From: an uncultured Mucispirillum sp.
GTDB lineage: Bacteria > Chrysiogenota > Deferribacteres > Deferribacterales > Mucispirillaceae
Direction: 5' to 3'
NCBI GenBank assembly: GCA_944324495.1
Contig: CALUWN010000003.1
Coordinates: 84,204-148,203 of the forward strand
DNA: 64,000 bases
Shown here: piece by piece, positions 1 to 64,000 of the stretch
Position numbering within the stretch: the stretch's first letter is position 1
Layout: the number at the start of each line of letters is the position of its first letter
Position numbers and translations under genes: made by a program
The notes under the pieces: generated by a model
The model's input: the letters and a program-made list of their open reading frames with translations, nothing else
What the model was told of the DNA's origin: nothing
Databases searched by the model: none

Positions 1-2481
1 CGAGTAATTGATCTTTCTATTGATTTTGACAGATATGACATTGTTAAAGTATTTTCAAAAGAAGATGCAGCATTAAAGTTACAGTCTGAACAGTTTGACT
101 ACATACTTCTTGATAATAAACTGGATAATATAATAATCTCTGAATATATATCAGAATTAAAGCAGCAGCAAAAGAATGCAACAATTATTTTGCTTGTAGG
201 TGCTTTTGACAGGTTTGATGAAACAGATTTAGAAAAAACAAAAGCAGATGATTATCTTGTTAAACCATTTGATTCTCAATCATTAAATGAGAAATTATCA
301 TCTGAAGTGGATATGATGCCAGCAGGTATTGTGGAGCGTATTGCTGAGGCTGATTTTGCTAGAGATAATGATGATTTCATACAGAAAAGCAGTGCAGTAG
401 TTCAGGAATCAGGCGATGTTATAACAAAAGAAGAATACCTTGAAAATCTTGAAGAAGTACAGCTTGATGATTTAACTGATAAAGGCTATGTGGAAGATTT
501 AGACCAAACAGAGCAGTCTTCAAAATCAGTGGAAGAAAATCAAGTGGAAGAAGCAGTAGAACAACCATTAGTAATAGACGATGCACCTGCTGCTGTACCT
601 AATATTGAACCACTAGATGATGCTATTATGGAAGCACCTGTTACAGATGACAGTACATTAACAGCGGTTAATAATATGGTTAGTTTAAACGATTTAGAAG
701 AAGATGAAGACCATGAAGATGACGGCAGTCATATTGCAGAAGATGACCTACCTTTAAGTAGTATTGATTTAGATGAGCCATTAAGTGTTTCTAAAAGTAG
801 CGATTTATTAGAAGTAGAACAAAATAATGAAGAAGAAGTTGCACTTCCTGCAATAGATACTCAAGATGATGATATGGCAGACGCACCATTAAATATAGAT
901 TTTGGAACAGTAGAAGATACACCAGTAGATATGGGTGAAGAAACCCATGATTTACCACTTATGGCAGAACCTGCCCTTGAAGACGAAACAGTTCCAAGTG
1001 TAGATTTACCAGTAACTAATTTATCTAATGAAGCAGTAAGTGATGATGCTATAGAAATGCCAGACCCTATGGCAGCAGTACACAGCCCAATTTTACCAGA
1101 TATTGATGATGCAGCTACAATATCAGATGATTATCTTATGCAGGAAAATTTAGCCCCAGCTGATAATAATGGTGAAGATATGCTTCAAGAATTTCCTGAT
1201 TTTCCAGATATTGATGATACATCTACTGATGAAATGCAGGATTTAATAGAAACAGCGCCAGCAACTGAAGAAAATGCAGAAGAAACAACTGAAGTTCCAA
1301 ATATAGATTTTGGCTCATCTAATGAGGTAGAAGATATAGTTGCTGTAAATATGCCAGTTGAAGAAGATGCTCCAGTAGCAGATGACTTATTCTCAATTCA
1401 AGATGAAAACAGTACAGAAGCACCAGTTGATTTAGGTGGTGATTTATTTGGCGAAGAAAATAATAAGCCAGTATCAGATAATAGTGATGATTTAACAGTT
1501 CCAGTAGCAGAGCCATCAGAAGAAAAACCACTTTTTGAAGATGATGACTGGTTAAGTGATGCACCAGCTAAAGTAGATGATACTACTTCAGCAGATACAT
1601 TAGATGATATGATGCTTATTTCAACAAATGAAGCAGAAAGTGAAGCATCAGCAGAAATACCTGATTTAGACTTTGGTGTATCTGAAAATACAGAAGAAGA
1701 AAATCAAATAAATATAGAGATGCCAAGTGTTGAAGAAAGTGAAGATGAACCACTTGTAATGCCAGAAATCACACCAGATATAGAAGAAACAGCACAGGAA
1801 GAAAGCCAGCCTTTAAATTTTGACTTTGGTGAAACAGAAGAAGAAAGCACAAGCGAAGAAATAGACCCAGAAAGCATAGGGGCTTGTGCTTCAATTGATA
1901 CAATGTCATTCTTCCCAGAAGAAGATAATGAAGAGGTTAAGGAAGATATAAGCATACCAGAAGTAAATACAAGTGAAGAAAATCAAGATGCAGCAGAAGA
2001 AAGCCCAGTATTTACTATGGAAGAAAATGCACCTGTTGAAGAAAGCATTAACCCTGTAACATTTGATGAAGCTTCACCAGAAGAAGCAGAGCAGGAGCAG
2101 GAAATAAGCTTTGGTTTTGATAATCAAGAAAAAAGCGTAAGAGAAGAAAATGAAGTACCTGTTGAAAATAATATTAGTATTGAGAAAGAAGAAACATTAC
2201 CAGCAGCACCTGTAATGAATGCAGTAGAAGAAGCAACACCTGTAAAAGAAGCTCAAGAATATAAAGAAGATAATACAGGCAGGTTTGGTGGTATAACAGT
2301 TACTATCAGCAGAGATGAAATTATGAGTATGCTTGGAAATGCCATAGATAAATATTTCCTTGAAGAAGCAGTTAAAGAAGTTATTGCAGCCAATATGAAA
2401 GATATTGTAAGAAATATTGTGCCAGCAATAGCAGAAAAATATATTAAAGAAGAAATAGAAAGGTTGAAAAACGATGAGTAG
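1..2481 (+). CDS. Receiver-domain protein with very long acidic linker (5' partial)
   Basis: The frame is open from base 1, so the true start lies outside the window; at least 826 residues are visible. The first ~100 look like a CheY-type receiver domain: an Asp in YILLDNKL could be the phosphoacceptor and YLVKPF supplies the conserved Lys-Pro. About 600 residues of Glu/Asp-rich, low-complexity sequence follow, containing recurring short DFG-type motifs. A folded C-terminal segment of ~65 residues (from RFGGITVTISRDE) is amphipathic and ends in EEIERLKNDE. Similar receiver-plus-linker proteins are known from Deltaproteobacteria, but the role here is unknown. The stop overlaps purM by 8 bases, so the gene is cotranscribed with it. 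Confidence 0.7.
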   Translation, partial: RVIDLSIDFDRYDIVKVFSKEDAALKLQSEQFDYILLDNKLDNIIISEYISELKQQQKNATIILLVGAFDRFDETDLEKTKADDYLVKPFDSQSLNEKLSSEVDMMPAGIVERIAEADFARDNDDFIQKSSAVVQESGDVITKEEYLENLEEVQLDDLTDKGYVEDLDQTEQSSKSVEENQVEEAVEQPLVIDDAPAAVPNIEPLDDAIMEAPVTDDSTLTAVNNMVSLNDLEEDEDHEDDGSHIAEDDLPLSSIDLDEPLSVSKSSDLLEVEQNNEEEVALPAIDTQDDDMADAPLNIDFGTVEDTPVDMGEETHDLPLMAEPALEDETVPSVDLPVTNLSNEAVSDDAIEMPDPMAAVHSPILPDIDDAATISDDYLMQENLAPADNNGEDMLQEFPDFPDIDDTSTDEMQDLIETAPATEENAEETTEVPNIDFGSSNEVEDIVAVNMPVEEDAPVADDLFSIQDENSTEAPVDLGGDLFGEENNKPVSDNSDDLTVPVAEPSEEKPLFEDDDWLSDAPAKVDDTTSADTLDDMMLISTNEAESEASAEIPDLDFGVSENTEEENQINIEMPSVEESEDEPLVMPEITPDIEETAQEESQPLNFDFGETEEESTSEEIDPESIGACASIDTMSFFPEEDNEEVKEDISIPEVNTSEENQDAAEESPVFTMEENAPVEESINPVTFDEASPEEAEQEQEISFGFDNQEKSVREENEVPVENNISIEKEETLPAAPVMNAVEEATPVKEAQEYKEDNTGRFGGITVTISRDEIMSMLGNAIDKYFLEEAVKEVIAANMKDIVRNIVPAIAEKYIKEEIERLKNDE

Positions 2482-3538
2482 GCTTGGTGAAACTCAAAAA
2501 ACAGGATACAGACAGAGTGGAGTAAATATTGATGAAGGAAACAGGTTTGTTTCTTTAATAAAATCATCAGTAGAAAGTACAAAAATAAATGGTGTAATAG
2601 GTGGTATTGGTGGTTTTGCAGGGCTTTTTAGCTTAGCAGAATTTAAAGATATGGAAGAGCCAGTATTAGTATCAGGGGCAGATGGTGTTGGTACTAAACT
2701 AAAAGTTGCATTAATGAGTGAAAAATATGATACAGTGGGTATTGACCTTGTGGCAATGAGTGTTAATGACTTGCTTGTAACTGGTGCAAAACCATTATTT
2801 TTCTTAGATTATGTAGCTGTTGGCAAGCTTGTGCCTGAAAGAATGAAAGATGTGGTGCTTGGGGTAAGTGAAGGCTGCAGGCAGGCAGGCTGTGCATTAC
2901 TGGGTGGCGAAACAGCAGAGATGCCGGGGCTCTACAGTAATAACGATTTTGACCTGGCAGGTTTTGCAGTAGGTATTATTGATAAAAAGAAAATAGTTGA
3001 TGGTTCAAATATATCTGAAGGTGATGTGATTATTGGGCTTTCAAGTTCTGGTTTTCACAGCAACGGTTATTCGCTTTTAAGAAATGTATTATTTAATGAT
3101 TTAAACTATAAAGCCAGCGATATTTTTTATGATAATGTAACAGTAGCAGATGCACTGCTTACACCAACTAAAATATATTCTAAAGTTGTACAACATATTA
3201 CAAGTAAAGTGGAAGTAAAAGGCATGGTGCATATTACTGGCGGTGGTTTTTATGATAATATACCACGTGTACTTCCAAAAGATATATCTGCTGAGATTGA
3301 TATATCAAATGTAGAGCTTCCAAAAGTTATCAAAAGATTTCAAGAGGTTTCAGATATTGATAAGCATGAACTGTACCGTGTATTTAATATGGGTGTGGGC
3401 TATATATTTGTAGTTAATGCAAAAGATAAAGATGCAGTAATAAAAGCAGCAGAAGAACAAGGTGAAAAAGCCTTTGTTATTGGTAAGACAGTAAAAGGCA
3501 GTAACGATGTTAAAATAAAAGGTATTGATATTGACTAG
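2474..3538 (+). CDS. purM: Phosphoribosylformylglycinamidine cyclo-ligase (AIR synthetase)
   Basis: Cytosolic purine synthesis enzyme that converts FGAM and ATP to aminoimidazole ribotide. The 354 residues match the usual family length. Visible signatures are DGVGTKLKVA, the MSVNDLLVTGAKPLFFLDY segment, GCALLGGETAEMPGLY and HITGGGFYDNIPR, in the expected order across the ATP-binding N-terminal and AIRS C-terminal halves. The ATG lies inside the end of the upstream gene (ATGAGTAG overlap), so translation is probably coupled. purN follows directly, placing two steps of purine synthesis side by side. Identification is secure. Confidence 0.97.
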   Translation: MSRLGETQKTGYRQSGVNIDEGNRFVSLIKSSVESTKINGVIGGIGGFAGLFSLAEFKDMEEPVLVSGADGVGTKLKVALMSEKYDTVGIDLVAMSVNDLLVTGAKPLFFLDYVAVGKLVPERMKDVVLGVSEGCRQAGCALLGGETAEMPGLYSNNDFDLAGFAVGIIDKKKIVDGSNISEGDVIIGLSSSGFHSNGYSLLRNVLFNDLNYKASDIFYDNVTVADALLTPTKIYSKVVQHITSKVEVKGMVHITGGGFYDNIPRVLPKDISAEIDISNVELPKVIKRFQEVSDIDKHELYRVFNMGVGYIFVVNAKDKDAVIKAAEEQGEKAFVIGKTVKGSNDVKIKGIDID

Positions 3539-4139
3539 GATAGCAGTTTTTATTTCAGGCAGGGGCAGTAATTTTATGGCACTGCATGAAAATATAAAAA
3601 AAGGTATAATAAAAGATGCAGAAATAAGCGTTGTATTTTCTAATAAAGAAGATGCAAAAGGTTTAGATTACGCAAAAAAAGAAAATATTGAAGTAATAGT
3701 TATACCATCAAAAGACTATAACAACAGGCAGGAATACGATAAAAAAATTGTAGAAGCCTTAAAACCATATAATATTGATTTAATATGCTTAGCAGGCTAT
3801 ATGCGAATAGTTACTCATGAGCTTATTAAAGCATATGAAAACAAGATTATAAACATACATCCTGCACTTCTTCCATCGTTTAAAGGACTTCACGCACAAA
3901 AGCAGGCTTTAGAATACGGTGTAAAATATAGTGGCTGTACGGTACATTTTGTAGATGACGGAATGGATAGTGGAGCTATCATACTGCAAAAAATTGTAGA
4001 AGTTTATGATGATGATACAGAGGACACTCTTTCAGAGCGAATATTAAAACAAGAGCATATTGCATATTCTGAAGCAGTATCATTAATTACTTCTGGCAAA
4101 GTTGTAATTAATGGCAGGAAAGTCAGCATTAAAGGATAA
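3531..4139 (+). CDS. purN: Phosphoribosylglycinamide formyltransferase
   Basis: Transfers a formyl group from 10-formyl-THF to glycinamide ribonucleotide in purine synthesis. The N-terminal SGRGSNF binds phosphate; NIHPALLPSFKG holds the catalytic Asn and His, and DDGMDSGAII carries the catalytic Asp, as in the family. I place the start at TTG 3531 because AAAGG ends about 8 bases upstream and the codon sits in a TTGACTAG overlap with the purM stop. An in-frame TTG at 3525 has no usable spacing. The length of 202 residues is normal. Non-ATG initiation may lower PurN yield relative to PurM; that is inference. Confidence 0.96.
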   Translation: MTRIAVFISGRGSNFMALHENIKKGIIKDAEISVVFSNKEDAKGLDYAKKENIEVIVIPSKDYNNRQEYDKKIVEALKPYNIDLICLAGYMRIVTHELIKAYENKIINIHPALLPSFKGLHAQKQALEYGVKYSGCTVHFVDDGMDSGAIILQKIVEVYDDDTEDTLSERILKQEHIAYSEAVSLITSGKVVINGRKVSIKG

Positions 4140-4142
4140 TAT

Positions 4143-5438
4143 ATGAATAAATTAAAAGTCTTAATAATAGTAATAGTGCTTTTAGTACTTGCTAATATGA
4201 CGGTAATGGTATTTCTTTCGGAGAAAGGGAAAATGATAGAAAATGAAAGTGGTGCAACACTTGTTACAAAAAAAAGAGATTTTACAAAGACAGTAACTAT
4301 CCAGCTTATGATAAAAGGTGGGCTTTTTGCTGAAAATGAAGAAAATAATGGTATAGGAACACTTTTTTCAAGAGTTTGGGTAAAAAGTAATAAAATATTA
4401 GAAACTATAGAATTTTATGGTGGCAATATTAGTGCAAAAGTTTCACCATTTGCTTTAGAAGTAAGGCTTTCAGTACCAACAAGCGAGCTTGATAAAGTAT
4501 ATAGTGATTTCGAACAGTTTTTAGTAAACCCAGAGTTTAAAAAAGATATATTTGAAAGGGAAAAACAACAGCATATAGATGAATTAAAAACATCCTTAGA
4601 TAACCCAAATTTAATAGCACAAAACGGGTTTATGGCTTTAGCTTTTGAAGGTATGCCTTACGCTATGCCCTTAGAAGGTGAAGAAAAATCTGTAGAAAAT
4701 ATAAAATATGAAGATATAGCATCATACTATAAAAACAATATGAAATCATCATACATTGTGGCAGTAATTGCAGGTAACTTTCAAGATGATTTAGAAGGTA
4801 AAGTTAAAACAACGCTTTCAAAATTAGAAAAAGGAAGCCCGTTTACATATAACTGTGAAAATAGTTTTATCATGGAAGATAAATATAAGGAAGTAGTAGA
4901 TACAAGAATACAGCAGGCAAAAGTATATATTGGTTATAACGCGCCTGATGCAAAAAGTGAAGACTATGCTGCACTAAAAGTATTAACAGATATATTAGGC
5001 GGCGGTATGAGTTCAAGGTATTTTACAGAAATCCGTAAAAACTCAAGTTATGCATATGCAGTAGGGGCAGGATATCCTTCTCGTTTTTGCTCCTCTAGGT
5101 TTTTTGTATCAATGGGGCTAGATTACAGCAATGTAGATTCTGCCATTAAAAAAATAGAAGAAATTAACTTAAATTTAGATAAAACAATAACAGAGCAGGA
5201 AATAGATAAAGCAAAAAAATCAATCCTTGGCTCTACATTAATGGAAACTCAATCTAATGGAAGCCTTGCATGGAATATGGCCTTTTTTGAAACTGTGGGG
5301 CTTGGGGCAGATTATTATGAAAAATATGTAGATATATTAAAAAATATTAAAAAAGAAGACTTATTAAAAGCTGCTGAAATTTTTAAAGGGAAAAAAGCAG
5401 TATATATATTAAAACCAGAAAACAAAGTAGAAAAATAA
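4143..5438 (+). CDS. Peptidase M16-like protein lacking the zinc-binding motif, membrane-anchored
   Basis: 431 residues with an N-terminal hydrophobic segment (about 5-27) that acts as signal anchor or signal peptide, so the body lies outside the inner membrane. The body follows the M16 (insulinase/processing peptidase) fold: N-terminal half from GATLVTKKRDF, then a C-terminal half with LTDILGGGMSSRYF and YAVGAGYPSRF, the region carrying the R/Y pair in active two-subunit enzymes. The position where HxxEH should sit reads NGIGTLFSRVW, so both His and the Glu are missing. It is probably the non-catalytic partner of an M16 pair, or a binding protein. No catalytic partner is in the window. It starts 4 bases after purN. 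Confidence 0.75.
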   Translation: MNKLKVLIIVIVLLVLANMTVMVFLSEKGKMIENESGATLVTKKRDFTKTVTIQLMIKGGLFAENEENNGIGTLFSRVWVKSNKILETIEFYGGNISAKVSPFALEVRLSVPTSELDKVYSDFEQFLVNPEFKKDIFEREKQQHIDELKTSLDNPNLIAQNGFMALAFEGMPYAMPLEGEEKSVENIKYEDIASYYKNNMKSSYIVAVIAGNFQDDLEGKVKTTLSKLEKGSPFTYNCENSFIMEDKYKEVVDTRIQQAKVYIGYNAPDAKSEDYAALKVLTDILGGGMSSRYFTEIRKNSSYAYAVGAGYPSRFCSSRFFVSMGLDYSNVDSAIKKIEEINLNLDKTITEQEIDKAKKSILGSTLMETQSNGSLAWNMAFFETVGLGADYYEKYVDILKNIKKEDLLKAAEIFKGKKAVYILKPENKVEK

Positions 5439-5451
5439 TGCAGGATAAGCT

Positions 5452-5934
5452 ATGGATATTAAATGTGGTATAGGGTTTGACTCTCACAGGTTTGACACAT
5501 CAAGAAAACTAATATTAGGTGGTATAGAAATACCGCATGATAAAGGGCTTCTAGGCCACAGTGATGCAGATGTATTAATACATGCTATAATAGACAGCCT
5601 TGCAGGACCTGCTTTTGGAAAAGATATAGGTATGCTTTTCCCAGATAGTGATGATGAATATAAAGATATAGATTCAAAAATATTGTTAGCACGTGTATCA
5701 GAGATGATATACTACGATGACTGGCGTATATCACATATTGATGCAGAAATAATAGCACAAGAACCAAAACTTGCCCCATATATACCAGAAATGCAGCGTG
5801 TACTTGCTGAGATTATGGGTATAAAAACAACATCCATAACAATTAAAGCAACCACAACAGAAAAAATGGGCTTTACTGGCAGAGGGGAAGGAGTTGCGGC
5901 TCTTGCATCATCAATAATTATCAAGGGAGCTTAA
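5452..5934 (+). CDS. ispF: 2-C-methyl-D-erythritol 2,4-cyclodiphosphate synthase
   Basis: MEP-pathway isoprenoid enzyme that cyclises CDP-ME 2-phosphate and releases CMP. 160 residues, typical size. GIGFDSHRF and GLLGHSDADVLIHA supply the metal-binding Asp and His residues, and TTTEKMGFTGRGEGV is the conserved C-terminal signature. The stop codon shares one base with the RNase J start. Two genes downstream lies uppP, so an isoprenoid precursor gene and an undecaprenyl-phosphate recycling gene share one transcript. Confidence 0.97.
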   Translation: MDIKCGIGFDSHRFDTSRKLILGGIEIPHDKGLLGHSDADVLIHAIIDSLAGPAFGKDIGMLFPDSDDEYKDIDSKILLARVSEMIYYDDWRISHIDAEIIAQEPKLAPYIPEMQRVLAEIMGIKTTSITIKATTTEKMGFTGRGEGVAALASSIIIKGA

Positions 5935-7565
5935 TGAAAGTATCTGTTTCCAGCCTTGGCGGTGCTGGTGAAATAGGGATGAATATGTATATCTACGAAA
6001 CAGAAAGATATGCATTAATAGTGGACTGCGGAGTTAAATTTACAAAAAGCGAAGACCCGGGGTTAGACCTTATTATTCCTGATTTTTCATATATTGAAAC
6101 CATAAAAGAAAAAGAAAAACTGTTAGTAATAACCCATGCCCATGAGGACCATATAGGAGCAGTTGGGTTTTTATTAAGAGTTTATCCTGAAATTATGATT
6201 GCATCAAACAGATATTCATATGATTTACTAAGCAAAAAATTAAAAGAACAAAATATTGGGCCAAACAAGGTGTATTATGATGATTTTACATCTTTTGAAT
6301 GGGGCGATTTTGAAATAACACCATACCCAATAAGCCATTCAATCCACGGAGCTTACGGCATTAAAATCAAAGTAGAAAACAATATGAGTTTTCTTCATAT
6401 TTCAGATTATAAAATAGATTTATCACCTGTTACTGCCTGCCCATTCCCTCTAAAAGAGTTTATAGAAATGGGAAGAGAGGGTATAGACTGCCTGCTTGCT
6501 GATTCTACAAATATATTAAATAAAGGTTTTACTAAAGGGGAAAAACAGGTAGTAGAAAATATTGATAAAATATTTAAAAACCATAAAGGGCGTATATTTT
6601 TTACCACATTTGCATCAAATATAGAAAGGCTTCAAACTGTCATTGATATTGCAGAAAAATATGGCAGAAAAATAGTCTTAGAAGGCTCATCAATAGTAAA
6701 AAATGTGGAAACTGCAAGAAAATACGGTAAATTAAAGTTGCATGATGAAAATATAATATCTCGCAAGCAGATGGAAAAATATGATGAAGATAAGCTTATC
6801 TTTATTGCAACAGGCTCCCAAGGGGAAGGGTCAAGTGTAATTACTAAAATATCAGAAGATGATTATTCAAATATAAAGGTAAGAAAAAACGACCTATTTA
6901 TATTTTCTTCAAGAATAATCCCCGGAAATGAATACAGGATAATACAGATAATAAATAATATATATGCAAAGGGTGGAATTGTAATAACATCAGATGAAAC
7001 CACAATACATGTATCAGGCCATGCTTCAAAAGAGGACGGCAGGCTGCTTTTAAATATTATACGCCCAACATACCTTGTACCAATACATGGGGAAGTAAAA
7101 CACTTAAAAGGCCATATGGAAATGGGTATAGAGCAGGGGATGAAAGAAGAAAATGTAATATTTTTTATGGCAGGAGAAAAACTAGTATTTGAAAATAAGA
7201 AGTTGATAGAAAAGGAAGAAATAACAGCAGGCAAGATGTATGTTGATTTAAATATGAATGAAATAATGGATAATGAGGGGGTAAAACTAAGAAAAAGACT
7301 TGCAATAAATGGCATAGTTATGGTAGTAAATACGGCAGAGAAAAATAATAAAATAGAAAAAGAAAATATAATAGTAGAAACAGAAGGATTTACTTTACAA
7401 GCAGAATATAAAAATGAATTAATTGAGCAGCTGCTTAGTTATAATGAAAGAGAAGAAACTGCAACAGAAGAATTTAAAGAGTTTGCAGAAGTGATAATAA
7501 AAAGATTTTTCAAAAAACGGTTTATGAAAAAACCAGTTATAAAAATAATAAATACGGGGAAGTAA
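5934..7565 (+). CDS. rnj: Ribonuclease J
   Basis: Metallo-beta-lactamase/beta-CASP ribonuclease with 5'-3' exo- and endonuclease activity in RNA maturation and decay. 543 residues, close to family length. The zinc motif HAHEDHIGA is at about residues 67-72; SHSIHGAYGI and DSTN follow; the beta-CASP part contains TGSQGE and the late HVSGHA and VPIHGE motifs. The start ATG overlaps the ispF stop by one base. The C-terminal ~100 residues are Lys/Glu-rich, as in the family's accessory domain. No RNase E gene is visible in the window. Confidence 0.95.
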   Translation: MKVSVSSLGGAGEIGMNMYIYETERYALIVDCGVKFTKSEDPGLDLIIPDFSYIETIKEKEKLLVITHAHEDHIGAVGFLLRVYPEIMIASNRYSYDLLSKKLKEQNIGPNKVYYDDFTSFEWGDFEITPYPISHSIHGAYGIKIKVENNMSFLHISDYKIDLSPVTACPFPLKEFIEMGREGIDCLLADSTNILNKGFTKGEKQVVENIDKIFKNHKGRIFFTTFASNIERLQTVIDIAEKYGRKIVLEGSSIVKNVETARKYGKLKLHDENIISRKQMEKYDEDKLIFIATGSQGEGSSVITKISEDDYSNIKVRKNDLFIFSSRIIPGNEYRIIQIINNIYAKGGIVITSDETTIHVSGHASKEDGRLLLNIIRPTYLVPIHGEVKHLKGHMEMGIEQGMKEENVIFFMAGEKLVFENKKLIEKEEITAGKMYVDLNMNEIMDNEGVKLRKRLAINGIVMVVNTAEKNNKIEKENIIVETEGFTLQAEYKNELIEQLLSYNEREETATEEFKEFAEVIIKRFFKKRFMKKPVIKIINTGK

Positions 7566-7568
7566 TCA

Positions 7569-8354
7569 ATGTCAGTAACGGAAGCGGTGATTTTAGGTAT
7601 ATTACAGGGGCTAACAGAATTTTTGCCAGTTAGTAGCTCAGGCCATTTAGCAATTGGGAAATATACACTTAATATGCACGAGCCAGATATTCTGTTTGAT
7701 ATAATGCTCCATGTTGCAACACTTTTTGTGGTATTAATATATTTCAGACACAGAGTCTTTTTAATAACAAAAGCATTTTTTGGTTTATTTTTTAAAAGAT
7801 TTCAAAAAGATTACTTTGAAAATAAAAGATTTTTATGGGGTATCATAATCGCCACTATCCCAACAGGTATTATTGGGCTTTTATTTGAAAAATATTTGCT
7901 TTCATATTTCAGTACAATAATATTTGTAGGCTATGCATTAATAGTAACATCAATATTATTAATAATATCAGACCATTTTCAAGGCAGGGATAAAATAGAT
8001 ATGCCACGTAGTATAATAATAGGTATAGCTCAGGGGCTTGCTGTCACTCCGGGTATATCACGCAGTGGTACAACTATCGCAGTAAGTACTATTTTAGGCA
8101 TAGAAAGGCAGGAGGCAGCAGAGTTTTCATTTTTATTATCTATTCCTGCAATACTTGGGGCTATGGTTTTACAAATAAAGGATGCAACTATAGATAATGC
8201 AATGATAATAACTTATGGGGCTGGTATGATAGCGGCATTTTTATCAGGCCTTGTAGTTATTGGTATAATGATGGATTTTATAAGGCGCGCAAACTTAAAA
8301 GTATTTGCAATTTATTGTTTAATACTGGGGCTGGTAGTGGTAATCTTCTTATGA
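7569..8354 (+). CDS. uppP: Undecaprenyl-diphosphatase (BacA type)
   Basis: Inner-membrane enzyme that dephosphorylates undecaprenyl pyrophosphate to recycle the lipid carrier for peptidoglycan and polysaccharide synthesis. 261 residues, strongly hydrophobic with about seven to eight membrane segments. Both signature regions are present: QGLTEFLPVSSSGHL near the N-terminus and TPGISRSGTT in the second half. The start lies 4 bases after the RNase J stop, and the stop overlaps the ftsK start in an ATGA. Confidence 0.96.
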   Translation: MSVTEAVILGILQGLTEFLPVSSSGHLAIGKYTLNMHEPDILFDIMLHVATLFVVLIYFRHRVFLITKAFFGLFFKRFQKDYFENKRFLWGIIIATIPTGIIGLLFEKYLLSYFSTIIFVGYALIVTSILLIISDHFQGRDKIDMPRSIIIGIAQGLAVTPGISRSGTTIAVSTILGIERQEAAEFSFLLSIPAILGAMVLQIKDATIDNAMIITYGAGMIAAFLSGLVVIGIMMDFIRRANLKVFAIYCLILGLVVVIFL

Positions 8355-10909
8355 GAAAACGTAAAAATACTGTAAAGAAAGAAACAAGAAGTGTTAGAGG
8401 ACAAGGCAGTAAAAGTATATCATCGGATATTCTTTTACTCTTTTTTGGGCTTGTTGCAGTATTTTTCTTTTTGTCTTTAGCTTCATATTCTAAAACAGAC
8501 CCGGGTTATGAAGTCATAGAATTTTCAAAATTTAACGATGTTAAACAGCCAGATAACCTTTTTGGAAAAACTGGTGCATATATAGCCAGTTTTCTAGGGT
8601 TTTATTTTGGGTGGACTGCTCTTTTTATACCGTTTTTATCCATCTATTTATCAGTACTTATATACAGATATAAAAAAGGCTTAACATTTATGATGTCACC
8701 AGTGCTTGGTTTTATTTACGGTATGGGTGTAATAATAAGTTTATCTATTATCAGTGGGTTAATAGGTGGGCTTGATTTTTATTTTACTCAGCAGCCAGCA
8801 GGGGCAACTTTAGGAGCATTAGGCAGCAGCTTTATTATGAGCCTTGTAGGCAGGGTTGGTGGTATAATTGTATTTTTAGTACTAACAGTTGCTTTTAGTA
8901 TGCTGCTTTTTTCCATATCATTTTCAGATATGGGGCATGGCTTTAGAGTATTATTTAAGTATATAAGAGCATTTTTCTCAGTAATTAAAAATATTTTTGC
9001 TTCTAAAAAGAAAGAGCAGCAGGAAGAATATGAAGAAGTTTATGAAGATGAAGAAATAGATGAAGAAACAATAAAAGAAAGAATACACGCTTTTATTATT
9101 AAAGTAAAAAGAAAACTTTTTGGTATAGAAAGTAAAGAAGAAAATATTGAAAATAACGCAATAGGGGTAAAGGATGCAAAACAGCCTGAAAAACTTCTTG
9201 ATAAAGATGAGCTTGAAGCAATATCAAGTATCCAGTTTATATCAAATAACAGCGAAGAAATAAAAAAAGAAGGCAATATTATTGATGTTGATGTAGAGCA
9301 TGATAAAACAAATACAGAAGAACAGCAAAATAATGCAGAAGAAAATAAAGAAGAAGTAAAAGAAAATGTGGAAATAAGGCAGGCATATGAAGAAAATAAT
9401 ATGGAAGAGCCATATGCTGAAAATAAAGAAGATATAAAATCAGAAGCAAACCAAGATGATATAGAAATTAGGAAAATGGAAAAAGCAAAAGCAGTGCTTT
9501 TTGCAAATTACAATATACCACTTGGAATACTACAGGATAATAAAAGCAAGGTAGCTCAAGTATCAGAAAAAGAGATGAAAGCTCAAGGCGAGCTTTTAAC
9601 AGATAAATTATTAGATTTTGGAATTTCTGGAACTGTAAGAGCAATACAGCCGGGCCCTGTTGTTACCATGTTTGAATTTGAACCATCAGCAGGTACAAGG
9701 GTTTCTAAAATTGCAGCATTAGAAAATGATTTAGCATTAAGTTTAAGTGCATTATCAATTAGGATAATTGCTCCAATCCCTGGAAAAAATGCAGTAGGTA
9801 TTGAGATACCAAATAAAAACAGGCAGGCTGTAACTATTAAAGAGCTTTTAAAAACACCAGAATTTAAAAACTCTAAATCACCATTAACGGTAGCATTAGG
9901 AAAAGATGTTATAGGCAAACCATATATGTCTGATATTAAAAAGATGCCTCACTTACTGGTGGCAGGTACAACTGGCAGTGGTAAATCTGTAGGTATCAAT
10001 ACAATGATATGCTCAATATTATTTAAAGCATCCCCTGAAGAAGTAAAATTTATAATGATAGACCCAAAAATGGTGGAATTAAGTATATATGAAGGTATAC
10101 CGCACTTAATGGCACCAGTTGTAACAGATACAAGGCTGGCAGCAAGTGTATTAAAAAACGTAGTAGCAGAGATGACAAGGCGTTATACACTTTTAGCAGA
10201 GAAAAAAGTAAGAAATTTAGACGGCTATAACGAATTAATACAAGATGATGAAACGGCAGAGAAGATGCCGTATTTAGTAGTTATAGTAGATGAATTTGCA
10301 GACCTTATGATGGTTGCAGGAAAAGATGTGGAAATGAGTATTGCACGTATTGCACAAATGGCACGTGCTGTGGGTATTCATTTAATTATAGCAACACAAA
10401 GGCCTACAACAAATGTAATTACAGGTTTAATTAAAGCAAATATGCCTGCTAGGCTTTCATTTAAAGTATCTCAAAAAAATGATTCAAGGGTAATCATTGA
10501 CCAAAACGGAGCAGATACACTTTTAGGTATGGGGGACAGCCTTTTTATACCACCGGGCACAAGTGATGCAATCAGGATACATGGAGCATTTGTATCAGAT
10601 GATGAAGTACGCGGTATTGTGGAATATTTACAGGCAGAATATGGCAAGCCAGATTATAATATGGCAATGGTGCAGGAAGTTAAAGAAGGCAGCAGTGCAG
10701 GAAAAGAAGATGATGGCGAAACCGATGCATTATACGATGAAGCAGTAGATTTAGTAATGGATAAAGGTACAGCATCTATTTCTATGATACAGCGTGTATT
10801 TAAAATTGGTTATAACAGGGCAGCAAGAATTGTGGAAATGATGGAAGCTCGTGGAATATTAGAGCCAAGCGACGGTACAGCAAAACCAAGAAAGGTTATT
10901 AAAAGATAG
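8351..10909 (+). CDS. ftsK: DNA translocase FtsK
   Basis: Septum-localised dsDNA pump that clears and resolves chromosomes at division. 852 residues from ATG 8351, which overlaps the uppP stop as ATGA; an upstream in-frame TTG at 8315 would add 12 residues but lies deep inside uppP. Four membrane helices occupy about residues 25-190, followed by a Glu/Lys-rich linker to ~390. The motor has Walker A GTTGSGKSVG at about 538 and Walker B VIVDEFADL at about 645, plus ATQRP. The C-terminal winged helix (GYNRAARIVEMMEARG) is the DNA-orienting gamma domain. The last codons lie in a three-copy 20-base tandem repeat. Confidence 0.97.
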   Translation: MRKRKNTVKKETRSVRGQGSKSISSDILLLFFGLVAVFFFLSLASYSKTDPGYEVIEFSKFNDVKQPDNLFGKTGAYIASFLGFYFGWTALFIPFLSIYLSVLIYRYKKGLTFMMSPVLGFIYGMGVIISLSIISGLIGGLDFYFTQQPAGATLGALGSSFIMSLVGRVGGIIVFLVLTVAFSMLLFSISFSDMGHGFRVLFKYIRAFFSVIKNIFASKKKEQQEEYEEVYEDEEIDEETIKERIHAFIIKVKRKLFGIESKEENIENNAIGVKDAKQPEKLLDKDELEAISSIQFISNNSEEIKKEGNIIDVDVEHDKTNTEEQQNNAEENKEEVKENVEIRQAYEENNMEEPYAENKEDIKSEANQDDIEIRKMEKAKAVLFANYNIPLGILQDNKSKVAQVSEKEMKAQGELLTDKLLDFGISGTVRAIQPGPVVTMFEFEPSAGTRVSKIAALENDLALSLSALSIRIIAPIPGKNAVGIEIPNKNRQAVTIKELLKTPEFKNSKSPLTVALGKDVIGKPYMSDIKKMPHLLVAGTTGSGKSVGINTMICSILFKASPEEVKFIMIDPKMVELSIYEGIPHLMAPVVTDTRLAASVLKNVVAEMTRRYTLLAEKKVRNLDGYNELIQDDETAEKMPYLVVIVDEFADLMMVAGKDVEMSIARIAQMARAVGIHLIIATQRPTTNVITGLIKANMPARLSFKVSQKNDSRVIIDQNGADTLLGMGDSLFIPPGTSDAIRIHGAFVSDDEVRGIVEYLQAEYGKPDYNMAMVQEVKEGSSAGKEDDGETDALYDEAVDLVMDKGTASISMIQRVFKIGYNRAARIVEMMEARGILEPSDGTAKPRKVIKR

Positions 10910-10950
10910 GAAAAGTTATTAAAAGATAGGAAAAGTTATAAAAAGATAAG
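10891..10950 (+). repeat. Three-copy ~20-bp tandem repeat across the ftsK stop codon
   Basis: Units start at 10891, 10911 and 10931 with consensus AAAAGTTATTAAAAGATAGG. The first differs at one base, the second matches, the third is degenerate near its end. The first unit encodes the last FtsK residues and the stop (AGATAG); the other two are untranslated and lead to the ribosome-binding region of the next gene. The pattern is that of slippage or tandem duplication. Confidence 0.85.
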
Positions 10951-10975
10951 GAAAATGTAATAAAAGGAAAAGAAA

Positions 10976-11230
10976 ATGGCACACATTTCAATAGATTTAC
11001 CAAGTATCTCAAGTTCGCAAAAGAAAAAATTAATAAGCGAAATGCGAAATTTACTTTCAGAAATTGCAGATATAGAGGTTAGTGAAATATCTGTATCATT
11101 ACATGAACTGCCACTTGAAAATATGAATGGCACAAGCAGTTATGAAGAAAATAAAAAAGAAGTAAAAGAAAAAGAACCTAAAAAACAGGAAGAGAAGAAA
11201 AAGTCTTTTTTTAAAGAAATGTTCCCATAA
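10976..11230 (+). CDS. Small tautomerase-like protein with charged C-terminal tail
   Basis: 84 residues. The first ~50 follow the beta-alpha-beta pattern of 4-oxalocrotonate tautomerase-like proteins: strand HISIDLP, helix QKKKLISEMRNLLSEI, strand EISVSLHEL. The residue after Met is Ala, not the catalytic Pro of active members. The last ~30 residues are almost all Glu and Lys, ending in KSFFKEMFP. An AAGG site lies about 8 bases before the ATG. It is the last gene of the left operon. The family call is tentative, and an unrelated small fold is possible. Confidence 0.5.
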   Translation: MAHISIDLPSISSSQKKKLISEMRNLLSEIADIEVSEISVSLHELPLENMNGTSSYEENKKEVKEKEPKKQEEKKKSFFKEMFP

Positions 11231-11462
11231 AAAAATCTAAAATTTAGTATAGAAGAATGATAAGTATAAAATGGTAAATTCTAAAAACGATTGCAACAAA
11301 TTAAGCAGTTGTAGAAGTTCTCATAAAAAATATCATTAGTTGATTTAATATCATATTCTGATAATAATTCGCTATTATTTGACGCTTACCCTATTTACAG
11401 ACTTTTTTTCACAGGCTCAATTTATGTATTAAATGTTTTCTCATAATGTAAATCAATTATAC

Positions 11463-12086
11463 TTAACTATGTTTTATACCGTAATTTAATTGTGTGATAA
11501 GATTATAAACTCTTTTTACTTCAATGTAAAGATTATCTAAATCTGATGAATTATCAATTATAAAATCAGCATATTTCAGCCGTTCTTCATTACTTAATTG
11601 ATTATCTAATATATTTTCTGCCTGCTCATATGTTATGTTATCCCTTTTTATTAGCCTTTCAAGCTGTATATCTCTACCTGCAGTAACCACAATTAAAGCA
11701 TCGTAATGGGCAAAACTGCCACTTTCTATCATCTTAGCAGCATGGGTTATAATAACAGCTTTATCATCTTTACCATAAATTTGGGAGCGGAGTTTTTTTT
11801 CATAATCAAAAATAGCAGGGTGTACTATTTCTTCTAATACTTTTAATTTATCTTTATCACTAAAAACAATGCTGCCAAGTTTTTTACGTATTATTTCGCC
11901 ATTACTATCAAGAATATCATTGCCAAAGTAATCAACTATTTTTATATAAGCAATCTTACCTTTTTCCATAACTTTTCTGCTTATCACATCAGAATCTATG
12001 GTATAAAAGCCAAGTTCATGAAAAATATCTGCCACTTTACTTTTGCCACAGGCTATTCCGCCAGTTAAGCCAATATTTCTAAGCAT
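11463..12086 (-). CDS. coaE: Dephospho-CoA kinase
   Basis: Last enzyme of coenzyme A synthesis; phosphorylates the 3'-hydroxyl of dephospho-CoA with ATP. 207 residues, normal length. The P-loop GLTGGIACGKS is at the N-terminus, followed by the DSDVISR substrate-site motif and VVTAGRDIQLERL in the lid region. GGGGAA lies 5-6 bases before the ATG. It is the last gene of a leftward cluster and converges with the FtsK operon; 11231-11462 between them holds no recognisable gene. Confidence 0.96.
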   Translation of the reverse strand: MLRNIGLTGGIACGKSKVADIFHELGFYTIDSDVISRKVMEKGKIAYIKIVDYFGNDILDSNGEIIRKKLGSIVFSDKDKLKVLEEIVHPAIFDYEKKLRSQIYGKDDKAVIITHAAKMIESGSFAHYDALIVVTAGRDIQLERLIKRDNITYEQAENILDNQLSNEERLKYADFIIDNSSDLDNLYIEVKRVYNLITQLNYGIKHS

Positions 12087-12088
12087 TA

Positions 12089-12325
12089 CTATTCCCCATA
12101 GATTTCATGGATTATGCTAATCTGTTCCTCTTTAGGTAAAGAAGATAGGAAGTAGCAAAAATAATCTGCCTGAAAATCACGGCATACCTGAGGTCTGTTT
12201 TCATAATCACCACATTTGCCGTTTGAAAGCAAATGTTTGCAAGGCTGCCCTGCTTTTTTATTTAGGGAAGATATGCTGTAAGCTGTGCAGCATACTCCAC
12301 ACATATCACATTCTATTTTACCCAT
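12089..12325 (-). CDS. YkgJ-type cysteine-cluster protein
   Basis: 78 residues with the CxxCxxCC start (CDMCGVCC) and later single cysteines in GQPCKHL, NGKCGDY, PQVCRDF, the layout of the YkgJ/UPF0153 family thought to bind zinc or an Fe-S cluster. Members are usually 80-200 residues, so this is a minimal version. It overlaps the end of the upstream FAH-family gene by 8 bases, which supports a real, coupled gene. The biochemical role is unknown in the family. Confidence 0.8.
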   Translation of the reverse strand: MGKIECDMCGVCCTAYSISSLNKKAGQPCKHLLSNGKCGDYENRPQVCRDFQADYFCYFLSSLPKEEQISIIHEIYGE

Positions 12326-13064
12326 TATTTTCCTTTACACATTTATTTTCCAGTGTACCTAAGTTTTCAATATTTATAGTAACCACATCACCATTTTCAA
12401 CATTTACAGCATCAGCAGGAGTGCCTGTTAAAATAACATCGCCCGGGTTTAATGTGATAATATGGGATAAGTAAGATACTTGAAATAATACATCATATAC
12501 CATAGAAGAAGTAAAGCCATGCTGGCAAACTTCATTATTTTTATATGTAGTAATTTCAAGGTTAGATATATCAAGTTCAGTATTAATAAATGGACCAAGT
12601 GGAGTAAAGCTGTCATAAAATTTACCAAGGGTAACATTTAAATCAGGCGAATTTTGTGAGGCAGTAATATCATTTGCAATAGTATAGCCTAATATATGGT
12701 GTAAAACATGATTTTCAGGTATATTTTTACACTTTTTGCCTATTACTACAGCCATTTCTCCTTCAATGCGTACATCATCAACTTCAGCAGGGATAATAAT
12801 ATCATCATTGGAAGCAATTACTGTTGTAGGTGGTTTTAAAAAAATCTTTGGAGAAATATCTTCTCTTTTGCCGTTATAGTTTTTGCGAAAGCCTATTATT
12901 TTTGAAGGAAGTACTGGTGGCAGGATAGTAACATCACTTAGCATCACAACATCAGTTGTAAGTGAGTAATCATGAAAAATAGTACCGTTAATGCGCTTAA
13001 TTTTATCTCCGTCTAATATGCCGCGGTATTCTGTTTTATCAACTTTATAGCGAATAAATTTCAT
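12318..13064 (-). CDS. Fumarylacetoacetate hydrolase family protein
   Basis: 248 residues from ATG 13064; this start forms an ATGA overlap with the stop of the upstream gene and has GGAGG just before it. An upstream in-frame ATG at 13076 partly overlaps that GGAGG and is less likely. The metal site EGEMAVVIGKK (ExE) and YTIANDITA and LTGTPA are typical of FAH-fold hydratases, decarboxylases and oxaloacetate tautomerases. IIGFRKNY matches the common N-terminal region. Substrate cannot be told from sequence. Confidence 0.9.
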   Translation of the reverse strand: MKFIRYKVDKTEYRGILDGDKIKRINGTIFHDYSLTTDVVMLSDVTILPPVLPSKIIGFRKNYNGKREDISPKIFLKPPTTVIASNDDIIIPAEVDDVRIEGEMAVVIGKKCKNIPENHVLHHILGYTIANDITASQNSPDLNVTLGKFYDSFTPLGPFINTELDISNLEITTYKNNEVCQHGFTSSMVYDVLFQVSYLSHIITLNPGDVILTGTPADAVNVENGDVVTINIENLGTLENKCVKENNG

Positions 13065-14188
13065 TGCTGCCTCCATTTATTAATAATGTAGTCACATACA
13101 TTATCACTATTTAGCTCACCAATTGCAAGTAAAAAAGAAGTTTCTTCTAAAATAGTAGTAAATAAAGGCGACGGGCTAAACCCCAGCTTTTGTAACAATG
13201 CACCATTTACTGCTTTTGTTTTAGAAAAATCAAGTGAATGAAAGCAGGATAAAATATTATTAGAAAGGGTGATATCTTCAAAATTAAATTCAATAAATAA
13301 CGCAATATTATCAATTAATTTTGCATTTTTAAAAGCAAAAAATAAAAGTTCTTTTTCAGATAAATTTTTAAGTTTATTATAATCAAGTTTTGAATATACA
13401 GATATATTTTTCATTTCCTGTACTTGAAGATTAAGAAAATTAATAAAATTCATATCTTTAGTCCATATATATAAAAGCAGGTGAAATTCTGAAGTTTTAG
13501 TTTTTGCAGCAATCAATTTATTATTATCTGTATAAGAATAATCTAGTATAGGTGATAAAACATTATGTTTTTTAAGTAAATCAAGGGCATAGGAAAGATT
13601 TTCCCCTTTAAACATTTTTCTAAACTCTTCTAATATTCTTTCTTTTGCTGATGATTTAATAAGTTCTTTATTTTTGCAAATATTTTGTATAGTGTAATCA
13701 TCAATAGTAAAAGAAAGGGTTGAAGCAAACCTAAAAGCCCGTATAATACGCAGAGGGTCATCAGTAAGAGAGTTATCTGTAACAATTTTAATAAGTTTAT
13801 TATTAATATCTGATACATCACCAATTATTTCACCATCAAGAGAGCAGGCAAGGTTATTAATAGTGAAATCTCTTTTTAGCACATCATCATAAATATTTTG
13901 CCCTCTCAGTTTTGATACATCAATAATAAGGTTGTTTTTCATAAGGCGCATATTATCTTTAAATGCAACAGGGTAAGCTTTAATTTTTTTGCCTAATATT
14001 TTTGCAAGGTTTAAATAATCAATATTACAAGCTGTAATATCAATATCAGAAAGTTGAATGTTTAGTATAATATCTCTTAAGCAGCCACCAACAAGGTATA
14101 TTTTACAGTTATATTCTTTTTCAATAGAATAGAGAATATCTAGAAACGGAATATTTTTTTTTAAAATCTCTTTTGAAATTATTGACAT
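13061..14188 (-). CDS. CCA tRNA nucleotidyltransferase / poly(A) polymerase family
   Basis: 375 residues of class II nucleotidyltransferase. YLVGGCLRDIIL and DIDITA provide the GGxxRD and DxD active-site signatures; RDFTINNLA and DPLRIIRAFRFA are the following conserved motifs of the neck region. The C-terminal third diverges. It may add CCA, or only A or CC. A full CCA-adding role fits the window, since all four tRNA genes lack encoded CCA. It begins 28 bases from the divergent phosphodiesterase gene. Confidence 0.88.
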   Translation of the reverse strand: MSIISKEILKKNIPFLDILYSIEKEYNCKIYLVGGCLRDIILNIQLSDIDITACNIDYLNLAKILGKKIKAYPVAFKDNMRLMKNNLIIDVSKLRGQNIYDDVLKRDFTINNLACSLDGEIIGDVSDINNKLIKIVTDNSLTDDPLRIIRAFRFASTLSFTIDDYTIQNICKNKELIKSSAKERILEEFRKMFKGENLSYALDLLKKHNVLSPILDYSYTDNNKLIAAKTKTSEFHLLLYIWTKDMNFINFLNLQVQEMKNISVYSKLDYNKLKNLSEKELLFFAFKNAKLIDNIALFIEFNFEDITLSNNILSCFHSLDFSKTKAVNGALLQKLGFSPSPLFTTILEETSFLLAIGELNSDNVCDYIINKWRQQ

Positions 14189-14216
14189 TTTTATAATCCC
14201 CGTTATATATTATGAA

Positions 14217-14702
14217 ATGACTAAAATAATAATAATTTCAGACACACACACATCAAGTATTGAAAAGCTTTCAGATAACCTTGTAAATAAGATTAAGGAA
14301 GCAGATATAGTAATACATGCAGGCGATGCTGATACTCTTAATTTTATAGACGAGTTAGAAGATATCTGCAAGTGTTTATATGCAGTTAAGGGAAATTGTG
14401 ATATAGGCTCAAAACTTCCCCTTGATTTAATTATTGATGTAGAAGGCGTAAAAGTAGGCATAAACCACGGTACAGGCAACTATAATAATGTAATAGACAG
14501 GCTTTATTACACATTCAGTGAGGAGGACCCTGCCATAATAGTTTTTGGTCATACCCATGTGCCTGTTAATGAAGAAATAGAGGGGGTATGGTTTATAAAC
14601 CCGGGCTCAACTTCATTAAATAGAAGTTTAAAATATGGTACATATGCTGAGCTTACTATAGAAAACGGTACCTTTGAATCAGAAATCTTTAATGCGGAAT
14701 AA
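14217..14702 (+). CDS. YfcE/MJ0936-type metallophosphoesterase
   Basis: 161 residues with the full calcineurin-like metal-ligand set in order: SDTH, HAGDAD, GNCD, NHG and GHTH. The family hydrolyses phosphodiesters, with Mn or Ni preference in studied members; the natural substrate here is unknown. No clear ribosome-binding site precedes the ATG. A two-codon ATG AAA TGA frame overlaps the start at 14212. The gene heads a rightward cluster with rlpA, argB and pcm. Confidence 0.9.
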   Translation: MTKIIIISDTHTSSIEKLSDNLVNKIKEADIVIHAGDADTLNFIDELEDICKCLYAVKGNCDIGSKLPLDLIIDVEGVKVGINHGTGNYNNVIDRLYYTFSEEDPAIIVFGHTHVPVNEEIEGVWFINPGSTSLNRSLKYGTYAELTIENGTFESEIFNAE

Positions 14703-14724
14703 TATATAAGGGTTTATTACAATA

Positions 14725-15678
14725 ATGAAAAAAATATATACATTTCTTTTTATAATATTTTTTGGATTAGTTCAAGGCTGCAGTAGTTTTTCAGAAGTGG
14801 AAGTTAAACGCTATGAAGATTATTTTCCAAGTAAATCATCAAGCACATACAGCCAAACAAGCAGTACAGAAAATTATGAAGTTTACACATCAGATGAATA
14901 TGCAGATGAGCAAAAGCAGGTTGCAAGTGCAAATGTAACAGACAGCGGCAAGCAGTATTCAGATGACGGATTTTTCCAAGATGCCCCAGTGGAAGTAAAC
15001 GAGGCAGCAAAATCAACAGGCAAATGTAAAGCAGTAGCTGCTCCCGGCCCTAAAAAAATTGGTAAACCTTATAAAATCAACGGTGTAACATATTATCCAA
15101 TGGAAAGTGCTGATGGCTATAGTGAAGTGGGTATTGCTTCATGGTATGGCCCGGGCTTTCATGGAAAATTAACAGCAAATGGGGAAAGATATAACCAAAA
15201 AGCAATGACAGCAGCCCATAAAACACTGCCACTTCCAACGTTAGTGAAAGTGGAAAACTTAGAAAACGGCAAAAGTGTAGTTGTAAGGGTAAACGATAGA
15301 GGTCCATATTCAAAAGGTAGAATAATAGATTTAACAGAAACAGCAGCAAGAAGGCTTGATATGCTTGATAAAGGTACAGCAAAAGTGCGAGTTTCTGTAT
15401 TATCAGAAGACCCAGACTGTTATGTTAGCCACGGGCAGGCAGTAAATATTAACAGTGGTAATTTTGCAGTGCAGGTGGGGGCATTTTCTGTGGAAGATAA
15501 TGCAAAACGATTGGCAGAAAAAATAGGTGAAAAAGCAGTTGTTTCAAAAGGCTATGCAAAAGGTACAGAGTGGCACAGGGTTTGGGTTACAGGCTATTCT
15601 TCAAAAGAGCAGGCAGATAATGCACTATCATCAGAATTAAGTGAATATGATGGTGCGTTTGTTGTAAGATATAAATAA
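14725..15678 (+). CDS. rlpA: RlpA-family septal lipoprotein with SPOR domain
   Basis: 317 residues. The N-terminal signal ends in a lipobox (FGLVQGCSS), predicting an outer-membrane lipoprotein. A Ser/Thr-rich spacer is followed by the double-psi beta-barrel: [28 protein letters not shown] and [17 protein letters not shown], which hold the residues used by lytic transglycosylase RlpA. The last ~75 residues form a SPOR domain (FAVQVGAFS) that binds denuded glycan at septa. The Lnt encoded at 37780-39297 would N-acylate it. Confidence 0.93.
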
Positions 15679-15694
15679 TTAAAGGTGAAATAAA

Positions 15695-16570
15695 ATGAAA
15701 GATGTAATAGAGAAAGCGTCCATATTAATAGAATCGCTGCCGTATATTAAAAAATTTGCAGGCAAAACATTTGTTATTAAATACGGCGGTCATGCTATGG
15801 AAAATGATGAGTTAAAATACAGCTTTGCTCAAGATATTACACTTTTAAAATATGTTGGTATAAACCCAGTTATAGTTCATGGTGGTGGCCCACAAATTGG
15901 TTCATTTTTAAAACGATTAGATATTCAAAGTGAATTTATTTCAGGTATGCGTGTAACAGATGCTGCCAGTATGGAAATAGTAGAGATGACATTAGCTGGT
16001 AAAATAAATAAAGAAATTGTAAGCCTTATAAATAAAGCAGGTGGCAGTGCTGTTGGGTTTTCTGGCAGAGACGGCAACTTAATAAAAGCAAAAAAATTAT
16101 ATGTAGATGCAGCTGATGAAAAAGGCGTATTACAGCGTATTGATATTGGTTTAGTAGGCGAAGTAGAATCAGTTAATACAAAAATTATAGAAAATGTAAT
16201 GGGAAGCTTTATTCCAGTAATAGCACCTGTTGGAATAAGTGAAAACTATGAGCCATATAATATTAATGCAGATTTAGCAGCAGGCAGCATCGCTTCAGCA
16301 TTAAAGGCAGAAAAACTAATGCTTTTAACAGATGTGGATGGTGTAAAAGATAAAGAAGGCAAAAGAATATCTACAATCCACCCAGAAGATGCAGACAGCA
16401 TGAAAAAAGACGGCACATTAACAGGTGGTATGATACCAAAAATTGATTGTGCTGTGGAAGCAGTTAAAAATGGAGTTAGTAAAGCCCACATAATAGACGG
16501 AAGAATAAAACATTCTATTTTACTTGAAATATTTACAGATTCTGGTATAGGAACGCAAGTATTACAATGA
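15695..16570 (+). CDS. argB: Acetylglutamate kinase
   Basis: Second step of arginine synthesis: phosphorylates N-acetyl-L-glutamate. 291 residues. KTFVIKYGGHAM at the N-terminus and VIVHGGGPQIG are the phosphate-binding segments; LLTDVDGV and LTGGMIPK are the conserved C-terminal motifs. The length with an N-terminal extension before VIKYGG is that of the arginine-sensitive type, so feedback inhibition is plausible. AGGTGAAAT lies before the ATG. No other arginine gene is in the window. Confidence 0.96.
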   Translation: MKDVIEKASILIESLPYIKKFAGKTFVIKYGGHAMENDELKYSFAQDITLLKYVGINPVIVHGGGPQIGSFLKRLDIQSEFISGMRVTDAASMEIVEMTLAGKINKEIVSLINKAGGSAVGFSGRDGNLIKAKKLYVDAADEKGVLQRIDIGLVGEVESVNTKIIENVMGSFIPVIAPVGISENYEPYNINADLAAGSIASALKAEKLMLLTDVDGVKDKEGKRISTIHPEDADSMKKDGTLTGGMIPKIDCAVEAVKNGVSKAHIIDGRIKHSILLEIFTDSGIGTQVLQ

Positions 16571-17178
16571 TTATAAAAACTCCAAAATATTTTTTAGATG
16601 ATATTGTTGCCCCTGCATGTAACAGCGATAAAGATATATTACAGGCTTTTACTGATATACCAAGAGCGTTATTTGTAGATGAGGGTATGAAGCAAAAAGC
16701 ATATGAAGATAAGGCACTGCCTATTGGTATGGGGCAGACTATCTCTCAAGTAACAACAGTAGCTACAATGCTTAAAATGTTAGAGCTTAAAAAAAGTGAT
16801 AATATATTAGAAATAGGTTCAGGCAGTGGGTTTGTAACAGCATTACTATCCCGCCTTACAAATCATGTATATGCCATAGAGCTTTTGCCAAAATTAATGG
16901 AAAAAGCACGCACTACTATAAAATCACTGCGTATTACAAATGTAAGTTTAAAAGTTGATGATGGTGGCAAAGGCTGGAAAGAACACGCCCCATACGATAA
17001 AATCATAGCATCAGCAGGGGCAAAAAAACTGCCACAAAGCTTAGTAGAGCAGTTAAAAGAAGGCGGTATATTAGTACTGCCACTAAATAATAACTTAATG
17101 AAATATAAAAAAGAGCAGGGCGTATTAATTGAAGAAAAGGGAAAGCCCTGCCAGTTTGTAGATTTTGTAGGCAGTTAA
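16567..17178 (+). CDS. pcm: Protein-L-isoaspartate O-methyltransferase
   Basis: Repairs isoaspartyl damage in proteins using S-adenosylmethionine. 203 residues with IPRALFVDE, the ALPIGMGQTISQ substrate-site motif (family QTISQP, here QTISQV), the SAM motif LEIGSGSGFVT and the late LKEGGILVLPL. It overlaps argB by four bases (ATGA), so translation is coupled. A strong terminator follows directly and closes the operon. Confidence 0.93.
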   Translation: MIIKTPKYFLDDIVAPACNSDKDILQAFTDIPRALFVDEGMKQKAYEDKALPIGMGQTISQVTTVATMLKMLELKKSDNILEIGSGSGFVTALLSRLTNHVYAIELLPKLMEKARTTIKSLRITNVSLKVDDGGKGWKEHAPYDKIIASAGAKKLPQSLVEQLKEGGILVLPLNNNLMKYKKEQGVLIEEKGKPCQFVDFVGS

Positions 17179-17196
17179 TAAAAACTGCCTTTATTA
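17169..17196 (+). terminator. Rho-independent terminator after pcm
   Basis: AGGCAGTT at 17169-17176 pairs with AACTGCCT at 17183-17190 around a 6-base AT loop, followed by TTATTATA. The first arm overlaps the pcm stop region. Confidence 0.8.
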
Positions 17197-17233
17197 TATA
17201 ATAGGAAAAATATTCTATAAATTTACTTTTTTA

Positions 17234-18295
17234 CTAATTAGCAAATAAAGTATCATATTTATCTTTTGCGTTATAATGAACTGTAGTTTCTCCGTTAGTT
17301 TGTTCATCTTCCACATCATGTTCTACTGTTGAATTTTTATGCAGATAAAAATCTCCATTAATGTATCTGTATGTGGTATAGTTGTAAGTTTCTATACCAT
17401 GCCTATTTTGCCCTTGCGTTTCAAATGTAATATATCCATCTTTTGTAACAATAGATGCACTTCCACAAGTAGAGCCTGTATTAAACCCACCTTTTCTACA
17501 GTTAGATATATTCTTACCTGTGCCGTCGCATATAAATGCTATACTGCCAGCAGATATACACCACGAAGAAGTGCTGCTTAGTAGCTGAGTATCGCTGTAA
17601 CTTGAAGTTAATGCTATGGCAGTAAAAGCTTTATTACCAATTTTAAATTCGGTAATTGTTTCATTCAAATTATCACCTTCAAAGCCAGAAACAGCACGAG
17701 AAATACTATCTTTTAAAGCAGGATATTTATTTATAAGAGTTGTAGGTATCCTTGAAGGTATTAAATCTGCAATAGTAATATCTTCCATTTTAATTTTAAA
17801 GCTTTTTGATACACCTTCAGTGGAAAGCAGTTTACCAAAATCATTCCCATCTTCACCAGTCATTAAGCGAGTAAATTTATGCAAATAAAATTCACTATTT
17901 TTTTCTTTTAAAGTAAGAAAATAATCACCAGATTCAAAGGTAATATAACGCCCTGATACAGAAATATTATATGGTCCTCCAAAAGAGCCTAACTCGTATA
18001 AGTTTAATTTTTTACATTTAAAAAGTGTAGTATTGTTAGAGTCACATATATATGCAGTGTAATTCATATTGTCAATATATGATTCACCATCTTTATATGG
18101 TACATTATTATAGCTTGAAATATAAATAGCAACATACTGTTTTGAGTTAATATTAAAATTTTTATCTACACATTTAATAGTATTATTTTTATATTCCTTT
18201 TTATATTTATCTATGATTGATTCAACAGAATCTTCAGCATATAAAAAATTAAAAGAAAATAAAAATATGAAAATAGATAAAATAAACCTAGTCAT
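17234..18295 (-). CDS. Unknown secreted protein
   Basis: 353 residues. A clear signal peptide (MTRFILSIFIFLFSF, cleavage near LYAED) sends it across the inner membrane. Four Cys lie in short CDS/CDG-type contexts (YICDSNN, FICDGTG, ISNCRKGG, GSTCGSAS) that could form disulfides. Two similar stretches, FKCKKLNLYELGSFGGPYN followed by YITFESG and SNCRKGGFNTGSTCGSA followed by YITFETQ, suggest an internal duplication of about 170 residues. I recognise no known family. It stands alone and diverges from flgI; GGAGTG precedes the ATG. Confidence 0.75.
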   Translation of the reverse strand: MTRFILSIFIFLFSFNFLYAEDSVESIIDKYKKEYKNNTIKCVDKNFNINSKQYVAIYISSYNNVPYKDGESYIDNMNYTAYICDSNNTTLFKCKKLNLYELGSFGGPYNISVSGRYITFESGDYFLTLKEKNSEFYLHKFTRLMTGEDGNDFGKLLSTEGVSKSFKIKMEDITIADLIPSRIPTTLINKYPALKDSISRAVSGFEGDNLNETITEFKIGNKAFTAIALTSSYSDTQLLSSTSSWCISAGSIAFICDGTGKNISNCRKGGFNTGSTCGSASIVTKDGYITFETQGQNRHGIETYNYTTYRYINGDFYLHKNSTVEHDVEDEQTNGETTVHYNAKDKYDTLFAN

Positions 18296-18384
18296 AAAAC
18301 ACTCCTACATATATATTATTATAGACAGTATATATTTTTGGTATATAAAATGCAATATAGAAAAAAAAGAGTGGCAAAACAAAT

Positions 18385-18401
18385 TTGGCATACAGTTTGC
18401 T
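18385..18401 (+). promoter_or_regulatory. Sigma-54 (-24/-12) promoter for flgI-flgJ
   Basis: TTGGCATACAGTTTGCT has GG at 18387-18388 and GC at 18399-18400, exactly ten bases between, matching TGGCA-N-TTGC of RpoN promoters. The predicted transcript begins near 18412, about 30 bases before the flgI ATG. The same form recurs before flgM and flgL. Confidence 0.8.
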
Positions 18402-18440
18402 AGTATGAAGTTGTGAATAATTATTGTGGAGAAGAAGGAT

Positions 18441-19538
18441 ATGAAAAAGTTAATTTTAACTGTAATGGCGGTTATGGTTTTATTAACAGCAGTAAATGCT
18501 TCAGCAGCTGTTAAAATCCGTGACTTAGCAGATGTACAAGGTATTAGGGACAACCAGCTTTTTGGCTATGGTTTAGTAGTGGGCTTAAATGGCTCAGGGG
18601 ATAAACAGCAGACAGAATTTACAGTACAATCTCTTGTAAATATGCTTGATAGAATGGGTATAACTGTTCCACAAGGTGATGTAAAAGTAAAAAACGTGGC
18701 AGCAGTTATGGTTACGGCAAAACTTCCAGCATTTGCAAAAGCAGGTAATAAAATAGATGTAACAGTATCATCTGTAGGGGATGCAAAAAGTTTAGAAGGC
18801 GGCACATTACTTTTAACTCCATTAACTGGTGCTAATGGCCAAGTGTATGCTATAGCACAAGGTCCATTATCAGTTGGTGGTATGAATGTGAATGCAGGTG
18901 GAGCTAACGTTACAAAAAACCATCCAACAGTAGGTGTAATTCCTAACGGGGCAACAGTTGAAAAAGAAATACCATTTGCATTAGACGGTAATTATTTTGA
19001 TTTATCATTTAATTCATTAGGCGTAGCAGATATAGTTCAAGCAAAATCAGCAATTAATAGTTTTATTGGCACACCAATTGCTACTATAACTTCACCTACC
19101 AGTATTAGAGTAGATATTCCGGGTGAATTTAAAAATAATTATTATGACTTTTTAAGCAGTCTTTTAAATATAGAAATTCAGCCAGAAACATTTGCAAGGG
19201 TAGTAGTAGATGAAAGAACTGGTACAATTGTTATGGGTTCAGATGTAAGGATAAGCACAGTGGCAGTAGCACACGGCAACTTAACAATCACTATAACAAA
19301 CCAAGTAGATGTTAGTCAGCCAGCACCATTTAGTGATGGGGAAACAGTAGTAACAAATAACCCTGAAATAACTGTGGCAGAAGAGCAAACTAACCTTATG
19401 GTAGTGCCAGAGGGTGTTACAATATCAGACTTAGTGAAAGCATTAAATGCAATAGGTGTAACACCAAGGGATTTAATATCAATCTTGCAGGCAATAAAAG
19501 CAGCAGGTGCCCTGCACGCAGAACTGGAGCTGATGTAA
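18441..19538 (+). CDS. flgI: Flagellar P-ring protein
   Basis: Periplasmic P-ring subunit around the flagellar rod at the peptidoglycan layer, so the cell has an outer membrane. 365 residues from ATG 18441, with GGAG nine bases upstream; an in-frame GTG at 18426 lacks a ribosome site and would spoil the signal peptide. The Sec signal ends near NASAAVKIRD. Signatures include GYGLVVGLNGSGD, NVAAVMVTAKLP and VVDERTGTIVMG. The stop shares one base with flgJ. Confidence 0.96.
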   Translation: MKKLILTVMAVMVLLTAVNASAAVKIRDLADVQGIRDNQLFGYGLVVGLNGSGDKQQTEFTVQSLVNMLDRMGITVPQGDVKVKNVAAVMVTAKLPAFAKAGNKIDVTVSSVGDAKSLEGGTLLLTPLTGANGQVYAIAQGPLSVGGMNVNAGGANVTKNHPTVGVIPNGATVEKEIPFALDGNYFDLSFNSLGVADIVQAKSAINSFIGTPIATITSPTSIRVDIPGEFKNNYYDFLSSLLNIEIQPETFARVVVDERTGTIVMGSDVRISTVAVAHGNLTITITNQVDVSQPAPFSDGETVVTNNPEITVAEEQTNLMVVPEGVTISDLVKALNAIGVTPRDLISILQAIKAAGALHAELELM

Positions 19539-19936
19539 TGATAGAACTAGCTAAAATAAACGCAAATGTAGAGATGACACAAGAGGAAGCAAAAGCAAAA
19601 CGCGATAAAGAATTAAGAGAAGCTTGTGCGGCATTTGAAGGTATGTTTATGGATATGATGATGAAAACAATGCGTAAAGCAAGCATGGAATCATCATTGA
19701 TTAAAAAAAGCAACGGTGAAAAAATATTTACAGAAATGTTAGACCAGCAGTATGTAGATATTTTAGCAAAAAGACCAGATTCTGGTTTAGGTGAAACATT
19801 ATACCAGCACTTAAAACAGACTATGCCGCAGTATAGAGATGAGGGAAAAATTTTCCATAGAGAATTAAATCCATACGCTATCCAGCAAAAAAGACAGGAA
19901 AGCGTATCATCTGAAAGCTTAGATATGGTGCAATAA
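19538..19936 (+). CDS. flgJ: Rod-binding protein, FlgJ N-terminal domain only
   Basis: 132 residues matching only the FlgJ rod-scaffold half: AAFEGMFMDMMMKTMRKA, GEKIFTEMLDQQY, GLGETLYQHL. The peptidoglycan-hydrolase half of enterobacterial FlgJ is absent, as in many non-enteric flagellates, so wall cutting must come from another enzyme. The start overlaps the flgI stop by one base. A long hairpin lies about 35 bases after the stop. Confidence 0.92.
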   Translation: MIELAKINANVEMTQEEAKAKRDKELREACAAFEGMFMDMMMKTMRKASMESSLIKKSNGEKIFTEMLDQQYVDILAKRPDSGLGETLYQHLKQTMPQYRDEGKIFHRELNPYAIQQKRQESVSSESLDMVQ

Positions 19937-19969
19937 ATTCTATCACTTCACAATAAATTCACACACTTT

Positions 19970-20007
19970 AATTAGAGAGGGGAAGCATTTGCTTCCCTTT
20001 TCTAATT
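19970..20007 (+). terminator. Terminator-like hairpin after flgJ
   Basis: AATTAGAGAGGGGAAGC (19970-19986) pairs with GCTTCCCTTTTCTAATT (19991-20007) over 17 base pairs, three near the middle being G-U or A-U, with an ATTT loop. The U-tract lies inside the second arm, so termination may be partial. It separates flgI-flgJ from the flgM operon. Confidence 0.65.
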
Positions 20008-20022
20008 TAAAACACATTAATT

Positions 20023-20040
20023 TTGGCATAATAATTGCTT
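20023..20040 (+). promoter_or_regulatory. Sigma-54 (-24/-12) promoter upstream of flgM
   Basis: TTGGCATAATAATTGCTT carries GG at 20025-20026 and GC at 20037-20038 with the exact ten-base gap. A transcript from here starts near 20050 and has a ~165-base leader containing the left arm of the inverted repeat and the sigma-28 promoter. Confidence 0.8.
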
Positions 20041-20066
20041 ATAAATTTATGAAAAAATTTGTTTAC

Positions 20067-20093
20067 GGATAAGTTAGGCAAATTTACCTAAAT
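20067..20093. repeat. Left arm of inverted repeat bracketing flgM
   Basis: GGATAAGTTA, three bases, then AAATTTACCTAAAT. Its reverse complement recurs at 20536-20564 with a five-base central gap, giving 24 matching bases. The arm also contains a local palindrome, TTAGG...CCTAA. Confidence 0.8.
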
Positions 20094-20162
20094 ATCAGCA
20101 GGAGCGAAAAGGCATTAAAAAATATTTAGCAAAAAAATATTTAAATTTTTTTAAAAAAATGC

Positions 20163-20190
20163 TAAAGTTTTTTTTAGGTAAGGCCGATAG
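20163..20190 (+). promoter_or_regulatory. Sigma-28 (FliA) promoter for flgM
   Basis: TAAAGTTT at 20163-20170 and GCCGATAG at 20183-20190, 12 bases apart, against the consensus TAAAGTTT-N11-GCCGATAA. Only one base and one spacer position differ. Predicted start is near 20197, giving a short leader to the flgM ATG at 20215. Confidence 0.85.
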
Positions 20191-20214
20191 GGAAGATGAG
20201 CATTGGAGGATACT

Positions 20215-20517
20215 ATGAGAATTAATAGCAACATGATGAGTGGAATGGACACTCTTGAACAAACTTCCCGCGCAAAAAATGTGGAAAAAGTTTCTGCTGA
20301 GCAGCAACAAGCATCAACTGTAGAAAGTGATAATGTCACAATTTCAGAAAAAGGTAAAGATGTTTCTGAAATGACACGCACTTTAAAAAGTATGCCAGAA
20401 GTTAGGGCTGATAAAATAGCTGACTTAAAAGAACGTATTGCAAACGGCACTTACAATGTATCAGCTAGAGATGTGGCTGCTAAAATAGTTAATACTGCAT
20501 TAGACAATACTTTTTAA
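20215..20517 (+). CDS. flgM: Anti-sigma-28 factor FlgM
   Basis: Small cytosolic protein that holds sigma-28 until export through the completed hook. 100 residues from ATG 20215, chosen because GGAGGA sits four bases before it; an in-frame TTG at 20203 overlaps that site. The disordered, polar N-terminal half and the C-terminal MPEVRADKIADLKERIANGTY helix region match the family. It is driven by both sigma-54 and sigma-28 promoters and lies inside the inverted repeat. Confidence 0.92.
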   Translation: MRINSNMMSGMDTLEQTSRAKNVEKVSAEQQQASTVESDNVTISEKGKDVSEMTRTLKSMPEVRADKIADLKERIANGTYNVSARDVAAKIVNTALDNTF

Positions 20518-20535
20518 TTTAGCGGTAAAGTAAGA

Positions 20536-20564
20536 ATTTAGGTAAATTTCCATATAACTTATCC
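20536..20564. repeat. Right arm of inverted repeat bracketing flgM
   Basis: ATTTAGGTAAATTT, five bases, TAACTTATCC: the reverse complement of the two blocks at 20067-20093. It lies between the flgM stop and the flgN ribosome site at 20588. Confidence 0.8.
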
Positions 20565-20599
20565 CAAAAAAGCAGCTTAGCCTTTTAAGGGGGATATAT

Positions 20600-21088
20600 A
20601 TGGAACACAATTCTTTTATTAATTTAGTGGAAATACTTAAATCACAAGTAGCCCACTATACAGATGTTAGGGACACATTAGCAGAGGAAAAAACGGCAGT
20701 TACAAGCTGGAATACTAAGGCTGTGTTTGAGCTTAACAAACATAAAGAACAGCTTGTAAAAAAAGAAAAACTGCTTGAAGAAGCACGTAAAACATTATCC
20801 ATGCGTATAATGCAGGAGTATGGTTTATCAGAAGATACTGTTTCTGCTATTATTGAAGTGTGTGATGATGAAGAAGTGCGTGAAGAGCTTATATCTCTGC
20901 GTGATAATCTTTTAATATTAGTTTCAGAAATATCTCAAATTACTGTTTCCTTAAAAGTTCTTTATAGTACTAACCTTAAAATTATGAACGATGTAAAAGT
21001 GCGTATGGGTTATCTGCCATCTAACAAGTATGGTATGGAGCAATCAAACACTTCATCTATCCCATCTTCCTTACAGGTAATAGGCTAA
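20600..21088 (+). CDS. flgN: FlgN-type export chaperone for FlgK/FlgL
   Basis: 162 residues, almost entirely helical and charged, without signal or membrane segment. Length, heptad pattern and place directly before flgK fit the FlgN family, which keeps the hook-filament junction proteins soluble and delivers them to the export gate. Sequence similarity in this family is low, so context carries much of the call. A strong AAGGGGGA lies six bases before the ATG. Confidence 0.8.
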   Translation: MEHNSFINLVEILKSQVAHYTDVRDTLAEEKTAVTSWNTKAVFELNKHKEQLVKKEKLLEEARKTLSMRIMQEYGLSEDTVSAIIEVCDDEEVREELISLRDNLLILVSEISQITVSLKVLYSTNLKIMNDVKVRMGYLPSNKYGMEQSNTSSIPSSLQVIG

Positions 21089-21100
21089 GGGAGGTGCAAT

Positions 21101-22870
21101 ATGAGTAATTTATTTGGTATGATATGGACTGGTGTATCAGGATTGAATGCAGCTCAAACTGGTATATCAGTTACTGGTAACAATATGGCAAATATGAAAA
21201 CGGAAAATTATTCCAGACAGACTGTGGAGCTTGTAACAAAAAAACCTCAGTACACATATAATGGTGCAATAGGTAAAGGTGTTGATGTGGCAGGTGTTAG
21301 AAGGGTGTATGATGATTTATTAGCATCTTCAGTTCGTACAACTAATTCTGCTTTACAGTATTATACATCCACAAGTTCTACGCTTCAAAGTGCTATGCTT
21401 TACTTTAATGAACTTGAATCAGGCTCAGGGTTAGGGGACGCTTTAAAAAATTACTTTAACGCATGGCAGGATTTAAGTAACTCAGCACCTGATGATACTT
21501 CTGAATCTTTAACAAAAAGAACAGTACTAGTGGAGGCTGCTGATACTTTAGCATCAAAAATTCAAGAAGGCTATAAATATTTAGAAGATGCTAGAAAACA
21601 GTGCGATACTATTATTCAGCAGGAAGTAGATTCTGTTAATGAAATAACTCAGCAAATAGCAAAACTTAATAAAGAGATTGTAGCAGCAGAAGCATTAGGG
21701 CAGCCAGCAAACGAATTAAGGGATATGCGTGATGGCTTAATTGATGATTTAGCAACAAAAACTGAAGTAACAACATATTTAAGAGAAGACGGCTCAATGT
21801 ATGTTTCTATGAAAGGTCAGACATTAGTTGATGGCGGCACTGCACACTTACTTTTAACTGAAAAAGACCCAAATAACAATAACCATTTAAAAGTAATGTG
21901 GAAAACAGACAACCCAAATTCTAAACCAATTGATATGACATCACTTATGAAAAACGGTACAATTGCAGCACAACTGCAGGTTCGTGATAATGAGTTAAAA
22001 CAGTATCAATCAGATTTAGATTCTTTGGCTAAAAAAATGATAGAAGAAACAAACAGAATCCACGCTACAGGTATGGGGCTTGATAGAGCTTCAGAATATA
22101 CTGGTAAAACACAAGTGATTAACCCAGAGTATGCTTTAAGCAGCCCAGAAGGTGGGCTTCCATATACTGTAAAAAGTGGTTCTTTTGAAATAAATGTATC
22201 TACTCCAACAGGAAAACAGGATGATGAAGGCAATGAAATATATGATAACAAAAAAATTGTTATTCAAGTAAATGAAAACGATACATTAAAAACAGTGCTT
22301 GCAAGAATAAACCAAGAAGCAGGTAATTTAGTATCTGCATCATTAAATATTGATAATACAGTTACTATTAAAGCAGCAGCAGGCTCATATATTTCATTTG
22401 CTAATGATACATCAGACTTTTTATTGGCAACTGGTATGAACTCATTCTTTTCAGGAAGTTCAGCTCAGGATATGACATTAAATTCATCTATTAAAGAAAA
22501 CCCAAGGTTAATTGCTGCTTCTGAATTTGGTGCAGAAGGTGATAATACAAATGCATTAAAAATTTCTAAATTACAGACAACAAGTTTTTCAACTGTAAAA
22601 GGAAATGTTACATTTTCAGCATTTTATGGATATTTTATAGGTGAGATGAGTAGTGCAAAATCTCAAGCAGAAACATATAAAACCACAACAAATATGGCTT
22701 ATACAGAGCTTAATACTCAGCTTATGTCAATACGTGGTGTATCTGAAGAAGATGAGCAGGTAAATTTGGTGCTTTATCAAAGAATGTATGAAGCAAACTC
22801 AAGGTATATTAATGTGGTAGATGAGATGTTAAACACATTAATAAACGGGCTTGGTTCAGTTGGCAGATAA
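21101..22870 (+). CDS. flgK: Flagellar hook-associated protein 1
   Basis: First hook-filament junction protein, 589 residues. The N-terminal D0 signature is GVSGLNAAQTGISVTGNNMANM with NYSRQ; the C-terminal D0 helix is NLVLYQRMYEANSRYI. A middle domain from about 340 to 450 carries a flagellin hook-IN-type motif (KKIVIQVNENDTLKTVLARI). AGGGAGGTG precedes the ATG. The last codons and stop overlap the sigma-54 promoter of flgL. Confidence 0.96.
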   Translation: MSNLFGMIWTGVSGLNAAQTGISVTGNNMANMKTENYSRQTVELVTKKPQYTYNGAIGKGVDVAGVRRVYDDLLASSVRTTNSALQYYTSTSSTLQSAMLYFNELESGSGLGDALKNYFNAWQDLSNSAPDDTSESLTKRTVLVEAADTLASKIQEGYKYLEDARKQCDTIIQQEVDSVNEITQQIAKLNKEIVAAEALGQPANELRDMRDGLIDDLATKTEVTTYLREDGSMYVSMKGQTLVDGGTAHLLLTEKDPNNNNHLKVMWKTDNPNSKPIDMTSLMKNGTIAAQLQVRDNELKQYQSDLDSLAKKMIEETNRIHATGMGLDRASEYTGKTQVINPEYALSSPEGGLPYTVKSGSFEINVSTPTGKQDDEGNEIYDNKKIVIQVNENDTLKTVLARINQEAGNLVSASLNIDNTVTIKAAAGSYISFANDTSDFLLATGMNSFFSGSSAQDMTLNSSIKENPRLIAASEFGAEGDNTNALKISKLQTTSFSTVKGNVTFSAFYGYFIGEMSSAKSQAETYKTTTNMAYTELNTQLMSIRGVSEEDEQVNLVLYQRMYEANSRYINVVDEMLNTLINGLGSVGR

Positions 22871-22877
22871 TTTGCTA
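22860..22877 (+). promoter_or_regulatory. Sigma-54 (-24/-12) promoter for flgL, overlapping the flgK stop
   Basis: TTGGCAGATAATTTGCTA has GG at 22862-22863 and GC at 22874-22875, again ten bases apart. The TAA of flgK (22868-22870) lies between the two elements. Predicted start is near 22887, about 40 bases before the flgL ATG. Confidence 0.8.
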
Positions 22878-22925
22878 TATAATTAGCAGGAACAATATCG
22901 CCAAAAATAATTATGGAGCATTATT

Positions 22926-25900
22926 ATGAGAGTTACATTTAATATGCGTGCAATGCAGATGCAAAATATGCTTTCTACAAGCCTTTCAAATTACACTGAG
23001 GCAGTAAAAAAAGCAAGTGCTCAGAAGAATTTAATAAAACCGTGGGAAGATACAAGTAAGTATGTAGGAGCATACAACGTTCAAAATATGATTGATGAGC
23101 TTACACAGTTTAGTGAAAACGCAAATAGTGCTTCAAACTGGTTAAATAATACTGATGCAGAATTGCAGGAGCTTATTGAAGCATTAAAAAAAGCTCGTGA
23201 TGATTATGCTATTGCAGGAGCCTCTGATTCTTACGATGAAGAAAGCAGAAAAGCATTAGCTCAAGATGTATTAAGCCTTTATAATCAAATAATGGATATT
23301 GCTAATGCTAATTATAACGGCAGATATATTTTTGGTGGATATCAAACAGGAACACCGCCTTTTGCAGGTGGCACTAATGGTGTATCAAATGTAATCACTA
23401 AAAACCAAAACGGTGAAAATGTATCAGGGGACGCAATAGCTAAAGATGTATTTAGTGATATGACAGAGTTAAAATCTGGCAGATATACTGCAAAAGTTAC
23501 AGTTTTAGATGGTATTGCAAAATTACAGCTTTATGATGATAAAGGCAACCTTATGATAATGGATTCTAATGGTTCAGATGAATCAGGCGGTAATGGTAAC
23601 AAGGCTAATGTATCATTATCTTTTGAATATGAGCCGGGGAAAGTTATTAATACTGGCCGAGGTATATCATTTAAAATGCCAGATGATTTAGAAAACCCAA
23701 CAAGTATTGTTATGGAGTTTGATTATAAATCAGGCTCAGAAATCACATATCTTGGTGATAATGGGTCAATCTTTACTCAAATAGGATACAATCAAGATAT
23801 AGCTGTAAATATGCCGGGAAGCAGTATTTTTACCCAATCAAGTTTAATACTTCAAGGTTCAGCTTTTAATAAAGTAAACGGGCTTCCTGCAACAATTAAC
23901 AGTTTATTTTCAAGTTTAGATGGTACAAATATAAGTATTGGTGATTCAATAGAAATTGCAGGTACAGACCATAATGGTAACAAGGTAGGTACTGCAAGTT
24001 TAGTATCAAATACAAATCCAAGTTTAGATTTAGCTAATGCTTCAGAGAAAGAAAGAACATTAACTATCACTTATGGTGATAAACTTTATAAAGTAGTAGT
24101 GCCACAAAAAGCATACAATACAACAGAAGAATTAGCAGGTGCAATTAATAACGAGCTTAAAAATGCAGAATATCTAGGTGCATTAAATGGGCTTGGTGAT
24201 GTGGAAAATGTATCAATTGATGATTATCAAAATACAATTAATACACAGGTTAATTCAGGAAAATATGTAGGCGGTACAACTCAGGATGAGAAAAATAAAT
24301 ATAAAGTAGACTTATCTTCTCAACTTAAAATATCTGCTGATGGTGACAGGCTTAATTTTGCAAGTTTGAAAGCAGGTGATAATGTACGTATTGCAGTAAC
24401 AGGTACAGACCAAAGTTTACTTGGCTTTAAAGGTGCAACAGTTGCAGCAGAAGGAAAAGACACTATATTTGAAGTGGGCTATGATTTCCATAAAGATAAT
24501 ATAGAGCAAATTGAAACAACCCATGAAAATTTTGACTTAAAAGGTACAACATATACATTTTTTGTAAACGGTAAAGAGATAACTGTAAATAAACCAGCTA
24601 CTCAAACTACAACAACTAATATAACAAACCAAATATTAGGTGGAGTAGATGCTAATAATCAACCAAACGATATAGAACTACAAATTGCAGGAAAAACAAT
24701 AAAAATACCTGCAACAGAATTTGATGGTGCAATTGCAGCAGGGACTACTCCACAGGACTTTTTAAATGAGAAATTAAGAGAATATGGTTTAGGTGGTGAG
24801 GCAGCTATTACAAATGTAGTAGATAATGGTAATGGTACATATAATTTTGATGTATCAACTACAACACCTACTAAAAAAGATATAGAATATGCATTTGATG
24901 AGGCTTTAAGAAATGCAGGTTTTGATTTTGGTGTTAGTGTAAGCCTTGATTTAAACCCAAATGACCCAGCAAATGTAGGCAACTATGATATAACATTTTC
25001 TCTGCAAAACTACAATTCAAGCAGAGATGCAACATTAACTACAACTGCATATGATAGAAATACAATACCGCCAACATCTGACATGAAAACTGCAAAACTT
25101 GATAGAAGTGGAATGAATGCTGCAGAAGAAAAAACATTAGGTGATTATGTAGATTTCATAAAAGAGTTATATGGTCAAACAGTAGATGTATCTATTGTGG
25201 ACGGTAAATTAACTATTGCGGATTTAAGAAGTGGTGAAAGTAAACTTTCTTTTAGAACAAACGCACAAAACCAAGGTATAACTCATGCTAATGACCAGGT
25301 AACGATTGTAGGCGGAGCATATACAGGTAAAAGAGATGATAACTGGAAAGTTTCTGTTACAACCACATTAGGAACAAACGACCAAAGAAATGTATCTATA
25401 ACTATATTAGATAAAAATGGTAATAAAATATATGATGAAGTAACAACAGACTATAAAGGTGGCCCTATTCAGCTTCCAAACGGTGTAACTATCACTCCAG
25501 ATGATATGGAAATACCAAACCCATTAGACCCAACTAAAAGGGAGGCAACAACTACATTTCAAGTAGACTTAAAAGCGGAGCCGGGGCTTTCTTTTGGTGA
25601 TGTAAATATAACAGAAACTGGTAAAAACGTAAATATTTTCAGAGCATTAGAAAACTTAATGCACGCATTAGAGCATAATATTACTAAAAACGGTTTTGGT
25701 GAGCCTTCAGCTTGGCGTGCTACAGATTTAAACTCTACTGCAAAACCGTTTTTTGATGGCGTATTTCAAGGTAACTTTAATGATAACTGGAAATATGAAA
25801 TATTATCTCAAAACGATAAAACAGATTTTTACTTGCAAAACGAATATAAAACTACATCTGGCACAATAAAATACGATGCAGCATTAAATGCAAGTATTGC

Positions 25901-27341
25901 AAATACTCCATTAATGTTTGGTGTTGATATTTATGATAATAAAACAGGAAAAGTAAGAAGAGTTGATGTAAATATTGATTTAGCAAAAGCAAACCCTGCT
26001 ATTACAGATGCAGCTTCAGCTCAAGAATATATTTTAAAAGAATTAAATAATAATAAAGAGTTTGTAGATGCAGGTATTAAATTTGCAAATAATAATGGTG
26101 CAATAGAAATACAATCTGGCAGTGGTACAAAAATAGCAAACTTTGCAAATACGGCTGTAAGCACACAGGAAAGAGCATTAGCATCATACATTATGGGTTT
26201 TGAGACAGTTGCAAACGGTGCTTTAAAAGATGAATATACAGCAGCAGATTTTGATGCAGCAGGTTCTTTTACTTTCCGTGTGGCAGACCCACTTGACCCA
26301 GCAGGAGTTGGCTATAAAGAAATAACTATAACACCAGCAACTGACCCAATAAGTAAAAATGATTTACTTGCACAAATCAATGCTGCATTAAACGACCCAG
26401 CAACAGGTACAAACGGTAGAATAAAAGCAGATATTGCTCCAGATGGCTCAATTCAGTTTAAAACAGCAACTACAGATATTCCAGTGGAAGTAACAGTGCC
26501 AGCAGGGGAAGCTAACCCATTAAATATTGGGCTTACTCATGACCCAGTTACTGAACGTATTGCAGAATTAACAGTATCAGGCGTGCAAAGCCCAAAAACA
26601 GACCTTAGTGAGCTTGATGAAGCAGCAAGGTCATTAACAATAAAATATTTAGAAGGAGTAAACCCAGGCACACAAAAAGAAGTGAAAGTAACACTTGATA
26701 AGAAAGCATATACATCAGTGCAGGAAATGGCAGATGATATTAATAAACAGCTTCAAGCTCAAGGCATACCAGCAGCAAATATGAAAGCGGTAGTTAATAG
26801 CAATGGTGAGCTTGCATTTTCTAAAACAAGTGATGTTTATTCTTCTATTGTGGCAGAAGGTGATTATGCAGGAACATTAGGTTTTCCAAAAGCAGGCGAT
26901 AGTGTAGATATTAAAGTAACTAATGCAGATGGTGGCTTAGTACAAAATGTAACACTAGATACTGCTAATAAAAGTACATTTGTATCAGACGGGCTTCATT
27001 TAGGTTTTGATGCTGGCTCACTTAGTGCAACAGACAGCTTTACAGCAGCAGTAGGCAGTGGTATTGAAAATGAAATAGATACTTTAGATGCAGCAGTAAA
27101 CCAAGTATTACAGGCTGGTACAATTATTGGTACAAGAGGGCAAAGAGTAGAATCTGTTATTAAATTTCAAGAAACAGTTATAACAAACAGTGAAGAAATA
27201 AAAGCAGGTTATTTAGGTGCAACAGCCACTGATTTAGTTAAATTAAATGCAGATGTAGAGCTGTCATTAACAGCATATCAGTCAGCTATGAAATTAGTAA
27301 GAGGAATGGTTAGCATTTCTATACTAGATTTTCTTGGATAA
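22926..27341 (+). CDS. flgL: Giant hook-filament junction protein FlgL
   Basis: Second hook-filament junction protein, but 1471 residues against a usual 300-400. The first ~140 residues are a normal FlgL/flagellin N-terminus (MRVTFNMRAMQMQNM, ANANYNGRYIFGG), and the last ~90 a normal C-terminus (GTIIGTRGQRVESVIKFQE, LSLTAYQSAMKLV). Between them lie about 1200 residues of Thr/Asn/Gly-rich beta modules. Similar blocks recur, for example ERTLTITYGDKLYKVVVP near 377 and ARSLTIKYLEG near 1237, each followed by AYxxxxExAxxIN. These resemble hook-IN domains and should project from the junction. Driven by its own sigma-54 promoter. Confidence 0.93.
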   Translation: MRVTFNMRAMQMQNMLSTSLSNYTEAVKKASAQKNLIKPWEDTSKYVGAYNVQNMIDELTQFSENANSASNWLNNTDAELQELIEALKKARDDYAIAGASDSYDEESRKALAQDVLSLYNQIMDIANANYNGRYIFGGYQTGTPPFAGGTNGVSNVITKNQNGENVSGDAIAKDVFSDMTELKSGRYTAKVTVLDGIAKLQLYDDKGNLMIMDSNGSDESGGNGNKANVSLSFEYEPGKVINTGRGISFKMPDDLENPTSIVMEFDYKSGSEITYLGDNGSIFTQIGYNQDIAVNMPGSSIFTQSSLILQGSAFNKVNGLPATINSLFSSLDGTNISIGDSIEIAGTDHNGNKVGTASLVSNTNPSLDLANASEKERTLTITYGDKLYKVVVPQKAYNTTEELAGAINNELKNAEYLGALNGLGDVENVSIDDYQNTINTQVNSGKYVGGTTQDEKNKYKVDLSSQLKISADGDRLNFASLKAGDNVRIAVTGTDQSLLGFKGATVAAEGKDTIFEVGYDFHKDNIEQIETTHENFDLKGTTYTFFVNGKEITVNKPATQTTTTNITNQILGGVDANNQPNDIELQIAGKTIKIPATEFDGAIAAGTTPQDFLNEKLREYGLGGEAAITNVVDNGNGTYNFDVSTTTPTKKDIEYAFDEALRNAGFDFGVSVSLDLNPNDPANVGNYDITFSLQNYNSSRDATLTTTAYDRNTIPPTSDMKTAKLDRSGMNAAEEKTLGDYVDFIKELYGQTVDVSIVDGKLTIADLRSGESKLSFRTNAQNQGITHANDQVTIVGGAYTGKRDDNWKVSVTTTLGTNDQRNVSITILDKNGNKIYDEVTTDYKGGPIQLPNGVTITPDDMEIPNPLDPTKREATTTFQVDLKAEPGLSFGDVNITETGKNVNIFRALENLMHALEHNITKNGFGEPSAWRATDLNSTAKPFFDGVFQGNFNDNWKYEILSQNDKTDFYLQNEYKTTSGTIKYDAALNASIANTPLMFGVDIYDNKTGKVRRVDVNIDLAKANPAITDAASAQEYILKELNNNKEFVDAGIKFANNNGAIEIQSGSGTKIANFANTAVSTQERALASYIMGFETVANGALKDEYTAADFDAAGSFTFRVADPLDPAGVGYKEITITPATDPISKNDLLAQINAALNDPATGTNGRIKADIAPDGSIQFKTATTDIPVEVTVPAGEANPLNIGLTHDPVTERIAELTVSGVQSPKTDLSELDEAARSLTIKYLEGVNPGTQKEVKVTLDKKAYTSVQEMADDINKQLQAQGIPAANMKAVVNSNGELAFSKTSDVYSSIVAEGDYAGTLGFPKAGDSVDIKVTNADGGLVQNVTLDTANKSTFVSDGLHLGFDAGSLSATDSFTAAVGSGIENEIDTLDAAVNQVLQAGTIIGTRGQRVESVIKFQETVITNSEEIKAGYLGATATDLVKLNADVELSLTAYQSAMKLVRGMVSISILDFLG

Positions 27342-27416
27342 ATAGTGTATAGTAGGAAAAGATGTGGAGAATACAGCCTCTAAACAGACTAAAAAAGTAA
27401 GGCGGAAAAAGAGTTT

Positions 27417-27845
27417 ATGAAGATTAATTCATCAAAATTAGGGGAGATTGAGTATAAAGAAGATGATGTCATCACTTTAAGTGCACCACTTCTTGGTTTT
27501 CCAGATTTGCAGGATTTTTTACTGATTTCTGACGATAACTCATATCCGTTTTTATGGTTTCAGTCTGTGGAGGATACTGATATTTGCTTCATACTTATTG
27601 AGACTAATACTTTCTTTAAGGATTATAACCCGTCTATCCCAAAAAGAGAATTAAAAGTATTAGCAGTAAGTGATGAAAAGGAAATGAAGATATTTTCTAT
27701 AGTTGTTGTTCCTACTGACCCAAAATTATCTACTGCAAACCTGCGAGCACCATTAGTAGTTAATTTTGAAAAAAAACTGGCGAAGCAGATTATTTTAGAT
27801 GATGATACTCTGATGATAAAAACGCCATTGTTTGAGAGTAAGTAA
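27417..27845 (+). CDS. fliW: Flagellar assembly factor and CsrA antagonist FliW
   Basis: 142 residues. In studied bacteria FliW binds flagellin and CsrA alternately, so free flagellin releases CsrA to repress translation. Family motifs visible: the GLLGF-like [18 protein letters not shown] and the C-terminal [20 protein letters not shown]. It has a ~75-base leader after flgL without a clear promoter. Its stop lies one base before the csrA ATG. Confidence 0.94.
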
Positions 27846-27846
27846 T

Positions 27847-28089
27847 ATGTTAGTACTCTCAAGAAAAAGCAACGAAAGCATAATGATTGGTGATGATATT
27901 GAAGTACGGGTGATAGAGATTACGGGTAAATCTATCAAACTGGGGATTGAAGCACCAAAAGATGTGGTAGTTCATAGAAAGGAAGTCTATGAAGCTATTA
28001 AAGATGAGAATATTCAGGCAGTTAGGAAAGAAACACCTAAAGAAAATATTATTTCATTATTAGAGTATTTTAATAAGCAGCACAAATAA
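27847..28089 (+). CDS. csrA: Translational regulator CsrA
   Basis: 80-residue dimeric RNA-binding protein. Starts at ATG 27847 (MLVLSRK, the universal N-terminus); an upstream in-frame TTG inside fliW is not needed. [32 protein letters not shown] and a short helix follow. The C-terminal tail to ~80 residues is longer than the 61 of E. coli and fits the type allosterically bound by FliW. It is immediately after fliW. Confidence 0.97.
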
Positions 28090-28180
28090 TAAATAATATA
28101 TTTTAATAGGTGATGTCATAGTATATGATAGTAATTTTCCTATAAGGGATTTAAAAATCTCTTCAGAGGATATAAACCAA

Positions 28181-28771
28181 ATGGAGCCCATATCTTTTCA
28201 GGGTACCATTACAGTAGTTGATAGTATAGCAAAGTCAGAGCAGGCTCTTGATGTATTATTTAAGCAGAAAGTTATAGGCTTTGATACTGAATCTCGCCCT
28301 GCCTTTTTTAAGGGTCAAAAATTTCCTGTATCTATTATTCAGCTTGCAACTAATGATGAGGCGTTTATTTTTCAGCTTAGGTTTGTGCCTTTTGCTGGCA
28401 GATTAGTAGAGCTTTTATCAAACCCAGATATTATAAAAGTTGGTGTTGGTGTGCAGGATGATATTCGCAGGCTTAATGAGCTTTACAGGTTTAAGCAGTC
28501 ATCATTTTATGATTTATCAGCTGAGATGAAGAAAAAAGGACTTATTCAGTCAGGGGCAAGAGCATTAACAGCTAGATATTTAGGCAGAAAGCTTGTTAAA
28601 AGTGCACAAAAAACTAACTGGGCACACAGCCACTTAACAGAACGGCAGTTAGAATATGCAGCAACTGATGCTTGGATTTGTTTGCAGTTAATAGATTATG
28701 TAAAAAACGATAATACAGATTATTTTGCTTTAAGAAAACAAGCAGAGCAAGAGGAAGAAAAGAAAGATTAG
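28181..28771 (+). CDS. DEDD-type 3'-5' exonuclease
   Basis: 196 residues with the three exonuclease motifs of the RNase D/WRN type: FDTES (DxE) near residue 31, an Asp in VGVGVQDDIRRL, and YAATDAW (YxxxD) near 163. LTERQLEYAATDAW is characteristic of single-domain WRN-exo-like bacterial proteins. No HRDC domain is present, so it is not a full RNase D. AGAGGA precedes the ATG. Substrate (RNA or DNA) is unknown. Confidence 0.9.
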   Translation: MEPISFQGTITVVDSIAKSEQALDVLFKQKVIGFDTESRPAFFKGQKFPVSIIQLATNDEAFIFQLRFVPFAGRLVELLSNPDIIKVGVGVQDDIRRLNELYRFKQSSFYDLSAEMKKKGLIQSGARALTARYLGRKLVKSAQKTNWAHSHLTERQLEYAATDAWICLQLIDYVKNDNTDYFALRKQAEQEEEKKD

Positions 28772-28790
28772 TTAGTGAAAAGGTGGTATT

Positions 28791-29336
28791 ATGGAAAATA
28801 TTTTAGTAATTTCAGGCCATACAGATTTAGAAGATTCTGTTGCAAATAAAGCAATTTTGGAAGAATTAGAAAAAAATTTACAAAATAAAGAGATAAGGTA
28901 TTTAGATAAACTTTATAAAGATTATAAAATAGATAGAGCAAAAGAGCAGGAAGAATTAGTAAAAGCAGATGTAATTATATTAGTATTTCCGCTTTTTTGG
29001 TTTTCTATGCCGTCATTAATGCATAAATATTTTGAGGAAGTTTTTACCCACGGTTTTTCTCATGGAAGCACTGGGGATAAATTAAAAGGTAAAAAATTAA
29101 TAGCATCAGTAACAACAGGTGCAGATGAAGAAATATTAAAGAAAAATAATAATGAAAGTAAATTAGATGATTTTTTAATACCATTAAAAACAACATGTGC
29201 TTTTACTGGTATGCAGTATATGGGTTATGTTTTCACAGGCGGTGTTTCATACCAAACAAGAATAAATGAAGAAAATGTAAAAGCCATAAAAGAAAAAGCA
29301 AAACTTCATGCAAAAAGATTAATAGATATGATATAA
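28791..29336 (+). CDS. Flavodoxin-fold NAD(P)H-dependent oxidoreductase
   Basis: 181 residues of the NQO1/MdaB/KefF-like flavodoxin-fold family that reduces quinones or similar acceptors with FMN or FAD. VISGHTDLEDSVANKAI is the flavin phosphate loop, ADVIILVFPLFWFSMPSLMH the conserved central motif, and SVTTGADEE the later loop. Substrate is not readable from sequence. AGGTGG lies before the ATG and a perfect terminator follows. Confidence 0.87.
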   Translation: MENILVISGHTDLEDSVANKAILEELEKNLQNKEIRYLDKLYKDYKIDRAKEQEELVKADVIILVFPLFWFSMPSLMHKYFEEVFTHGFSHGSTGDKLKGKKLIASVTTGADEEILKKNNNESKLDDFLIPLKTTCAFTGMQYMGYVFTGGVSYQTRINEENVKAIKEKAKLHAKRLIDMI

Positions 29337-29349
29337 AAGTATAATATGG

Positions 29350-29378
29350 GGCTAAAAATTATATTATAATTTTTAGCC
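29350..29378 (+). terminator. Hairpin terminator after the flavodoxin-fold gene
   Basis: GGCTAAAAATTATA is followed at once by its perfect inverse TATAATTTTTAGCC. The AT-rich symmetry allows action in either direction. Confidence 0.7.
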
Positions 29379-29527
29379 TGCTTGTAATGTTTTTATGCCA
29401 CATTTTTACCTTTAACATACTGATTATTGATTATATAATAATTATTTTATTATCCATAATTTTAGGTTCATTGTTTTGCTTAGAATAATCACCGTGTGGA
29501 TAAGTATATTTCATTTATAAAATATAC

Positions 29528-29554
29528 AAAAAAGCCCTGCTTTAAAACAGGGCT
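29528..29554 (-). terminator. Rho-independent terminator for the secreted-paralogue genes
   Basis: On the minus strand AGCCCTG (29554-29548) pairs with CAGGGCT (29539-29533), followed by TTTTTT. It lies 20 bases past the stop of the gene ending at 29574. The ~150 bases between the two hairpins hold only a 27-codon minus frame at 29431-29514 without a ribosome site. Confidence 0.85.
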
Positions 29555-29573
29555 GATATTTTTATAAAGCAAA

Positions 29574-30041
29574 CTACATTGAACAGAAATGTATAGTTTC
29601 TACAAAGCCATCTTTAGTTTTTGTAAATAAATACTCACATACATCAATGCTTATAAATACTCCATCTTTTCCATAATATGCATAGCCATATTCATTAATT
29701 TTTGATGTTTGTTTTGGAAATGTATCAATCAAAGATAAAATTTCATCATTCAGTTTATTCTTATGAATATTTAAAACTTCTTCATATGTTTTTATGCTAT
29801 AAACTTCTCTTATAATTGCAAAATCACCGCTTTCTGAATGTGTATAATAACATGCTGTATAATATTTGTCAAAAAGTGGCTGCATTTCTTTATTACCAGA
29901 ACTACAGTCCTTTTTTTTCCATGAAGAACTGTTTTTATACTTATATAAATAATCATAGCCTTTCTTCATTTCATTTAAATCAGCAGCAAAAGTAAAAGTT
30001 GCAGTAAAAGCAAGTAATAAAACTGTAAGTATTATTTTCAT
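29574..30041 (-). CDS. Unknown secreted protein, paralogue of its neighbour
   Basis: 155 residues with a Sec signal peptide (MKIILTVLLLAFTATFTFA, cleavage before ADLNE). Four Cys follow in the mature part. The C-terminal block YGKDGVFISIDVCEYLF matches FGKDGVFINAGAMDILF in the next gene, and the signal peptides are almost identical, so the two arose by tandem duplication. No known family is recognised. Likely periplasmic or exported. Confidence 0.75.
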   Translation of the reverse strand: MKIILTVLLLAFTATFTFAADLNEMKKGYDYLYKYKNSSSWKKKDCSSGNKEMQPLFDKYYTACYYTHSESGDFAIIREVYSIKTYEEVLNIHKNKLNDEILSLIDTFPKQTSKINEYGYAYYGKDGVFISIDVCEYLFTKTKDGFVETIHFCSM

Positions 30042-30071
30042 AATCTCACCTTATATTTATATACCAGATAT

Positions 30072-30509
30072 TTATATACCCGGATAACATGTTAATGATT
30101 CTACATATCCATCTTTATTGATAGTAAATAAAATATCCATTGCTCCAGCATTTATAAACACACCATCTTTTCCAAAATAAAAATAGTAGTCACCTTCATA
30201 GCTGGTAGATTTAGTAGGGAAAGGTTTAATTTTAGGCATATGTTCATTTTCTTGAACGAAAGCTACAATATTATATGCTTCTTCAATTGTTTTTACATTA
30301 TAAACACTTTTATAGTAGTTTACACCGTTATAATGCACTTGATAGCTTTTGCAGTCTTTAAGCTCATAATCTGTTGGCTCCCAGCCTGTAATAGTATCTT
30401 TTAAGTTCATTAGGTTATTATACTGCTCTTTTGAATAAGTTGCTGCATCATTAGCAAAAGCAAAAGTAGCAGTAAAAGCAAGTAATAAAATTGTAAGTAT
30501 TATTCTCAT
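30072..30509 (-). CDS. Unknown secreted protein, paralogue of its neighbour
   Basis: 145 residues with signal peptide MRIILTILLLAFTATFAFA and cleavage before NDAAT. Shares the KDGVFI and LFT(I/K)xKDG(F/Y)VE blocks with the gene just downstream but little in the middle, so the copies have diverged well. GGAGGGTAT precedes the ATG. The two genes are 30 bases apart and share a terminator; they follow mtaB with only ~25 bases between. Confidence 0.75.
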   Translation of the reverse strand: MRIILTILLLAFTATFAFANDAATYSKEQYNNLMNLKDTITGWEPTDYELKDCKSYQVHYNGVNYYKSVYNVKTIEEAYNIVAFVQENEHMPKIKPFPTKSTSYEGDYYFYFGKDGVFINAGAMDILFTINKDGYVESLTCYPGI

Positions 30510-30533
30510 AATATACCCTCCATTACATATAAT

Positions 30534-31784
30534 TTATATTACTTTTCCGTAAAGTTTACCATTTTTTATTTCTGTAATCAATACATTTATAAACTGGTTT
30601 GGTGCCACATCTTTATCATAATGGATTAGCATATAATTTGGGCTGTGGCCTTTATTGCCTTTTTCTGAAAGCACTCTGTATGTTTTGCCAATAGATTTTT
30701 TTTGCAGTGATAAAAGCATTTCATCGCCTTGGGCTCTTAATATTTTAGAGCGTTCTTCCCTTACTTTTATATCCACCTTATTATCCATAAGGCAGGCAGG
30801 GGTGCCCTTTCTTTCAGAATAGGCAAAAGCATGGTAAAATTCTGTGCCTGCAAGTTTTAATGTGTTTAAACTTTCATTAAAATCATCATCATTTTCATTA
30901 GGAAAGCCTGCTATAATATCTGAGCCTATTGTTACATCACTAATTATGCTTCTTGCTTTATTTATGGTGTTTATATAGTCTTCTTTTTTATATTTTCTTC
31001 CCATTAATTTTAATATTTTATTTGAGCCGCTTTGCAAAGGAATATGTAAATGTGGGCATATTTTATTACTGTCTTTTATTAAATATAAAAGCTCATCAGT
31101 TATTTCATTTATTTCAATGCTTGTGAGCCTTATGCGAAAATCACCCTCAATGCTGACAAGTTCTTTTAAAAGGCTTGTTAAATTATCATTAGTATCTTTT
31201 CCGTAAAGCCCTATATGGATGCCTACAAGTACTATTTCTTTATAGTTTGAAGATATTAGTTTTTTAAAGCCAGATATTACATCTTGCCTTTTCATACTTT
31301 TTGGTTTGCCACGAAGGCGTGGTATTATGCAGTATGTGCAAAAAGCATCGCATCCGTCTTGTATTTTAAAAAATGCTCTTGTTTTTACACCAGTATTAAA
31401 TGAAACTGCTCCCCCTGCAAAATTGCCAGTACCTGCTTTTATAAGCCCGTCTGTCATATTTAATATATGGTCTATAATATCAGCTTTAGAGCCGTTAGTA
31501 ACAATTATATCTGCCCCATATTCTTTTAAATTTATACTGTCATCTTCTGTTAAGCAGCCTGTAACAATTATTTTTAAATGCGTGTATGATTTACGTAGTT
31601 TTGCAATATACTGAGCAGATTTTTTAGCAGCATGTTCTGTAACAGCACAAGTATTAATAACTACAATATCTGCTTCATCTATATCTTTTGCTTCTAAAAA
31701 CCCCTGTTCAATAAGTTGAGATAAATAAAGCTGATCCTCCCCAGCATTAACTTTACATCCAAAGGTAATAAATTTTATTTTCAA
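30534..31784 (-). CDS. mtaB: tRNA t6A37 methylthiotransferase (MtaB)
   Basis: Radical-SAM enzyme that adds a methylthio group to t6A37 in ANN-decoding tRNAs. 416 residues from TTG 31784, preferred because GAGG lies six bases before it and it gives MKIKFITFGCKVN; an in-frame TTG at 31796 adds four residues. N-terminal UPF0004 cysteines (FGCKVN, INTCAVT, VTGCL) bind one Fe-S cluster; CDAFCTYC is the radical-SAM CxxxCxxC. A TRAM-like C-terminus follows. MtaB is preferred over MiaB because of GCKVN and overall length. Confidence 0.92.
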   Translation of the reverse strand: MKIKFITFGCKVNAGEDQLYLSQLIEQGFLEAKDIDEADIVVINTCAVTEHAAKKSAQYIAKLRKSYTHLKIIVTGCLTEDDSINLKEYGADIIVTNGSKADIIDHILNMTDGLIKAGTGNFAGGAVSFNTGVKTRAFFKIQDGCDAFCTYCIIPRLRGKPKSMKRQDVISGFKKLISSNYKEIVLVGIHIGLYGKDTNDNLTSLLKELVSIEGDFRIRLTSIEINEITDELLYLIKDSNKICPHLHIPLQSGSNKILKLMGRKYKKEDYINTINKARSIISDVTIGSDIIAGFPNENDDDFNESLNTLKLAGTEFYHAFAYSERKGTPACLMDNKVDIKVREERSKILRAQGDEMLLSLQKKSIGKTYRVLSEKGNKGHSPNYMLIHYDKDVAPNQFINVLITEIKNGKLYGKVI

Positions 31785-31844
31785 AATACGCCTCAAATTA
31801 TAATTATTGCTTTTATTAATGGAAATAATATGATAATATAAGCC

Positions 31845-32363
31845 ATGAGTAAAGAAAGAAATGAAAGCATAGGCAAAAAAATTGCAAAAATATTAGTATG
31901 GCTTTTAGTGATGACTGCTGTAGTGCTTGTAATATGGAAACTTTATGGGAAGATAGAAATAAAGGAAACAGACTTTTCAAAGGTTACATTAAAGAAACAA
32001 GAGCCTACTATATATGATATGTATAAGGTGCAGAGTAAAAAAGAAAACAGAAAACTCTATTATGTAACAATTGATGATATATACTGTGATGCTTATAGGA
32101 AAAGTGAGTTTGACAGCCCACATTTTTTTAAAATAGATATAGTATTTGAAGCTCACAGCAAAAAAGATGCTGAAGCTATTACAAAAATTACTAAAGAAAC
32201 AGTAGAAGAAATACGCCGTATAGTAAAAGATTACCCTGTTGTAGGACTTGATAGAGCTACACTTATGGCATACATTAAAAGGGATTTAAAAACTAAAATG
32301 AATAACGTATTATCTGGAGATGTAGTAGTAGAAGTGTATTTTAAAAGCTTTCTAGGTCAGTAG
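31845..32363 (+). CDS. FliL-like membrane protein
   Basis: 172 residues with one N-terminal membrane helix (about 14-29) and a periplasmic body. The end of the protein, LKTKMNNVLSGDVVVEVYFKSFLGQ in overlapping view, follows the FliL pattern of a helix then Gly-x-Val-x-x-Val-Tyr-Phe at the C-terminus. The middle KIDIVFEAHSKKDAEAI also fits. FliL sits beside flagellar stators. The gene stands alone rather than with motor genes, so it may be a second FliL-type protein. The call is tentative. Confidence 0.55.
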   Translation: MSKERNESIGKKIAKILVWLLVMTAVVLVIWKLYGKIEIKETDFSKVTLKKQEPTIYDMYKVQSKKENRKLYYVTIDDIYCDAYRKSEFDSPHFFKIDIVFEAHSKKDAEAITKITKETVEEIRRIVKDYPVVGLDRATLMAYIKRDLKTKMNNVLSGDVVVEVYFKSFLGQ

Positions 32364-32432
32364 TTATTAATCTATGTGTTGACATATGTAATTTATAATG
32401 ATAGCCTATAATTATGCCTATGGAGAAAGAAT

Positions 32433-33827
32433 GTGAGACATGTTTATGTAAACCTTCCCCATTATGAAGGTATTGCAAAAGAGCTTAACAACCATTTTAA
32501 ACTATGCAGTAAAAATGAAGCTCATGCTATTGTTACTGAATACCCAGATGAATACAGCCCATCTTGTTTTGTTATAGTTGTGCGTAATAAAAACCCACAT
32601 AACGGCAGCTACTTTATTGACAGCTCTAAAGATGAAAACACTATTCTTACATCTATTTTAGCAAGTCTTGATACTTTTTTTATGACAAAAATAGCAGGCA
32701 AATATTCTCCATACATGGAAAAAGAAGGCGGCTTGCAGCGTATAACTTATTTTATGAATAAGTTAGAGCATATATTAAACTCATCACCTGAAAGTATAGT
32801 AGAGATAGATTTAACAGGTGATATATTTTTCTATAACAGAAAGTTTGCCAAAGTTTACCAAGATGATGATTTTTTAATTGAAGAAAATATATTTAAAATA
32901 TTTGATGAAACAACAGCAGCAGAGGTTAAACGCTGTATGGGTGCAGCTTTGCAGGGTACTGATTCCAACTTTTCTGGTAAATTAATAAACAGAAAAGGGG
33001 AAAGCATATCTATTGCAGGCCACGTTATAGCTTTAAGTGATGATAGCTATAATTTTGAAATAGTTTTTGATGATATTACAACAAAAATCACTAAAATATT
33101 ACAAATGAGAAAGATAGAAGAGCAGTCTATTGTAGCAGGCTTCTCAAGGCATTTATCTCATAATGTAATGAATGCCTTAACAGCAGCTGGTGGTTTTATC
33201 AGGCAGATAAAACTTAAAACAGAATCAGATACCCATATCCAAAACTTATGGAAAATAGTAGACAATAAACTTTCGCTAATAGAAGAAATTATTGCAGGAT
33301 ATAATGACTATACCCATGCAATCTCTTTTAAAATCACAGAAAATGTAGATTTATATGAATTTTTAAGTGAATTAATCATATCTTTAGCAGAAAAAAATGT
33401 GGATAGAAATTTTACAGCATATCTTCATAAATTTACAGACAGCTATAATGCAGAATATGATATATCTCAGGGAAGAAGTTTTCATATAATAGCTAATAAA
33501 ATGTTTTTAAAACTTGCAGTATGCTATATATTAAAGGATAATATCCGTTACTTTTCAAGCTGTCTGCCATTAAATTATAAGTTTGAATTAAAAGCAAACA
33601 GCGAAATACTTACTTTAGCCATAGATTTATACGGGGTGGAAGCTCCAGATTATATTATAGATTCAATGTTTAGCCCATGGAAACATACTATGCTTTCCCA
33701 AAGTTTTGACTACTGGGGCATTGTAATTGCAGGAACAATTGTAGAACGCCACCATGGTAAATCAAAAGTAGAAAGAATAGAAAACGGCTTAAGGTTTACT
33801 TTTGAATTTAAAGCTATGCTTTCTTAA
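32433..33827 (+). CDS. PAS-containing sensor histidine kinase-like protein, degenerate ATPase
   Basis: 464 residues, soluble. After an unassigned N-terminal ~110 residues comes a PAS-like region (about 115-220, SPESIVEIDLTGDIFFYNRKFAKVY). A dimerisation helix carries the possible phospho-His in SRHLSHNVMNALTAAGG (~240). The C-terminal ATPase-like domain keeps an N-box remnant (LKDNIRYF) and IVIAGTIVERHHG, but the glycine-rich GLGL loop is replaced by YWGIVI and DxGxG is degraded to DLYGVEAP. It may be a pseudokinase or a signalling scaffold. GTG start, with GGAG seven bases before. Confidence 0.65.
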   Translation: MRHVYVNLPHYEGIAKELNNHFKLCSKNEAHAIVTEYPDEYSPSCFVIVVRNKNPHNGSYFIDSSKDENTILTSILASLDTFFMTKIAGKYSPYMEKEGGLQRITYFMNKLEHILNSSPESIVEIDLTGDIFFYNRKFAKVYQDDDFLIEENIFKIFDETTAAEVKRCMGAALQGTDSNFSGKLINRKGESISIAGHVIALSDDSYNFEIVFDDITTKITKILQMRKIEEQSIVAGFSRHLSHNVMNALTAAGGFIRQIKLKTESDTHIQNLWKIVDNKLSLIEEIIAGYNDYTHAISFKITENVDLYEFLSELIISLAEKNVDRNFTAYLHKFTDSYNAEYDISQGRSFHIIANKMFLKLAVCYILKDNIRYFSSCLPLNYKFELKANSEILTLAIDLYGVEAPDYIIDSMFSPWKHTMLSQSFDYWGIVIAGTIVERHHGKSKVERIENGLRFTFEFKAMLS

Positions 33828-34042
33828 ATATAAATAAAGAAAATTAATCATGATAATTTTAAATACTTGATTTTATTTTTTATAAATAAAATATTAGAAG
33901 TTCTTTGTCTGCTTTTATTATTCCAAGTTATTTTGCATATATACGCCCTTCAAATTGTAGTCTTATATTTGAGCTGTGCGGCGTAAAGATAAGGCAAGCA
34001 TATAAATTAGTAGAACGATATCTGTACTTAATAAAATACTTA

Positions 34043-34777
34043 TTACTTTAAACCATCTCTTTTTTCTCTAGAAGTAACAAGTATATTCATACGTATATCT
34101 TCTTCAAGCATTTCTATGGCATTACGTAACATTATCCGTGGCAGTTTATGGGCATAATCATTTAAAAAGTCAAAATAAATCTTTTCATTATAATTATAAA
34201 TATTTCTAATTGCCCAGCCAGAAGCTCTTAAAACATATTCTTCCTTTTCATTAAGTAGCAGCTTTATAATATTTATTAACATATTACAGTCATCATCTGT
34301 CATATTTTTTTCAGCAAATGTAACAACAGCAAAACGCCTTAAAAGATAGTTTTCATGGCTGGCATAATCATATGTAAATGATAAATTATTAAGTTTACTT
34401 AAAATATTTAGTGCAATTTGGTCTGCCACTGCCCAGTTTATAATAATATTATTTTCAATATATTCTTGAAATAAATTTGGCAAATCAATATTTAACTTTT
34501 CCACATTGTTTTCTAAAAGCATACAGGCTGCTACCTGCTTTTCAAATGCAAGGGATAAAAAAAGACTGTTTATAATATTAAATAAATCATCATTATTTAG
34601 GTTTGCAAACTCATTAATATATTTTCCAAAAAGTGCTTTAAATCTTTTCATAGGTAAGCCGTATATGATTTTTGCATTACCTTTTAAGTAGGTATTAATA
34701 GAAGCAATCTTGCTTACATCTTTATATTTTTCTATAAACTCATTAATTTTTTTCAAATATATTTCTTTTGTATCCAC
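34043..34777 (-). CDS. AlkD-like DNA alkylation repair protein
   Basis: 244 residues, all helical HEAT-like repeats. NWAVADQIALNIL, LRRFAVVTFAEKN, VLRASGWAIRNI and LPRIMLRNAIEML match the DNA alkylation repair (AlkD) family, in which the Trp and Asp of the second repeats face the damaged base. Members remove N3- and N7-alkylpurines without base flipping. It is monocistronic and diverges from the ROK gene. Activity is inferred from family only. Confidence 0.85.
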   Translation of the reverse strand: MDTKEIYLKKINEFIEKYKDVSKIASINTYLKGNAKIIYGLPMKRFKALFGKYINEFANLNNDDLFNIINSLFLSLAFEKQVAACMLLENNVEKLNIDLPNLFQEYIENNIIINWAVADQIALNILSKLNNLSFTYDYASHENYLLRRFAVVTFAEKNMTDDDCNMLINIIKLLLNEKEEYVLRASGWAIRNIYNYNEKIYFDFLNDYAHKLPRIMLRNAIEMLEEDIRMNILVTSREKRDGLK

Positions 34778-34859
34778 TTAGTTATCCTTTTATAATATTT
34801 AATATATCCTAGCATAAAATATAATATTATGATAGATATATATTATAAGGAGTAAATCT

Positions 34860-35747
34860 ATGGAAAAAGTATTATGTTTAGATATTGGCGGCTCATCTAT
34901 AAAAAGTGGGCTTGTGGATATAAGTGGCAATATAACAGATGAAAATAAAAGCGTAATAAAAGAAGAAACATATGAAAGTTTTTTAGAAACAGTTAAAAAT
35001 ATAGTAGATAATTTATCAGAAAAACCAAAAGGCATAGCAGCAGCACTGCCCGGAGGATATGATATAAAAAACGATGCAATATTTGCACCAAACCTGCAAA
35101 TATTAAACGGCAGGCATATAAAAACAGATATAGAAAATATGTGTGGCATAAAAGTATTGGCAGAAAATGATGCAAATTTAGCAGCCTATGGCGAATATGT
35201 TTTTGGTGATAAAAAATCAGTTAATAATATGATATTTTGTACTTTAGGCACAGGTTTTGGTGGTGGTTTAATACTTAATGGCAAACTTTTGCAGTCAGAT
35301 ATTACCCTTTTTGAAGTGGGGCATCTATCAATTAATATAAGGGGCAGAAAATGTGGCTGTGGAAGAAATGGCTGCCTTGATGAATACTGCTCCACATCAG
35401 GTATTATAGAGATATATAAAGAGCTTGGCGGAAGCACAAATGGTATAAACCCATATATATTATCAGAAAAGGCAAAAAATAATGATACATTAGCATTAAA
35501 AACATTTGAAGAATACGGCAGACTGCTTGCCTTTGCCTTTGCAAACTTAGCAGCACTTTTTTGCCCAGAAAAGATTAAATTTGGTGGCGGGCTTTCTGAA
35601 CTTTCAGAATACTATATGGATTGCCTTATAGATGAGTTTGAAAAATTACTTTTTCCAGCATATAAAGGCAGGGTGAAAATAGAGCGTGCAGAGCTTAAAA
35701 ATCAAGCGGGGATGCTTGGTGGTGCTGCTTTATTCTTTGGGCTTTAG
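34860..35747 (+). CDS. ROK-family sugar kinase
   Basis: 295 residues. LCLDIGGSSIKSGLVD is the N-terminal phosphate-1 motif, AENDANLAAYGE holds the catalytic Asp, GTGFGGGLILNG is phosphate-2, and CGCGRNGCLDEYCS is the ROK zinc motif (CxCGxxGC). No DNA-binding N-terminus is present, so it is a kinase rather than a repressor. Glucose or an N-acyl-hexosamine are the usual substrates. AAGGAG sits before the ATG. It converges with truA, 4 bases apart. Confidence 0.9.
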   Translation: MEKVLCLDIGGSSIKSGLVDISGNITDENKSVIKEETYESFLETVKNIVDNLSEKPKGIAAALPGGYDIKNDAIFAPNLQILNGRHIKTDIENMCGIKVLAENDANLAAYGEYVFGDKKSVNNMIFCTLGTGFGGGLILNGKLLQSDITLFEVGHLSINIRGRKCGCGRNGCLDEYCSTSGIIEIYKELGGSTNGINPYILSEKAKNNDTLALKTFEEYGRLLAFAFANLAALFCPEKIKFGGGLSELSEYYMDCLIDEFEKLLFPAYKGRVKIERAELKNQAGMLGGAALFFGL

Positions 35748-35751
35748 AAAT

Positions 35752-36549
35752 TTATATTCTATATTTTTCAGGTATTCCTTTAAGACCTGCAATATTATCA
35801 TTGTTATAATAAGCTGCATACTGGTAAAGCCCATAGGCTGGGGCAGTTGGGCCTGCTGCTCGTCTGTCCTTTTTCTCAAAAATTTCTAAAATATAATCAT
35901 CATGAATATTATCTTTTAGTATTTTAAGGGATGAGCCTATTATAATGCGTACCATATTATGTAAAAACCCACTGGCATTTATAAATATGGAAATATTTTC
36001 CCCATTATTTTCTGCCTTAATAAAATTAATGGTGCGTATGGTATTTTCTTTTTTAGTCTTTTTTACGCAAAATGATGTAAAATCATGAGTGCCTTGAAAG
36101 TATGATAAAATAGAAGAAAGCTTTTCCATATCAATTTTACTTCTAATCCATAAGGCACGGTTAATTAAAAATGGGTTATGAATTGGGCTGTTTACTATTT
36201 TATATAAGTAAGTTTTAGATTTAATAGATTTTCCAGAATGAAAATCTTTTTTTACATCTATAATATCAAGTATGGCAATATCTTTAGGAAGTATGGCATT
36301 TAATGCACGCATTAAATTTTCATTTGTAAAAAATTTATTTGCACTAAAATTAAAAACCTGCCCTAAAGCATGAACTTGAGTATCTGTTCTGCCACTGCCT
36401 GCAATTAATATGGTGCTGTCATATATTTTTGAAAGTGCCTGCTCTATAATATTTTGGATACCAACAGCATTTTTTTGACGCTGCCAGCCATTATAATTAT
36501 CACCACAGTACGTGCATAAGCACGCTTTATAATATAATTGTTCCTGCAT
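35752..36549 (-). CDS. truA: tRNA pseudouridine(38-40) synthase
   Basis: 265 residues from ATG 36549, which has GGGG five bases upstream; a longer in-frame start at 36576 lies deeper in ecfT. The catalytic Asp is in GSGRTDTQVHALGQV, with YNGWQRQ at the N-terminus and SFLHNMVR-type sequence (GFLHNMVRIIIG) near the end. It modifies the anticodon arm of many tRNAs. The start overlaps the ecfT 3' end by 23 bases. Confidence 0.95.
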   Translation of the reverse strand: MQEQLYYKACLCTYCGDNYNGWQRQKNAVGIQNIIEQALSKIYDSTILIAGSGRTDTQVHALGQVFNFSANKFFTNENLMRALNAILPKDIAILDIIDVKKDFHSGKSIKSKTYLYKIVNSPIHNPFLINRALWIRSKIDMEKLSSILSYFQGTHDFTSFCVKKTKKENTIRTINFIKAENNGENISIFINASGFLHNMVRIIIGSSLKILKDNIHDDYILEIFEKKDRRAAGPTAPAYGLYQYAAYYNNDNIAGLKGIPEKYRI

Positions 36550-37318
36550 ATATTCCCCAAATAGCAGCTGCAACAATAAATAGAAATGAAATATCTTTCA
36601 TATTAATTTTATTTAAGGTTAATACATCACCAATATTTTGCCTGTAAAGGGCAGTAATGGAAAGCTGTTCTGCATAATGAAAAACTCGTACAAAAAGTGG
36701 CACAATAAAAGAATCAAGGTTAAAAATAAACTTTAATTTTTCTTTAAAAGTAACATCTGTTATCCACACGCCACGAAGTTTTTGGGCTGTTATTATTTTT
36801 GATGATTCTTCAAATAAAAGCGGCATAAATCTTATGGCAATAAGCATAGAAAGCCCAATATTTTCCACATTTATTTTAAATATTTTTAATGGTTTTATAA
36901 ATACATAAAGGGATTTTGCAATTTCAGAAGGTGAAGAAGTAAGTGATAAAATAGATGAAAACCCCACAAGCAGTACAAATTGATATACTCCTAATAATGC
37001 ATTAATTAAAGCATCTTTTGTAAAATAAATGGAAAAATTACCCTGCTCTCCAAAAAATAAAAGAGTAGTAAATATAAAAATATATAATATTTTAAATGAT
37101 TTAATGGAATATAATAAGGGTATAAATAGTCTACCTGAAAGTATAACTAATATAATAAGTAATAAAGTAAGCAGAGCAAAAGATATAATATTTTTACCAA
37201 AATAAAATACAGCACCAGCAGCTAAAGCTGTAGCAATAAGCTTAATAAGCGGGTTAATAGTATGTATTAATGAGGGGGTTTCCTGCTGGATATATCTGCC
37301 AAAATAAAAACGGTTCAT
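36527..37318 (-). CDS. ecfT: ECF transporter transmembrane component EcfT
   Basis: 263 residues with about five membrane helices. HTINPLIKLIATALAAGAVF near the start and the cytoplasmic coupling motif AQKLRGVW match EcfT (CbiQ) proteins, which link a substrate-specific S component to two ATPases. Neither the ATPases nor an S component is in the window, so the vitamin or metal carried is unknown. The end overlaps truA. A terminator at 37325 separates its start from tatA. Confidence 0.85.
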   Translation of the reverse strand: MNRFYFGRYIQQETPSLIHTINPLIKLIATALAAGAVFYFGKNIISFALLTLLLIILVILSGRLFIPLLYSIKSFKILYIFIFTTLLFFGEQGNFSIYFTKDALINALLGVYQFVLLVGFSSILSLTSSPSEIAKSLYVFIKPLKIFKINVENIGLSMLIAIRFMPLLFEESSKIITAQKLRGVWITDVTFKEKLKFIFNLDSFIVPLFVRVFHYAEQLSITALYRQNIGDVLTLNKINMKDISFLFIVAAAIWGIYAGTIIL

Positions 37319-37324
37319 AGCTTT

Positions 37325-37347
37325 AAAAGGCGGTTAAAATAACCGCC
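37325..37347 (-). terminator. Terminator after the lnt-tatA group
   Basis: On the minus strand GGCGGTTA (37347-37340) pairs with TAACCGCC (37336-37329), loop of three, then TTTT. It lies 27 bases past the tatA stop and directly before the ecfT ATG. Confidence 0.8.
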
Positions 37348-37373
37348 ATTATATATTACTTAATCTAAGAATA

Positions 37374-37604
37374 TTATGCATCCTTTTTTTCTTCAGAACG
37401 AACGTCAGTTTTAGAAACATCTTCGCTTTTTTTAGAAGCAATAGGAGTAATATCTGTTGCATCATCAACATCGTTAACAGATTTTTTGAAATTTCTAAGT
37501 GCTTCGCCCATACCTTTACCTATTTGAGGTAATTTTTTTGTCCCAAAAAGTAAAACTAATACTGCAAGTATAATAATAACCTGCCAAGGTCCTATGCTGC
37601 CCAT
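37374..37604 (-). CDS. tatA: Twin-arginine translocation protein TatA
   Basis: 76 residues: short periplasmic start, a single membrane helix (WQVIIILAVLVLLFG), the hinge FGTKKLPQIGKGMGEALRNF with the FGxxxLP signature, then a charged tail. It forms the pore-like part of the Tat system for folded proteins. GGAGG lies nine bases before the ATG, inside the end of the preceding small gene, so the two are coupled. TatC is not in the window. Confidence 0.94.
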   Translation of the reverse strand: MGSIGPWQVIIILAVLVLLFGTKKLPQIGKGMGEALRNFKKSVNDVDDATDITPIASKKSEDVSKTDVRSEEKKDA

Positions 37605-37790
37605 TTATTTATCCTCCGTCTTTTTATGAGTAACTGCACCACGCAGTATAACAAGTAACTTATTAATAACAGATAAAACTAAAATATTAAAGTATTTTTT
37701 TTCGCTAAACCAAAAAGAATATACTAATATAATAGTAATAAATAAAATTTCCACAAGATTTAAGTTTAATAATATGTAGTTATTTTCCAT
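37605..37790 (-). CDS. Small membrane protein between lnt and tatA
   Basis: 61 residues with one hydrophobic stretch (VEILFITIILVYSFWF) and a possible second (FNILVLSVINKLLVIL), then a basic tail. No family is recognised. Its start overlaps the lnt end by 11 bases and its stop touches the tatA ATG, so it is embedded in a coupled operon, which supports it as a real gene. Its last codons contain the tatA ribosome site. Confidence 0.6.
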   Translation of the reverse strand: MENNYILLNLNLVEILFITIILVYSFWFSEKKYFNILVLSVINKLLVILRGAVTHKKTEDK

Positions 37791-39297
37791 TTTTTTCTTT
37801 CTTTCTTAATCTATCTGCTCTTAATCGATAATAAAGCAAAGGAATAATAAAAGCAATCCAAATATTGCTGTATTTTGCAAAAAATGTATTATATTCAGAA
37901 AGTGGCACATTATATATTAATACTGCAGGCATTTGCCTCTCTTCCATTAAAGGTATTTCCCCATTAGGTAAAATAAATGCACTGATGCCGTCCTGAGTGG
38001 CTCTTGCTACGGCTCTGCCATATTCTACAGCACGTATAGTATCAACTGCTAAATGCTGCATACGCCCTTGGTTTTTACCAAACCACGTATCATTAGATAT
38101 TATAACTAATAAATTAGCACCAAGAGCTACACTGTCATTAACAAGTGTAGAAAAAGCACTTTCAAAGCAAATAACAGGGGCAGCCTTAATATTACCAGAT
38201 GTAAGTATGGCAGCATTATTTCCCGGGCTAAACATTGAGCCTTTCCCAAAGAAAAATTCTTTTACTGGGCGAAGCAGGTTTTCAAATGGAAAATATTCTC
38301 CAAAAGGGGTTAAGTGCCTTTTATCATAATATGTTTGAGTGTGGTTATCTAAAAGGACCATGGTATTAAAAAGTTTGCTTTCATTATCTACCATAATTCT
38401 TCTAGTAGCACCGAAAATAATAGGTGTTTTTTCAGAAACTTTATTTAAAAAGTTCATTAAAAACTCAGTTTTTAATATGTTTACAGGGTATGAGCTTTCA
38501 GGAAGCACTATCATATCTACATTTTTATTATAAGCATCCATTATTTGAATATTTATATTGTTTGAGACATTGAGCCACTTATCATTATCCCATTTATCTT
38601 CTTGATTATACCCTGTTTGGATAACAGCTATTTTTTTATATTCACTATATTCTATTGGGTTAACTGCTCTATATATCCCCGGAAGTAACATTATTAATAT
38701 AACAGCAAATGGTAGTATAATATTTTTTTTAGTTTTAAAATCAGTAATTAAATAAAATAAAAGTACATTAATAACCATAATAAGAAAAGAAAGCCCATAC
38801 TCACCAAATACAGATACAGATTGGAGTATAAGTGTATTTTTATACTGAGATTGGGCAAGGTTAAGCCAAGGCACGCCACCAAAAAATACTTTCCCTTTAA
38901 CTGCTTCTAAAAGTATAAATAGTAATGATATAATACAAGGATTTTTGCTTATGCGTGCAAATACATAAGTAAATGGCACAATAAAAAATAATGCACCAAG
39001 TGATGATATAAATATAAGCAACGCAAGAGCTGCAATTAATGGAGCACCACCAAAATAGCCAAAAGTTATCATCATCCACGAAAGGCAGATGCTAAAATAT
39101 AAAAACCCAGTAATAAACCCTAAAAGTACAGGGTGATTTTTTTCAACACTTAATGCAAAAAATAAAGGGATAAAAGCAAAAAAAACTGTAAAAGAAACCC
39201 CAAACCCAGCAGTTGACATTATAAGCAAAAGGGCAGTTGTAACAGCAAATAAAATTTGAATATATAACTTATTTAAAATATTTATAGGCATAACCAT
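37780..39297 (-). CDS. lnt: Apolipoprotein N-acyltransferase
   Basis: Inner-membrane enzyme that adds the third acyl chain to lipoproteins. 505 residues: N-terminal half with six or more membrane helices, then a nitrilase-like periplasmic domain with the catalytic Glu in VLPESSYP (~265), Lys in KRHLTPFGEYFPFE and Cys in VICFESAF. A final helix (IWIAFIIPLLYY) closes it. Presence implies a full triacyl lipoprotein pathway, consistent with the RlpA lipoprotein. Confidence 0.95.
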   Translation of the reverse strand: MVMPINILNKLYIQILFAVTTALLLIMSTAGFGVSFTVFFAFIPLFFALSVEKNHPVLLGFITGFLYFSICLSWMMITFGYFGGAPLIAALALLIFISSLGALFFIVPFTYVFARISKNPCIISLLFILLEAVKGKVFFGGVPWLNLAQSQYKNTLILQSVSVFGEYGLSFLIMVINVLLFYLITDFKTKKNIILPFAVILIMLLPGIYRAVNPIEYSEYKKIAVIQTGYNQEDKWDNDKWLNVSNNINIQIMDAYNKNVDMIVLPESSYPVNILKTEFLMNFLNKVSEKTPIIFGATRRIMVDNESKLFNTMVLLDNHTQTYYDKRHLTPFGEYFPFENLLRPVKEFFFGKGSMFSPGNNAAILTSGNIKAAPVICFESAFSTLVNDSVALGANLLVIISNDTWFGKNQGRMQHLAVDTIRAVEYGRAVARATQDGISAFILPNGEIPLMEERQMPAVLIYNVPLSEYNTFFAKYSNIWIAFIIPLLYYRLRADRLRKKEKNGK

Positions 39298-39432
39298 ATA
39301 ATATTCACCAGTATTTCAATATTTTAAAGTAATAATATATATTATTTTACTTCATAAGAAAAGGAAAAATTAAATATTATGGCGATATTGTGATATGAAA
39401 CAAGTTTATGCTTGAAAAATCAAAAATATATC

Positions 39433-39461
39433 TTGACAAAGCTGAAAAAATATATTAATAA
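39433..39461 (+). promoter_or_regulatory. Sigma-70-type promoter for the tRNA cluster
   Basis: TTGACA at 39433-39438 and TAATAA at 39456-39461, 17 bases apart, about 40 bases before tRNA-His. The -35 box is perfect, the -10 moderate. Confidence 0.55.
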
Positions 39462-39501
39462 ATCTAACTCAAATAAGTAGCATACTTATTTGTATAAATA
39501 T

Positions 39502-39575
39502 GGTGGATGTAGCTCAGTTGGTAGAGTCCAGGATTGTGGCTCCTGTTGTCGCGGGTTCGAGCCCCGTCATCCACC
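39502..39575 (+). tRNA. tRNA-His (GTG)
   Basis: Acceptor GTGGATG pairs with CATCCAC; the extra 5' G at 39502 opposite discriminator C 39575 is the tRNA-His hallmark. Anticodon loop TTGTGGC gives GTG. TTCGAGC T-loop is present. CCA is not encoded. First of three tRNAs. Confidence 0.93.
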
Positions 39576-39591
39576 CTTTAAATATTAACTT

Positions 39592-39672
39592 GCGGATGTG
39601 GCGGAATTGGTAGACGCGCTAGACTTAGGATCTAGTGTCTTCGGCGTGGGGGTTCGAGTCCCTTCATCCGCA
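39592..39672 (+). tRNA. tRNA-Leu (TAG)
   Basis: Acceptor GCGGATG pairs with CATCCGC, discriminator A. Anticodon stem CTAGA/TCTAG with loop CTTAGGA gives TAG. A long variable arm is present (TGTCTTCGGCGT region). CCA is not encoded. Confidence 0.93.
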
Positions 39673-39697
39673 TAACAATTTAGTCACTTCCAAGTAT

Positions 39698-39770
39698 GCG
39701 GGTGTAGCTCAGTTGGTAGAGCGTGACCTTGCCAAGGTTGAGGTCGCGGGTTCGAGTCCCGTCACCCGCT
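39698..39770 (+). tRNA. tRNA-Gly (GCC)
   Basis: Acceptor GCGGGTG pairs with CACCCGC, discriminator T. The anticodon loop is TTGCCAA, giving GCC. CCA is not encoded; a run of eight T starts at the discriminator and may end the transcript. Confidence 0.93.
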
Positions 39771-39837
39771 TTTTTTTGCCTGATATTCATTATAATATAC
39801 ATTATACATAAATAGATTTAGAGTTTAAGGAGTCCTT

Positions 39838-41328
39838 ATGAAAGTTCAAGTCAACGATGCAGAACATTCTCAAAAAGAGCTGGTAGTTGAAATACCTTAT
39901 GAAGTTTTTAAAGAGGCAGCAGATAAAGAATTAGATGCACTGCTTCCAAAAGCAAAAATCCACGGCTTTCGTACGGGTAAAGCACCTAGGCAAGTGGTTA
40001 GAAAACAATTTTCTCACCAAATAAGATCACAAGCTATTGAAAAAGTAATAAATGAAGCAGTTCAAGACGCTATGTCATCAAATAATATTGTGCCTATATC
40101 CCAAGCACATATTTCTGATGTAGTATTTGAAGATGACAAACCTATTACTTTTACAGCACGTGTGGATGTTTTCCCAACATTAAATTTAAGCAAATACAAA
40201 GATTTTTCATTCAAAAAAATAGATGTAGAAATAACTGATAAAGATATTGATGAAGCACTTGTTTCACTTCAAGAACGTGATATGACTTATGAACCTGTTG
40301 AAAATAGGGACAGTATTATTTCTGGTGATGTTGCTGTTATTGATTTTGAAGGTAAAAAAGATGGCGTTGCTTTTGAAGGCGGCACAGCTAAAGGCTATTC
40401 TTTAAATATCGGCAGCGGCCAGTTTATTCCGGGTTTTGAAGATGGCGTTATCGGTATGAAAAAAGGCGAAACAAAAGATTTAAACCTTACTTTCCCTAAA
40501 GAATACAATAATGCAGAATTAGCTGGAAAAGATGTTGTATTTACTGTAACAGTACAGGAAATCAAAGAAAAAGTTAAACCAGAATTAAACGATGATTTTG
40601 CACGCGATATAGACCCAAACAGCAAAGGGCTTAATGATTTAAAAGCAAAACTTAAAAAAGGTTTACAGCAGGAAGCTGATAGAGCTACACAAGTAGAAGC
40701 ATTCGGTCAAATATTAGAACAAATCGTTAAAGAAAACCCATTTGATGTGCCATATGCATTTGTTAAAGAGCAAACTGACAGGCTTGCTTATAATGCTATG
40801 AACCAGTTCTACCAAATGGGGTTAAACCCAGAGCAAGTGGGCATCTCTTTTGAAATGATGGCTCAAAGATATATTGACCAAGCTAGAGAGCAGGTTAAAC
40901 AAGCACTTGTTATTAATGAAGTAGCTAAACTTGAAAATATTGTTGTAGAAAATGAAGATATTGATTCATATCTTTCTTTCCATGCAGAACTTCAAGATAA
41001 AACAGTGGCAGACCTTAAAAAAGAGCTTGAAGCACAAATGCAAATGGATGCAGTAAGAAACGAAGTTTTAGGCGATAAAGTTTATAAATATTTAGCAGGC
41101 GTTAATAAAGGCAAAAACTCTAAAATGAGCAAACAGGAATATGAAGCTCATAAACTTGAAGAGCAGGCTAAAAACCAAGCTAAAGCACAAGAAGGCGAAG
41201 AAAAAGAAGAGAAAAAAGAAAAGAAAAAAACAACTGCTAAAAAAGTAGAAAAAGAAGAAAGTGAAGAAAAACCTAAAAAAACTACTGCTAAAAAAACAAC
41301 TAAGAAAAAAGAAAGTGATGTAGAATAG
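39838..41328 (+). CDS. tig: Trigger factor with extended Lys/Glu tail
   Basis: Ribosome-bound chaperone and prolyl isomerase, 496 residues. The ribosome-docking signature GFRTGKAP is at ~43; the FKBP-type domain spans ~150-245 (DVAVIDFEGKKDG, FIPGFEDGVIGMKKGE); the helical C-domain follows to ~425. The last ~65 residues are an unusual run of Lys, Glu, Ala and Thr with KKTTAKK repeats, absent from the common ~430-residue form. AAGGAG precedes the ATG. It leads tig-clpP-clpX-lon, a conserved order. Confidence 0.95.
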   Translation: MKVQVNDAEHSQKELVVEIPYEVFKEAADKELDALLPKAKIHGFRTGKAPRQVVRKQFSHQIRSQAIEKVINEAVQDAMSSNNIVPISQAHISDVVFEDDKPITFTARVDVFPTLNLSKYKDFSFKKIDVEITDKDIDEALVSLQERDMTYEPVENRDSIISGDVAVIDFEGKKDGVAFEGGTAKGYSLNIGSGQFIPGFEDGVIGMKKGETKDLNLTFPKEYNNAELAGKDVVFTVTVQEIKEKVKPELNDDFARDIDPNSKGLNDLKAKLKKGLQQEADRATQVEAFGQILEQIVKENPFDVPYAFVKEQTDRLAYNAMNQFYQMGLNPEQVGISFEMMAQRYIDQAREQVKQALVINEVAKLENIVVENEDIDSYLSFHAELQDKTVADLKKELEAQMQMDAVRNEVLGDKVYKYLAGVNKGKNSKMSKQEYEAHKLEEQAKNQAKAQEGEEKEEKKEKKKTTAKKVEKEESEEKPKKTTAKKTTKKKESDVE

Positions 41329-41340
41329 TTAAGGTGAAAT

Positions 41341-41931
41341 ATGAGTTACTATGTACCATATGTAATAGAGCAGACAGGCAGGGGCGGTGAACGTTCTTAC
41401 GATATTTATTCTCGCCTTTTAAAAGACAGAATTATTTTCTTAGGCACTGAGGTTAATGACCAAGTTGCAAATATTATATGTGCTCAGCTTTTATTTTTAG
41501 AAGCTGATGACCCTGAGAAAGATATTTATTTATACATCAACTCTCCCGGTGGTGTTATCACTTCAGGTATGGCAATATATGATACAATGAACTACATTAA
41601 ACCTGATGTGGCTACAATCTGTTTAGGACAGGCTGCCAGCATGGGTGCATTTTTACTTGCAGCAGGTGCTAAAGGCAAACGTTCAGCAGTGCCAAATGCA
41701 AGAGTAATGATTCACCAGCCATCAGGTGGTTTCAGAGGCCAGGCAACAGATATTTTAATACAAACAAACGAGATAATAAAAACAAAAGAACATTTAAATA
41801 AAATATTATCAGAAAAAACTGGCCAGTCTTATGAAAAAATCGCAGCAGATACTGAGCGTGATTATTTCATGAGTGCAGAAGAAGCAAAAGAATATGGCTT
41901 AATTGATAATGTATTTGAAAAAAGAGCATAA
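41341..41931 (+). CDS. clpP: ATP-dependent Clp protease proteolytic subunit
   Basis: 196 residues. Serine protease with the catalytic Ser in [14 protein letters not shown] (~100) and His in MIHQPSGG (~124), plus the SPGGVITSG oxyanion segment. Forms the two-ring chamber served by ClpX, whose gene follows after a terminator-like hairpin. AAGGTGAA lies just before the ATG. Confidence 0.97.
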
Positions 41932-41954
41932 TTAATTGAACTTTAAATAATTTC

Positions 41955-42004
41955 AGCCACCTTATAATAGAGATAGCAGTATTTCTATTGCAGGTGGCTT
42001 TTTT
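41955..42004 (+). terminator. Terminator between clpP and clpX
   Basis: AGCCACCT (41955-41962) pairs with AGGTGGCT (41992-41999) enclosing a second paired region (AATAGA/TCTATT), followed by TTTTT. clpX must therefore have its own promoter in the ~125 bases that follow, or depend on readthrough. Confidence 0.8.
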
Positions 42005-42129
42005 GCTAAATATATATTAATAATGTGTATAACATATAATCTCTTATTGCATTATTTGAACTATATACTATACTATTTATGATATAGATTTGGAAATAGT
42101 ACAAATTGTAATATATTACGGAGGATGTA

Positions 42130-43410
42130 ATGTCTAAAATAGAAGATGACGTTCATTGTTCATTTTGTAATAAAGGGCGTGATGAAGCAAAGCAGTTAAT
42201 TGCAGGGTTACAGGAAGGCACATATATATGTAATGACTGTGTTGCATTATGCCAAGAGCTGATTATAGAAAAATCAGCAGATGAAGTAGAAGAATTTGCA
42301 GAACTTCCTACTCCGGAAGAAATACATAAAAAATTAAATGAATATGTAATAGGTCAAGATGAAGCGAAAAAAATATTAAGTGTAGCAGTTTATAACCATT
42401 ATAAACGCATACAGTATGCTTCAAAAAGTGATGTAGAGCTTGAAAAAAGTAATATTTTATTAATCGGCTCAACAGGTACAGGTAAAACTTTACTAGCACG
42501 CACTCTTGCAAGGCTTTTAAATGTGCCTTTTGCTATTGCTGATGCTACCACATTAACAGAAGCAGGTTATGTTGGTGAAGATGTAGAAAATGTAGTATTA
42601 AAACTTTTACAAAATGCAGATTTTAATGTGGAAATGGCAGAACGCGGTATTATATTTATTGATGAGATAGATAAAATATCTAAAAAAGGCGACAGCCCTT
42701 CCATTACGCGAGATGTATCTGGCGAAGGTGTACAGCAGGCACTTTTAAAAATTGTGGAAGGTACAGTGGCAAATATCCCACCTCAGGGTGGAAGAAAACA
42801 TCCACAACAGGAATATATTCAAGTTAATACAACAAATATATTATTTATCTGCGGTGGAGCATTTGACGGTATGGAAGAAATCATCAAACGCAGAATTGGC
42901 AAAAAAACATTAGGTTTTGGTGCTGTGGAAGAGGGCGAAACTAAAAACGCTAAAAATATGAAACGTATGGAGCTTTTAGCAAGATTAGAGCCTGATGATT
43001 TTGTAAAATACGGTCTTATCCCAGAGTTTGTAGGCAGGCTGCCTATTACTGCTGCACTTGATGAGCTTGATGAAGATGCACTGGTGAGAATATTAGTAGA
43101 GCCTCATAATTCACTTGTAAAACAGTATGAAGCTATGCTTAATTTTGATAAGGTAAAATTAACTTTTACAGAAAACGCACTTCATGCAGTAGCAAAACTT
43201 GCCATAAAAAGAAAAACTGGAGCAAGGGGGCTTCGCTCTATTTTAGAAGATGCTATGCTTGATGTAATGTATAAAATACCTTCAGAAGCAGGCAGTATAA
43301 AGGAATGTATTATTAATGAGGAAGTGATTACTGAAGGTGCAGAACCAATTCTTGTAAGAAATGATGAGCTTCCTGTTACACCAGATGGTGATAATAAAGA
43401 AACAGCATAA
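42130..43410 (+). CDS. clpX: Clp protease ATP-binding subunit ClpX
   Basis: 426 residues. The N-terminal zinc domain has the four Cys in CSFCNKG and CNDCVALC; Walker A is [11 protein letters not shown] near 118, Walker [10 protein letters not shown]; pore loop GYVGEDVE is intact, as is the sensor-2 GARGLR. It unfolds substrates for ClpP. GGAGG lies before the ATG. lon follows 20 bases later. Confidence 0.97.
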
Positions 43411-43430
43411 AAAAAGTTTAAGGGTTTATA

Positions 43431-45740
43431 ATGAATCATAAAGAACAATATACGGTTATACCACTGCGGGATGTGGTAGTTTTTCCATATATGATTGTAC
43501 CAATATTTGTGGGCAGGCCACGTTCTGTAAAAGCATTAAATATTGCAAACTCTACAGATAAAAAGCTGTTTTTAACTCTGCAAAAAGAAGCGGTGACAGA
43601 TAACCCACAAATAGAAGATTTAAACGAAACTGGTATCATAGCACGAGTATTGCAGACTATGCAGCTACCTGACGGCAATGTAAAAGTCTTAATAGAAGGT
43701 TTAAGACGAGCAAAGATGAATAATCTTGTGCTTGATGAAGAATGCTATTTTGCTGATGTGGAATGGCTTTTAGAAGATGAAGCTAATCAGGAAGAAATGG
43801 ATACTGCCCGTTTTGTATTAATCAAAAATTTTGAAATATATGTAGGGCAGACAAAGCGTATAAATCAAGAAGTATTGCAGAATATTATACAGGCAGAAGA
43901 TTTATCACGTATGACGTTTTTAATTGCCTCAAATTTAAAAGTGAAAGCTCAAGATTTTCAATCAGTATTAGAGATAAATAACCCTGTTGAACGTGCTGAA
44001 AAAGTTATAGAGCTTATTAAAACAGAGTTAGAGCTTTTAAAAATTGATGAACGCATTAAAAACAGAGTAAAAGCAAAAATGAGCCAGTCTCAAAAAGAAT
44101 ACTACCTTAATGAGCAGATGAAAGCCATTCAAAAAGAAATGGGTAAAGAAGATGATTATAAGGCAGATATTGAAGAGATTGAGCAAAAAATAAAAGAACA
44201 GGCCATGCCTGAAGCAGTTAAAGAAAAGGCAGAAAAAGAGCTTAAAAAACTTAGGTTTATGCCACCAATGAGTGCAGAAACTACAGTTGTTAGAAACTAT
44301 CTTGACTGGATTATAAGCCTGCCTTGGAATATTAAAACTGATGATATAATAGATATAAAACACGCAGAAGATGTGCTTAATAAAGACCATTACGGCTTAG
44401 AAAAACCAAAGGAAAGAATATTAGAGTTTTTATCAGTAAGAAAATATTCTGAGAATATGAAAGGCTCTATTATATGCTTTGTAGGGCCTCCGGGTGTTGG
44501 TAAAACATCTCTTGCTCGCTCAATTGCAGATGCTATGGGCAGGAAATTTGTACGCATGAGTATGGGTGGCGTGCGAGATGAAGCAGAAATTAGAGGTCAT
44601 AGAAGAACATATATTGGTGCACTGCCGGGAAAAATTGTACAGTCTATGAAAAAAGCAGGCAGTATGAACCCTGTATTTTTACTTGATGAGATAGATAAAA
44701 TAGGCTCAGATTACAGGGGCGACCCAGCTTCTGCTTTACTTGAAGCCTTAGACCCAGAGCAAAACAGCACTTTTACAGACCATTATCTTGAAACGGAGCT
44801 TGATTTATCTAGGGTATTTTTTATAACCACAGCAAACTCGCTAGAAACTATACCTGCTCCACTGCTTGATAGAATGGAAGTAATAAGGTTATCAGGTTAT
44901 ACAGAGCAGGAAAAACTGCATATTGCTCGTGGCTTTTTAATCCCAAAAGAGTTAAAAGAGCATAATGTTAAAGATGATAAAATATCAATAACAGATAGTG
45001 CGATAATGGAGCTTATTACTTACTATACAAAAGAAGCAGGTGTCAGGAATTTAGAAAGAAATATTGCATCGCTTGTGAGAAAAAGTGTAAAAAGATTAGT
45101 AAGTGATGAAACATTAGAGAATATAGTAGTAGATGATGAATTAACAAAAGAATATTTAGGGCCTAGGAAATTTAGAATAGGCGGCGTATATGATGATGAG
45201 GAGCTGGGAGTAGCTACAGGGCTTGCTTGGACTCAGTATGGTGGTGATTTACTGCAGATAGAAGTTGCACTTTTTGAAGGCAGTGGCAAATTAATTGTAA
45301 CAGGCCATTTAGGTGATGTTATGAAAGAATCTGCCAATATTGCTTATTCTGTAGTAAAAAGTGTGGCAGGAAAAGTGGGAGTGCCATCATATAAATTTAA
45401 AGATTTTGATATACATCTTCACGTACCAGAAGGAGCAGTACCAAAGGATGGCCCTTCAGCTGGTATTACTATGGCTACAGCTATACTTTCAGCAGTATCA
45501 GAGAAAAAGGCAAATTGTAAAATTGCCATGACTGGTGAAATAACATTAAGGGGTAAAGTTTTACAGATTGGGGGCTTAAAAGAAAAAGTTTTGGCAGCTC
45601 ACAGGGCAGGCATAAGAACGGTAATTTGCCCAATTGAAAATGAAAAAGACTTGACGGATATCCCAGAAGATGTTAGAAATGAAATGGAATTCAAGCTTGT
45701 ATCTACTTTTGATGAAGTGAGAGAGCTTGTTCTAAAATAA
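43431..45740 (+). CDS. lon: ATP-dependent protease Lon
   Basis: 769 residues. N-terminal substrate domain to ~200, coiled linker, AAA module with Walker A GPPGVGKTSLA (~350) and VFLLDEIDKIG, then the protease domain with the Ser in PKDGPSAGITMA (~676) and Lys in TLRGKVLQIGGLKEK. Full length without membrane segments, so bacterial LonA. Degrades misfolded and some regulatory proteins. Directly behind clpX. Confidence 0.97.
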   Translation: MNHKEQYTVIPLRDVVVFPYMIVPIFVGRPRSVKALNIANSTDKKLFLTLQKEAVTDNPQIEDLNETGIIARVLQTMQLPDGNVKVLIEGLRRAKMNNLVLDEECYFADVEWLLEDEANQEEMDTARFVLIKNFEIYVGQTKRINQEVLQNIIQAEDLSRMTFLIASNLKVKAQDFQSVLEINNPVERAEKVIELIKTELELLKIDERIKNRVKAKMSQSQKEYYLNEQMKAIQKEMGKEDDYKADIEEIEQKIKEQAMPEAVKEKAEKELKKLRFMPPMSAETTVVRNYLDWIISLPWNIKTDDIIDIKHAEDVLNKDHYGLEKPKERILEFLSVRKYSENMKGSIICFVGPPGVGKTSLARSIADAMGRKFVRMSMGGVRDEAEIRGHRRTYIGALPGKIVQSMKKAGSMNPVFLLDEIDKIGSDYRGDPASALLEALDPEQNSTFTDHYLETELDLSRVFFITTANSLETIPAPLLDRMEVIRLSGYTEQEKLHIARGFLIPKELKEHNVKDDKISITDSAIMELITYYTKEAGVRNLERNIASLVRKSVKRLVSDETLENIVVDDELTKEYLGPRKFRIGGVYDDEELGVATGLAWTQYGGDLLQIEVALFEGSGKLIVTGHLGDVMKESANIAYSVVKSVAGKVGVPSYKFKDFDIHLHVPEGAVPKDGPSAGITMATAILSAVSEKKANCKIAMTGEITLRGKVLQIGGLKEKVLAAHRAGIRTVICPIENEKDLTDIPEDVRNEMEFKLVSTFDEVRELVLK

Positions 45741-45762
45741 ACTATGAAAGAAGGTGTTTACG

Positions 45763-45984
45763 TTGGCAGTTAATGCAATCGTAAGAGTTGACGGGGATAA
45801 TGTTGACCAAGCATTAAAACTTTTAAAAAAGAAAATCGAACGTGAAGGCTTAATCCGTGAGATTAAAAAACACGCTTACTACGAAAAACCAACAGAAGTA
45901 AGACGTAAAAAACTTTTAAAAGCTCGTCGCAAACAACAAAAGCTGCAGAGAAAACAAATGCAGAGAAACTACAAAAATGCGTAG
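45763..45984 (+). CDS. rpsU: 30S ribosomal protein S21
   Basis: 73 residues from TTG 45763: AAGG lies eight bases before it and it gives the usual MAVNAIVRV start; an in-frame GTG at 45754 overlaps that ribosome site. Strongly basic C-terminal half (RRKKLLKARRKQQKLQRKQ) binds the 16S 3' region. A TTG start on a ribosomal protein is uncommon. It ends the tig-to-rpsU cluster before a strong terminator. Confidence 0.95.
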   Translation: MAVNAIVRVDGDNVDQALKLLKKKIEREGLIREIKKHAYYEKPTEVRRKKLLKARRKQQKLQRKQMQRNYKNA

Positions 45985-45993
45985 TTGAAGAAA

Positions 45994-46030
45994 GGCCCTT
46001 TCCTAATTGTGAGAAGGGTCTTTTTTTTTT
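45994..46030 (+). terminator. Strong terminator after rpsU
   Basis: GGCCCTTT pairs with GAAGGGTC across a ~11-base loop, followed by about eleven T (46019-46030, bounded by the last stem base). Confidence 0.88.
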
Positions 46031-46098
46031 ACACTATGCAGGCAAGAGGAGTTAAAATGAAAGCAATTATCACAATTTTAAAGATATAAAATGTTTTC

Positions 46099-46142
46099 TG
46101 ATGCAAATCCCATTTATAAAATAATAAATGGAGTTTGCATCA
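46099..46142. repeat. Long near-perfect hairpin
   Basis: Arms TGATGCAAATCCCATTTAT and ATAAATGGAGTTTGCATCA pair at 18 of 19 positions (one G-U) around a 6-base AT loop. No T-run follows at once, so it is not a standard terminator. Confidence 0.75.
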
Positions 46143-46260
46143 TATATTATAAGGCTTTTTTGGAAAAATAGATTATAATTAAATAAAAATATTGAATTAT
46201 TAAGAAAAATAATATATATTATGAGCATAACTTAATCCCTTTACTAAAGTAGTAAAGGCT

Positions 46261-46287
46261 CCCTGTCCCAGTGGGCAGGGTTTTTTT
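46261..46287 (+). terminator. GC-rich terminator just upstream of the NYN gene
   Basis: CCCTGTCC (46261-46268) pairs with GGGCAGGG (46273-46280), loop CAGT, then seven T. It ends only 11 bases before the ATG at 46299, leaving room for AGGTAAAAT as ribosome site. Confidence 0.8.
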
Positions 46288-46298
46288 ATAGGTAAAAT

Positions 46299-46958
46299 AT
46301 GAATAAAAAAAGAATTGTTTTTTTAATTGATGGATTTAATTTATATCATTCAATAGTAACATGTCTAAAAGAAAATAGATTATCAAATAAGTATAAGTGG
46401 CTAAATTATAAAAAATTATGCCAATCATTTTTAAAAAATCAAACAGAAGAAATAGGTGAAGTTGTGTTATATACTGCTTATGCACATTGGCGAAGTAAAG
46501 AGGCAGTATATAGGCATAAAAAATTTATACAAGCATTAAGATATTATGGAGTAAAAATAGTATTTGGTAATTTTAAAGAAAAAGATAGAAGATGTCCTAT
46601 ATGTAAGGAGTATATAAAACAGCATGAAGAAAAAGAAACTGATGTAAATATTGCATTAGATATAATAGATTATACATTGAATAAAGATTTTGATGGAATT
46701 TATATAATATCAGGAGACTCAGATTTAAAACCAGCTATAGAGCGAGCAAAAAAATATATCAATACAAGCAATAATTTACTTAGTAAAACAATAAAAATTA
46801 TATTTCCATATAAACAACATACTAATGCATTAAAAAAAATAGTGGGAAAAGAAAATGCAATGGGTATAAAAAAACATCATATAGAAACATCTTTAATGGA
46901 CGAAGAAATTTGTATTGAAAACGAAAAAATAATAAAAAGACCAGAAGAATGGCAATAG
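46299..46958 (+). CDS. NYN-domain (PIN-like) putative ribonuclease
   Basis: 219 residues. FLIDGFNLYH, ETDVNIALDII and ISGDSDLKPAIERA are the acidic motifs of NYN/LabA-type PIN-like nucleases and place three or more Asp in the active site. A CPIC pair in the middle with no second pair close by may be a partial zinc site. No membrane or DNA-binding domain. Substrate unknown; family members act on RNA. The gene is unlinked to its neighbours and preceded by a terminator, so its transcription is probably conditional. Confidence 0.8.
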   Translation: MNKKRIVFLIDGFNLYHSIVTCLKENRLSNKYKWLNYKKLCQSFLKNQTEEIGEVVLYTAYAHWRSKEAVYRHKKFIQALRYYGVKIVFGNFKEKDRRCPICKEYIKQHEEKETDVNIALDIIDYTLNKDFDGIYIISGDSDLKPAIERAKKYINTSNNLLSKTIKIIFPYKQHTNALKKIVGKENAMGIKKHHIETSLMDEEICIENEKIIKRPEEWQ

Positions 46959-47033
46959 TAAAGAGATTACTATATTTTCTACTTGTTATTTTTACATTAA
47001 ATAATTATTATACCTAGTATAAGGTGAGAAATT

Positions 47034-47375
47034 ATGCATGAAACAGGTATTGCTCAAAGTATATTAGATATTGCAATAAAAACGGCACTGGAAAAAGGTG
47101 CTAAAAAAATAAATAATGTGGCAGTGAAAGTTGGCAAAATGAGTGCTATTGATGAAGCATCTTTGCGTTTTGCTTTTGATGCTTTAAAAGCTGAAACCAT
47201 AGCAGAAAATGCCACATTTGAATATATTGATATACCTTTAACTGGCAAATGTGAAGACTGTGGCTATGAATCTGAACTGGAGGGCTATTTTGTTTTATGC
47301 CCGAAATGTTCTTCTGGCAGGGTATCCATATTAACAGGCAACGAATTAGAAATTGCCTATATTGATGTAGACTAA
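47034..47375 (+). CDS. hypA: Nickel insertion protein HypA
   Basis: 113 residues. MHETGIA supplies the N-terminal Met-His-Glu nickel site; the zinc domain has CEDCGYE and CPKCSSG. It works with HypB to load nickel into hydrogenase, or into urease in some bacteria. AAGGTGAGAA lies before the ATG. hypB follows after 13 bases, but no other maturation gene is in the window. Confidence 0.94.
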   Translation: MHETGIAQSILDIAIKTALEKGAKKINNVAVKVGKMSAIDEASLRFAFDALKAETIAENATFEYIDIPLTGKCEDCGYESELEGYFVLCPKCSSGRVSILTGNELEIAYIDVD

Positions 47376-47388
47376 TTGGGGTGAAATA

Positions 47389-48054
47389 ATGGAAAAAGTT
47401 GAAATAAACCAAAAAGTATTATCTAAAAACGATATGGATGCAGCAGAGCTGCGTAACAGGTTTAAAAAGAACGGCACTTTTACTGTTAATATTATGTCAT
47501 CTCCCGGCAGCGGCAAAACAAGTTTGTTGGAAAAAATCCTTGGTGCATTATCAAAAAAATATAATGTAGCAGTAATAGAAGGCGATTTACAGACAGAAAA
47601 CGATAAAGAGCGTATAGAAAAAGTGGGCGTAAAAGCGGTACAGATTCAAACAGGCGGAGCATGCCACTTAGAAGCTGCTGAGATTGAAAGAAAACTCCCA
47701 CTTGTTGATGGTGATAACCTTGATTTATTAATCATAGAAAATGTAGGAAATTTAGTATGCCCATCAGAGTATGATTTAGGGCAAGATGCAAATATTATAC
47801 TACTTTCTGTTACAGAAGGGGATGATAAACCATTAAAATATCCTACAATGTTTTTTGCAGGGGATATTTTTATAATAAACAAAGTAGACCTTGCACCATA
47901 TGTAGATTTTAATATTGAAAAAGCAGTGGAAAATGCGAAAAAAATTAAAAGCACATTAAAAGAATTTGTAATATCATGTAAAACTGAGGAAGGGCTTGAT
48001 AAAGTAATAGAATGGTTTGAACGTGGTATAATGGCAAAAAAACAATGCTCATAG
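47389..48054 (+). CDS. hypB: Hydrogenase nickel incorporation GTPase HypB
   Basis: 221 residues. SSPGSGKTSLLE is the P-loop (~36-43), GDLQTENDKERI and TGGACHLEA the metal and switch region, IINKVDLAPY the G4 NKxD. The N-terminal CxxCGC and His-rich stretch of some HypBs are missing, so nickel storage is reduced and only the G-domain metal site remains. It overlaps rnhB by 10 bases. Confidence 0.95.
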   Translation: MEKVEINQKVLSKNDMDAAELRNRFKKNGTFTVNIMSSPGSGKTSLLEKILGALSKKYNVAVIEGDLQTENDKERIEKVGVKAVQIQTGGACHLEAAEIERKLPLVDGDNLDLLIIENVGNLVCPSEYDLGQDANIILLSVTEGDDKPLKYPTMFFAGDIFIINKVDLAPYVDFNIEKAVENAKKIKSTLKEFVISCKTEEGLDKVIEWFERGIMAKKQCS

Positions 48055-48596
48055 CAGGTATTGATGAAGTAGGCAGGGGCTGTTTGGCAGGCCCTGTGGT
48101 AACTTGTGCCATAGTTTTTAAAGATGATTTTTTTGATGAAAGAATAAAAGATTCTAAAAAACTTTCAAAAAAAATGCGTGAAAAGCTGTACCCTTATATA
48201 CTTGAAAATGCAGTATCTTATGGTATAGGTGTGGTATGCCCTATTATAATAGATAAAATAAACATATTAAATGCAGTAAAACAGGCTATGCATTTAAGCC
48301 TATCACGCCTAAATTGCTCTTATGATAAATTAATTGTAGATGCAGTTGCATTAAATAATATTCATAAAAACTATATCCACCCTTTTAAAGCAGATGATAA
48401 TTATATACAAGTTTCAGCAGCCTCCATTATTGCAAAAGTATATAGAGATAAGCTTATGGAGCATTTAGCTGCAATCTACCCATATTATAAATGGGAAAAA
48501 AATGCAGGCTACGGCACAAAAGAGCATATAGATGCACTAAAAGAATACGGAATAACAGAAGTACATAGGAAAAGTTTTTGCAGGAAATTTTTATAG
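48045..48596 (+). CDS. rnhB: Ribonuclease HII
   Basis: 183 residues. Removes RNA from RNA-DNA hybrids and single misincorporated ribonucleotides. IAGIDEVGRGCLAGP is the catalytic signature with Asp-Glu; DSKKLSKKMREKL and the late Asp in IVDAVAL and KVYRDKLM follow. It overlaps the end of hypB by 10 bases, suggesting coupling. yraN follows, a common pairing. Confidence 0.95.
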   Translation: MLIAGIDEVGRGCLAGPVVTCAIVFKDDFFDERIKDSKKLSKKMREKLYPYILENAVSYGIGVVCPIIIDKINILNAVKQAMHLSLSRLNCSYDKLIVDAVALNNIHKNYIHPFKADDNYIQVSAASIIAKVYRDKLMEHLAAIYPYYKWEKNAGYGTKEHIDALKEYGITEVHRKSFCRKFL

Positions 48597-48603
48597 GTGA
48601 TGT

Positions 48604-48945
48604 GTGGAAAAATCAAAAACTGGCAAGGCTGGTGAAGAAAAGGCAGAAAAATTTTTAAAAGGGAAAAAATATAAAATAATAGAAAAAAATTACAGATGCT
48701 TATATGGTGAAATTGATATTATAGCAGAGCATAATAAAACATTAGTGATAGTTGAAGTAAAGTATAGAAAAAATGCAAGTTTTGGAAAAGGTTTTGAAGC
48801 AGTAGGATATTCAAAACAACAAAATATTATAAAAACTACAGAACATTATATAAGTGAAAAAAATATAAAAATTCCTGTACGGTTTGATGTTATAAGTATT
48901 GATAATGAAGAAATCACCCATATAGAAAATGCTTTTGGAGTATAA
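48604..48945 (+). CDS. yraN: YraN-family (UPF0102) endonuclease-like protein
   Basis: 113 residues with a GTG start preceded by AGGTGAT. GKAGEEKAEKFL, NYRCLYGEIDIIAEH and LVIVEVKYRKN give the E-x(n)-GEIDII-x(n)-EVK pattern of a restriction-endonuclease-like fold, suggesting a nuclease. Function in vivo is poorly known. Its usual neighbour rnhB is present just upstream. Confidence 0.9.
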   Translation: MEKSKTGKAGEEKAEKFLKGKKYKIIEKNYRCLYGEIDIIAEHNKTLVIVEVKYRKNASFGKGFEAVGYSKQQNIIKTTEHYISEKNIKIPVRFDVISIDNEEITHIENAFGV

Positions 48946-48946
48946 T

Positions 48947-49495
48947 ATGAAAAAAATAAGCCTAGCTATAATAATTATATTAATAATATTAGCAGTATTT
49001 TATATTATATCAAATATAAGCGAAAGAAAACTTAAAAGGGAGCCTGCTGATAATATGATAGCAGATACAAAAATAGATTTAATAGTGGTAGAAAAAGCAA
49101 AACGCACATTATCAATTTATGATAATGGCACACTTGTTCAAAGTTATAAAATATCTTTAGGCAAAAACCCTGTAGGGCATAAACAGTTTGAAGGGGACAG
49201 CAAAACCCCAGAAGGTATATATTATATTGATGGCAAAAACCCAAAAAGCAAATATTTTTTAAACTTAGGTATAAGCTACCCTAATGAAAAAGATAAGGAA
49301 TATGCTGCAAGTCATAAAAAAAGTGCAGGTGGTGACATAAAAATACACGGGCTTCCAAACGGATTTAGCTTAGCGAAACCACTTTTTAATATATATGGGG
49401 ACTGGACAGAAGGCTGTATTGCAGTAAATAACGAAGATATGGCAGAATTATATAATATAATAGATATTGGAACAAAAATAGAAATAAAACAGTAA
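48947..49495 (+). CDS. Membrane-anchored L,D-transpeptidase (YkuD)
   Basis: 182 residues from ATG 48947 (GGAG six bases upstream); a TTG at 48929 overlaps yraN. One N-terminal membrane helix (SLAIIIILIILAVFYII) then the YkuD domain: LIVVEKAKRTLSIYDNG, KTPEGIYYI, KIHGLPNG and TEGCIAV with the catalytic Cys. The usual Arg after Cys-Ile is Ala here. Such enzymes make 3-3 crosslinks or attach lipoproteins to peptidoglycan. Confidence 0.87.
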   Translation: MKKISLAIIIILIILAVFYIISNISERKLKREPADNMIADTKIDLIVVEKAKRTLSIYDNGTLVQSYKISLGKNPVGHKQFEGDSKTPEGIYYIDGKNPKSKYFLNLGISYPNEKDKEYAASHKKSAGGDIKIHGLPNGFSLAKPLFNIYGDWTEGCIAVNNEDMAELYNIIDIGTKIEIKQ

Positions 49496-49507
49496 AAAGA
49501 GAATATA

Positions 49508-50221
49508 ATGGAAAAATTATTGCAGAAAATAGATTTATTAAAAGATAAATTAAGAAATCATAAAAGAAAAATTAAAAATGAGTATGAAGATTTTAAGTTA
49601 AATTATATATATAACTCAAATGCTATAGAGGGTAATACCTTAACATTAAAAGAAACTAAGGTAGTATTAGAAGGTATAACTATAGGTGGCAAAAGTTTAA
49701 GAGAACATTTTGAAGTAATAAACCATAATGAAGCTATAGAGTATGTGGAAAATATAATAAAAGAAAAGCAGGAATTAAGCGAATATATAATAAAATCTAT
49801 ACACAACCTAATACTTAAAAATATTGATAATGAAAATGCAGGGATTTATAGAAAAGAAAATGTAATAATCAGTGGTGCTAATCATAAACCAATAGATTAT
49901 ATTTTTATACCAGAAGAAATGGAAAGATTTATAAAATGGTATAAAAATGAAAATAATCTTCACCCAGTATTAAAAGCAGCAAAAGTGCATATAGATGTGG
50001 TTGGAATTCATCCATTTATAGACGGCAACGGCAGGTTATGCAGGCTTTTAATGAATTTAGAGCTTTTAAAAAGTGGCTATGAAGCAATAACTATAGAAAA
50101 CAGTAGAAAAGTAGAATATTACGAATATCTAGACCATGCACACTGCACTGCTGACTATAATCCATTTTATAAACTAATAGCAGAATATGAGCTAAAAAGG
50201 CTTGAAAGTTTAATAGAATAA
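49508..50221 (+). CDS. Fic-domain protein with N-terminal inhibitory motif
   Basis: 237 residues. The active-site HPFIDGNGRLCRLL is complete (HPFxxGNGR), so AMP or another phospho-group transfer is possible. SNAIEGN near residue 38 matches the S/TxxxE(G/N) inhibitory helix, placed N-terminal to the Fic core, i.e. class II self-inhibited. The target-binding flap IDYIFIPEEM is also present. No antitoxin gene is adjacent, in keeping with built-in inhibition. Target unknown. GAG precedes the ATG. Confidence 0.9.
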   Translation: MEKLLQKIDLLKDKLRNHKRKIKNEYEDFKLNYIYNSNAIEGNTLTLKETKVVLEGITIGGKSLREHFEVINHNEAIEYVENIIKEKQELSEYIIKSIHNLILKNIDNENAGIYRKENVIISGANHKPIDYIFIPEEMERFIKWYKNENNLHPVLKAAKVHIDVVGIHPFIDGNGRLCRLLMNLELLKSGYEAITIENSRKVEYYEYLDHAHCTADYNPFYKLIAEYELKRLESLIE

Positions 50222-50232
50222 TATTTCCAAGC

Positions 50233-51888
50233 CTATATCAATTTTTCAGGTATAACTTTTAATAAAAATGTGGTAAATCGTTTTAAAAGTGTTGTATCTG
50301 GGCTATGGGTTGCTATAGTTTCCTTACCATCTCTATTAGTTTTCCATTTTATTTTGCCATTATCATCGTAAAGTCGCCATGAAATATATTCAGACATATC
50401 TTTTTCCATTGCCTGTCTTAAAATTTTTGCAAAATCCTCATTGAAAAATGCGGCAATAACTTCTGTATTATATATGGCAGACCTGCCGTCTAGGTTAAAA
50501 CTTCCTATCCAGCTTATTTTATCATCAACTACTATTGTTTTGCTGTGCAGTGATGCTCCAGAATTATGCCTGTTATATACTTTATAGCCTTCGTTGCGAA
50601 ATTCATAAACTTTTATGCCGTTTTTAATTAAATCATCTCTATATCTGTCCCAGCCAGAATATACAACTGTTGCATCTGTTGAAGAAAGTGAGTTTGTTAA
50701 TATATTAATATCTATACCGTTTTTTGCACCGTTTATTAAATTAGCAGTACCATTTTTCCCGGGTACAAAATAAGCAGCTGATATGTATATTGATTTTTTA
50801 GTTTCTTTCCATAATCCGTCAAGTGCATCTATTATTGGGCTTATATGCTCGCCCCCTTCTGCTTTTTTAGGGCTGTCTGCAATTAGTCTTGCATTTCCCC
50901 AGTAGATTGGGAATTTTTTTGCATTAAAGCTTTCTATAAAAAGATTAACTGCTTCATTAAAAATTTCTTTCTCTTGCTGATAATATACCGATTTTGATAC
51001 AATATCTTGTACTAAATTATCAAGCTCTTTTGGGTTATTATGGTTTGGAAAAACATCTACAGGGATAGATTTATGGTAGCTAAAATATTCATCAAATGAG
51101 CCTAAAGCATCTTGAGCAAGTTTGCCAATAAATAATACATCAGTATCTGAAAAGTTCATATCAGCACTATCATCAAAATAGTTGCTTGCCACATTTCTGC
51201 CACCGATAATTACAGCAGAACCATCCACAATAAAAAGTTTATTATGCATTCTGTAGTTAAGGCGTGATATGTTAAATAAAAATTGTGGGTATTTTAATAC
51301 TTTAGAGCGGTACTTGTATGGGTTAAATACTTTTACTTGAATATTTGGGTGGTAGTTTAATATCATAATATCGCTTGTATCAGAAGAAAGCCCGTTATCA
51401 TCAACAATTATTCTAACCTTTACGCCTCTATCTGCTGCTAATTTTAATTCATGCATTAATATTCTTGAAGTTACATCGTTTTCATAGATATATGTTTGAA
51501 GCTCTATGCTGTATTTAGCCATACGCACTAAAGCTATACGGTGTAAAAATGCAACTTTACCGCTTTTAATAAGCATAGCACCGCTTTTTTTAGGGTTTTG
51601 CATAAGCTCATCTTTATAAACTGTGCTAATAGGTGTATTTAGTATATTAAAAGGCGGTACAATTATTTTGGAAGAAATCTTATTTTTATAATCCCGCGGT
51701 AAATTCTTTGTAGAATATATAACTGTAGCACTGCTGGCAATTAAAATAATGCCTAAAACTATGAAAAACGCCATTAACATATATCTACTCCTTTTATTTG
51801 CACTTAATCTTTTACGAATACGTAAAATGGCAAATATAACTAGCCCTGCAACTATTAGTTGAAAAATACTTGTAATAATCTCTACCAT
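50233..51888 (-). CDS. Phospholipase D-superfamily protein (cardiolipin synthase-like)
   Basis: 551 residues from ATG 51888, with AGGA six bases upstream; a longer start at 51939 lacks a site. Two membrane helices at the N-terminus, then two HKD motifs: MHNKLFIVDGSAVIIGGRN and LHSKTIVVDDKISWIGSFN. Both halves are intact. Cardiolipin synthase is the commonest role of such membrane-anchored PLDs, but the long interval between motifs and lack of the typical ClsA length keep other phospholipid transfer activities open. Confidence 0.82.
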   Translation of the reverse strand: MVEIITSIFQLIVAGLVIFAILRIRKRLSANKRSRYMLMAFFIVLGIILIASSATVIYSTKNLPRDYKNKISSKIIVPPFNILNTPISTVYKDELMQNPKKSGAMLIKSGKVAFLHRIALVRMAKYSIELQTYIYENDVTSRILMHELKLAADRGVKVRIIVDDNGLSSDTSDIMILNYHPNIQVKVFNPYKYRSKVLKYPQFLFNISRLNYRMHNKLFIVDGSAVIIGGRNVASNYFDDSADMNFSDTDVLFIGKLAQDALGSFDEYFSYHKSIPVDVFPNHNNPKELDNLVQDIVSKSVYYQQEKEIFNEAVNLFIESFNAKKFPIYWGNARLIADSPKKAEGGEHISPIIDALDGLWKETKKSIYISAAYFVPGKNGTANLINGAKNGIDINILTNSLSSTDATVVYSGWDRYRDDLIKNGIKVYEFRNEGYKVYNRHNSGASLHSKTIVVDDKISWIGSFNLDGRSAIYNTEVIAAFFNEDFAKILRQAMEKDMSEYISWRLYDDNGKIKWKTNRDGKETIATHSPDTTLLKRFTTFLLKVIPEKLI

Positions 51889-51981
51889 AAATAATCCTAA
51901 AATTTTTTGATAATAGCATATAAATGATTGTACTTTCAATAATAATATACAGATTATTAACAGATGCAGGTAAAGTATTAA

Positions 51982-54258
51982 TTAGCTGCAGCTTTCACAT
52001 ATTTCTTCATCATTAAAGTTTGCTTTTGGAGTTTTCATATAATATAAAGTTTTAATGCCAAGCTCCATTGCATATTTAATATCTTCCCATAAAGCACGAG
52101 CTGATTCTGGTTTTTTATAATAAAGAGTAATAGATTGTGCCTGGTCAATATATTTTTGTCTTATAGCTGCAAGCTCTATAATAGTTTTTGCAGGAATATC
52201 CCAGCATCGTTCATAATACATCCTGTTTTCTTTAATATTTGCCACTAAAGTAGGCAGGTTTTGTATGCCTTCTTCCATATAAAAAAGGTCCATAACAGGC
52301 TCGATTGATTCTGTAGCATTAATGCTTTTACCACTTGTGGCAGTTGGTGCAATTGCTGCAACATAGGAAAAACGAATACCAAATGTTTTTATATCATCAG
52401 ATAACCTGTTCCATTTCTTTTTATCTACTTTTAGATTAAATGATTTATAATCAAATAATGATAAATGAAATGGAGTTTTTCCACTACACCATTTAGAATC
52501 TTTAAAAGCAGGGTAAGCTCCACGTTCTTTTGCTAAAGTGCAGGCAGCAGAATAAAGATGAAAATATAAATCATCAAAAAGTGAGTTTGTAAACTCTTTT
52601 GCCTTATCTTCAGTAAATTTAATTTTATTTTTTGCAAGCAGGTTTGCATAGTTTAGCACACCTATGCCAATAGGTCTGTTTTTCTTATTAGCAGCTTCGC
52701 CCTCTTTTACAGGGTAAAACTGAGTATCTATAATATTATCACACCCTCTAAGTAAAGTATAAGAAAATGCAGATTTTTCTTTTTCGCTCATATTATACCA
52801 AGATATTAAATTAATAGAGCAAAGGTTACATATACCAATTTCACCACTTTTTTTCACCTGATGTATTTCATATTCATTATCTTCATTTAAGTATAATTTT
52901 TCAGATATGAGTTTTGAAGAAGATGAAGGAACTAAAACTTCAGTACACAGGTTAGATGCACCAACAAAAGTATTAAGTACAGACTGTTCATTAATATTAT
53001 CTACAAAAGTTAAGTACAGGTTGCCACTTTCTGTACGGATTTTTAATATAAGATAAAGCAAATCTTTTGCTTTAATAGTTTTTTTCCTAATGCCCGGCTT
53101 TGTTTCATAATAAATATATGCTTTTTCAAACTCTTTTCCATAGGTGGAATTTAAGAGTGGAGTTTCTTTTGGGTCAAAAAGGGTAATATCGCCATCATGC
53201 TCAACACGTTCTTTAAAAATATTATGGATACGAATAGAATACATTAATTTTCTAGCCCTGCTATCTTCTGTACCACCTGCATCTTTAAGCATTATCATAT
53301 CCTGCACATCGTAATGCCAAAAAGGAAATGTAATAACGCATGAGCCTTTACGTTTACTTTGCTGGTTAAAAGCAGAAATTGTCTGCTCTACGCGTTTTAT
53401 AAAAGGCACAGGGCCATCAGAAGTGCCATTAAATGAAGCAATTTTTGAGCCTGATGCACGAATATTTGATACATCATAAGCAATACCACCTGAAAATTTA
53501 GAATATAGTGCAATATTACTATCAGTTTGATTTAAGCTCCAAGTATCATCATCAGGAGTATTTAATACACATGATGCAAGCTGAGAATTATTATAACCAC
53601 TGTTCATAATACGTGGTGTAGCAAATGTGACTTGATGCAGGCTTAGCATATCATATGTTTCTTTAATGTGCTTTAATCTTGTTTTTTTATCATCATTATA
53701 AAAAGAATACATAGCAGCAACCATATAAGTAATCTGCGGAAGTTCAAGCTTTTTATTTTTTATGGTTTTGCAGTATTTTGTAAAAAATATATTAAGAGCT
53801 TTATATGTAAAAAGGAAATCTCTATCTGGCTCTATCAAGCTGTTTAATATTTCAATTTCTTTGTGTGTAAATGAGTTTATAAAATCTTTATTATACACGC
53901 CGCCTGTTACTCCGCGGGTAAGCACAAGGCTTAAATGTGGGTACTGGCCTGTTTTTTTAAGCCCGTAAGTTTCTTTATATATTTTCATTAAATAAAGCCG
54001 TTCTGCTATTTCATCATATTCAGTATACAGCGGGCTTATATTATTAACTGCTGTATTAATTAAAGCATCATAAAGGTCTGTTATTTTCATTTTATTATTT
54101 ATTTTTACATTTAAGTCTGTAAGCAGTTTATTTGTAAAAGCATCTTTATGATTTGTGGCCCATGAAGTTACTTTTCTGAGTTTTTCTTCATTATAGGGCT
54201 CCTGCCTGCCATCACGTTTTATTATAATATGTTTTTTACCTTCTGCTAAAGTTACCAT
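51982..54258 (-). CDS. nrdA: Ribonucleoside-diphosphate reductase alpha subunit (class I)
   Basis: 758 residues. The N-terminal ATP-cone (IIIKRDGRQEPYNEEKLRK) senses ATP/dATP; SCVLNTP and SNLCTEV contain active-site Cys; ATSGKSINATESIEP is the glycyl/loop region; the C-terminal ICESCS holds the redox Cys pair that shuttles electrons. Makes dNDPs from NDPs. It follows nrdB by 8 bases and shares the cobalamin riboswitch. Order nrdB-nrdA is reversed from E. coli. Confidence 0.95.
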   Translation of the reverse strand: MVTLAEGKKHIIIKRDGRQEPYNEEKLRKVTSWATNHKDAFTNKLLTDLNVKINNKMKITDLYDALINTAVNNISPLYTEYDEIAERLYLMKIYKETYGLKKTGQYPHLSLVLTRGVTGGVYNKDFINSFTHKEIEILNSLIEPDRDFLFTYKALNIFFTKYCKTIKNKKLELPQITYMVAAMYSFYNDDKKTRLKHIKETYDMLSLHQVTFATPRIMNSGYNNSQLASCVLNTPDDDTWSLNQTDSNIALYSKFSGGIAYDVSNIRASGSKIASFNGTSDGPVPFIKRVEQTISAFNQQSKRKGSCVITFPFWHYDVQDMIMLKDAGGTEDSRARKLMYSIRIHNIFKERVEHDGDITLFDPKETPLLNSTYGKEFEKAYIYYETKPGIRKKTIKAKDLLYLILKIRTESGNLYLTFVDNINEQSVLNTFVGASNLCTEVLVPSSSSKLISEKLYLNEDNEYEIHQVKKSGEIGICNLCSINLISWYNMSEKEKSAFSYTLLRGCDNIIDTQFYPVKEGEAANKKNRPIGIGVLNYANLLAKNKIKFTEDKAKEFTNSLFDDLYFHLYSAACTLAKERGAYPAFKDSKWCSGKTPFHLSLFDYKSFNLKVDKKKWNRLSDDIKTFGIRFSYVAAIAPTATSGKSINATESIEPVMDLFYMEEGIQNLPTLVANIKENRMYYERCWDIPAKTIIELAAIRQKYIDQAQSITLYYKKPESARALWEDIKYAMELGIKTLYYMKTPKANFNDEEICESCS

Positions 54259-54266
54259 ATATCACC

Positions 54267-55349
54267 TTATAAATCATTTTTTAGTGTGCCTTTTTGGTAT
54301 GATGTGTTTGAAGTTTCCTGTAAGGCGGCGTTTTGCTTGTTAATATTTCTGTAATTATTAAAAAAATCTATAATATCTGTTTTTTCTTCTTTGCTGTATG
54401 GGTTATCAATTATGCCAATATCTTTTAAGCGAATATTAGCCCAGTATTTTATAAAGTTTTCAGATATCTGGCTGTTTATGCCAGCAACTTCATAATTATC
54501 AAAAAGGTATTTTGCCCATAATATTTCCTGTTCTACTACAACTTGTGCTATTTCTTTTGCTATTGTAGTAAAAGTGCCGTTATCAAAAAGATATTTAAAC
54601 CCTTGATGTTCTTCTTTTGATAAAATATTTAATATGTTTTTTCCTGTTACAACATGAACTGATAATTCATCATGGGCAATTAATTTAATAGTTTTAGTAA
54701 AGCCAGAAATCGCATTATCATAATTATCGTTAATAATGAATGTAACAAGAAATGAAAAAGGAAATTTTACGCCTTCTAAAAAATATATCCCTAATAGCAG
54801 GCGTAAAAGAGCTGTTTGTTTTTCTTCTAATGAATATTTAGAAGTGTTTTCTATACAAACTTCAGATACCTTATGGAAAAGCTCGCATTCATTTTCCATA
54901 CGCTTTTTAACAAATTCATCAGTATATACTAAATCTAGGGTTAGTGCTGCATTGTGGCCAAATACTTCTGAAAGCCCATATGAATATGATTCTGCATGTA
55001 TTGCTTCTTCTATTGCAATACGGGCATATAAAAGGCTCCAAATAGAGCTTGTAACCACTTGGGAAAGCACATAACTTATACCGCTTGTAACACCGCTGTC
55101 CATTAATGTTTGGTAAGCAATATTAAGTTTGAATGCACGTTTTGCATCATCGGGCAGGTCTTGAAATTTAGTTTTATCAGATTTATAGTCAATCTCTTTT
55201 GTAAACCAAGTGTTTGCCTCACTTGCTTCTTTTAGTTTTCTAGCAATATCGTGGGTTATGTTATCAATACGAATATAGTTTCCAAATTTTCCAAAAAATA
55301 TTTTTTCATTTTCAACTTTAAATGAAATATCTAATACTGGTTTTGTCAT
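54267..55349 (-). CDS. nrdB: Ribonucleoside-diphosphate reductase beta subunit (class I)
   Basis: 360 residues, all helical ferritin-like. Metal ligands and radical Tyr are visible: Asp in YQTLMDS, Glu/His/Tyr in EEAIHAESYSYG, Glu in FLEGVKFPFSFL and Glu/His in AHDELSVH. The Glu-His spacing in the last motif is four rather than three, as in some NrdB subgroups. The presence of Tyr predicts a tyrosyl-radical enzyme that needs oxygen for activation. Preceded by a B12 aptamer and a terminator-like hairpin. Confidence 0.94.
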   Translation of the reverse strand: MTKPVLDISFKVENEKIFFGKFGNYIRIDNITHDIARKLKEASEANTWFTKEIDYKSDKTKFQDLPDDAKRAFKLNIAYQTLMDSGVTSGISYVLSQVVTSSIWSLLYARIAIEEAIHAESYSYGLSEVFGHNAALTLDLVYTDEFVKKRMENECELFHKVSEVCIENTSKYSLEEKQTALLRLLLGIYFLEGVKFPFSFLVTFIINDNYDNAISGFTKTIKLIAHDELSVHVVTGKNILNILSKEEHQGFKYLFDNGTFTTIAKEIAQVVVEQEILWAKYLFDNYEVAGINSQISENFIKYWANIRLKDIGIIDNPYSKEEKTDIIDFFNNYRNINKQNAALQETSNTSYQKGTLKNDL

Positions 55350-55384
55350 AATACTACCCTTAAAATATAATTAAATAAAAAGAT

Positions 55385-55458
55385 ACTAACTAAGCAGACA
55401 AAAATATTTTCAAGCGAGGTCAGTGCATAAAAATAAAGAGTATGCCTGCCTAGTTAGT
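55385..55458 (-). terminator. Terminator-like hairpin in the nrdB leader (riboswitch expression platform)
   Basis: On the minus strand ACTAACTAGGCAGGCA (55458-55443) pairs with TGTCTGCTTAGTTAGT (55400-55385) over 16 positions with two G-U, around a 42-base loop; ATCTTTTTATTT follows. It sits between the aptamer and the nrdB ATG at 55349, where a riboswitch-controlled stop would be expected. Confidence 0.65.
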
Positions 55459-55540
55459 AATAAAAAAGTGGTATAAGTTTAAAGATTAATTAAAAAGAAT
55501 AAACACACATTGGCTGCTTCCCTCCGAAGAAATAGAATAA

Positions 55541-55663
55541 GATAAGCATATCCTGACTTGCCTTCATCCTCTACCCGCCTTCCCGAATATCAGTGGCATA
55601 ATGGGTTTTGTCTGGCTTACAGTTGCGGGGGCAGTGCAGGCATCTCACCTGCTTCCGCTTACC
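55541..55663 (-). promoter_or_regulatory. Cobalamin (B12) riboswitch upstream of nrdB-nrdA
   Basis: Reading the minus strand, the order of conserved blocks is GGTAAGC (P1), GGAAGCAGGTGAGAT, GCACTGCCCCCGCAACTGTA, ATGCCACTG, CGGGAAGGC, GGATGAAGGCAAGTCAGGA (B12 box) and GCTTATC, which closes P1 with GGTAAGC. This is the full cobalamin aptamer order. B12 binding normally lowers expression. The gene it leads into is the class I reductase, so high B12 should turn off nrdBA. Confidence 0.93.
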
Positions 55664-55855
55664 TGATTTATATTTTTATCAGAAAAATTTTATATATTCA
55701 AGAATAAATTTTTTTATAGATTATAACTTGTTGATAGAAGAATGAAAAAAACTTTATTAGACATTAGCTGTCTTGCTATCTATATACATTGTAAAATAAT
55801 CAGTTGATTTTTATATATAACCTAGCTAGAGTATAACTATTAAGTTAGGAGAAAT

Positions 55856-57970
55856 ATGCACCGTTTTTTTATAATTTGTTTTTTGCTTATTCCATTTGTA
55901 GCATTTGGTGAGATAAAAAAAATCACAAAAACAGAAAAAGTTGTTGTACCACATAACCAGTCGGTAGAGCAGGTACTAAATTATACCAGTGAAAAGCTAG
56001 CCCGTATAGCAGCAGAGGAAGCAGGTGTGGCTATTTCATCCAATACCACTTTGGTTGATGGTAAAATATCTAAAGATGAAATCAAAATGCAGACAAGTGC
56101 CATAGCTCAAAAGGAAACAAAACTTTTAAAACAGGAAACTATAAACGGCATTACATATATAACAGTGCAGGTGACAGCTTCGGTGGATTCTGCTGAGCTT
56201 GATGCTTTTTTAAGACAGCTTATGCAAAACGAAGCGTTAAAAAAAGAGCTGGAACAGGAAAGAGAAGCTAAGCTTGCTTTGGAAAAAAAGTTGAAAAAAG
56301 CCAGTAAGGAAGAATATGATTCTACTTTAAGTAAAGAGGCAGAAAATATAGCAAAAGTGCAAAAGGCAAGGCAAAAACAATTAGAAATTGAAATGGCTAA
56401 TGCTAAGCAGCAGTTTATGGAGGCAGAACGCAGGCAGAAACAAGAAGAACTTGAAGCCATGCAGGAACTTGAGCGTATTGAAAAAGAATATAAAGCACAA
56501 GATGCAGCATTGCAGAAAAAAATTGCAGCCGAAAAAAATGCAGAAGCAAAAGCTGAAATGGAGCATCAGGCACTTTTAGCAGAACTTGCTCAAAATGCAC
56601 TTATCAACGATAAAAAACTGGATACCACAGCCAGCGATACCATAGAAATAATCGTGATAGATGCAGGAAGTGTACGGGTAAATTTTGCAGCATTAATTAA
56701 AGAGTATAAAACTGCAATGGATGCTAATGAAAAAAAACTGCACTCACTTCATCTTTCCCAGTTAGAAATACTTAAAAAACAAGTCTATACAGTAGAAAAA
56801 CCAGTAAAAGGTGAATGGGAAAGCTCAAAAGAATATAATGCAAGACTTAGTGAATATAATAAAAATAAAAGAGAGTATGAACTAAACAATAAACAAAAGA
56901 TTGCAGATGCTGAAAAATCATATAAAGAAAAAATAGAAAAAAGCAAAACAGAAACAACAAAATCATTAATAAATGCACTAGCCCCACTTTATGACAGGCT
57001 TGTAAAATATGCTAAAGGGAGATATACATCTGGCAAAACAGCAAAGGCAGTTATATCTTTTGGGGAAAGAGATGTGGATAATGTGCAGCTTCCTATTACT
57101 ATAAATTATGACGGTAAAAAATATGACTTTACATATAAATTTCAAGATATACAAGAATTTAGGGCAATGTATGAAACAAGAGCCAGTTTTAAAGCAATAC
57201 CCCTTTTTGGAGCAGAAGCAAAAGGCTCAACTCAGGCAAAACCATACTTAACAGGCTTTAATGTGGTGCATTTGGGAAATAATAAAGAAAAGTTTTTTGA
57301 AGTAAATGACGGCTATAATATTTTTCCTGAGATTATAGAATATAGAAATATGCAGGATGAAGTAAGTGGAAAAAAGATATCAGAAAATGAAAGCGCAGGC
57401 TATGGCTCATTTAAACAAAATACATCTGATGTAAACATTAAAAAACAGCAGTATAAAAGAAGCTACTGGCTTTATGGGTTAAATCTAGCAGGTGGTTTTA
57501 ATGGTGATGCATTACTTTTTGATTTTACAAGCCAAATACACTGGAGATTTAATAGAGTTCTTGGGCTATATACTAACTTTGGCTTAATGGTTGGTGTAAG
57601 TGGAATATCATCAAATAACAGCCGCAGTTATGATTATAATGATTATGACGATGATAACTACTATTATGGCAGCTCATCAACAAAAAGAAGTTCTTCAAGT
57701 GTAGGCAGTGTAGACAGCAGTTTATATATTGGTTTAGGACTTGATATTTATGTAACAGATAATGTAGTTCTTTTTGGAGAAGTAAACGGTGGCTATTTCT
57801 ATGATGAAAGGCTAAACAGCAATTTTGGGGCAATATTTAAGGGTGGTTTAGCTCTGCACTATATAACTAATGCTCTTGGAGATGTGCGATTATCCGTATT
57901 TTTAGAGCAGATAATAACAGAAACAACCAGTGGAAAAACACCATTTTTTGGAGCAGGTTTGCAGTTTTAA
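55856..57970 (+). CDS. Unknown envelope protein: coiled coil plus C-terminal beta-barrel-like domain
   Basis: 704 residues. Signal peptide MHRFFIICFLLIPFVAFG. An N-terminal domain (30-125) is followed by a long charged coiled coil (about 125-255) rich in Glu, Lys, Ala and Gln. A middle domain (270-480) is unassigned. From ~540 the sequence alternates polar and aromatic residues in strand-like stretches and ends in GAGLQF, a terminal Phe as in outer-membrane barrels. A Ser/Tyr/Asp-rich loop lies near 585-620. A role linking cytosol-facing or periplasmic coil to outer membrane is conjecture. Confidence 0.72.
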   Translation: MHRFFIICFLLIPFVAFGEIKKITKTEKVVVPHNQSVEQVLNYTSEKLARIAAEEAGVAISSNTTLVDGKISKDEIKMQTSAIAQKETKLLKQETINGITYITVQVTASVDSAELDAFLRQLMQNEALKKELEQEREAKLALEKKLKKASKEEYDSTLSKEAENIAKVQKARQKQLEIEMANAKQQFMEAERRQKQEELEAMQELERIEKEYKAQDAALQKKIAAEKNAEAKAEMEHQALLAELAQNALINDKKLDTTASDTIEIIVIDAGSVRVNFAALIKEYKTAMDANEKKLHSLHLSQLEILKKQVYTVEKPVKGEWESSKEYNARLSEYNKNKREYELNNKQKIADAEKSYKEKIEKSKTETTKSLINALAPLYDRLVKYAKGRYTSGKTAKAVISFGERDVDNVQLPITINYDGKKYDFTYKFQDIQEFRAMYETRASFKAIPLFGAEAKGSTQAKPYLTGFNVVHLGNNKEKFFEVNDGYNIFPEIIEYRNMQDEVSGKKISENESAGYGSFKQNTSDVNIKKQQYKRSYWLYGLNLAGGFNGDALLFDFTSQIHWRFNRVLGLYTNFGLMVGVSGISSNNSRSYDYNDYDDDNYYYGSSSTKRSSSSVGSVDSSLYIGLGLDIYVTDNVVLFGEVNGGYFYDERLNSNFGAIFKGGLALHYITNALGDVRLSVFLEQIITETTSGKTPFFGAGLQF

Positions 57971-58006
57971 AAAATTTTATATGAGAAACAAGATAAAAAA
58001 AATAGA

Positions 58007-58576
58007 TTAATTGGCAGATATTTGGTTGTATTCGGCAAGTAAATCATCAGCTGGAGCAAGTAGTACCCGTTCAATATACGGGTACTTACCTTTAACACTT
58101 GTATAAATTTCTTTTAAGTCATCACTATTTAAAATATCCTGCAACTGAGATTTGTAAACAGAAGCAAAAGTATTATGGCTTAAGTCTTCAGCTATAAAAC
58201 GCTGGCAAACTTCGTTACAAGCCTGTAATACTTTTTCAGCAGCCTGTTTTCTTGCTCTTTCATGTTTACCAATATTTCCTTCTTCTGGAGTAACGCTTGC
58301 TATTTCATTATAATCTTTTATAGCAGTATTTAAAAGCACCTGCATATCGTTATTGATTGAAACTTCCTGTAAGCGTTTAAATTGTTCTAAAAGCGTATTA
58401 TGTTCGTGCTTAAGTTGAGTAAGCCTGTCATTAGTTTCATTGACTTGCTGTTTTAACCGCATAATCTCATCCAAGTGATTATCGCCATTTTCACTGGATT
58501 TTTTAACGGAAAATAAAGCAAACACACTAACGCAGGCAGCAACTAAAGCAAGAAAAATAGAAATAAATGTTGCCAT
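58007..58576 (-). CDS. Unknown membrane-anchored coiled-coil protein
   Basis: 189 residues: one N-terminal membrane helix (ISIFLALVAACVSVFALF), a coiled coil (about 35-75, MRLKQQVNETNDRLTQLKHE) and a helical C-terminal domain with two Cys (LQACNEVCQ). No known family is recognised. It converges with the 704-residue envelope gene, 36 bases apart. GGAGGCAAAT sits just before the ATG. Confidence 0.7.
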   Translation of the reverse strand: MATFISIFLALVAACVSVFALFSVKKSSENGDNHLDEIMRLKQQVNETNDRLTQLKHEHNTLLEQFKRLQEVSINNDMQVLLNTAIKDYNEIASVTPEEGNIGKHERARKQAAEKVLQACNEVCQRFIAEDLSHNTFASVYKSQLQDILNSDDLKEIYTSVKGKYPYIERVLLAPADDLLAEYNQISAN

Positions 58577-58715
58577 ATTTGCCTCCCGAATAATAAAGCA
58601 TTTTTACCTTCATAAGTCAAGAAGCAAATATAGTGCCAAATTTAGATTAACTTTTAACATTATATAATTATAAATATGAGGTACTATGCAAAATAATATA
58701 TATTAATTAAGAATA

Positions 58716-58747
58716 AAAAAGCTCACCACAAAAATGATGAGCTTTTT
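58716..58747 (-). terminator. Terminator downstream of tRNA-Arg
   Basis: AAAAAGCTCA and TGAGCTTTTT arms flank a 12-base loop; T-runs occur on both strands. It lies just past the tRNA-Arg 3' end. Confidence 0.8.
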
Positions 58748-58752
58748 AAAAG

Positions 58753-58826
<74 letters not shown>

Positions 58827-58998
58827 ATATTAGAATATATCTTTAACTATAAATTTATTAATTTGTCAAGCAAATATTTTAAAAAATATAGATTTCTTGA
58901 ATTTAATAAGTAATATATAAAAAATTTTCTTGCCTAAGATAAGCCCCTGTGGTAAAAAATAACTTTAAAATAAATGAAATATATATAAAAGAGGTATA

Positions 58999-59781
58999 AT
59001 GGAACTTAACAACACGCCTGTATATATAGGCACAAGCGGATATAATTATGATGACTGGAAAGGCACTTTTGCCCCAAAAGATGTGGATAATTACGACCTT
59101 TTAAACCACTATAAAGCAGCTGGTCTTAATTTTTTAGAATTAACTTATACTTTTTACCGTATGCCTATTGCTGAAAAAGTTGCAGGAATATGCGACAGGC
59201 TTGGTGATAATATAAAACTTTCTATTAGGCTTCATAAATCATTAATGCGTAAAAAACCCGGCAAAATAGAGATAGATTCTTTTAAAGAGGGCATAGCTCC
59301 TGCTTTGGAGCGTGGCTCTGCTATTGCACTTTTAGCAGATTTTCACCATTTATTTTCAGCAAGCCGTGAAAATTTTGATATATTACTTGAATTAAAAGAA
59401 AACTTTAAAGATTTGCCACTTTTTATAGAGCTTACAAATTCCACTTGGCATAAAGCAAGGTTTTATGATGAGTTTAAGGCTCATGAAATAGGGCTTTGCG
59501 TTGTAGACGGGCCAACATTTAAAGGGTTTGCCCCTTATAAACCAATATGCTCTAATAATGGTGTATATTTTAGGCTTTATGGTAAAGACCCATTGTGGCT
59601 TAGCGGGCCAGATAAATTTTTAAACTATAATTATTCTGAAAAAGAGTTAAAGAAATTTTTAGATGATGCAAGAGATGTTTCTGTTATGGCAGAAAACATA
59701 TTTTTCTCTTTTTGTAATGTGGAGCAAGGCTATGCACCTAAAAATGCTGTAGCTCTTATGAATATGATAGAGCAGATATAA
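58999..59781 (+). CDS. DUF72 domain protein
   Basis: 260 residues matching the DUF72 (YecE) TIM-barrel-like family: N-terminal YIGTSGYNYDDWKGTFAP, then LRLH-type IRLHKSL, FIELTNSTWH and YFRLYGK. The family is widespread without a settled function. AGAGGTATA lies before the ATG. It overlaps the next gene by one base, so the two are cotranscribed. Confidence 0.9.
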   Translation: MELNNTPVYIGTSGYNYDDWKGTFAPKDVDNYDLLNHYKAAGLNFLELTYTFYRMPIAEKVAGICDRLGDNIKLSIRLHKSLMRKKPGKIEIDSFKEGIAPALERGSAIALLADFHHLFSASRENFDILLELKENFKDLPLFIELTNSTWHKARFYDEFKAHEIGLCVVDGPTFKGFAPYKPICSNNGVYFRLYGKDPLWLSGPDKFLNYNYSEKELKKFLDDARDVSVMAENIFFSFCNVEQGYAPKNAVALMNMIEQI

Positions 59782-60035
59782 TGATAAAAAAAGCTGCTGC
59801 TGTTAAAGGTGATATAGAGCATAAAAAAGCACAAGTTTTATCATCGGCATCTGGAAAGCTGGCAGAAGAGATGCTTAAAATTGCAAAAGAGCATAATATT
59901 AATATACATCAGGATGCAAATTTGGCAGAAGTATTATCCACTTTAGAAGTTTATGAAAATTTGGATGATGATTTATATGAAGCAGTATCAAGTATACTGC
60001 AGGAATTATATATTATAAATAAAAATCTACCTTAA
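59781..60035 (+). CDS. FlhB C-terminal-domain-like protein
   Basis: 84 residues aligned with the cytosolic C-terminal part of FlhB/YscU export-switch proteins: AAAVKGD, a helix (LAEEMLKIAKEHNINIHQD), ANLAEVLSTLE and LYEAVSSILQELY. The region usually carrying the self-cleaving NPTH is SSAS here, so no autocleavage is expected. Similar free-standing proteins occur next to flagellar or housekeeping genes. It may modulate flagellar export. No membrane part. Confidence 0.72.
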   Translation: MIKKAAAVKGDIEHKKAQVLSSASGKLAEEMLKIAKEHNINIHQDANLAEVLSTLEVYENLDDDLYEAVSSILQELYIINKNLP

Positions 60036-60054
60036 AATAAGTGAGGGGTATTAT

Positions 60055-60915
60055 ATGAAAAAATGGGTAAAAATAATAGTTGCTGTAGTAATAGCACTTG
60101 TTTTTATAAGAGCAGTAGCAGTTATGGCTGGCTTATCTGGCACAAGCGTTGGTATTACTTCGCCATCTATTGCTGTAATGGATATTTCAGGGCAAATTTT
60201 TGAAAGTAAAAGTGTTATAGAAAAACTTAATGAATATAAAGATAATCCGTTAGTAGAGGGAGTTATTATTAGAGTTGATTCTCCCGGTGGGGCAGTAAAT
60301 CCTAGTATGGAAATATATAATCATGTATTAACATTAGGCAAACCAGTATATGCTGCTATGGGTTCAGTGGCTGCTTCTGGCGCTTATTTAATATCTTTAG
60401 GGGCAGATGCTATATATGCTGAGCCTTCAACTATTACAGGCAGTATTGGTGTTATTATGAATTTAGTAAACACTCAAGAGCTTATGGGAAAAATTGGTAT
60501 AGAAAGCATTGTCATAAAAAGCGGTGAATTTAAAGATGCAGGCAGCCCAAGCCGCCCTATGACAGAAAAAGACAGGGAAGTATTAAATGCAGTGCTTATG
60601 GATATGTATAATCAGTTTGTAGATATTGTAATAAAAAGACGCGGTCTTTCAAAAGAAAAAGTGCTTGCTTTAGCAGACGGCAGAATATACACAGGCAATA
60701 TGGCACAGAAAGAAGGGCTTGTAAACCATATTGGTTCATACCAAAAAGCATTTGAAGATATGAAAGAAAAATTAAATAAGCCAAATTTAGTGCTTTATGA
60801 AGAGCCAAAAGAAAAAACAATGCTTGAAAAATTAACAGAGGCCACTTCCCGCACAGAGTTAAATAAAATATTGACTACAAAAACAGGCTTCTTTTATATG
60901 ACGGAAATATATTAA
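60055..60915 (+). CDS. sppA: Signal peptide peptidase SppA
   Basis: 286 residues, the short single-domain form. One N-terminal membrane helix (about 5-24), then IIRVDSPGGAVNPSMEIY, the catalytic Ser in AAMGSVAASGAYLI, ITGSIGVI and the general-base Lys in VIKSGEFKDAG. Degrades leftover signal peptides in the inner membrane. GAGGGG lies before the ATG. It overlaps comM by one base. Confidence 0.93.
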   Translation: MKKWVKIIVAVVIALVFIRAVAVMAGLSGTSVGITSPSIAVMDISGQIFESKSVIEKLNEYKDNPLVEGVIIRVDSPGGAVNPSMEIYNHVLTLGKPVYAAMGSVAASGAYLISLGADAIYAEPSTITGSIGVIMNLVNTQELMGKIGIESIVIKSGEFKDAGSPSRPMTEKDREVLNAVLMDMYNQFVDIVIKRRGLSKEKVLALADGRIYTGNMAQKEGLVNHIGSYQKAFEDMKEKLNKPNLVLYEEPKEKTMLEKLTEATSRTELNKILTTKTGFFYMTEIY

Positions 60916-62441
60916 TGTTTGCAAAGATAAATTCATCTTACCTTTATGGAATAAGCGGAGTAGGTGTGGAGGTGGAGTGTGATGTATCCTCCTATGGTCT
61001 GCCCTCCTTTTCTATAGTTGGTTTAGGTGATAGTGCCATAAAAGAAAGTAAAGACAGGGTGAAATCTGCACTAAAAAATTTAGATTACAATTATTTTACT
61101 CACCCAGTAACCATAAACCTTGCCCCTGCTGATATGAAAAAAGATGGCAGCCATTTTGACTTACCTATTGCCATATCCATATTAAAAGCTGTTGGTATAA
61201 TAGAAAATAATACTGATGACTGCCTTATTATAGGCGAGCTTTCCCTTGATGGTAAATTAAGAAGTGTATCTGGTGTATTATCAATGGTAGAATATGCCAC
61301 TTCATGCAACATAAAAAGAATAATACTGCCAGAAGGAAATATGCAGGAAGCATCATTAATACCTGAAGCAGAAGTATATGGCTTTAATGAGCTTTCAGAT
61401 GTAATAGGTTTTTTTCGTGGTGATATTAAAAAAGAGCCTTATATAAATAATGAAGAAAGCAGTGAATTAAGCAATGTATTTTACGATGCAGATTTTAAAG
61501 ATGTACGTGGTCAGTTTCAGGCTCGCCGTGCAGCAGAGATATCAGCCAGTGGAATGCATAATTTTATAATGATAGGAAGCCCCGGCAGTGGTAAGACTAT
61601 GATTGCACGCCGTATGCCTTCAATCCTGCCACCTATGACTTTGCAGGAATCTTTAGAAAGCACAAAAATCCATTCGGTAGCAGGGCTTATAAAAGACAGC
61701 GGGTCATTAATAAAAAAACGCCCATTTATAAGCCCGCATCACACATCAAGTAATATTGCCATAATAGGCGGTGGCTCTAAAGCAAGCCCGGGAAATGTAA
61801 GCCTTGCCAGTGGCGGCATACTTTTTTTAGATGAAATGCTTGAATTTTCAAGAAGCGTATTAGAAGTATTAAGGCAGCCTATGGAGGACAGGTTTGTAAC
61901 TATTGCACGAGCTGGCAGAACTGTAACTTACCCTGCAAAATTTATGTTAATAGGTGCTATGAACCCATGCCCTTGCGGATATTTGGGAGATAATAGAAAG
62001 CAGTGTACCTGTACTCAAAATATGATAGAGCGATATAGAGCGAAGCTGTCTGGCCCTATGCTTGACAGGATTGATTTAATATCACGAGTGGAAGCAGTAG
62101 AATATAAAGATTTAATGGATATAAAAGAGGGAGAGGCTTCTGATATTATAAGGCAGCGTGTAATGCAGGCCCATGAAATACAGGCACACCGTTTTAAAAA
62201 TGAAAATATTTTATATAATTCTGAAATGAATGAAAGTATGGTGCGAAAATACTGCCTTTTAGATGATGATGCACAAAAAACTATGGAAATAGTTATGAAT
62301 AAATATAACATATCTGCAAGAAGTTATTCAAAAATTCTAAAAACATCAAGGACAATAGCAGATATGGCTCTTAGTAACAACATTACAAAATCTCATATAT
62401 TAGAAGCTTTTCAAATGAAATTACCAGATAGTGCAATTTAA
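60915..62441 (+). CDS. comM: YifB/ComM-family AAA+ ATPase
   Basis: 508 residues. N-terminal Lon-protease-like domain (GISGVGVEVECDVSSYGLP...PSFSIVGLGD) without catalytic Ser/Lys function assigned, then Walker A GSPGSGKTMIARR near 218, Walker B GGILFLDEML, and the MNPCPCGY zinc-like motif. ComM is a hexameric helicase helping branch migration during natural transformation; the housekeeping role is unclear where transformation is absent. Confidence 0.92.
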   Translation: MFAKINSSYLYGISGVGVEVECDVSSYGLPSFSIVGLGDSAIKESKDRVKSALKNLDYNYFTHPVTINLAPADMKKDGSHFDLPIAISILKAVGIIENNTDDCLIIGELSLDGKLRSVSGVLSMVEYATSCNIKRIILPEGNMQEASLIPEAEVYGFNELSDVIGFFRGDIKKEPYINNEESSELSNVFYDADFKDVRGQFQARRAAEISASGMHNFIMIGSPGSGKTMIARRMPSILPPMTLQESLESTKIHSVAGLIKDSGSLIKKRPFISPHHTSSNIAIIGGGSKASPGNVSLASGGILFLDEMLEFSRSVLEVLRQPMEDRFVTIARAGRTVTYPAKFMLIGAMNPCPCGYLGDNRKQCTCTQNMIERYRAKLSGPMLDRIDLISRVEAVEYKDLMDIKEGEASDIIRQRVMQAHEIQAHRFKNENILYNSEMNESMVRKYCLLDDDAQKTMEIVMNKYNISARSYSKILKTSRTIADMALSNNITKSHILEAFQMKLPDSAI

Positions 62442-62610
62442 ATTATATTTAAAATATAAATCTGTAAATATTGTAATATAAAAATAAGCGATTTATTATA
62501 GATATATGTGTTAAAAGTCTAATGAAAGTTGCGAAATACTAAAGTATATTTCTTTACATTAAAAAAAATTAGTCCTACAATAAGCATAAATAATATATAA
62601 GGTGAATATT

Positions 62611-63606
62611 ATGGAAAAAATAGTTATTGCTCACCGTGGAGCAAGTGGATATTTACCAGAGCATACTTTAGAATCAAAAGCATTAGCATATATGATGGGG
62701 GCAGATTATTTAGAGCAGGATTTAGCTATGAGCCGTGATGATTACTTAATAGTAATACACGATATATATCTGGACAGGCTAACAGATGTAGCAGAAAAAT
62801 TTCCTGAAAGAATAAGGGATGACGGTAGATTTTATGTAATAGATTTTACATTGGAAGAATTAAAATCACTAAATTTTAGTGAAGGGTTTATAATAGAAAA
62901 TGGGCAAAAAGTTCAGGAATATAAAAACCGTTTTCCTATGTTTACATCTACTTTTAAACTGCATACCTTTGAAGAAGAAATAGAGTTTATTCAAGGTTTA
63001 AATAAAACAATGGGAAAAGATGTGGGAATATATATGGAAACAAAAGCCCCATGGTTTCATAAGCAGCACAATAAAGATATATCAAAAGCTACACTGGAAG
63101 TATTAAAAAAATATGGCTATACTAAAAAGGAAGATAAAGTATATTTCCAAACTTTTGACTATCCTGATTTAAAATATGTACGGGAAACTCTTTTTCCACA
63201 ATATAATATTGATGTAAAAACTATACTTTTATATGCTTATAATGACTGGCATGAAACATATGAATATAAAGAGGGTAAGTGGCAGTTTTTTGATTATGAA
63301 CCATTAATGACATATGAGGGTATGCAGGAAGTATCACGCTATGCAACAGGTACAGGGCCCAGTTATGATATGATAATAGACAGGGAAAAATCAAGCATAG
63401 GAAATATTGTGCTAACTGATTTTGTAAAAAACAGCCATGCAAATAATATGATATGCCACCCATATACAGTAAGGAAAGATAAACTGCCGCCATATGTGAA
63501 AAATGTAGACGAGCTTTATAATGCTCTTTATAATAATGCAGAAGTTGACGGGCTTTTTACAGATTTTACTGATTTAGCTGTAAACTTTTTAAAAAACAGC
63601 AAGTAA
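62611..63606 (+). CDS. glpQ: Glycerophosphodiester phosphodiesterase (GlpQ type)
   Basis: 331 residues from ATG 62611 (AAGGTG six bases before); an in-frame GTG at 62602 overlaps that site. AHRGASGYLPEHTLES and EQDLAMSRDDYLIVIHD form the active site with the metal-binding Glu, Asp and His; the last region carries TDF. Hydrolyses glycerophosphodiesters to glycerol-3-phosphate. The size is that of periplasmic GlpQ, but no signal peptide is present. A hairpin follows. Confidence 0.92.
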   Translation: MEKIVIAHRGASGYLPEHTLESKALAYMMGADYLEQDLAMSRDDYLIVIHDIYLDRLTDVAEKFPERIRDDGRFYVIDFTLEELKSLNFSEGFIIENGQKVQEYKNRFPMFTSTFKLHTFEEEIEFIQGLNKTMGKDVGIYMETKAPWFHKQHNKDISKATLEVLKKYGYTKKEDKVYFQTFDYPDLKYVRETLFPQYNIDVKTILLYAYNDWHETYEYKEGKWQFFDYEPLMTYEGMQEVSRYATGTGPSYDMIIDREKSSIGNIVLTDFVKNSHANNMICHPYTVRKDKLPPYVKNVDELYNALYNNAEVDGLFTDFTDLAVNFLKNSK

Positions 63607-63620
63607 AACCAATATTAATA

Positions 63621-63647
63621 CTTATTTGCAATTTAAATGCAAATAAG
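63621..63647. repeat. Perfect inverted repeat after glpQ
   Basis: CTTATTTGCA and TGCAAATAAG arms flank a 7-base AT loop. The plus side continues with A, not T, so it is a weak terminator at best; it may act as RNA end-stabilising hairpin or a protein site. Confidence 0.6.
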
Positions 63648-63718
63648 AAAAAATATTAAATATAAACTTATTTTAGCTGTAATGCAATATTGCAATTAAA
63701 ATGAAAAAGGGTAAAAAA

Positions 63719-64000
63719 TTGAGATTTATCAAGCGTACATTAAGCAATATTATTCAGAAAACTAAATCAGACAAAGTAAAAATAGCTATTACAGGTATAG
63801 GTGAGTGTGGTAAAGCTTCATGTATATTATCAGTATATGATAAGATGCCCCATATATTAATGGGTAATATGAAGAATATAATATTGGCAGGCAACAGCAG
63901 TGAAGAGTTTTTTAAAAAATATGGCACAAGCCTAATAATAGATAATATAGAGGAAGTATTAGATTTATTAAAAGATATAAAAGAAGAATATAATATTATA
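63719..64000 (+). CDS. P-loop-like protein (possibly YcjX-related), 3' partial
   Basis: The frame runs off the right edge; 94 residues are visible from TTG 63719, preferred because AAGGG lies 7-8 bases upstream. ATG 63701 in the same frame has no ribosome site and adds six residues. KVKIAITGIGECGKASC aligns with a Walker A loop, resembling YcjX-type TGLSxxGKT, but the Ser/Thr after Gly-Lys is Ala. ILAGNSSEEFFKKYG follows. Family and activity are uncertain. Confidence 0.5.
   Translation, partial: MRFIKRTLSNIIQKTKSDKVKIAITGIGECGKASCILSVYDKMPHILMGNMKNIILAGNSSEEFFKKYGTSLIIDNIEEVLDLLKDIKEEYNII

Follow-up and report, generated by a model that had tools for sequence, protein, structure and literature searches.

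What a pair of inverted repeats placed around a single flagellar gene might do is the question raised by this locus. The window, meaning the whole 64,000-nucleotide stretch of Mucispirillum DNA that was analysed, carries flgI, flgJ, flgM, flgN, flgK, flgL, fliW and csrA in that order, and the two arms of the repeat enclose flgM together with a sigma-28 promoter, leaving a sigma-54 promoter and flgN outside. A preliminary description of the locus had reported this arrangement and 24 matching bases between the arms; the enclosure, the arm positions and the number of matches were all verified (Table 1). Flagellar gene timing is a matter of sigma-factor switching, and folding models combined with genome comparison lead us to consider it probable, at roughly two in three, that the arms form a cis-acting, long-range RNA switch that reports which promoter made the transcript, with the sigma-54 leader unlocking flgN across flgM. 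Both promoters and their start sites are assigned by consensus, and the sigma-54 transcript is expected to begin near position 20050, the sigma-28 transcript about 6-8 bases past 20189.

Table 1. Features of the flgM-flgN locus, numbered from the first base of the window.
Feature	Position	Strand	Sequence or evidence
Sigma-54 promoter	20024-20039	+	TGGCAT-N5-TTGCT; consensus match; kept in 10/10 Mucispirillum
Leader hairpin	20055-20085	+	AAATTTG / CAAATTT; loop displays GGATAAGTTAGG; predicted in the window sequence
Left arm (putative anti-sequestor)	20067-20093	+	GGATAAGTTAGGCAAATTTACCTAAAT; sigma-54 transcript only
Sigma-28 promoter	20163-20189	+	TAAAG...GCCGATA; consensus match; conserved genus-wide; downstream of left arm
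flgM (anti-sigma-28)	20215-20517	+	Pfam FlgM, E 5e-20
Right arm (putative sequestor strand)	20536-20564	+	ATTTAGGTAAATTTCCATATAACTTATCC; alternative partners: left arm or flgN start region
Hairpin burying flgN Shine-Dalgarno and start codon	20548-20605	+	predicted; -18.3 to -20.4 kcal/mol
flgN ribosome site and start codon	20587-20602	+	AAGGGGGA, ATG; direct reading
flgN (export chaperone for FlgK/FlgL)	20600-21088	+	Pfam FlgN, E 3e-7; predicted regulated gene

The complementarity of the arms consists of blocks of 10 and 14 bases, which supply the 24 matches, together with an internal GG:CC pair. Their duplex energy of -26.9 kcal/mol was equalled by only 1 of 40,000 random segment pairs drawn from the window at similar spacing. 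The pair is also unique, as the exact arm pattern occurs twice in the 2.43 Mb assembly, at the arms themselves, and the left-arm sequence matches only itself even when up to three mismatches are allowed.

Both arms and both promoters are found, identically placed and oriented, in each of the ten Mucispirillum genomes, which are all the genomes of the genus in the comparison set, and most of the genus also shares the sequence immediately following the sigma-54 start. The arm sequences themselves differ between two sub-clades (for example, GGATAAGTTA / TAACTTATCC versus GGATAGCTTA / TAAGTTATCC), and despite this change the duplex formed by each genome's own arms stays between -23.4 and -26.9 kcal/mol in 10/10 genomes. 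When the left arm of one sub-clade is combined with the right arm of the other, pairing drops to as little as -14 kcal/mol. The preliminary description had suggested looking for the repeat pair around flgM in related genomes, and within the genus it is not only present throughout but maintained as a pair.

The mismatches indicate which molecule is being conserved. Arm pairs aligned in fixed register contain 15 G.U cells and two other mismatches, with no A.C. Because G.U is found and A.C never is, and since the two would be equally wrong for DNA, the conserved object is the RNA of the + strand. The second sub-clade displays the same bias in its energies, where the sense duplex (-25 to -26 kcal/mol) is stronger than the antisense duplex (-15 to -21 kcal/mol) by 4 to 11 kcal/mol. 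A covariation test on the ten outer-helix pairs within the genus gave no gain over a shuffle control (91/500), with one pair changed on both sides; this lack of significance is due to the small number and close relationship of the sequences, in which variation is limited to few events.

The function proposed for the stem comes from a second pairing partner of the right arm, which the preliminary description had missed. In one sub-clade TTTCCATA...TATCCC pairs with GGGATA...TATGGAA at the flgN start, and in the other TCCATA.GTT.ATCCTTAAA pairs with TTTAAGGAG.GAC...TATGGA. The resulting hairpin is predicted in 10/10 Mucispirillum genomes (z -2.9 to -4.4; energies in Table 1), and the flgN Shine-Dalgarno sequence that it buries, AAGG(A/G)GG, is likewise kept in all ten. 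The right arm can pair with the left arm or with the flgN start but not with both at once, and both alternative structures are conserved across the genus. A right arm that doubles as the strand sequestering the flgN start gives the stem a predicted function.

We modelled the consequence by computing what it costs to open the flgN start when flgM, treated as though under translation, is kept from pairing, because whole-transcript folds in which flgM was free gave noisy arm pairing. The left arm precedes the sigma-28 promoter and is therefore missing from the sigma-28 transcript, in which the predicted opening cost is 12.8-18.7 kcal/mol, compared with 4.5-7.4 kcal/mol in the sigma-54 transcript. 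Dinucleotide-shuffled leaders gave mean costs of 11.0-15.7 kcal/mol; a shuffled leader performed as well as the real one in 1 of 30 trials in one genome and in 0 of 30 in each of the other nine. The outcome was independent of the length of the unpaired spacer. The best reading of the opening costs by transcript is therefore that flgN is accessible in the early transcript and closed in the late one. Of the readings offered in the preliminary description, that of an RNA stem formed only in the sigma-54 transcript and acting near the flgN ribosome site is thus the one that the models support well, while its proposals of an invertible switch and of regulator sites did not hold up, as discussed below.

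From these structures we infer how the RNA folds in the cell, how this affects flgN translation, and the logic of making late FlgM without FlgN. In the sigma-28 transcript, the stretch following flgM would fold onto the flgN Shine-Dalgarno sequence and start codon, such that flgN would be poorly translated while the upstream flgM is made. In the sigma-54 transcript, the left arm would lie about 18 bases from the 5' end and could pair across flgM with the post-flgM stretch, displacing the hairpin and opening flgN. FlgN, and possibly FlgK through translational coupling, would then be produced mainly in the early sigma-54 phase, with the late sigma-28 promoter serving chiefly to top up FlgM.

If this is true, promoter choice would also set which gene of the operon is translated, by means of a leader that the late transcript lacks, and promoter switching during flagellar assembly would alter translation within an operon as well as transcription. 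It would be a compact means of producing FlgM late without the chaperone and the junction proteins, and would provide an RNA switch, open to testing, whose input is a transcription start site. The recurrent change of sequence with retention of pairing makes this case tractable by comparison.

Beyond the genus, flgM was found in 42 of the 48 genomes of the class, and a pattern search placed a sigma-54 site upstream of it in most of the other genomes of the order Deferribacterales that were examined. The sigma-54 leader, taken from the sigma-54 start to the sigma-28 -35 element, could be delimited in ten genera of the order, although those of f7g9 and f2g4 are short and the -12 element of f7g9 is poor. 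We paired each leader, within and between genera, with the junction running from the end of flgM to the flgN ribosome site. Every leader had its own junction as its best partner (10/10), and 7 of the 10 junctions had their own leader as theirs, the other three pairing better with the long, purine-rich leader of family f8. None of 200,000 permutations reached the observed mean pairing, and 1 of 200,000 did so when Mucispirillum was left out. Against shuffled sequence the mean z was -2.4 or lower in 8 of 10 genera; taken alone, the pairings of genera g3 and g14 were not above shuffles. Leader and junction sequences are unlike between families, and at the level of the order the sense strand was not favoured over the antisense.

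How far the predicted switch extends along with this pairing is a separate matter. Family f6 has a flgN hairpin (TCTCATAACTGCCGAA...TTCGGAGGTATGAGA) and a leader arm (TATGAG.GCAGG...CGGG) that differ in sequence from those of Mucispirillum, and its opening cost is predicted to be 1.9-8.0 kcal/mol lower in the sigma-54 transcript. In f3 and f8 the gain is predicted at just 2-3 kcal/mol, and for families f2 and f7 and genus g3 the models show no opening of flgN by the leader, though all five have a leader/junction duplex. In f2, f3, f7, f8 and g3 this duplex often covers the flgM stop codon, which makes a more general role for it possible. Long-range pairing is therefore general in the order, with the modelled switch firm in Mucispirillum and f6 only, and weak or absent elsewhere; outside these two groups, the explanation is either a different mode of switching at loci with little distance between flgM and flgN, or an older, separate function of the pairing. 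That the whole order shares an RNA element decoding the sigma factor, in which only the anti-sequestor of the early sigma-54 transcript unlocks flgN some 500 bases away, is a proposition on which we see the balance as even.

Several of these lineages merit mention in their own right. In f8 (L023, L025) the leader forms a duplex of about 26 pairs with the final codons of flgM and its stop codon; no other leader/junction duplex in the order is as strong. In genus g2 (L042-L045), flgM has no recognisable sigma-54 or sigma-28 site and is preceded by what, by eye, is apparently a sigma-70-like promoter (TTGATA...TATAAT), and the flgN hairpin is retained with compensating changes. At four flgM loci outside the class, two of them from the same phylum, the pattern search found no sigma-54 site.

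Among the alternatives, the one to be taken most seriously is that the stem chiefly serves RNA processing or stability, with RNase III cutting the two-turn duplex and so separating flgM, in the sigma-54 transcript, from flgN, flgK and flgL, much as it acts on the stalks around rRNA. The duplex, which in 10/10 genomes has 22-26 pairs and one small internal loop, would suit the enzyme, which is encoded in the assembly, and the strong duplexes of f8 and f7, where the flgN switch is predicted to be slight or absent, would be easier to understand. Nevertheless, processing leaves unexplained why, throughout Mucispirillum and in f6, the right arm is also complementary to the flgN start, and we consider this serious rival unlikely to be the main explanation. 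More doubtful still is a role in trans, with the sigma-54 leader acting as a short RNA that opens flgN on sigma-28 transcripts. Conserved complementarity does not tell cis from trans, and a hairpin precedes the sigma-28 -35 element; however, the leader is already in cis on the sigma-54 transcript, and a search of it for a terminator-like site found none, which speaks against a separate leader RNA without being decisive.

The two DNA-level readings fare worse than either of these. Paired operators can take the form of inverted repeats on either side of a promoter, and the preliminary description had raised paired sites for a DNA-binding regulator, pointing to an additional TTTAGGTAA at 20173-20181. 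That sequence is indeed present in the window, but it is not conserved in most other Mucispirillum genomes; with a single copy of the pair in the genome and arm differences that are G.U and not A.C, a regulator is very improbable. The invertible segment, flipping flgM and its sigma-28 promoter, was suggested by the enclosure of one promoter and one gene between inverted repeats and can be dismissed, given one orientation in 10/10 genomes, arms that are clearly imperfect in most species with G.U differences on one strand, and no match to the serine recombinase family PF00239 in the assembly, in a search confined to that family.

The proposed cis-acting switch combines elements of known systems. 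Riboswitches and leader attenuators alternate between sequestor and anti-sequestor structures, one of which hides the Shine-Dalgarno sequence. The flgN locus similarly has two mutually exclusive predicted RNA structures, one of them over the Shine-Dalgarno sequence; unlike in riboswitches, the switch would respond to where transcription starts, and the anti-sequestor lies about 470 bases upstream. No Rfam family matched the flgM-flgN element at gathering score. In Salmonella, flgM is transcribed from an early and a late promoter, although the early one is not sigma-54 dependent as it appears to be in Mucispirillum. FlgM and FlgN are both class 2 products there (PMC8527033). A search of open-licence papers for long-range RNA pairing at flgM or flgN found nothing similar.

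The nearest known principle is that of phage T4 gene e, whose longer, early transcripts fold so as to block the ribosome site; for T4 genes e, soc and 49, sequestration of this site depends on where the transcript starts (PMC3014915). At flgN, too, transcript length would decide whether a hairpin, predicted in 10/10 genomes, hides the ribosome site, the alternative transcripts being assigned by promoter consensus and differing in opening cost in silico. In contrast to gene e, where the longer transcript is closed, the longer transcript at flgN is predicted to be open, so that the polarity is reversed, and the anti-sequestor spans an intervening gene, flgM. For long-range pairing of untranslated stretches, the nearest case is icaR of Staphylococcus aureus, in which pairing of the 5' and 3' untranslated regions across the coding region is reported to affect translation (PMC3868564). 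Conserved complementarity of untranslated stretches flanking a coding region is a feature shared with flgM; the icaR pairing acts on the looped-out gene, whereas the flgM leader, supplied by only one of two promoters, would release the gene that follows, flgN.

Other features of the locus were noted. Between flgJ and the sigma-54 promoter, an inverted repeat with a T-rich right side (19967-20010) is likely the terminator of the upstream operon. A leader peptide was considered and rejected, as ATGAAAAAATTTGTTTACGGATAA would encode MKKFVYG* in some species and is frameshifted, or lacks a start or a stop, in others. An AT-rich palindrome (20131-20174) immediately precedes the sigma-28 -35 element, and a stem recurs at this position in relatives with a different sequence (for example, AGCCGTTTTTA / TAAAAACGGCT upstream of TAAAG in L013). 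The end of flgN and the flgK ribosome site can pair (21046-21112) in several Mucispirillum genomes; this predicted pairing is weak (z -0.8 to -3.1) and hints that translation of flgK may be coupled to that of flgN. The FlgL-like protein (22926-27341) has 1471 amino acids, far above the usual size, and comprises a flagellin N-terminal domain and a long middle part. Downstream of flgL lie fliW and csrA (27417-28089), and CsrA could be an additional actor on the leaders of the flgM-flgN operon.
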